Source: a virus
Length of the DNA stretch: 21,893 nucleotides
IMG/VR virus record: IMGVR_UViG_3300030108_002586
Coordinates: 440-22,332 of that record
Direction: 5' to 3' (one strand)
Shown here: positions 1 through 21,893 of the stretch, piece after piece
Layout: every line of letters starts with the position of its first letter
Numbering within the stretch: the first letter of the stretch is position 1
Program-made: the position numbers and the translations under genes
Notes under the pieces: generated by a model
Databases searched by the model: none
The model's input: the letters and a program-made list of their open reading frames with translations, nothing else
What the model was told of the DNA's origin: nothing

Positions 1-52
1 ATATCAAGCTATTGACACAGGATCGAATACAACATATAGTGACGTAGCATAG
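1..52 (+). CDS. C-terminal end of an upstream gene (partial)
   Basis: The frame starting at base 2 is open and reads YQAIDTGSNTTYSDVA before a TAG at 50-52. It is followed at once by a Shine-Dalgarno and the next gene, as expected for the tail end of a real gene in a tightly packed phage operon. Only 16 residues are visible, rich in Ser, Thr, Asn and Asp, which would suit a structural or tail protein, but no function can be assigned. The -35 box of the promoter for the next gene lies inside this reading frame. Confidence 0.5.
   Translation, partial: YQAIDTGSNTTYSDVA
12..40 (+). promoter_or_regulatory. sigma70-like promoter before the tail-fibre gene
   Basis: TTGACA at 12-17, a 17-base spacer, then TATAGT at 35-40. 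The -35 is a perfect consensus and the -10 has five of six consensus bases. Predicted transcription start is near 47, just ahead of the AGGAG ribosome site at 51-55 and the ATG at 65. The spacing fits, so I read this as a host-polymerase promoter driving the fibre/adhesin genes. Confidence 0.6.
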
Positions 53-64
53 GAGAAAAAAAAC

Positions 65-1423
65 ATGGCATCAACATATACACCTTTAGGAGTAGAACTT
101 CAGGCAACTGGTGAAAACGCCGGTACATGGGGAACAAAAACTAATACTAATTTACAAATCATTGAACAAATTTCTGGTGGTTTTACAACTCAAGCCGTAG
201 GAGATTCTGGGGATACAGATCTTTCTGTGTCTGATGGATCAACTGGTGCAACACTCTCTCATAGAGTTATTGAGTTTACTGGCTCTCTAACAGGATCAAG
301 AAATGTCACAATTCCTATAGATGTTCAACAATTTTATATATTAAAAAATTCAACAAGTGGATCACAAAACGTAGTATTTAAATACGTTTCAGGATCAGGA
401 GATAGTGTAACTATTGCTCCAGGTGTAGTAAAATTAGTTTATGCTACTGCTAATGATGGAACAAACCCAGATATTGATGATTGTGGATTTTTAACTGCTT
501 CATCTACTGACACTTTAACAAACAAAACTTTAACAGCTCCAAAAATTGCAGATGCAGGTTTTATTGCAGATGCAAATGGAAACGAGCAAATTATTTTTCA
601 AACAACATCTTCAGCAGTAAACGAGTTAGAAGTAACTAATGCTGCAACAGGAAACCCACCAATCCTTGGTGCGAGTGGAGAAACTAACGTTGATGTACAT
701 ATTAAACCAAAAGGTTCTGGAGAAACTAGAATCGGAACAGGAGCAGCAGCTGCAACTTTAACAACAGATGGTGCACATGATCTTGTTTTAGATACAAACT
801 CAGGAAGTAATTCAGGTACAATAACAATCACTGATGGAGCAAATGGTAATATTAATATTGCACCAAACGGAACTGGTGTTGTTCAAGCAGGTGGTTCAGC
901 AGTTAAAGTTGCTGGTACAGAAACTATTTGGGTTCCAGCGGTTGCTATGTATCCTAATACTACAAACGGTGCAGAAGCTGCACAAGTAGAATTATCAAAT
1001 GGCCCTGAAATAAAAGTTTTAGATTTTGATAAAGACTCAGATGAGTTTGCACAATTTGCTATAGCATTTCCTAAATCATGGAATGAGGGCACGGTAACTT
1101 TTCAAGCTTTTTTTACGGCAACATCTACAGATACAGGGACAACTGCATGGGGATTATCAGGCGTAGCAATTGCCGATAATGATTCTTGTAACACAGCTTT
1201 TGGAACACAAGTTGTTGCAACGGCGAAAGCACATAGTGGAACATCAAACGATTTAGATGTAACGGCGGTAAGTGGAGCAGTAACTATTGCAGGTTCACCT
1301 AGTACAGATGAACAGGTGTTCTTTCAAATATCAAGAGATGTATCAGCAGATGATTTAAATGCCGATGCTAGATTGCTTGGAATTAAATTATTCTTCACTA
1401 CTGATGCTGCTAACGACGCATAA
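65..1423 (+). CDS. Tail-fibre-like virion protein
   Basis: A 452-residue Ser/Thr/Gly/Asn-rich protein with no cysteine-rich, membrane or enzymatic motif, built of beta-prone repeats as in phage fibres. The N-terminus (MASTYTPLGVELQATGENAG) and the segment STDTLTNKTLTAPKIADAG near residues 147-165 are of the kind common in phage tail-fibre proteins. The middle (about 180-280) is a run of short repeats with NI/DG/GT turns. The last ~160 residues, from about WVPAVAMYP at 289, look like a separate globular domain, possibly the receptor-binding or trimerising tip. AGGAG sits ten bases before the ATG. The next gene encodes a poly-Gly adhesin-like protein, which supports a host-recognition role. The family call is from remembered motif style, without alignment. 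Confidence 0.65.
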   Translation: MASTYTPLGVELQATGENAGTWGTKTNTNLQIIEQISGGFTTQAVGDSGDTDLSVSDGSTGATLSHRVIEFTGSLTGSRNVTIPIDVQQFYILKNSTSGSQNVVFKYVSGSGDSVTIAPGVVKLVYATANDGTNPDIDDCGFLTASSTDTLTNKTLTAPKIADAGFIADANGNEQIIFQTTSSAVNELEVTNAATGNPPILGASGETNVDVHIKPKGSGETRIGTGAAAATLTTDGAHDLVLDTNSGSNSGTITITDGANGNINIAPNGTGVVQAGGSAVKVAGTETIWVPAVAMYPNTTNGAEAAQVELSNGPEIKVLDFDKDSDEFAQFAIAFPKSWNEGTVTFQAFFTATSTDTGTTAWGLSGVAIADNDSCNTAFGTQVVATAKAHSGTSNDLDVTAVSGAVTIAGSPSTDEQVFFQISRDVSADDLNADARLLGIKLFFTTDAANDA

Positions 1424-1432
1424 GGAGAATAA

Positions 1433-2380
1433 ATGGCAGGTTTTGGATATAGAATATTAGGCTTTGGAGCAGGTTGCGCAGGACCCGCTTACATTGAAGC
1501 AACCGGTGGTAATGAAACTATTACTGACGGCGATATTAAAATTCACATTTTTACAGGAGACGGAAACCTTTGTGTAACTTCTAAAGGAAGAGCAGCTGGT
1601 TCAAATCAAGCAGATTACATGGTCGTTGCCGGCGGAGGTGGCGGAGGCCAAGGAACCGGCGGTGGCGGCGGCGGAGGAGGATTTAGACTATCCTCTGGAA
1701 CAGCCTCTGGTTGTTATAGCGTACCATCTCCTTTAGGTGGTTGCGTTCCAGGAATAGGTGTAACATTAGGAGCAATGCCAATCACGGTTGGTGCTGGAGG
1801 AACTGGTAGACAACCTGGAGGACCTGCTGGAACTCTTGGTGGAAATTCAGTTTTTGGTAGTATAACATCAACTGGTGGAGGTGTTGGTAGCGGAGGAGAC
1901 GGAACTCCAAATGGACCAACTAATGGTAGACCAGGAGGTTCAGGCGGAGGTGCACACTTAAATAATCCAAGTTTCGGAAATGGAAATGATCCCCCAACAA
2001 GTCCCCCTCAAGGTAATAATGGAGCACCATTCTCAGGTTTTGTAGGTGGTGGCGGCGGTGGAGCCGGTCAAGCCGGTAGTGGTAAAACTGGAGGAAATGG
2101 AGCTTCTGCAGCAATAGCACCCGCACCTTCAACTGGTTCAGGGGACAATCAAGTATATTCCGGTGGTGGCGGCGGTGGTTCTGACCAAACTTCTCAAAAC
2201 GGAGGAAATGGTGGACCTGGCGGCGGAGGCCGAGGCGGAAATAGACAAAACTCACCTACTGCAGGAGCAGCTGGAACAGCTAACACTGGTGGCGGTGGCG
2301 GAGGAAGAGGTTTACCCTCTGGTATAGGTAACACTGGTGGTAGTGGACTTGTAGTAGTAAGGTATAAATTTCAAAATTAA
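1433..2380 (+). CDS. Poly-glycine adhesin-like tail-tip protein
   Basis: A 315-residue protein that is strikingly glycine-rich from about residue 66 to 300, with repeated runs such as VVAGGGGGG, GGGGGGGGF, GGGGGG and GGPGGGGRGG. The lead-in IKIHIFTGDGNLCVT followed by DYMVVAGGGGGG, and the closing GLVVVRYKF, match the layout of phage/bacterial Gly-rich domains in which a beta-strand frame holds a polyglycine core, reminiscent of the polyglycine-sandwich adhesins of T-even phages. It lies directly after the fibre gene (AAGGAG at 1424-1429 before the ATG), so it is probably a receptor-binding tip or adhesin. Several Pro-Gly-Gly sites (RQPGGPAG, GRPGGSGG, GGPGGGG) are present and are noted because hydroxylase genes follow. 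GGC/GGT/GGA runs locally raise the GC content. Confidence 0.65.
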   Translation: MAGFGYRILGFGAGCAGPAYIEATGGNETITDGDIKIHIFTGDGNLCVTSKGRAAGSNQADYMVVAGGGGGGQGTGGGGGGGGFRLSSGTASGCYSVPSPLGGCVPGIGVTLGAMPITVGAGGTGRQPGGPAGTLGGNSVFGSITSTGGGVGSGGDGTPNGPTNGRPGGSGGGAHLNNPSFGNGNDPPTSPPQGNNGAPFSGFVGGGGGGAGQAGSGKTGGNGASAAIAPAPSTGSGDNQVYSGGGGGGSDQTSQNGGNGGPGGGGRGGNRQNSPTAGAAGTANTGGGGGGRGLPSGIGNTGGSGLVVVRYKFQN

Positions 2381-2382
2381 TT

Positions 2383-2850
2383 ATGGCACACTTTGCAAAA
2401 ATATCAGAAGAAAATATAGTTTTAGCGGTGCACGTTGTTGCTGATGAACACTGCACAAATAAAGATGGTGTTGAAACTGAAGCTGAGGGTCAATACTGGT
2501 TAGAAAAATGTCATGGTTGGCCACAACAACTTTGGAAAAAAACTTCTTATAACACAATTAATAATACACATACATTAGGTGGCACACCTTATAGAGGAAA
2601 CTATGCAGGCATAGGTTATATTTGGGATCCTGAAAATGAAATATTTTTATGTCCAAAACCAGGGCCTGAGTGGACAAAAGATGTAGCCAATGCTAAATGG
2701 GTATCACCACTTGGTGAAGCACCTGCATTAACAGCAGAACAACAAGCACAAAACGAAGCAGACACTCATTCTTGGCATTATGAATGGGACGAAGCTGCAT
2801 ATCAAGCAGATAATACAACTGGTTGGGTGTTGACAGATTTATTCGCATAA
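2383..2850 (+). CDS. Conserved small tail-associated protein
   Basis: A 155-residue protein beginning MAHFAKISEENIVLAVHVV. It has a Trp/Tyr-rich middle (WLEKCHGWPQQLWKKTSY, near residue 39) and the signature RGNYAGIGYIWDPENEIF around residues 72-89. The ending is rich in W, E and D. This pattern (MAHFAK..., then NYAGIGY.YD, then a Pro/Trp stretch) recurs next to tail genes of marine cyanophages and pelagiphages, where it is generally left as a hypothetical protein. It has no membrane segment or catalytic motif. It starts two bases after the preceding stop without an obvious ribosome site, suggesting translational coupling to the adhesin gene. A tail-fibre accessory or chaperone-like role is inference from position only. 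Confidence 0.6.
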   Translation: MAHFAKISEENIVLAVHVVADEHCTNKDGVETEAEGQYWLEKCHGWPQQLWKKTSYNTINNTHTLGGTPYRGNYAGIGYIWDPENEIFLCPKPGPEWTKDVANAKWVSPLGEAPALTAEQQAQNEADTHSWHYEWDEAAYQADNTTGWVLTDLFA

Positions 2851-2858
2851 CATATAAG
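2830..2858 (+). promoter_or_regulatory. sigma70-like promoter of the oxygenase island
   Basis: Perfect TTGACA at 2830-2835, a 17-base spacer, and TATAAG at 2853-2858. The -35 lies inside the end of the preceding gene and the -10 lies in the 28-base gap. Predicted start is near 2865, giving a leader of about 14 bases before the ATG at 2879. It is the best promoter-like match near the island, making the nine-gene run a potential separate transcription unit. Confidence 0.6.
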
Positions 2859-2878
2859 TTTTATAAACATATATAGAT

Positions 2879-3382
2879 ATGCATAAGAAAGTATTAAGTG
2901 AACAAACAATATATTTTGGCGACGTTAAAATGCCTAAAGGTTTTGACATAGATCCTTTTGAAATGTCAAAAGCTATTTTTGAAAGTTCTTACACCGGAGA
3001 AGACATGCCTTTTTTTCGAACTTGGGACAGACTCAACAAATATATTGTTGAACATTTGCGTGTTAAATATGATTTAAATTTAGTTAATAAAAAAACATGG
3101 GGTAAAATGTATTTTCCTAATGTTAAAACAAATCCAACTACAGAAGTTGATCCTGTAGATTTGAGAAATTCTCCTGACTTTGTTTGTCTATATGGTGTTA
3201 ATGCTGTGGATTGTAATGTTAGAATTTATTATGATGATAATAGAAAAAAAGGTAGAAGTTGGGATATGCCACTAACACATAATAAATTTATAATGTTTCC
3301 AGCAACTAATCTTTATTATATAGAAAATAATCAAAAAGATTTAGCAAATTTTGTTCAAATCATAACGTATGAACTTATCTAA
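2879..3382 (+). CDS. DSBH-like protein, possibly an inactive oxygenase relative
   Basis: A 167-residue protein at the head of the oxygenase run. Its second half (FVCLYGVNAVDCNVRIYYDD near residues 100-119, then KFIMFPATNLYYIENN and NFVQIITYELI) has the strand-turn-strand rhythm of the C-terminal half of a double-stranded beta-helix. The FPATNLYY stretch falls where active family members have FPS..xH. No HxD/E and no distal His-Arg pair is visible, so if it belongs to the fold it has lost or never had the iron site. Proteins with this RSWDMPL...FIMFP style occur in marine phages as hypothetical proteins. It overlaps the next gene by 14 bases, implying coupled expression. It might be a regulatory or structural partner of the enzymes. 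The fold call is inference, and a virion role is not excluded. Confidence 0.5.
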   Translation: MHKKVLSEQTIYFGDVKMPKGFDIDPFEMSKAIFESSYTGEDMPFFRTWDRLNKYIVEHLRVKYDLNLVNKKTWGKMYFPNVKTNPTTEVDPVDLRNSPDFVCLYGVNAVDCNVRIYYDDNRKKGRSWDMPLTHNKFIMFPATNLYYIENNQKDLANFVQIITYELI

Positions 3383-4007
3383 TTATTACTGGTATTTTAC
3401 ATCTGCCTTACCACCTAGATTGTGTGATGATATAATTAAATATGCATTATCTAAATCTGAGTCTATGGCGAGAACAGGAGGTTACGATAACGAAAAATCT
3501 TTATCTCAAGATCAAATAAAAAATATGCAAAGAAAAAGAAAATCAGATTTAGTATGGCTTGATGATACTTGGATATATAAAGAATTACATCCATATGTTC
3601 TTGATGCTAATAAAAATGCAGGTTGGAATTTTGAGTGGGATGCAAGTGAAAATATACAATTTACAAAATATAAACTTAATCAATATTATGATTGGCATTG
3701 TGATAGTTGGAATAAACCTTACAATAAACCAAAAAATATTCATACACATGGTAAAATAAGAAAACTTTCTATGACGTGTCAACTAACAGATGGGTCTGAA
3801 TATAAAGGTGGGGAATTAGAATTTGATTTTAGAAACTATGATCCACATATGAGAGACGAAGCTATACACAGAGTACAATGTAAAGAAATATTACCTAAAG
3901 GATCTATTATCGTGTTTCCAAGTCATGTATGGCATAGGGTAAAACCCGTAACTGCAGGGACAAGATATTCATTAGTTATGTGGAGTCTTGGACAGCCATG
4001 GAAGTAA
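3369..4007 (+). CDS. 2OG-Fe(II) oxygenase, prolyl-hydroxylase (PKHD) type
   Basis: A 212-residue protein with a complete 2-oxoglutarate/Fe(II) dioxygenase signature: YYDWHCDSW gives the iron ligands H110 and D112. LSMTCQLTDGSEYKGGELEF is the typical strand pair after them. PKGSIIVFPSHVWHRV supplies the distal ligand H189, and R199 in TRYSLVMWSLG is the expected 2-oxoglutarate carboxylate-binding residue. Length and layout match PKHD/prolyl-4-hydroxylase-like enzymes, which couple 2-oxoglutarate decarboxylation to hydroxylation of a protein or small molecule. The start is an ATG overlapping the previous gene by 14 bases. The sequence is very A+T-rich: the line 3661-3720 has about 14 G or C in 60. 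Activity is well supported by residues; the substrate is unknown. Confidence 0.88.
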   Translation: MNLSNYYWYFTSALPPRLCDDIIKYALSKSESMARTGGYDNEKSLSQDQIKNMQRKRKSDLVWLDDTWIYKELHPYVLDANKNAGWNFEWDASENIQFTKYKLNQYYDWHCDSWNKPYNKPKNIHTHGKIRKLSMTCQLTDGSEYKGGELEFDFRNYDPHMRDEAIHRVQCKEILPKGSIIVFPSHVWHRVKPVTAGTRYSLVMWSLGQPWK

Positions 4008-4627
4008 AAGAATATTTTAAGACTCCAATATGTATAGAGAACAAACCAGAGTTTGTAAAAAGTTTAAATAAAGCTTCTGATAAATATATTAAAGAAGCTA
4101 AAGCTAGACAAAAAGATCATATAAAAAAACACGGCGATTTTGGAACTTCTTATCATTCAACTCCTCTTACTTTAGATAATGATTTTTTAGATTTTAGAAA
4201 TTATATAGGTCAAAAGTCTTGGGATTTTTTAGATTGGCAAGGTTATGATATGTCAGAATATCAAACAATGTTTAGCGAACTATGGGTACAGGAGTTTGCT
4301 AAAAAGGGTGGTGGTAATCACTCTGCACACATACATTGGAATCAACATGTATCTGGTTTTTACTTTTTAAAAGCTAGTGATAAAACATCATATCCCATTT
4401 TTCACGAACCAAGAACTGGTGCTAGAACCACTAAATTAAAAGTAAAAAAAACATCAGATCTTACATATGGAACTGAATTGGTTCAATTTAAAGTGCAGCC
4501 TGGAGTATTAATAATGTTTCCAAGCTATTTAGAACATGAATTTGCTGTAGACTATGGTAAAGAACCATTTAGATTTATACACTGGAACATACAAGCTGTG
4601 CCAAAAGGAATGGCTAAAGATGTTTGA
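3998..4627 (+). CDS. Putative 2OG-Fe(II) oxygenase, HxxHxH type
   Basis: A 209-residue protein from the ATG at 3998 (a GTG 18 bases upstream is also in frame but would lengthen the overlap with the previous gene from 10 to 28 bases). After ELWVQEF comes H108-S-A-H111-I-H113, then VSGFYFL, the strand that in this family follows the first metal ligands. PGVLIMFPSYLEHEF gives the distal His at H180, and R192 in PFRFIHWNIQ is the likely 2-oxoglutarate anchor. The pattern resembles the 'putative 2OG-Fe(II) oxygenase' family (Pfam PF13759-like), in which HxH replaces the usual HxD. The closest relatives in this window by eye are the genes at 6298 and on the minus strand at 19150. Substrate unknown; family confidence is good, exact ligand assignment less so. 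Confidence 0.8.
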   Translation: MEVKEYFKTPICIENKPEFVKSLNKASDKYIKEAKARQKDHIKKHGDFGTSYHSTPLTLDNDFLDFRNYIGQKSWDFLDWQGYDMSEYQTMFSELWVQEFAKKGGGNHSAHIHWNQHVSGFYFLKASDKTSYPIFHEPRTGARTTKLKVKKTSDLTYGTELVQFKVQPGVLIMFPSYLEHEFAVDYGKEPFRFIHWNIQAVPKGMAKDV

Positions 4628-5099
4628 GGTTAAAGATAATTTTTTAGATGTTACTGAACATGTTGCTTTAAAAAATATAATGGAGTCAGAAACATTTCCA
4701 TGGTATTTTAACAAATATAAAGTGCAACATAAACCTAATAAATTATTTCATTATCAGTTTTGTCATATATTTTATAATAATAAAATTAATTCTGACTATT
4801 TTAATGATTTAGAGCCCATATTAAAAAAACTTAAATATAAATCTTTGATTAGAATTAAAGCTAATTTAAATCCAATAAGCAATAAACTCGTTGAGTTTGA
4901 TGAACACGTAGATCAATTTTTTAAATGTAAAGGAGCATTATATTATTTAAATAGTAACAATGGTTATACTATGATAGGAGATCATAAAATAGAAAGTAAA
5001 AGTAATAGAGTTGTTTTATTTGATGCTAGTCAAACTCATTATGGAACTAATTCTACAGATTGTAATAATCGAATGGTAATAAATTTTAATTATTTTTAA
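4620..5099 (+). CDS. 2OG-Fe(II) oxygenase (small HxD type, paralogue of 7386-7859)
   Basis: A 159-residue protein from the ATG at 4620, which overlaps the preceding stop by eight bases. An in-frame upstream start at 4554 would lie deep in the previous gene and lacks the MxxxDNFL opening seen in the paralogue. Ligands are H96-V-D98 in FDEHVDQF, H140 in ASQTHYGTNSTD and R151 in NNRMVINFNYF. It aligns along its whole length with the protein at 7386: DNFL start, FPWYF/FPYYF, NSDYF, LKKL, GALYYLN/GAIFSLN and TNCTD/TNSTD. Such compact oxygenases are frequent in marine phages. A prolyl-hydroxylase-like fold is inferred. DNA is extremely A+T-rich here: about 8 G or C in the 60 bases of 4741-4800. Confidence 0.82.
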   Translation: MFEVKDNFLDVTEHVALKNIMESETFPWYFNKYKVQHKPNKLFHYQFCHIFYNNKINSDYFNDLEPILKKLKYKSLIRIKANLNPISNKLVEFDEHVDQFFKCKGALYYLNSNNGYTMIGDHKIESKSNRVVLFDASQTHYGTNSTDCNNRMVINFNYF

Positions 5100-5102
5100 A
5101 AC

Positions 5103-5681
5103 ATGAATTTAAAAAAACATTATTTTCCTAAAGATAGTTTTATTCAAGGATGGTACATTCCAGAAAAAATTTGTGATGATTTAATTAATTATTATAATAA
5201 AAATAAACATAAAACCTCCAGTGGTAAATGTTTTATAAAAGGAGAATTAGTAAATAATAACGATCATAAACAATCTATTGATTTAAGTTTAGGAAGAGAT
5301 AATTTTGATAAGGGTGTTGCTGGATATAGAGTTTATTTACAAGAAGTTTTAAATTTATATATGAAAGAGTATCCTGAAGTAAATCAACTGCCCAGATTTG
5401 ACGTAGAAGATATTAATATTCAATGGTATCCTAAAAATGGTGGTTTTAAAAAGTGGCACTATGAAAGAGGTGATACTTTTAATTTTTATAGAAATTTAGT
5501 TTTTATGACATATTTAAATGACATAGAAAATGGAGGGACTCATTTTAAATATCAAAATTTAACTTCGCCTGCAAAAAAAGGTTTAACTTTAATCTGGCCT
5601 CCAGATTGGACGCATACACATAAAGGTCAAATAGTTGACAAAGAAAAATTTATAGCTACAGGATGGTATAGACTTATATGA
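5103..5681 (+). CDS. 2OG-Fe(II) oxygenase, HxE type
   Basis: A 192-residue protein with IQWYPKNGGFKKWHYERGD, where H119 and E121 would bind iron; Glu replaces the common Asp, an accepted variation in the superfamily. NLVFMTYLNDIENGGTHF follows as the central strand pair with the GGTxF turn typical of prolyl-hydroxylase-like enzymes. LIWPPDWTHTHKG gives the distal His (H171 or H173) and K182 in KFIATGWYRLI is the probable 2-oxoglutarate-binding base. The opening FIQGWYIPEKICDDLINYY is an N-terminal helix common to these proteins. It begins three bases after the preceding stop and overlaps the next gene by four (ATGA). The HxE class makes it distinct from its neighbours, suggesting a different substrate. 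Confidence 0.85.
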   Translation: MNLKKHYFPKDSFIQGWYIPEKICDDLINYYNKNKHKTSSGKCFIKGELVNNNDHKQSIDLSLGRDNFDKGVAGYRVYLQEVLNLYMKEYPEVNQLPRFDVEDINIQWYPKNGGFKKWHYERGDTFNFYRNLVFMTYLNDIENGGTHFKYQNLTSPAKKGLTLIWPPDWTHTHKGQIVDKEKFIATGWYRLI

Positions 5682-6301
5682 GTTTTAAAAAAAATAAATA
5701 TGCAGTAATTAAACAAGCAATATCAAAAGATTTAGCAACTTTTATTGCAAATTATTTTTGCATGCAAAAACAAGTTTATGATACTTGTAGCCAAGCAAGA
5801 TACTTTTCACCATTTGAAAATATAATTGGATTTTATGAGGGAGAAAATGCACAAATACCAAATACTTATTCTCAATATGCTAATGTGGCTATGGAAACGC
5901 TATTGTTAAAATGTCAGCCAGATATGGAAAAAATAACAGGGTTAAAATTAACTCCTGCTTATACCTACGCAAGAATTTATAAAAAAGGTGATGAATTAAA
6001 ACGACACAAAGATAGATTTAGTTGTGAGATATCTACTACTATGAATTTAGCAGGTGATGATTGGCCTATATATTTAGAGCCCTCAGGAGAAAAAGGTAAA
6101 AAAGGTGTCAAGGTAGATTTAAAACAAGGAGACATGTTAGTATATAGGGGATGTGATTTAGAACATTGGAGAAAACCATTTAAGGGTAAAGAATGTGTGC
6201 AAGTTTTTTTACACTACAATAATATTAAAACACCAGGAGCTAAAGAAAATATGTATGATAAACGTCCACATTTAGGACTGCCTGCGTGGTTTAGAAAATG
6301 A
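5678..6301 (+). CDS. 2OG-Fe(II) oxygenase, HxD type with non-standard 2OG-binding end
   Basis: A 207-residue protein with YARIYKKGDELKRHKDR, giving iron ligands H110 and D112, then CEISTTMNLAGDDWPIYLEP as the following strands. DMLVYRGCDLEHWRKPF supplies H163. The final strand reads CVQVFLHYN: where relatives carry Arg or Lys about ten residues after the distal His, this protein has Cys173, with K169 and K171 nearby. So 2-oxoglutarate must be held differently or by those lysines. This EHWR.PF...QVFLHYN ending is a recognisable phage subfamily. A tail after about residue 181 (TPGAKENMYDKRPHLGLPAW) is not part of the core fold. It joins its neighbours by ATGA overlaps on both sides. Substrate unknown. 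Confidence 0.82.
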   Translation: MSFKKNKYAVIKQAISKDLATFIANYFCMQKQVYDTCSQARYFSPFENIIGFYEGENAQIPNTYSQYANVAMETLLLKCQPDMEKITGLKLTPAYTYARIYKKGDELKRHKDRFSCEISTTMNLAGDDWPIYLEPSGEKGKKGVKVDLKQGDMLVYRGCDLEHWRKPFKGKECVQVFLHYNNIKTPGAKENMYDKRPHLGLPAWFRK

Positions 6302-6861
6302 TACCTTTTAATTTTCCTATATTAAAAAATAAACTTAAAGAAAACTTTAAAATAAAAAAACAATTATTAGAGCTAATAGATAAACAAAAATCAGGTTCTT
6401 TAAAACAAAATGATGATTATTTTACAGATAGTATCTCAAGAGTAGATTGGGACAGAAGACACGATACAGAAAGAGAGTGGGTTAAATTAGTAGGTCCTCA
6501 TTTACAAAAACATTTTACAGAAGAAGTAAAAAAGATAGGTTTATCTAAAATACAAATTTTTGAGTTATGGTTTCAACAATATGGCAAAGGAGATACACAT
6601 GGTTGGCACGTTCATGGTCATAACTTTACAGGTGTATATTATTTAGAGTTTGGAAAGAATTCTCCTAAGACTCAAATAGTAGAGCCTTTATCTTTAAAAA
6701 TTATTGATGTAGATGTAAAACAAGGAGACGTTATTATATTTCCAAGTATGTTTATACACAGAGCGCCCCCTTCTCAAACTAAAAAAAGAAAAACAATTAT
6801 ATCATTTAATTTTAATGCAGACTATGTGCATGATGATTTTTTAAAAATTTTAAGAACGTGA
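6298..6861 (+). CDS. Putative 2OG-Fe(II) oxygenase, HxxHxH type
   Basis: A 187-residue protein. IFELWFQQYGKGDTHGWHVH contains H101, H104 and H106, followed by FTGVYYLEF. KQGDVIIFPSMFIHRAPP gives distal H154, and R164 in KKRKTIISFNFN is the likely 2-oxoglutarate anchor. The overall pattern matches the PF13759-like group. By eye it is clearly homologous to the minus-strand protein at 19150-19662: both have KNSPxT, a GD-I-I-x-P-x-F-I-x-H block and KKR-x-IISF-x-F. The first ~60 residues are charged and probably helical. The gene overlaps both neighbours by four bases (ATGA upstream, GTGA downstream), so it is translated as part of a coupled chain. Substrate unknown. Confidence 0.82.
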   Translation: MIPFNFPILKNKLKENFKIKKQLLELIDKQKSGSLKQNDDYFTDSISRVDWDRRHDTEREWVKLVGPHLQKHFTEEVKKIGLSKIQIFELWFQQYGKGDTHGWHVHGHNFTGVYYLEFGKNSPKTQIVEPLSLKIIDVDVKQGDVIIFPSMFIHRAPPSQTKKRKTIISFNFNADYVHDDFLKILRT

Positions 6862-7385
6862 AAACATTAATAGTTGATAATTTTTTAGAAGACCCTGACA
6901 AAATAAGAAAATTTGCTTTGTCTTTAAACTATAGAAAAAGAAATGAACATGAAAATTTTGAAGGCATGAGAGGTCCATTAATTAAAGATGTTAATATTAA
7001 TATGCACAATAAAATATGTAATAAAATTATATTTGAGTATTATAGAAAAAATCCAATATCATTTATAGCTGATTTACAATTTCATAAGACACAAGAAAAA
7101 GATAGAAGAGATTTTCAATTTATGTATAATAGAGTGCATCAAGATAATGGTGTAATAGCAGGCATGGTATATTTAACACCTAATGCACCAATTAATTGTG
7201 GCACGCAAACATATCAAGAGATTATAATTAATAAAAAATATGAACCTGATATTAAAATAGGTAATATATATAATAGATTAGTTTTATACCCAGCTGAATA
7301 CTTTCATTCAGCAATGGATTATTTTGGAGATAACAAAAATAATCGTCTAGTTATGTTATTTTTTTTAATGGAGGTTAAATTTTAA
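6858..7385 (+). CDS. 2OG-Fe(II) oxygenase-like protein, HQD type
   Basis: A 175-residue protein starting with GTG in a GTGA overlap with the previous stop. MKTLIVDNFLEDPDKIRKFA is a typical phage oxygenase opening. NRVHQDNGVIAGMVYLTPNA gives ligands H94 and D96, with the Asn-Gly turn and the strand after it; GTQTYQ follows. LVLYPAEYFHSAMDYFGDN gives the distal H150, and R163 in NNRLVMLFFLMEVKF is the likely 2-oxoglutarate contact. It resembles the DUF6445-type group of uncharacterised oxygenase-like proteins in order of elements (HxD, YLTP, GT, FHSA..FG). The gene ends exactly where the next begins. Very A+T-rich: about 10 G or C in the 60 bases of 7021-7080. Function unknown beyond probable hydroxylation. 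Confidence 0.78.
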   Translation: MKTLIVDNFLEDPDKIRKFALSLNYRKRNEHENFEGMRGPLIKDVNINMHNKICNKIIFEYYRKNPISFIADLQFHKTQEKDRRDFQFMYNRVHQDNGVIAGMVYLTPNAPINCGTQTYQEIIINKKYEPDIKIGNIYNRLVLYPAEYFHSAMDYFGDNKNNRLVMLFFLMEVKF

Positions 7386-7859
7386 ATGCAAGTTATAGAC
7401 AATTTTTTACCTGAAGAAGAATTTAAAAAAATACAAGAACTTTTTATGTCAGCAGAATTTCCTTATTATTTTAATAATACGGTTGCTGATCCTACTGATA
7501 TTAGAAATTTTTATTTTACTCACACTATTTATGATAATAATGTTGTTAATAGTGACTACTTTGAAATGGTAAATCCTTTATTAAAAAAATTAGACACGGT
7601 GTTTTTAAGAAGAGTGAAAGTAAATTGTTATACTAGAAATGAAAAAATAATAAAACACAAAGCTCACAAAGATTTACCCATGCCTCACAAAGGAGCCATA
7701 TTTTCTTTAAATACTTGTGATGGTGGAACATATATAGGTAAAAAATTTATAAAATCTGTGGCTAATCGTGTGCTATTATTTAACCCCTTTGTTCTCCATT
7801 CAAGCACTAACTGCACAGATGAAAAAGCTAGATTTAATATCAACATAAATTACAAGTAA
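7386..7859 (+). CDS. 2OG-Fe(II) oxygenase (small HxD type, paralogue of 4620-5099)
   Basis: A 157-residue protein with the DNFLPEEEFKKIQELF opening. Ligands are H94-K-D96 in HKAHKDLPMPHKG, distal H138 in FVLHSSTNCTDEKARF, and R149 in the same block. NRVLLFNP before the distal His and the NININYK end match the paralogue at 4620 (NRVVLFDA, INFNYF). The ATG directly follows the previous stop, and GGAGG at 7370-7374 within the upstream coding sequence is a good ribosome site. It is the last gene of the oxygenase run; a 43-base gap with promoter-like A+T boxes follows. Two members of one subfamily four genes apart suggest an old duplication or separate captures. Substrate unknown. Confidence 0.84.
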   Translation: MQVIDNFLPEEEFKKIQELFMSAEFPYYFNNTVADPTDIRNFYFTHTIYDNNVVNSDYFEMVNPLLKKLDTVFLRRVKVNCYTRNEKIIKHKAHKDLPMPHKGAIFSLNTCDGGTYIGKKFIKSVANRVLLFNPFVLHSSTNCTDEKARFNININYK

Positions 7860-7874
7860 AAAGAGGTATATTTT

Positions 7875-7894
7875 TATAATATTTGTTGTATAAT
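7875..7894 (+). promoter_or_regulatory. Candidate -10 boxes before the large tail gene
   Basis: The 43-base gap 7860-7902 holds two perfect TATAAT hexamers, at 7875-7880 and 7889-7894. The second ends eight bases before the ATG at 7903, so transcription would begin at or within a base or two of the start codon. No convincing -35 and no ribosome site next to the ATG can be seen. This is tentative and consistent with a leaderless message. Confidence 0.35.
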
Positions 7895-7902
7895 CGTGCG
7901 TT

Positions 7903-10113
7903 ATGCTACAGAAAATAGGATTTCAACCAGGTATTAATAAACAAATCACACCAACCACAGCAGAGGGTCAATGGACTGATTGTGATAATGTTCGTTTTAG
8001 ATATGGTACACCTGAAAAAATAGGTGGTTGGAATCAATTAGGAACAGTAAATGAAAATGAATTAACGGGAGCAGGAAGAGGTCTTCATCATTTTGTTAAT
8101 AGCTTAGGCAGAAGATATGCTATTATAGGCACTAATAGAATTTTATATGCATATTCAGGAGGTGTATTTTATGACATACACCCTATTAAAAGTACAACCA
8201 CACTTACTAGTGCATTTACCACAACTAATGGCTCAACGACAGTAACAATAACTTTTTCAAGTGGTCATGGTATTAATCCACAAGATATTATTTTATTAGA
8301 TAATTTTACAACCATCACAGGATCTAATTTTAGCTCATCTGATTTTGATGATAAAAAATTTATGGTAACGTCTGTTCCTTCAACTGAAACTATAACTATT
8401 ACAATGCCTTCAGCAGAAACAGGATCTGGTGCAACAACATCAGGTGGCATAAGAGTTCAACATTATTATACAGTTGGATCTGCTGTTCAAGAAAAAGGTT
8501 TTGGTTGGGGTCTTGGATCATGGGGAGGAGAGGCTTCGAATCCAGTTACAACAACTTTAAATGGAGCATTATTAGATGATACAGCCGGAACAGGTGGTTC
8601 AGGGACATCTATTACGTTGACAGACACATCACAGTTTCCAAGTTCAGGTACAAATTTTATTCAAGTGGGTAATGAAGAAATATCTTACACGGGTGTATCT
8701 GGAAATGATTTAACAGGTATTACTAGAGCGGTTAGAAATTCTACAAGATCAGCACACTCAAGTGGTGCAACTGTTAAGAACTCATCTGATTATGTTGCAT
8801 GGGGCGAAGCAGCATCTGGTGACTTAGTATTAGAGCCAGGCATGTGGTCACTTGATAATTTTGGTGACAAAGCAATTTGTTTAATACACGATGGTGCAGT
8901 TTTTTCATGGGACTCTAGTTTATCAAATGCAACAGATACAAGAGCTACAATTATAACGGGTGCACCTACTGCATCAAGACACATGGTTGTATCAACACCG
9001 GATCGTCACTTAGTATTTTTTGGAACAGAAACAACCATCGGTAATACAGCAACACAAGATGATATGTTTATTAGATTCTCAGATCAAGAAGATATAAATA
9101 CGTATACACCCACGGCAACCAACACAGCTGGTACACAAAGGTTAGCTGATGGATCACAGATTAGAGGAGCTATAAGAGGTCGTGATGCTATTTATGTTTG
9201 GACAGACACTGCTTTATTTACACAACGTTTTGTTGGTCAACCTTTTACATTTGCTTTCTCACAAGTGGGAACTAACTGTGGACTTGTTGGGCAGAACGCA
9301 TGTGTCGAAGTAGATGGTGCTGCGTATTGGATGTCTGAAAATGGTTTCTTTAGATATGCTGGTAAATTAGAATCATTACCATGTTTAGTAGAGGATTTTG
9401 TTTTTGATAATATAAATATAGAATCTGGTAATCAAATGATTTCTGCGGGTTTAAATAATTTGTTTGGTGAAGTAATATGGTTTTATCCTGAATCTGCGTC
9501 ACAAGTTGTAAATAGAATGGTTTGTTATAATTATTTTGATTCTACACCACAAAGACCAGTATGGACTGTGGGTTCACTTGCTAGAACAATGTGGCAAGAC
9601 TCTGCAGTATTTACTAAACCCCATGCACTGGAATATGATGCAGATACGGATACATCGCACGATGTTGTAGGTAACACAGAAGGTAGAACAAGTTACTATG
9701 AGCACGAAACAGGGACAGATCAAAATAGAAACGGAACTATAACTGCTATAACTTCAAATATATTGTCTGGAGATTTTGATATCACACAAGCAAGAACACA
9801 AGGTGGAGGACAAGCTACAGGTGGTGCAACATTTGGAGGGGATGGTGAATTTATAATGAAGATTAGAAGATTTATACCCGACTTTATATCTCAAACTGGA
9901 TCTACTAGAGTTACATTAAATTTACGTAATTTTCCAAATGATACAGCAGCTAGTTCATCATTAGGTCCATTTGATATTACATCAAGCACACAAAAAGTAG
10001 ATACACGTGCAAGAGCAAGAGCAATAGCATTAAAAGTAGAAAACACAGGGGCTAGTCAAGAATGGAAATTAGGAACTTTTAGATTAGACGTGCAACCAGA
10101 TGGACGTAGATAA
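7903..10113 (+). CDS. Large tail protein (tail-tube/stabilisation type)
   Basis: A 736-residue protein opening with MLQKIGFQPGINKQITPT, then DNVRFRYGTPEKIGGW. This start (short lead, PGI, then DNVRFR-x-G-x-P-x-x-IGGW) recalls the P22 gp10-like phage stabilisation proteins and functional equivalents of T7 gp12. The body is a long series of beta-rich blades without membrane or enzymatic motifs; RGAIRGRDAIYVWTDTALF around residues 424-442 and VEVDGAAYWMSENGFFRYAG around 468-487 look like propeller blades of such tail proteins. The C-terminal ~80 residues form another beta domain. It is followed by structural genes in TAATG overlap. Ig-like Thr/Ser repeats (about 105-180) may be an inserted domain. 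I am fairly sure it is a virion tail component, less sure of the exact family. Confidence 0.6.
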   Translation: MLQKIGFQPGINKQITPTTAEGQWTDCDNVRFRYGTPEKIGGWNQLGTVNENELTGAGRGLHHFVNSLGRRYAIIGTNRILYAYSGGVFYDIHPIKSTTTLTSAFTTTNGSTTVTITFSSGHGINPQDIILLDNFTTITGSNFSSSDFDDKKFMVTSVPSTETITITMPSAETGSGATTSGGIRVQHYYTVGSAVQEKGFGWGLGSWGGEASNPVTTTLNGALLDDTAGTGGSGTSITLTDTSQFPSSGTNFIQVGNEEISYTGVSGNDLTGITRAVRNSTRSAHSSGATVKNSSDYVAWGEAASGDLVLEPGMWSLDNFGDKAICLIHDGAVFSWDSSLSNATDTRATIITGAPTASRHMVVSTPDRHLVFFGTETTIGNTATQDDMFIRFSDQEDINTYTPTATNTAGTQRLADGSQIRGAIRGRDAIYVWTDTALFTQRFVGQPFTFAFSQVGTNCGLVGQNACVEVDGAAYWMSENGFFRYAGKLESLPCLVEDFVFDNINIESGNQMISAGLNNLFGEVIWFYPESASQVVNRMVCYNYFDSTPQRPVWTVGSLARTMWQDSAVFTKPHALEYDADTDTSHDVVGNTEGRTSYYEHETGTDQNRNGTITAITSNILSGDFDITQARTQGGGQATGGATFGGDGEFIMKIRRFIPDFISQTGSTRVTLNLRNFPNDTAASSSLGPFDITSSTQKVDTRARARAIALKVENTGASQEWKLGTFRLDVQPDGRR

Positions 10114-10277
10114 TGGCAAAGATAGTACAAGTATTAACAAGACCTACACAAGAATATGATTATACAGTTGCAGAAGCTCAAACTAGAGATTTAGATGGTA
10201 TAATTCAAAAATTAAACAGCACATATCAACAAGAATTAAAAGACGAGGTAGAAGCACAAAACTTCTTTTTAAATTAA
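10113..10277 (+). CDS. 54-residue virion-block protein
   Basis: ATG at 10113 overlaps the previous stop by one base (TAATG), and its TAA shares one base with the ATG at 10277, so it is coupled on both sides. The product begins MAKIVQVLTRPTQEYD, continues through EAQTRDLDGIIQKLN and ends DEVEAQNFFLN; it is acidic, mostly helical and possibly coiled-coil. There is no signal or membrane segment. Its place between a tail protein and a beta-rich small protein suggests a minor virion or assembly role. I do not recognise a named family. Confidence 0.65.
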   Translation: MAKIVQVLTRPTQEYDYTVAEAQTRDLDGIIQKLNSTYQQELKDEVEAQNFFLN

Positions 10278-10618
10278 TGGCAAATAGTTTTATAAATAAA
10301 AAAGTAGATTTAACCACTACAGATTTAACAACGTTATATACAGTGCCTAGTGCTAAAACTGCAGTAGTAAAATCTATACTAGTTTCAAATGATGCTGGAT
10401 CTAGCTGTAATATAACAATTACTCTAGTTGATTCTAGCTCTAATATATTTAGTTTATTTAAAACAAAATCGATAGATACAAACACAACGACAGAACTTTT
10501 AACTCAGCCTTTAGTAATGGAGGAAAGTGAGGTGCTAAAAGTACAGGCTTCTGACGCAAATGAGCTGCACGTCATAGCTTCAATATTAGAAATACAGCCA
10601 AGAGAGGTAACAACATAA
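10277..10618 (+). CDS. Small beta-rich structural protein
   Basis: A 113-residue protein, MANSFINKKVDLTTTDLTTL, with alternating short hydrophobic strands (YTVPSAKTAVVKSILVSN, CNITITLVDSS, ELHVIASILEI). The pattern of a Thr-rich opening, a VPSAKTAVVKSI strand and a closing receptor-like beta strand is common in small phage proteins located among tail genes, probably decoration or tail-adaptor proteins. It starts and ends in TAATG overlaps, so it is expressed with its neighbours. No catalytic residues or membrane segment. Function is inferred from location. Confidence 0.65.
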   Translation: MANSFINKKVDLTTTDLTTLYTVPSAKTAVVKSILVSNDAGSSCNITITLVDSSSNIFSLFKTKSIDTNTTTELLTQPLVMEESEVLKVQASDANELHVIASILEIQPREVTT

Positions 10619-10788
10619 TGGAAACATTACAACCAGCAAAAGTAGAAACAACCTATAGACACAAAAAAACAGGCGAACTTTTTAAAGAAAGAAAAGACTG
10701 GGAAGCTAAAGGTTACAAACAAGAGGACATGGCTCAAGATGTAAAAGTCATCATGCCTAGCCTTGATTTATTTGGAAAAACAAAATAG
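10618..10788 (+). CDS. 56-residue basic protein
   Basis: ATG at 10618 in a TAATG overlap, TAG at 10786-10788. The product METLQPAKVETTYRHKKTGE continues with LFKERKDWEAKGYKQEDMA and ends VIMPSLDLFGKTK. It is Lys-rich, soluble and without a membrane segment. The YRHKKTGELFKERKDWEAKGY portion looks like a small phage beta-hairpin motif. It closes the trio of tiny genes between the tail and internal proteins. No family recognised; the coding call rests on overlap structure and sensible composition. Confidence 0.6.
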   Translation: METLQPAKVETTYRHKKTGELFKERKDWEAKGYKQEDMAQDVKVIMPSLDLFGKTK

Positions 10789-10791
10789 AAT
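10763..10791 (+). promoter_or_regulatory. Weak candidate promoter before the 667-residue gene
   Basis: TTGATT at 10763-10768, a 17-base spacer and TAGAAT at 10786-10791, the -10 covering the stop codon of the previous gene. The ATG at 10798 lies six bases after the -10 and has no clear ribosome site, so any transcript from here would be leaderless. Boxes are imperfect; low confidence. Confidence 0.25.
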
Positions 10792-10797
10792 AGATAA

Positions 10798-12801
10798 ATG
10801 GCTATAAACAGAACTAAACAAGCAAGACAGATGTTAAAAGAAGCAGGAGCAGTCACTCAAGATGGTGTCTTAAACTATATTAAAAACTCCGAGTCTGTAA
10901 CAGTACCTAAAGAATTTAAAGCTAGAAAAAATGCACCAGCAACCAAACTAGCATACATTACAGCCGATGAAGCTAAAATGTTAAAGAAAGAAAAACCAGG
11001 TACACCTCATAAAGGACCTAAAGGTATACCTAGTTATGATTCATTTGATGCAAAAGGTGGTTTTACATCTGGGGCTGCAATGAGTGCCGCAGAATCTGGT
11101 AGAAATACATCTGATACTTTAGCTGCGGGTATGTCAGGTCGAGATGTTCAAAATTTAAGATCTTCAGCAATAGCTGCAGGTGCAGGTCAAAGAGTTAATC
11201 CAGGTTTTTTTGATAGCAAGAATATCATATCTAGAGATGAGCTTGATGCTGCTAGAGCTTTTGCAAGAGATCGTAATAATAGATTTGCAAGAGCTGCATT
11301 AAGAAATAGACAAGGAGGACTATTAGGTTTAATCACAAGTGGTGGTTTGTTAGGAAACGTTATAAGAGGAATTGGACAAAAATTTGGTTTAGGTAAGAGA
11401 TTTAATGAGCCAACATATGATATGTCTAAATTTAATGAGTTAGGTTTAATGGGTCAAGTGCCAGAAGACTTTGAAGACGAAAAAATATCTCTAGAATCTT
11501 TTATAAAACCACAAGATACAATAGGTAGAGTAAACTTAAATGATTTAAAAGGTTTATCAGAATTAGATTTTTTAGGTAGAACAAACTTAAGTGACTTAGA
11601 AGGTTTAACGTCTGAAGATTTTTTACGTCCTGATGAGGGATTATTAGAAGTACCATCAGACTTTATTGATCAAGGAATTATAACAGCATTATCAAAAAAT
11701 GATATTCCGATAAGATTAGCAAGTGCATTGACAACTCCAACAGAGGGAAAATTTGGTTTAAATTTATTAGATTATTCTAAACTTAAAAGTAATAGATACA
11801 ATGACTCACAAATAAAAGAAGCAATTGAAGGTGGGTATGTGAATGATTTACTTAAAACTTTATCTTTAGCCACTGGTGGTAGAGCTAATGCTATGGACGG
11901 GGGGATCATGGACCTTGAAACAGGACGACAAGGATATTTTTTAGGCAAACTTGTTAAAAAAGCAAAAAGAGCTGTTAAGAAAGTTGTAAAGTCTCCAGTA
12001 GGTAAAGCTGCTTTAGGTTTAGCTGCATTAAATTTTGCACCTGCTTTTTTATCAGGTAAGGGTTTTGGGTTAGGTAAAGCAAAAAGTCTTAGTGATTTAG
12101 TTTTTTTTGGTAAAGATGCAAATGTAAATCCTTTTCGTTTAATTGGTATACCTACTGCGTTAGCTGGTCTTTTAACTCCTAAACAAGAAGATGAAGAAAT
12201 TGACATTGCAAAATTATATGGAAGTGGTGCTATTAATCAAAACGCACTATTAAATAGAAGAATATTAGGGACTGAATTTGTAGCTAATGGTGGACGTATT
12301 GGTTACTCTGATGGTTCTGACGATAAAAAAAATAAACCTAAAAAATTACCTATAGAAATACCTCTAAGCCCTTTAGATGAAAGAATAAATGAGTTATATG
12401 AAAAATTAAACCTTGAGGAGGGTTTAAAGAATTTAGGAAAAGATAAAAGAAAATTAAATGCAGAAGGTGGATTGCAAAAAGAACCTGTCGCTAAAAAAGT
12501 AATGCCCCTTTTAGATATGGGTGGAAAAGAAATGGATTTAAGAGCTGAAGGTGGTTTTGTACCAATAGGTAGAATGGAAAAAGCAGATGATGTGCCTGCA
12601 AGATTGTCAAAGAATGAGTTTGTATTTACAGCTGATGCTGTTAGAAATGCAGGTGGAGGGGATGTAGACAAAGGCGCAGAAGTCATGTATAACATGATGA
12701 AGAACCTCGAAGCCGGGGGTGAAGTATCAGAAGAATCGCAAGGTTTAGAAGGCGCAAGAGAAATGTTCCAAACATCACAGAGACTAGGAGAAGTCATATA
12801 A
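10798..12801 (+). CDS. Internal virion protein with ADDVPARLS C-terminal module
   Basis: A 667-residue protein. The C-terminal module at about 582-638 (GGFVPIGRMEKADDVPARLS, then KNEFVFTADAVRNAGGG and KGAEVMYNMMKNLE) is a motif widely repeated in tailed-phage proteins encoded near ejection genes. GGRANAMDGG (about residue 361) and NGGRIGY (about 500) are Gly-Arg motifs that I associate with marine phage virion proteins. Around residues 381-420 there is a very basic amphipathic stretch (KLVKKAKRAVKKVVKSPVGK) leading into a hydrophobic Ala/Leu/Phe-rich segment, which could contact DNA or membrane. The order of this gene, the Q/A-rich gene and two large proteins matches the internal-core/ejection block of podoviruses. 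A role in DNA ejection is inferred, not shown. Confidence 0.6.
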   Translation: MAINRTKQARQMLKEAGAVTQDGVLNYIKNSESVTVPKEFKARKNAPATKLAYITADEAKMLKKEKPGTPHKGPKGIPSYDSFDAKGGFTSGAAMSAAESGRNTSDTLAAGMSGRDVQNLRSSAIAAGAGQRVNPGFFDSKNIISRDELDAARAFARDRNNRFARAALRNRQGGLLGLITSGGLLGNVIRGIGQKFGLGKRFNEPTYDMSKFNELGLMGQVPEDFEDEKISLESFIKPQDTIGRVNLNDLKGLSELDFLGRTNLSDLEGLTSEDFLRPDEGLLEVPSDFIDQGIITALSKNDIPIRLASALTTPTEGKFGLNLLDYSKLKSNRYNDSQIKEAIEGGYVNDLLKTLSLATGGRANAMDGGIMDLETGRQGYFLGKLVKKAKRAVKKVVKSPVGKAALGLAALNFAPAFLSGKGFGLGKAKSLSDLVFFGKDANVNPFRLIGIPTALAGLLTPKQEDEEIDIAKLYGSGAINQNALLNRRILGTEFVANGGRIGYSDGSDDKKNKPKKLPIEIPLSPLDERINELYEKLNLEEGLKNLGKDKRKLNAEGGLQKEPVAKKVMPLLDMGGKEMDLRAEGGFVPIGRMEKADDVPARLSKNEFVFTADAVRNAGGGDVDKGAEVMYNMMKNLEAGGEVSEESQGLEGAREMFQTSQRLGEVI

Positions 12802-13847
12802 TGGCAACAGAAACAGTAATAAATAGACCGGCACCTTTTGTCGAAGATATAGGTAAAAAATTAGCAGAACAAACTTTAGCTTTACAAGGTAGCCCTGTAG
12901 TAACAAGTGGTATTGCAGGAATAACAAGACAAACAGGGGAAACAGATGCAGGTTTTAAAGCAAGACAAGACGCTGCAAGGGCGTTTACAACAAGACAAGA
13001 AAATCTAGCAGGGCTTGCTCCACAAGTAGCACAACAAGATGCTTTACAAACACAAGCACAAACTTTAGCACAACAAGGTATTGGTTCTTTTCAACCTTTC
13101 TTAACAGCTGCACAACAAGAAAGTGCTTTAGCTTCTGGGTTAGGAACTCAAACTCTTGGACAATTAGGAGGAATTGGAACTGGTGCAACTGCTTTTCAAC
13201 AAGATGTAACTCAGTTTATGTCACCTTATCAATCACAAATTATTGATGCATCACTTGCAGAATTTGATCGTAATAAACAAATGCAAGAACAACAAATACG
13301 AGATCAACAAGCGAAATTGGGTGTGCTCGGCAGTGGTCGAGCGGGCGTACAACTCGCCGAGTTTGGTACGGGGGCGGCACGAGAACGTGCTTTATTACAA
13401 GCAGGTCTGTTGCAACAAGGATTCGGTCAAGCACAAGCTGCTAGACAACAAGATATTGCAAATAGATTTGGTTTAGCACAAGCCACACAAGGTTTAGGTG
13501 CATTTAGATCAGGACTTGCAGGTCAACAAGCACAACTTGGTGGAGTTTTACAAGGACTTCAAGGTGCGGATGTTACACGTTTAGGTCAACTTGGATCTAT
13601 TAATCAAGCACAAAGACAAGCTGAACTTGATGCACAAAGAGAAGCTACAAGAATGGCTGCATTTCAACCACAAGAGGAGCTAAATAGATTTGCAGATATA
13701 GCAACGGGTATCATGGGTGGTATGAGAGGTACAGGAACAGCTACAACAAACGTTCCTAACCCTACTCCATTACAAACAGCATTAGGTGTTGGTTCAACAC
13801 TTGCTGGTATATATGGTGCGTTTAACCCAAGACCATTATTTAATTAG
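12801..13847 (+). CDS. Q/A/G-rich DNA ejection-type protein
   Basis: A 348-residue protein dominated by Gln, Ala, Gly and Leu, mostly helical, with long stretches such as QTQAQTLAQQGIGSFQPFL and RALLQAGLLQQGFGQAQAAR. The middle motif LGVLGSGRAGVQLAEFGTG (about 173-191) corresponds to the Gly-Arg turn common in phage DNA-transfer/ejection proteins (P22 gp7/gp20-like or T7 core-like function). The start ATG overlaps the preceding stop (TAATG). A hydrophobic Gly-rich end (TALGVGSTLAGIYGAFNPR) could insert into membrane. The DNA for the GSGRAG segment is abnormally GC-rich: 41 of 60 bases in 13321-13380. Virion-internal role is likely; the exact counterpart is not certain. Confidence 0.68.
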   Translation: MATETVINRPAPFVEDIGKKLAEQTLALQGSPVVTSGIAGITRQTGETDAGFKARQDAARAFTTRQENLAGLAPQVAQQDALQTQAQTLAQQGIGSFQPFLTAAQQESALASGLGTQTLGQLGGIGTGATAFQQDVTQFMSPYQSQIIDASLAEFDRNKQMQEQQIRDQQAKLGVLGSGRAGVQLAEFGTGAARERALLQAGLLQQGFGQAQAARQQDIANRFGLAQATQGLGAFRSGLAGQQAQLGGVLQGLQGADVTRLGQLGSINQAQRQAELDAQREATRMAAFQPQEELNRFADIATGIMGGMRGTGTATTNVPNPTPLQTALGVGSTLAGIYGAFNPRPLFN

Positions 13848-13853
13848 GTAGAT

Positions 13854-15386
13854 ATGAACAGAGTATTAAAAAGACCTATGTTTAGAATAGGAGGTTCTGC
13901 GGGAACTGGTATTACGTCAGGTCTTGATAAACCAAGACAAAAATATAATAAAGCTGGATTTGTAAGACCTAATATAGCAGATGTTTCTAACCCCAATAAA
14001 ACATCTTTACCTAATAATAATTTAAATTTAGATTTGTTAAGTCTTTTATTTCCAACAGAAGAAAAAGAAAAATTTACTCCAAGCAAAGAGTTACTCAAAG
14101 CTTTTGAGGGCACTAATACTAAACCTGATATATCACAATTTTTAATTAACTTTGGATTAAATCTAGCATCAGCTACTCCAAGAGGTGGTATCATAGCAAC
14201 TGCAGCAGAGGCAGCTAAGAAACCTGCTCAAACATTGTTTGCGGAACAAGCTCAAAACAAAGCTTTTGAAAGAAGTTTAAAACTTGCTGGAGCAAAAATG
14301 GACATAGAACAAAAATCTAAAGAGTTAGAAGGTGAAGGAATTAAACCAACAAAAAAAGTTTATGATAACGATCTTAAAAAAGAAGTTTTTGCAACAGAAA
14401 AACAGATTCAAACTACAATGTCAAAAGATAATCCAACTGAAATGAGATATGTTCCTTTACCAGAAGCAGATAAAACTAAACCAGTAAAAGTTTATGATAA
14501 TCTAACTAAGAGTACAGTTTTTGTTAATCAATCACAGATACTTGATACTAAATTTACTAATGATCAAGGAGAAGAATCACAAAGGTATATTCCTGTACCA
14601 CCTAAAGATAGAACAACAAGAGCATATGTTTTAGATGATGCAACGGGTGAGTTTAGTGAAAACCCACAATTTGTAAAAGAAAGTGTGGTTTTAGAAAACC
14701 CTGATAAATATAGACCTGTTGAAGGTAATATAGAATTAATGTTAAAAGCAGAAGAAATTAAAAAAGATAAAGCTATTAAAGTAGAGGCTGATAAAAAAAT
14801 GTTAGCGTCGAATACTGTAGCAAAAATCATAAGAAGATTAGAGGAGGACATAGCAAGTAAAGGTGCTTTCACTGGTGCTGCTGGAGATACAGTTCAATTT
14901 ATTACAAATGTTTCTGGATTTGTAGATCAGTTCATAAATAAAGATAAAAAAGAAGATATTGGGGCATACAATACAGGATATAAAAGAGTTCAAGATCGTA
15001 TCCAACAATTATTAAATGACGATACTATAAATGCTAGATTAACAAGATTTTTAAAAGCCCCTGAAAGTGCTGCTGCAAAAGCAGATATTATAAATTTAGC
15101 TTATGCCATAGCAAAAGCTAGAGAGCCGGGTGGTAGATTTAGTGTTACAGATATTGATTTAGCCCTAGAATCAATAGGTGAAAGTTCAAATAAATTAAGC
15201 TTTATAGCTGCGTTAAAAAGAGTTGGTTTGTTTATTACTACAGATGCAATAGACGATTATGTTATGGCTTATAATATAGCTGATGAAGATATCCCAGTTA
15301 AATATAATGCTTTAGTAAACAATAATAAATACTTTAGAGGATTAGAGATTAGTGGTGACATTGATCCTAATAGTTTAAGTTTTTAG
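13854..15386 (+). CDS. Internal virion protein with three tandem repeats
   Basis: A 510-residue protein. The N-terminus MNRVLKRPMFRIGGSAGTGI, then TSGLDKPR, is a signature I associate with pelagiphage-type internal virion proteins. From about residue 166 to 285 there are three tandem units of roughly 44 residues: KKVYDNDLKKEVFATEKQI, VKVYDNLTKSTVFVNQSQI and AYVLDDATGEFSENPQFV. The first two units close with RYVPLPEADKT and RYIPVPPKDRT; the third diverges and runs into KYRPVEGN. Such repeats are probably small beta modules. The remainder (from about 290) is helical, Lys/Glu-rich and ends in a globular domain. The gene lies in the ejection block between the Q/A-rich gene and a 1037-residue gene. 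The start follows the previous stop by six bases without a strong ribosome site. Function inferred from order and N-terminal motif. Confidence 0.62.
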   Translation: MNRVLKRPMFRIGGSAGTGITSGLDKPRQKYNKAGFVRPNIADVSNPNKTSLPNNNLNLDLLSLLFPTEEKEKFTPSKELLKAFEGTNTKPDISQFLINFGLNLASATPRGGIIATAAEAAKKPAQTLFAEQAQNKAFERSLKLAGAKMDIEQKSKELEGEGIKPTKKVYDNDLKKEVFATEKQIQTTMSKDNPTEMRYVPLPEADKTKPVKVYDNLTKSTVFVNQSQILDTKFTNDQGEESQRYIPVPPKDRTTRAYVLDDATGEFSENPQFVKESVVLENPDKYRPVEGNIELMLKAEEIKKDKAIKVEADKKMLASNTVAKIIRRLEEDIASKGAFTGAAGDTVQFITNVSGFVDQFINKDKKEDIGAYNTGYKRVQDRIQQLLNDDTINARLTRFLKAPESAAAKADIINLAYAIAKAREPGGRFSVTDIDLALESIGESSNKLSFIAALKRVGLFITTDAIDDYVMAYNIADEDIPVKYNALVNNNKYFRGLEISGDIDPNSLSF

Positions 15387-15395
15387 GAGACTTTT

Positions 15396-18300
15396 ATGTC
15401 ATTACTTTCAGTTAATAATGTCCAAGAATACAGAACAAAGTACGCTGATGCTCTACAGAAAAAAGAAACTGAATTAGGAAAACCTATTACAGATGAAATG
15501 TTAACTAAAGCTATATATAAAAAAATAGCCTCAAAAGCTGACGTTGATTATTTTTCTTTTTACAAATCTTTTAATCCTGAAGGTAAGTATGCAAACATAG
15601 ATACTTATAGAGTTGCAACTAATACCTTAGATGCTAACGACAATGATACGATTAATAAAGCTTACGATGAACTATCAAGTGTTGGTAGGGTTCGTTTTAA
15701 AGACTTTGTAAATATATTTGCTCCAAAACCTTTTGCTGATGAACAATATTTTGATGATTTTAATATTGTAACATTAAACATCCCAGATACTGAATATAAT
15801 ATTAAAGAGATAGCAGAGATAAGAGGTATCAATCCTGAAACAGATGTTAATCTTACTGAAGTTGGCTTTGCTCAGGCTTTAGCTAGGGATGATATTAATA
15901 AAGCTATAGCTGCAAAAGAAGTTTTAAATAATTATTTTGGAGAAGATATACCTATTCGTTTGGGTGAGGAAACTGAGGAACTTGAATTTTTAAACCCTAA
16001 TACAGGAAAATACGAGTTACTAAATGCGTATGGTTTGGATGCGGGAGATGTTGCTAAATTTGGTACATATGGTCTTTTTATAATTCCTGAAATTGTAGCA
16101 ACAGTTGCTGCAACAGGTCTTTTTCCAGGAAGTGCTATCACTACATCAGCGTTATCTTCAGCAGCATTAGAAACAGCTAGATTAGCAATAGGTCATTCTA
16201 TTTATGGAATAAATAAAACAGATGAAGGTTTTATGGATTATTTAAAAAATGAAGGAAAAGATATTGCTGTCTTAAACGCAACTCTTACTGCAGCAGGATA
16301 CTCAGTTCCTAAACTTTATAGAATGGTAAAAGACTTAAGAAGATTCGGTAAAATAAATGCAGCAGAATTTGGTGGTAGAATAAAAAATGCTGAACAAGCT
16401 AAAAAATTAGTAGATCAAATAAACGATAGGTTAATTCAATTAGGAAGCAAAAAAAAATTAAGGTTTACTTTAGGTCAAGCAGGAGATGATGCTGAACTAT
16501 TAGCTTTACAAAATGCTTATGAAACTAATCCGAAATATGGTGTTAAAGGAATTTTTGATACTTTTAACAAAAAACAAGCTGAGGCTTTAGATACTTATAT
16601 GGCTTTAATAGCTAAAGAATATAATTTTAAGGGTTTATCGGGTAAAGATAATATTTTAGCCGATGAGTTAGGAAAAAAAATAAGAGCAAAAATAGCAGAA
16701 CGATTAGCCCCTAGACAAAAAGTTTTAACAAATGCTTTAGAAAAAGCAGAAACCGATTTAACAAACGCTGTTATAAACTTACCTGATGGTAGTGTAAAAG
16801 AAGCAGGCACACAGATTAGAAATGTAATAGATAGTTTGTATGATGATTTTGAACAATCTTATAGAGATAAATATACAGCTTTATTTGCGATTGGTGGGGG
16901 TAGAAAAGTTAATACAAACATTATTAATGCAGCGGTTAAAGAATTAAACCAAAGACAAAAAAATACACTTTTTAAAAAATATCCTAATATAGAAACTTTT
17001 TTTAACGCACCTAAAGGAAAAACAATAAGTATTAATAAACTTAAAAATACATTAAGTGACTTAAGAAGATTTGATAGAGAAATTCAAAAAGGTATTATAC
17101 CAGTAGAAGGGGCTCCAGTTGAAGGGGCTGTGTCTAAATTAATAGGTGCTATTAAAAAACAATTAAAAACAGATTTAGGTACAGATGATGTTTGGTATAG
17201 AGAGTTTTTAAAATTAGACAAAGCGTATGCGAAAAATAAAGATTTATATAAGGGTGTTATTTCAAAATTGATGTCTACTAAAAATGGTAGATTGGTTATT
17301 GCAGATGAAGATGTTTTTAAACAAACATTTAAAAAAGGTGCTGGTCAAATGCAGAGGATAGACGATGTCTACGCTTTACTTAAAAAAAGACCAGATTTAA
17401 TTCAAACATACAAAGAACAAATTTTAGGTGCTTACAAAGAAGTAGTTGATCCAAGAAATACAGGAAAAATAAACTTAGTAGCTCATCAAAAATTTTTAAA
17501 TGATTATAAGTATGCTTTAGAAACATTTTTTGGTGGCAAAGGTGGTTTTAAACAGATAGAAAAAATTGGTGAACTTGCTAAAAAGGTAGAAACAACTGCA
17601 TTAAAAAGAAATAAATTAATGAAAAAATTAGGTACATCTACTAATGGTAAGATAGAATCGATGGATCCTGATAAAATATTTGCTTTTCTTTACAATAATA
17701 AATCACCCACTACTTTGAATAAAGTTATGACTTTAATTAGAGAAGATAAAGATTTATTAAAAGCTTTTCAAACTGTAGCTAAAGATGATTTATTATTTAA
17801 AGTAACAGATAACAGAGGTAATTTTGTTTTTGATAAATTTGCAGATTACTTAAAAAACAATAGATCAATTCTTGAGAGAACGTTTGCTGATAATCCAAAG
17901 TTTGTAAAAGATTTAAATATGATGAGAGATGCTCTTGAGATTACCTCAAGAAAATCTGCACAAAAAACAATAGGTAAAGCTGAAACAGCATTAAATGACA
18001 TTATTAGAGCAAGGTTAGGACAATTTACAGTTGCAGGTAGAACATTTACTGCATTGAAAAAAATCGTCAGAGCTGATGTTGATAAACAATTAGCAGAAAT
18101 AATAACAGATCCTAGAAGATTAGAAGATTTATTAAAATTAAAAAATATCAAAAAAGATTCAAAAGCTGCAAAACAAATCATAACTAGATTGTTTGGTTAC
18201 TATATATTTGATGAAAGATTTTTTGAAGATGATCAATTCACACCAACTATGATTAATTTTGTAGATACACAACAGATATCACAAGACACAAAAGATATTG

Positions 18301-18509
18301 AAGAAGCGGAAAATTTATTAGCTCAAAACATAGATTTAGATAATAGATTTAATCAAGCTGTATTACCTAGTGGTAATATATCACAAACAGCTAACGTCAA
18401 TCCAAATCTATTTGCAGCTAAACCACCAACCGGTATCATGCAAAATTTAAGCAGTACAGAACAAGCTTTATTAGATCCTTTAGAACAAGTAATAGCGAGT
18501 AGAACATAA
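15396..18509 (+). CDS. Large internal/ejection protein with hydrophobic segment
   Basis: A 1037-residue protein, the largest in the window, mainly Lys/Leu/Ala helices with many coiled-coil-prone stretches. AGGAGA at 15386-15391 precedes the ATG at a proper distance. About residues 224-272 form its only strongly hydrophobic region (YGLFIIPEIVATVAATGLFP, then SAALETARLAIGHSIYGI), a plausible membrane-inserting element of an ejection channel. The C-terminus (LSSTEQALLDPLEQVIASRT) is a compact helical tail. No transglycosylase catalytic motif is apparent. Length and place, last of the structural block before lysis genes, fit the giant internal virion proteins of podoviruses (T7 gp16 role). The call is by position and architecture, not homology that I could verify. 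Confidence 0.62.
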   Translation: MSLLSVNNVQEYRTKYADALQKKETELGKPITDEMLTKAIYKKIASKADVDYFSFYKSFNPEGKYANIDTYRVATNTLDANDNDTINKAYDELSSVGRVRFKDFVNIFAPKPFADEQYFDDFNIVTLNIPDTEYNIKEIAEIRGINPETDVNLTEVGFAQALARDDINKAIAAKEVLNNYFGEDIPIRLGEETEELEFLNPNTGKYELLNAYGLDAGDVAKFGTYGLFIIPEIVATVAATGLFPGSAITTSALSSAALETARLAIGHSIYGINKTDEGFMDYLKNEGKDIAVLNATLTAAGYSVPKLYRMVKDLRRFGKINAAEFGGRIKNAEQAKKLVDQINDRLIQLGSKKKLRFTLGQAGDDAELLALQNAYETNPKYGVKGIFDTFNKKQAEALDTYMALIAKEYNFKGLSGKDNILADELGKKIRAKIAERLAPRQKVLTNALEKAETDLTNAVINLPDGSVKEAGTQIRNVIDSLYDDFEQSYRDKYTALFAIGGGRKVNTNIINAAVKELNQRQKNTLFKKYPNIETFFNAPKGKTISINKLKNTLSDLRRFDREIQKGIIPVEGAPVEGAVSKLIGAIKKQLKTDLGTDDVWYREFLKLDKAYAKNKDLYKGVISKLMSTKNGRLVIADEDVFKQTFKKGAGQMQRIDDVYALLKKRPDLIQTYKEQILGAYKEVVDPRNTGKINLVAHQKFLNDYKYALETFFGGKGGFKQIEKIGELAKKVETTALKRNKLMKKLGTSTNGKIESMDPDKIFAFLYNNKSPTTLNKVMTLIREDKDLLKAFQTVAKDDLLFKVTDNRGNFVFDKFADYLKNNRSILERTFADNPKFVKDLNMMRDALEITSRKSAQKTIGKAETALNDIIRARLGQFTVAGRTFTALKKIVRADVDKQLAEIITDPRRLEDLLKLKNIKKDSKAAKQIITRLFGYYIFDERFFEDDQFTPTMINFVDTQQISQDTKDIEEAENLLAQNIDLDNRFNQAVLPSGNISQTANVNPNLFAAKPPTGIMQNLSSTEQALLDPLEQVIASRT

Positions 18510-18685
18510 TGACTAAAAAATCGGCATTACAAAGAATAGAATCTCATGAAAAGCTTTGCAGAATTATGCAAAAGCAAACGTTTGAGCAAATAAAAGAAAT
18601 GCAAGAACGTATTAAAAGATTAGAGTATTGGATAGTCGGCGGTATGGGAGCCGTATTATTAGTTTTATTAACGGACATAGCATGA
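18509..18685 (+). CDS. Holin-like small membrane protein (XhlA-like layout)
   Basis: ATG at 18509 overlaps the previous stop (TAATG); TGA at 18683-18685 overlaps the endolysin ATG (ATGA). The 58-residue product has a polar helical coiled-coil front (about 5-39, ending QEQ-like MQERIKRLE) and one hydrophobic segment at the C-terminus (WIVGGMGAVLLVLLTDIA, about 41-58). A charged coiled coil followed by a single C-terminal membrane helix is the layout of XhlA-type hemolysin/holin accessory proteins. The direct coupling to a cell-wall peptidase supports a lysis role. A spanin or an endolysin-anchoring partner remains possible. GC content rises within the second half. Confidence 0.7.
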   Translation: MTKKSALQRIESHEKLCRIMQKQTFEQIKEMQERIKRLEYWIVGGMGAVLLVLLTDIA

Positions 18686-19158
18686 ACCTTTCACGAAATT
18701 TTACTCTCTCAGAGTTAACCAAATCGGACACTGCGATCCGTAAAGGGATTAATAATAACCCTAACGCAGAACAAATAGAAAAATTAAAAGCGTTGTGTGA
18801 AAATATTCTTCAACCGGTACGTGACCATTTTGGCAGAGTTAAGGTGACGAGTGGTTTTCGTAGCGTAGAATTATGTGAAGCCATCGGTAGCTCAGCCAGA
18901 TCGCAGCATGCCCGTGCAGAAGCTGCAGATTTTGAATGTGTTGGCGTGGACAACGCTGAACTATTTGATTGGATTAAAGATAATCTCACACCGGATCAGC
19001 TAATCTTAGAGTTTTATACTCCGGGTGAGCCTAACAGCGGGTGGATTCATTGCTCATGGATCCCGGACCAACCAAGAGCATCATTCTTACACGCATACAG
19101 GTCAGAAGGTAAAACTAAATACAAACCAATATTAGGAAAAGCAAAAGATTTAGTTTAG
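18682..19158 (+). CDS. Endolysin, M15 family peptidase
   Basis: From the ATG at 18682 the product is 158 residues; it fits family length and has the ATGA overlap with the holin-like gene. An in-frame upstream start at 18628 would read through the holin gene and add a non-family extension. Motifs of the zinc D-Ala-D-Ala carboxypeptidase-like peptidases: NFTLSELTKSDTA opening, TSGFRS at 56-61, SQHARAEAADFE with zinc ligands H76 and D83, and GWIHCSW with H123; E110 in DQLILEF lies on the path to the catalytic site. It cleaves peptide bridges of the host murein to release virions. GC content is about half in the lines 18841-18960 (61 of 120 bases), far above the oxygenase genes, so it may have a separate origin. 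Confidence 0.88.
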   Translation: MNLSRNFTLSELTKSDTAIRKGINNNPNAEQIEKLKALCENILQPVRDHFGRVKVTSGFRSVELCEAIGSSARSQHARAEAADFECVGVDNAELFDWIKDNLTPDQLILEFYTPGEPNSGWIHCSWIPDQPRASFLHAYRSEGKTKYKPILGKAKDLV

Positions 19159-19662
19159 GTGTTGACCTAGTAAAAAATCAAAAGATATAATTCTTTTTTT
19201 AAAAGTTAAAAAGTTTACTTCACTATAATGAAATATAAATTTAGGAACTATTATTATATCACCTGCTTTAACTTTAGGAGTATATAACAAACTTTTATCT
19301 TTTTCATTGTTCCAAGGCTGTATGTATGTAGTTCTTGGCGAGTTTTTGTGAAGGTCTAAATATAAAATACCTGCAAACCCTATTGAACCATGATTGTGTG
19401 GAGAATGAAAATCTCCTTTTTCATATGTCACTGACCAAGTATCTGTAAGAGTTATACCATTTGGATTAATTTGACTTAATTCTTCACCAAAAATTTTAGA
19501 AAAGGGACGTGATAATTTACCATTACCTCTGTTACTATTAAAATTTCTTTGTCTTTCTTCTGGGTATTTTTTTAGTTCTTTAATTATTAATTTTTTCTTC
19601 TTTAAAAAATTTTTTGTTTTTATTGTTAGAAATTCTATTTTAAATGGTGTTGTTATATCCAT
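19150..19662 (-). CDS. Putative 2OG-Fe(II) oxygenase, HxxHxH type, minus strand
   Basis: A 170-residue protein. DTWSVTYEKGDFHSPHNHGS carries H86, H89 and H91, with FAGILYLDL after them. KAGDIIIVPKFIFHYSEVNF gives the distal His H145, and KKRIISFDF holds the probable 2-oxoglutarate anchor (K156/R157). It is homologous by eye to the island gene at 6298 (shared KNSPxT, GDxII-x-P-x-F-I-x-H, KKR-x-IISF) and so belongs to the PF13759-like group with HxH in place of HxD. It follows the helicase gene with a 10-base overlap, implying co-translation, and its end overlaps the converging endolysin gene by nine bases. Being paired with a helicase rather than with tail genes suggests another role from the island members. 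Substrate unknown. Confidence 0.8.
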   Translation of the reverse strand: MDITTPFKIEFLTIKTKNFLKKKKLIIKELKKYPEERQRNFNSNRGNGKLSRPFSKIFGEELSQINPNGITLTDTWSVTYEKGDFHSPHNHGSIGFAGILYLDLHKNSPRTTYIQPWNNEKDKSLLYTPKVKAGDIIIVPKFIFHYSEVNFLTFKKRIISFDFLLGQHLN

Positions 19663-21083
19663 GTTTTTAAATCCTCTCCTAATACTTCAGATGCAATATT
19701 AATTTTTTTCCTTAAAGCTTTTACTATTTTTTCATCAACTGTATCCTCTGCTATAATATCTATATATGTTACATTCTTTTTTTGACCAATACGATGTGCA
19801 CGATCTTCTGATTGTAGGCGTTTTTCTAGGTCATATCCGTTAGAATAGTAGATTATGGTGTTCGCAGCTGTTAAAGTTATCCCATATCCGCCCGTAGAGG
19901 GCGTTCCAACAAGAAATCGGCACTTAGGGTCAGACTGAAATTTACGTATATTGTCTTGCCTTTTATCTTGTGGTGTTAATCCATAATAATCTACTATGCT
20001 TCCTTTTTTAAATTTTGACTCTATATTTTGTATTATCTGACGAACATCCATTTGATAGTTAGCCCAAATAATTGCTTTACCATCTACCTCTTCTAATATT
20101 TCCATTAGTTCGTTTATTCTATTACTTGGTATGAGTTGAACACCACCATCATCCGCTGTAAAATGACCGCAAGTTATTTGATGTAATCTCATTAATTGAG
20201 TTAGCACAGTCATAGTAGTTGTCACTTTACCATTTAATATTGCCATAGCTTCTTTTTTCATTTGATCATAAATTTTTCTTTGTTCTGTAGATAACGTAAT
20301 ATGCCTTTTTGTAAAATTTTTAGGTGGTAAATCTAAACAATCTTCTTTTAATACTCTATATGAAAAACCTTTTACCTTTTCTGATAGCTCTCCTAAATTT
20401 TGAAATACATCAACTACTTGTATAGTTCTATCTCGAAGATACATATTCTTCATCTTAGCGTATCTGTTACGAAAAGCGTAAAAAGAATCAAAGTTTAATA
20501 ACCACGGATCAAGGAACTCGCATTGACTAAATAAATCTAAAGGATTTTTAGTAATGGGGGAGCCTGTCATGATACGTCTGTATTTAGCATGTTTGCCAAG
20601 ACTAATAATATTTTTAGTTCTTTTTGCAGATGGTGTTTTTATTGTAGTGGACTCATCAATCGCCATTAATGTCTTATGAGAATTTAAAAATTTACTTACA
20701 AACTTAACACCTTTGTCAGTAGACAAAGCCTCTACGTTCATAATTAAAATATGTAAGTCTTCACCTAGATCAAATAAACTATCTAAGTTTTCTTTATATT
20801 TTTTTGTTATGTTCGGTTGCCATAATACAGACACATTTTCTATATGATTGGGTAAATGTGTTGGTAATTCTTGCTCATACCAAGTTTTAACTACGCCCTT
20901 GGGTGCAATAATTAAAGCACCATTTACTTTACCTTTGTCGTAAAGCATGGCTAAATTATCTATTAATACTTTTGTTTTACCCGTACCCATTTCCATAAAG
21001 TACGCATAAGTTTCTTTATTCCATGATTTTTCTAAAGCTAATAATTGATGCTTATAAGGTTTTGTTTTAAATTTATAATTCAT
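19653..21083 (-). CDS. SNF2-type DNA helicase/ATPase
   Basis: A 476-residue superfamily 2 helicase with the full SNF2-like set of motifs: YKHQLLAL near 10, Walker A GTGKT at 33-37 (MEMGTGKTKVLID), LIIAPKGVVKTW (58-69), Walker B/motif II D143-E-S-T (DEST, not the usual DEAH), TGSP at 173-176, GTPSTGGYGITLTAANTIIY (motif V), and QSEDRAHRIGQ at 424-434 (motif VI). There is no extra DNA-binding or nuclease domain; the C-terminal ~40 residues are helical. Compact SNF2-type ATPases are common in phages and are thought to translocate on duplex DNA during replication or recombination. The gene is transcribed away from the + strand early genes and is followed by an oxygenase gene in overlap. Start ATG at 21083 with AAGAAAG-like A-rich leader. 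Confidence 0.9.
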   Translation of the reverse strand: MNYKFKTKPYKHQLLALEKSWNKETYAYFMEMGTGKTKVLIDNLAMLYDKGKVNGALIIAPKGVVKTWYEQELPTHLPNHIENVSVLWQPNITKKYKENLDSLFDLGEDLHILIMNVEALSTDKGVKFVSKFLNSHKTLMAIDESTTIKTPSAKRTKNIISLGKHAKYRRIMTGSPITKNPLDLFSQCEFLDPWLLNFDSFYAFRNRYAKMKNMYLRDRTIQVVDVFQNLGELSEKVKGFSYRVLKEDCLDLPPKNFTKRHITLSTEQRKIYDQMKKEAMAILNGKVTTTMTVLTQLMRLHQITCGHFTADDGGVQLIPSNRINELMEILEEVDGKAIIWANYQMDVRQIIQNIESKFKKGSIVDYYGLTPQDKRQDNIRKFQSDPKCRFLVGTPSTGGYGITLTAANTIIYYSNGYDLEKRLQSEDRAHRIGQKKNVTYIDIIAEDTVDEKIVKALRKKINIASEVLGEDLKTWI

Positions 21084-21134
21084 TTTTCTTTCTTATTGAC
21101 ATTTTTTTAATATACTTTATAAATTTTGTCAATG
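21084..21134. promoter_or_regulatory. Divergent promoter region with TTGACA/TGTCAA dyad
   Basis: The short gap between the helicase and the + strand gene. On the + strand TTGACA (21096-21101), 16 bases, TATAAA (21118-21123); the ATG at 21132 lies eight bases beyond, so this transcript would be nearly leaderless. On the - strand a TTGACA lies at 21132-21127, facing the first; 16 bases on is a weak TTAAAA (21110-21105), which would give a leader of about 15 bases to the helicase. The two hexamers form an inverted repeat, so the two promoters overlap and probably compete, or a dimeric regulator could bind the dyad. Confidence 0.5.
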
Positions 21135-21491
21135 TCAGAAAGTATAGTTTATGTAATACAGGAAATAGCTGGTACCAAAATTGGTAACCCTAAAATTAAT
21201 ATTATGGGTGCTTCAAACTATGGTAAATTTAAATTTTTATTACCTGAATTTTCACAAATAATTTTTTCTCCTGGTCCTTTAATTTATAAGTTACGGCAAG
21301 GTTTAAAAGAATTTAGAGAAAAAGATTATTTGTTACTTACAGGTGATCCAGCTATTATTGGTGTAGCATGTTCTATTGCCTCTGATATTACAAACGGCAA
21401 ATACAATTTGTTAAAATGGGACAAACAAGAAAGAAAATATTATCCTATTGAAATTAATCTATACGAGAAAGGAGAAATAGATGGCGATTAA
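21132..21491 (+). CDS. Conserved early-region protein, function unknown
   Basis: From the ATG at 21132 the protein has 119 residues; a TTG two codons upstream is less likely because it falls in the promoter's start region. MSESIVYVIQEIAGTKIGNP, then KFKFLLPEFSQIIFSPGPLI, and in the second half KDYLLLTGDPAIIGVACSIA followed by GKYNLLKWDKQERKYYPIEI. The pattern is a soluble alpha/beta protein with a GDP-x-x-I-G-V loop. I associate similar small proteins with replication regions of marine phages, always of unknown function. It lies directly next to the divergent promoter, overlaps the next gene by 11 bases and is likely early-expressed. No enzymatic assignment is justified. Confidence 0.6.
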   Translation: MSESIVYVIQEIAGTKIGNPKINIMGASNYGKFKFLLPEFSQIIFSPGPLIYKLRQGLKEFREKDYLLLTGDPAIIGVACSIASDITNGKYNLLKWDKQERKYYPIEINLYEKGEIDGD

Positions 21492-21893
21492 ACAAAAAAT
21501 AAAATTTAAGAATGAAATAAACTTTGAGGCAGATCAACAAGATGCAATGAAAAAAACTGAAGGAGTGCAATCACTTGCAGATCAAGTAGAAAGATTAGAA
21601 ACTTGTAATGATCGCATTGCAGATATTGAAAATGATCTAAAAAGCATGAAAAAACAAAGAGATCATATATCAGGTGAAGTTATACCAACAATGATGTCAG
21701 AAATGGGATTAGCAGAATTAAAACTTCATGATGGATCACATCTGAAAGTTTCAACGTCGTACCGTGCTACAATTACGGAAGCGAATAAAACAGCGGCGTT
21801 TAACTGGCTTCGTGAGAATGGGCTAGGGGATATAATCAAAAACGAGATATCCGTATCCTTTGGTCGCAACGAAGATAACAAGGCAGCTGATTA
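21481..21893 (+). CDS. Phage early protein with coiled-coil front (cut by window end)
   Basis: The ATG at 21481 lies inside the end of the previous gene (overlap of 11 bases) and has AAGGAG at 21469-21474, a strong site with good spacing. The open frame runs 137 codons to the window end with no stop. The first half is acidic and helical: EGVQSLADQVERLETCNDR, IENDLKSMKKQRDHI, a coiled coil. The second half starts with EVIPTMMSEMGLAELKLHDG and includes TEANKTAAFNWLRENGLGD followed by IIKNEISVSFGRNED. The pattern of a coiled coil followed by a xNKxAAFxWLRxNG-x-x-DIIKNExxVxFGR domain recurs in phages near DNA-replication genes, but no function is established that I can name. It probably lacks only a short C-terminal part. 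Confidence 0.65.
   Translation, partial: MAIKQKIKFKNEINFEADQQDAMKKTEGVQSLADQVERLETCNDRIADIENDLKSMKKQRDHISGEVIPTMMSEMGLAELKLHDGSHLKVSTSYRATITEANKTAAFNWLRENGLGDIIKNEISVSFGRNEDNKAAD

Follow-up and report, generated by a model that had tools for sequence, protein, structure and literature searches.

Several described systems resemble the locus analysed here. In HTVC023P-type pelagiphages, Wittmers et al. 2022 (PMC9599517) reported 2OG 'partner AMGs' of eight non-orthologous, often clustered families; the 2OG genes were often beside a 'ferrochelatase' and were presented as non-adjacent, with a haem enzyme as their partner. One cyanophage carries 24 2OG oxygenase genes (PMC9602691), and FAD halogenases are known from phages (Gkotsi 2019, as cited in PMC10452541).

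The window, a stretch of 21,893 nucleotides, comes from the 22,332-base fragment IMGVR_UViG_3300030108_002586, assigned from its sequence to the HTVC023P-type pelagiphages based on a structural protein 46–50% identical to, and synteny with, HTVC023P and HTVC027P. Pelagiphage hosts are the ocean's commonest bacteria. Positions 2879–7859 hold nine tightly coupled, consecutive genes on the + strand (g1–g9), as originally reported, and the junctions from g1 to g9 (overlaps of 14, 10, and 8 bases, a gap of 3, overlaps of 4, 4, and 4, then 0) were reproduced assuming starts at 3998 for g3 and 4620 for g4. There were no frame breaks among g2–g9, and all nine genes are under purifying selection (dN/dS against the nearest relative, 0.07–0.56; <1 throughout). 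GC content was 26–30% in the array compared to 37–44% in the flanks, and a scan for promoters and terminators returned no signal clearly above shuffled sequences. HTVC023P carries a matching g1-g2-g3-g6 block, and a comparable array is present in one SAR11 single-cell assembly.

On the 5′ side, the array follows a Gly-rich tail-fibre/adhesin gene, the proposed substrate (1433–2380, +; PF21722 Gly_rich_2, Pfam E = 2.5e-12), and a small intervening gene, the U gene (2383–2850, +; phrog_7759, PHROG E = 1.4e-31), while its 3′ border is a virion structural ('stabilization') protein (7903–10113, +; phrog_3287, E = 1.8e-96). A tenth gene of the double-stranded beta-helix (DSBH) superfamily, g10 (19150–19662, −; 2OG-FeII_Oxy_5/phrog_81), overlooked in the preliminary description, is located outside the array beside a helicase.

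Genes g2–g9 belong to DSBH 2OG/Fe(II)-oxygenase-type families with motifs conserved across relatives, in agreement with the eight ligand-bearing oxygenases initially proposed, and their residues suggest that they are catalytic, with 2OG-coupled turnover predicted. Five exceed Pfam cut-offs: g2 (3369–4007; PF13640, E = 3.5e-14; phrog_61; invariant H110xD112…H189…R199), g3 (3980 [GTG] or 3998 [ATG] to 4627; PF13759, E = 3.9e-13; phrog_81; H117xH119…H186, R198), g5 (5103–5681; PF13640; phrog_61; H119xE121…H173), g7 (6298–6861; PF13759; phrog_81; H104xH106…H154), and g8 (6858–7385; DUF6445/phrog_1644; invariant H94xD96…H150…R163). The remainder are g4 (4620–5099, alternative ATG at 4554; HxD…H; PF13640 below cut-off, E = 1.8e-4) and g9 (7386–7859; no Pfam match; H94xD96…H138), both of the phrog_274 family, and g6 (5678–6301; phrog_2954; no Pfam match; H110xD112…H163). 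Of the three active-site styles first described, the HxD (g2, g4, g6, g8, and g9) and HxE (g5) forms are as claimed and complete an HxD/E…H iron triad, but the invariant HxH…H of g3 and g7 replaces the acidic second ligand; this predicted non-canonical triad has no carboxylate and its chemistry is uncertain. A DSBH fold can be assigned to g4 and g9 via their family, in which 14 of 24 members match PF13640, and may extend to g8 indirectly, through DUF6445 and an hhalign match (89%) to the g4/g9 profile. Between families hhalign scores were weak (g6 against g2, 1%; g4/g9 against g2, 2%), such that the kinship of g6 and g4/g9 with g2 rests on fold and motifs, and four family profiles searched against PDB sequences gave no relatives.

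The predicted structure of g6 (AF2 pLDDT, 91.4) has prolyl 4-hydroxylases (P4H) as its best Foldseek hits, with AlkB ranking lower, and the entries nearest to the g6 and g1 models include the protein-proline enzymes PPHD/EF-Tu, PHD2, and vCPH. The likeness of g6 to a peptidyl prolyl hydroxylase is one of modelled fold. A bacterial g6 homologue is located within a Brasilonema NRPS/PKS cluster, consistent with a peptide-like substrate, and g6 also occurs as a solitary gene beside dam in replication modules.

Three family names partly hide these arrays. Ferrochelatases are ~300 aa in length. The 'ferrochelatase' label of g6 (phrog_2954) is unsupported, as the 180–256 aa proteins have a P4H-like fold and no ferrochelatase domain: no ferrochelatase match at E ≤ 1 occurred among 24 g6 homologues or five phage-isolate proteins (including S-PM2, Syn9, and P-SSM7), and none was found in a PDB sequence search with the g6 family. 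The 'DNA endonuclease V'/denV label (phrog_274; g4 and g9) is likewise unsupported by any such Pfam domain, with 2OG matches instead; the named denV of S-SM1 and P-SSM7 match the g9 profile (E = 1e-47 to 1e-49), and EndoV-labelled proteins either hit 2OG models or have no match, and cluster with g4/g9. For g8, Pfam and HMM searches leave the 'minor coat protein' role (phrog_1644) unsupported.

The first gene, g1 (2879–3382, +), had been described as a ninth related-looking protein. The relationship holds at the level of the predicted fold, a confident DSBH (AF2 pLDDT, 89; best Foldseek hits, 3bvc and PHD2), but the catalytic residues are missing: no His is conserved across 15 aligned sequences, the aligned positions are non-ligands, and neither the iron triad nor the 2OG-binding Arg/Lys could be identified. 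With a DSBH fold modelled and every iron ligand missing, g1 is probably a pseudo-oxygenase. It directly precedes g2 in 14 of 17 islands, follows g2 in none, and was not found in the arrays of the isolated T4-like cyanophages S-RSM4, S-SM1, Syn9, and S-CREM1.

Using the structural protein (7903–10113) as an anchor, 80 related IMG/VR loci were gathered, with 0–11 DSBH genes at the matching junction (median, 4). Of 51 complete island loci, 48 carry an array at the fibre/structural junction, and the ordering, g1-g2-g3-…-g6, is conserved (g1 before g2, 16/16; g2 before g6, 61/65; g3 before g6, 33/36), contrary to the never-conserved order that would have refuted the initial proposal. The families are diverse, rather than recently amplified, as first suggested. 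Relatives' arrays also carry tryptophan halogenase (PF04820), carbamoyltransferase, or sulfotransferase genes; their co-residence with DSBH genes fits stepwise elaboration and is as expected for the multi-step cassette put forward at the outset. The array is not, however, exceptional, as had been claimed: arrays of up to 11 genes are common in HTVC023P-type pelagiphages, comparable arrays occur in the isolates S-RSM4, S-SM1, S-CREM1, and Syn9, and 2OG clustering in HTVC023P-type phages was reported in 2022 (PMC9599517).

In T4-like isolates, 13 arrays were inspected and 11 of them lay ≤10 kb from a Gly-rich fibre. PF21722 was detected in six of seven Gly-rich proteins tested, including that of the window, and lies beside the arrays of S-SM1, S-RSM4, S-CREM1, Syn9, and HTVC008M. 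The U gene has HMM relatives in S-SM1, S-RSM4, P-RSM4, and HTVC008M and is common to the podovirus and myovirus versions of the array. Among the IMG/VR loci, DSBH count increased with Gly-rich content (Spearman, 0.47), and the three islands with zero DSBH genes also lacked a Gly-rich fibre; g6 singletons in replication modules had no Gly-rich fibre neighbour (0/3), nor did inverted arrays (three IMG/VR loci and HTVC027P) have a strongly Gly-rich neighbour. Fibre-oxygenase covariation was high across the full locus set (partial Mantel, 0.69–0.74) but dropped to 0.23–0.26 in loci with all genes present, where the Gly-rich fibre correlated less with g2 (r = 0.23) than with the nearer U gene (r = 0.52). 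This gradient is the expectation from physical linkage alone and is not specific to the oxygenases; with covariation below that of the intervening U gene, it was discounted as functional evidence. Fibres from halogenase-bearing islands had no Trp/Tyr enrichment. Fibre His was associated with the halogenase (p = 0.001, among 24 uncorrected tests and with shared ancestry uncorrected), and the fibre Arg and Gln correlations with the halogenase are likewise uncorrected for shared ancestry.

We tentatively favour, as a possibility short of probable, that the island is a modular cassette tailoring the neighbouring virion adhesin. Small oxidative tailoring enzymes would travel as a cassette beside the Gly-rich adhesin gene and, late in infection, several prolyl-hydroxylase-like enzymes would, we infer, hydroxylate side chains of the new fibre/adhesin, with g1 as a possible non-catalytic partner of g2. 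In relatives, a halogenase, O-carbamoyltransferase, or sulfotransferase would elaborate the same target, and enzyme swapping would chemically diversify the receptor-binding surface. In favour of adhesin tailoring are the conserved junction and gene order, the recurrent Gly-rich fibre neighbour and its absence from islands with zero DSBH genes, the rise of DSBH count with Gly-rich content, the U gene common to both phage types, the co-resident halogenase, carbamoyltransferase, and sulfotransferase genes, the closeness of the g6 and g1 models to protein-proline enzymes, the Brasilonema homologue, and dN/dS below 1. Counting against adhesin tailoring are the linkage-level covariation, the lack of a Trp/Tyr signal, and the inverted arrays; further, fibre regions are general recombination hotspots and the P4H fold serves non-protein substrates too. 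It is somewhat unlikely that the cassette instead acts during infection on a small molecule, a lipopeptide, or a glycan/lipid of the host surface, altering the cell surface for example, with the fibre side merely tolerating cargo. The combination of 2OG oxygenases, FAD halogenase, carbamoyltransferase, and sulfotransferase does resemble natural-product tailoring, the Brasilonema homologue would fit, and a glycosyltransferase adjoins the array region in HTVC023P/HTVC027P, but the islands examined yielded no scaffold builder (NRPS, PKS, or RiPP leader) and the fibre neighbour persists while enzyme content varies by locus.

Independent gathering of unrelated oxygenases with separate targets in a recombination hotspot, with no joint pathway, is unlikely. 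The core order g1-g2-g3-g6 is kept across diverged genomes and the different phage HTVC033P, the bias to a single enzyme superfamily is strong, and the genes are tightly coupled and under purifying selection, though the highly variable gene content, low GC, linkage-tracking covariation, and g6 alone beside dam would be accommodated. AlkB/TET-type modification or repair of DNA or nucleotides, as the EndoV labels imply, is very improbable with those labels unsupported and the array among virion genes, away from replication genes, despite the lower-ranked AlkB hits and a DNA repair role suggested for cyanophage 2OG proteins (PMC3037559). Most improbable is manipulation of host metabolism (nitrogen signalling) via 2-oxoglutarate consumption, as published for cyanophages (PMC3037559); host iron transport does increase in HTVC027P infection, which the authors tie to its 2OG oxygenase (PMC12753301), but one efficient enzyme would be enough, and the many diverged families, pseudo-oxygenase, halogenases, and fibre linkage are left unexplained.

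Under adhesin tailoring, a broader proposal, possible if doubtful, is that marine phages carry exchangeable post-translational pathways (DSBH hydroxylation, then halogenation, carbamoylation, or sulfation) that would diversify the adhesin beyond its sequence and affect host range or degradation resistance, with the pseudo-oxygenase as an assembly partner. The misleading family labels have led the most variable cargo to be read as haem/iron and DNA-repair genes, and two ecological analyses rest on the 'ferrochelatase' label (PMC9599517, PMC11561400); if a fibre-linked cassette of DSBH oxygenases is what these genes encode, the 'ferrochelatase' auxiliary-gene claims need revision, and the long-open puzzle of the many 2OG oxygenases of marine phages becomes directly addressable by mass spectrometry on cultured phages.

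Compared to the PMC9599517 account, the 2OG genes of the array form an unbroken row, the predicted fold places the 'ferrochelatase' among the DSBH oxygenases too, and the fibre, halogenase, carbamoyl, and sulfo context is described here. Prolyl 4-hydroxylases (Pseudomonas putida PPHD acting on EF-Tu, PHD2, and PBCV-1 vCPH) share the fold and HxD…H with g6, and the fold with g1, which lacks the catalytic residues, but identity is only 8–16%. The FAD halogenases, of the type of the cyanophage enzyme from the 2019 study, reportedly named VirX1, correspond to PF04820 genes inside relatives' arrays and are absent from this window. HTVC033P (g2-g3-g6) and HTVC008M (g2-g7-g7-g5-g6) belong to different phage lineages with fewer genes. 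Similar in layout are the arrays of S-RSM4, S-SM1, Syn9 (gp45–gp54), and S-CREM1 (S-CREM1_72–80), with approximately nine consecutive DSBH genes, as in the window, and mostly the same families (g2/g3/g5/g7/g8/g9/g6, g6 last) beside a Gly_rich_2 fibre, though these phages are myoviruses and some add a JmjC gene and two halogenases.

Nine consecutive plus-strand genes (g1–g9) occupied positions 2879–7859 when the open reading frames of the window were read, and their coupling was confirmed by spacings of −14, −10, −8, +3, −4, −4, −4 and 0 bases between mapped gene ends. Pfam and PHROG placed g2 and g5 in PF13640/phrog_61, g3 and g7 in PF13759/phrog_81, g4 and g9 in phrog_274, g6 in phrog_2954, and g8 in DUF6445/phrog_1644, with no convincing match to g1 in either database. 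The nine-gene inventory of the preliminary description stands, except that it overlooked one further member of this superfamily, the tenth in the window (g10, phrog_81 based on Pfam and PHROG; 19150–19662, minus strand), which overlaps the end of a helicase gene; in locus L043 the corresponding site is occupied by a g4-type gene. Upstream of the array are a glycine-rich fibre gene (PF21722; 1433–2380), the small gene U (2383–2850), and another fibre protein, and downstream is a structural protein (phrog_3287). GC content was 26–30% in the island, 37–44% upstream, and 37% downstream. The source record is a virus fragment of 22,332 bases.

In family alignments built on related loci, the motif H-x-D...H was kept by five families (g2, g4, g6, g8, and g9), while g5 kept H-x-E...H, with g3 and g7 possessing an invariant H-x-H...H that lacks the usual carboxylate. 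The PF13759-type g3 (3980–4627), g7 (6298–6861), and g10 all have HxH where HxD/E is expected, the invariance being seen in the g3 and g7 families; the metal site and reaction of these three cannot be predicted from the canonical triad. Each compared to its nearest relative, all nine array genes had dN/dS of 0.07–0.56. For g1 (dN/dS 0.25, purifying selection), no histidine was conserved in the family (15 aligned members), yet an AlphaFold2 model gave a confident double-stranded beta-helix (DSBH; pLDDT 89.2), closest to 3bvc, PHD2, and viral 2-oxoglutarate (2OG) proteins. The gene was upstream of g2 in all 16 relatives scored and directly before it in 14 of 17 islands, including the window; we read g1 as a predicted pseudo-oxygenase.

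The island had been described as exceptional, a claim that does not hold: because similar arrays occur in IMG/VR relatives and, at matching size, in T4-like isolates, the window array is a typical case of a pattern that recurs, not a unique one. Among 80 IMG/VR loci, collected via the structural protein bordering the array, 0–11 DSBH genes occurred at the equivalent junction (the 51 complete islands had a median of 4, and six of them carried ≥8), and the L033 island is nearly identical (g3, 91%; g7, 95% identity). The g2-g3-g6 block is present in the cultured relatives HTVC023P and HTVC033P, and HTVC008M has five array genes consecutively. T4-like isolates S-RSM4 and S-SM1 possess nine genes each, equal to the window; Syn9 has nine, including one JmjC gene, plus two halogenases; S-CREM1 is annotated with eight 2OG genes and JmjC; and cyanophage S-SCSM1 has 24 2OG genes overall (PMC9602691). 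A phage-like contig with an oxygenase array from a SAR11 single cell (AG-422-I02; L093) supports a SAR11 host. Arrays of up to 11 genes (L106) also occurred on phage-like contigs in bacterial assemblies (L096, L100, L101, L103, L106, L108), of which those from Maricaulis and Flavobacteriaceae look like binned phage contigs. A T4-like phage contig binned as Porticoccaceae (L107:11045–15346) has a DUF6445-type g8 close to a tandem pair of tryptophan halogenases; g2-g6 lie several kb upstream of these genes.

Several family labels are misleading. The g6 family, present in 156 phage records, mostly cyanophages, is named ferrochelatase in PHROGs and many phage records, a label on which PMC9599517 (partner auxiliary genes, AMGs) and PMC11561400 (phrog2954 as a seasonal AMG) rest. 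This identity is not supported: the g6 model (pLDDT 91.4) had its best structural matches in prolyl hydroxylases (P. putida P4H with EF-Tu, PHD2, and Chlorella-virus vCPH), and the ferrochelatase domain went unmatched at E ≤ 1 in all 24 g6 homologues and in the S-PM2, Syn9, P-SSM7, Sf-FR1, and Mosig proteins. Proteins labelled “DNA endonuclease V” or denV were hit by the profile of g9 with E-values of about 1e-47; the label is unsupported, as such proteins match 2OG models or nothing. Syn9 gp52, labelled “minor coat”, is a DUF6445 protein that matches 2OG models weakly. The searchable literature yielded no previous correction of the name ferrochelatase; PHD-like 2OG proteins were independently reported as widespread in marine phages in the Phold paper (PMC12774648).

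The fibre context was explored in small and related samples, such that the counts are descriptive. A glycine-rich fibre gene was ≤10 kb away in 11 of 13 inspected T4-like isolate arrays, PF21722 was matched by six of seven tested glycine-rich proteins (including that of the window), and U-like genes were found in S-SM1, S-RSM4, P-RSM4, and HTVC008M. All three non-array g6 copies (Syn30, S-CAM22, and P-SSM7) were in replication modules without a glycine-rich fibre. In each (L119, L125, and L092, respectively) a single g6 directly follows the DNA methyltransferase gene dam, between clamp-loader genes, and this site is a conserved second location of g6-family genes. Three pelagiphage loci (L046, L059, and L080) had neither DSBH genes nor the fibre, with SPRY/DUF7483 genes instead; in L046 the SPRY and DUF7483 fibre module is duplicated. 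Counting against a fibre link, the inverted arrays of L009, L024, and L030 had no strongly glycine-rich neighbour. Between L016 and L054, g2 and the glycine-rich fibre are 99% identical compared to only 81% for the adjacent structural protein, showing that fibre and array move as a block.

The favoured, though tentative, reading is that the array enzymes tailor the neighbouring adhesin. Its observed basis is the genes themselves, with their fold, ligands, signs of selection, order, and closeness to the fibre. In this model the array would be expressed late, peptides would be the substrates, g1 may act as a partner, and hydroxyl groups could be elaborated by carbamoyl- and sulfotransferases. 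Covariation between fibre and oxygenase sequences was no stronger than linkage, and a comparison of Trp/Tyr composition with halogenase presence was negative. In Brasilonema sp. CT11, a g6-family protein (L109:7959–8630), likely a tailoring enzyme of a natural-product cluster, is flanked by a condensation/adenylation NRPS gene on one side and an AMP-ligase/PKS gene on the other; this location fits a peptide-like substrate and, equally well, small-molecule chemistry. That the array performs small-molecule or surface chemistry is considered less likely than adhesin tailoring, and independent accumulation of the genes in a hotspot slightly less likely still. Accessory members vary between loci, with Trp halogenase, carbamoyltransferase, and sulfotransferase genes among them in relatives; the ordered cluster, sought in marine viral contigs, had its core order conserved among IMG/VR relatives (g2 before g6 in 61 of 65; g3 before g6 in 33 of 36).

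The literature searched yielded no account of the array's contiguity and conserved order, of g1 as a pseudo-oxygenase, of a relabelling of the three families, or of the fibre–U–array layout common to podoviruses and myoviruses. The clustering of 2OG genes in HTVC023P-type phages is already published, and the usual reading of such arrays requires correction.
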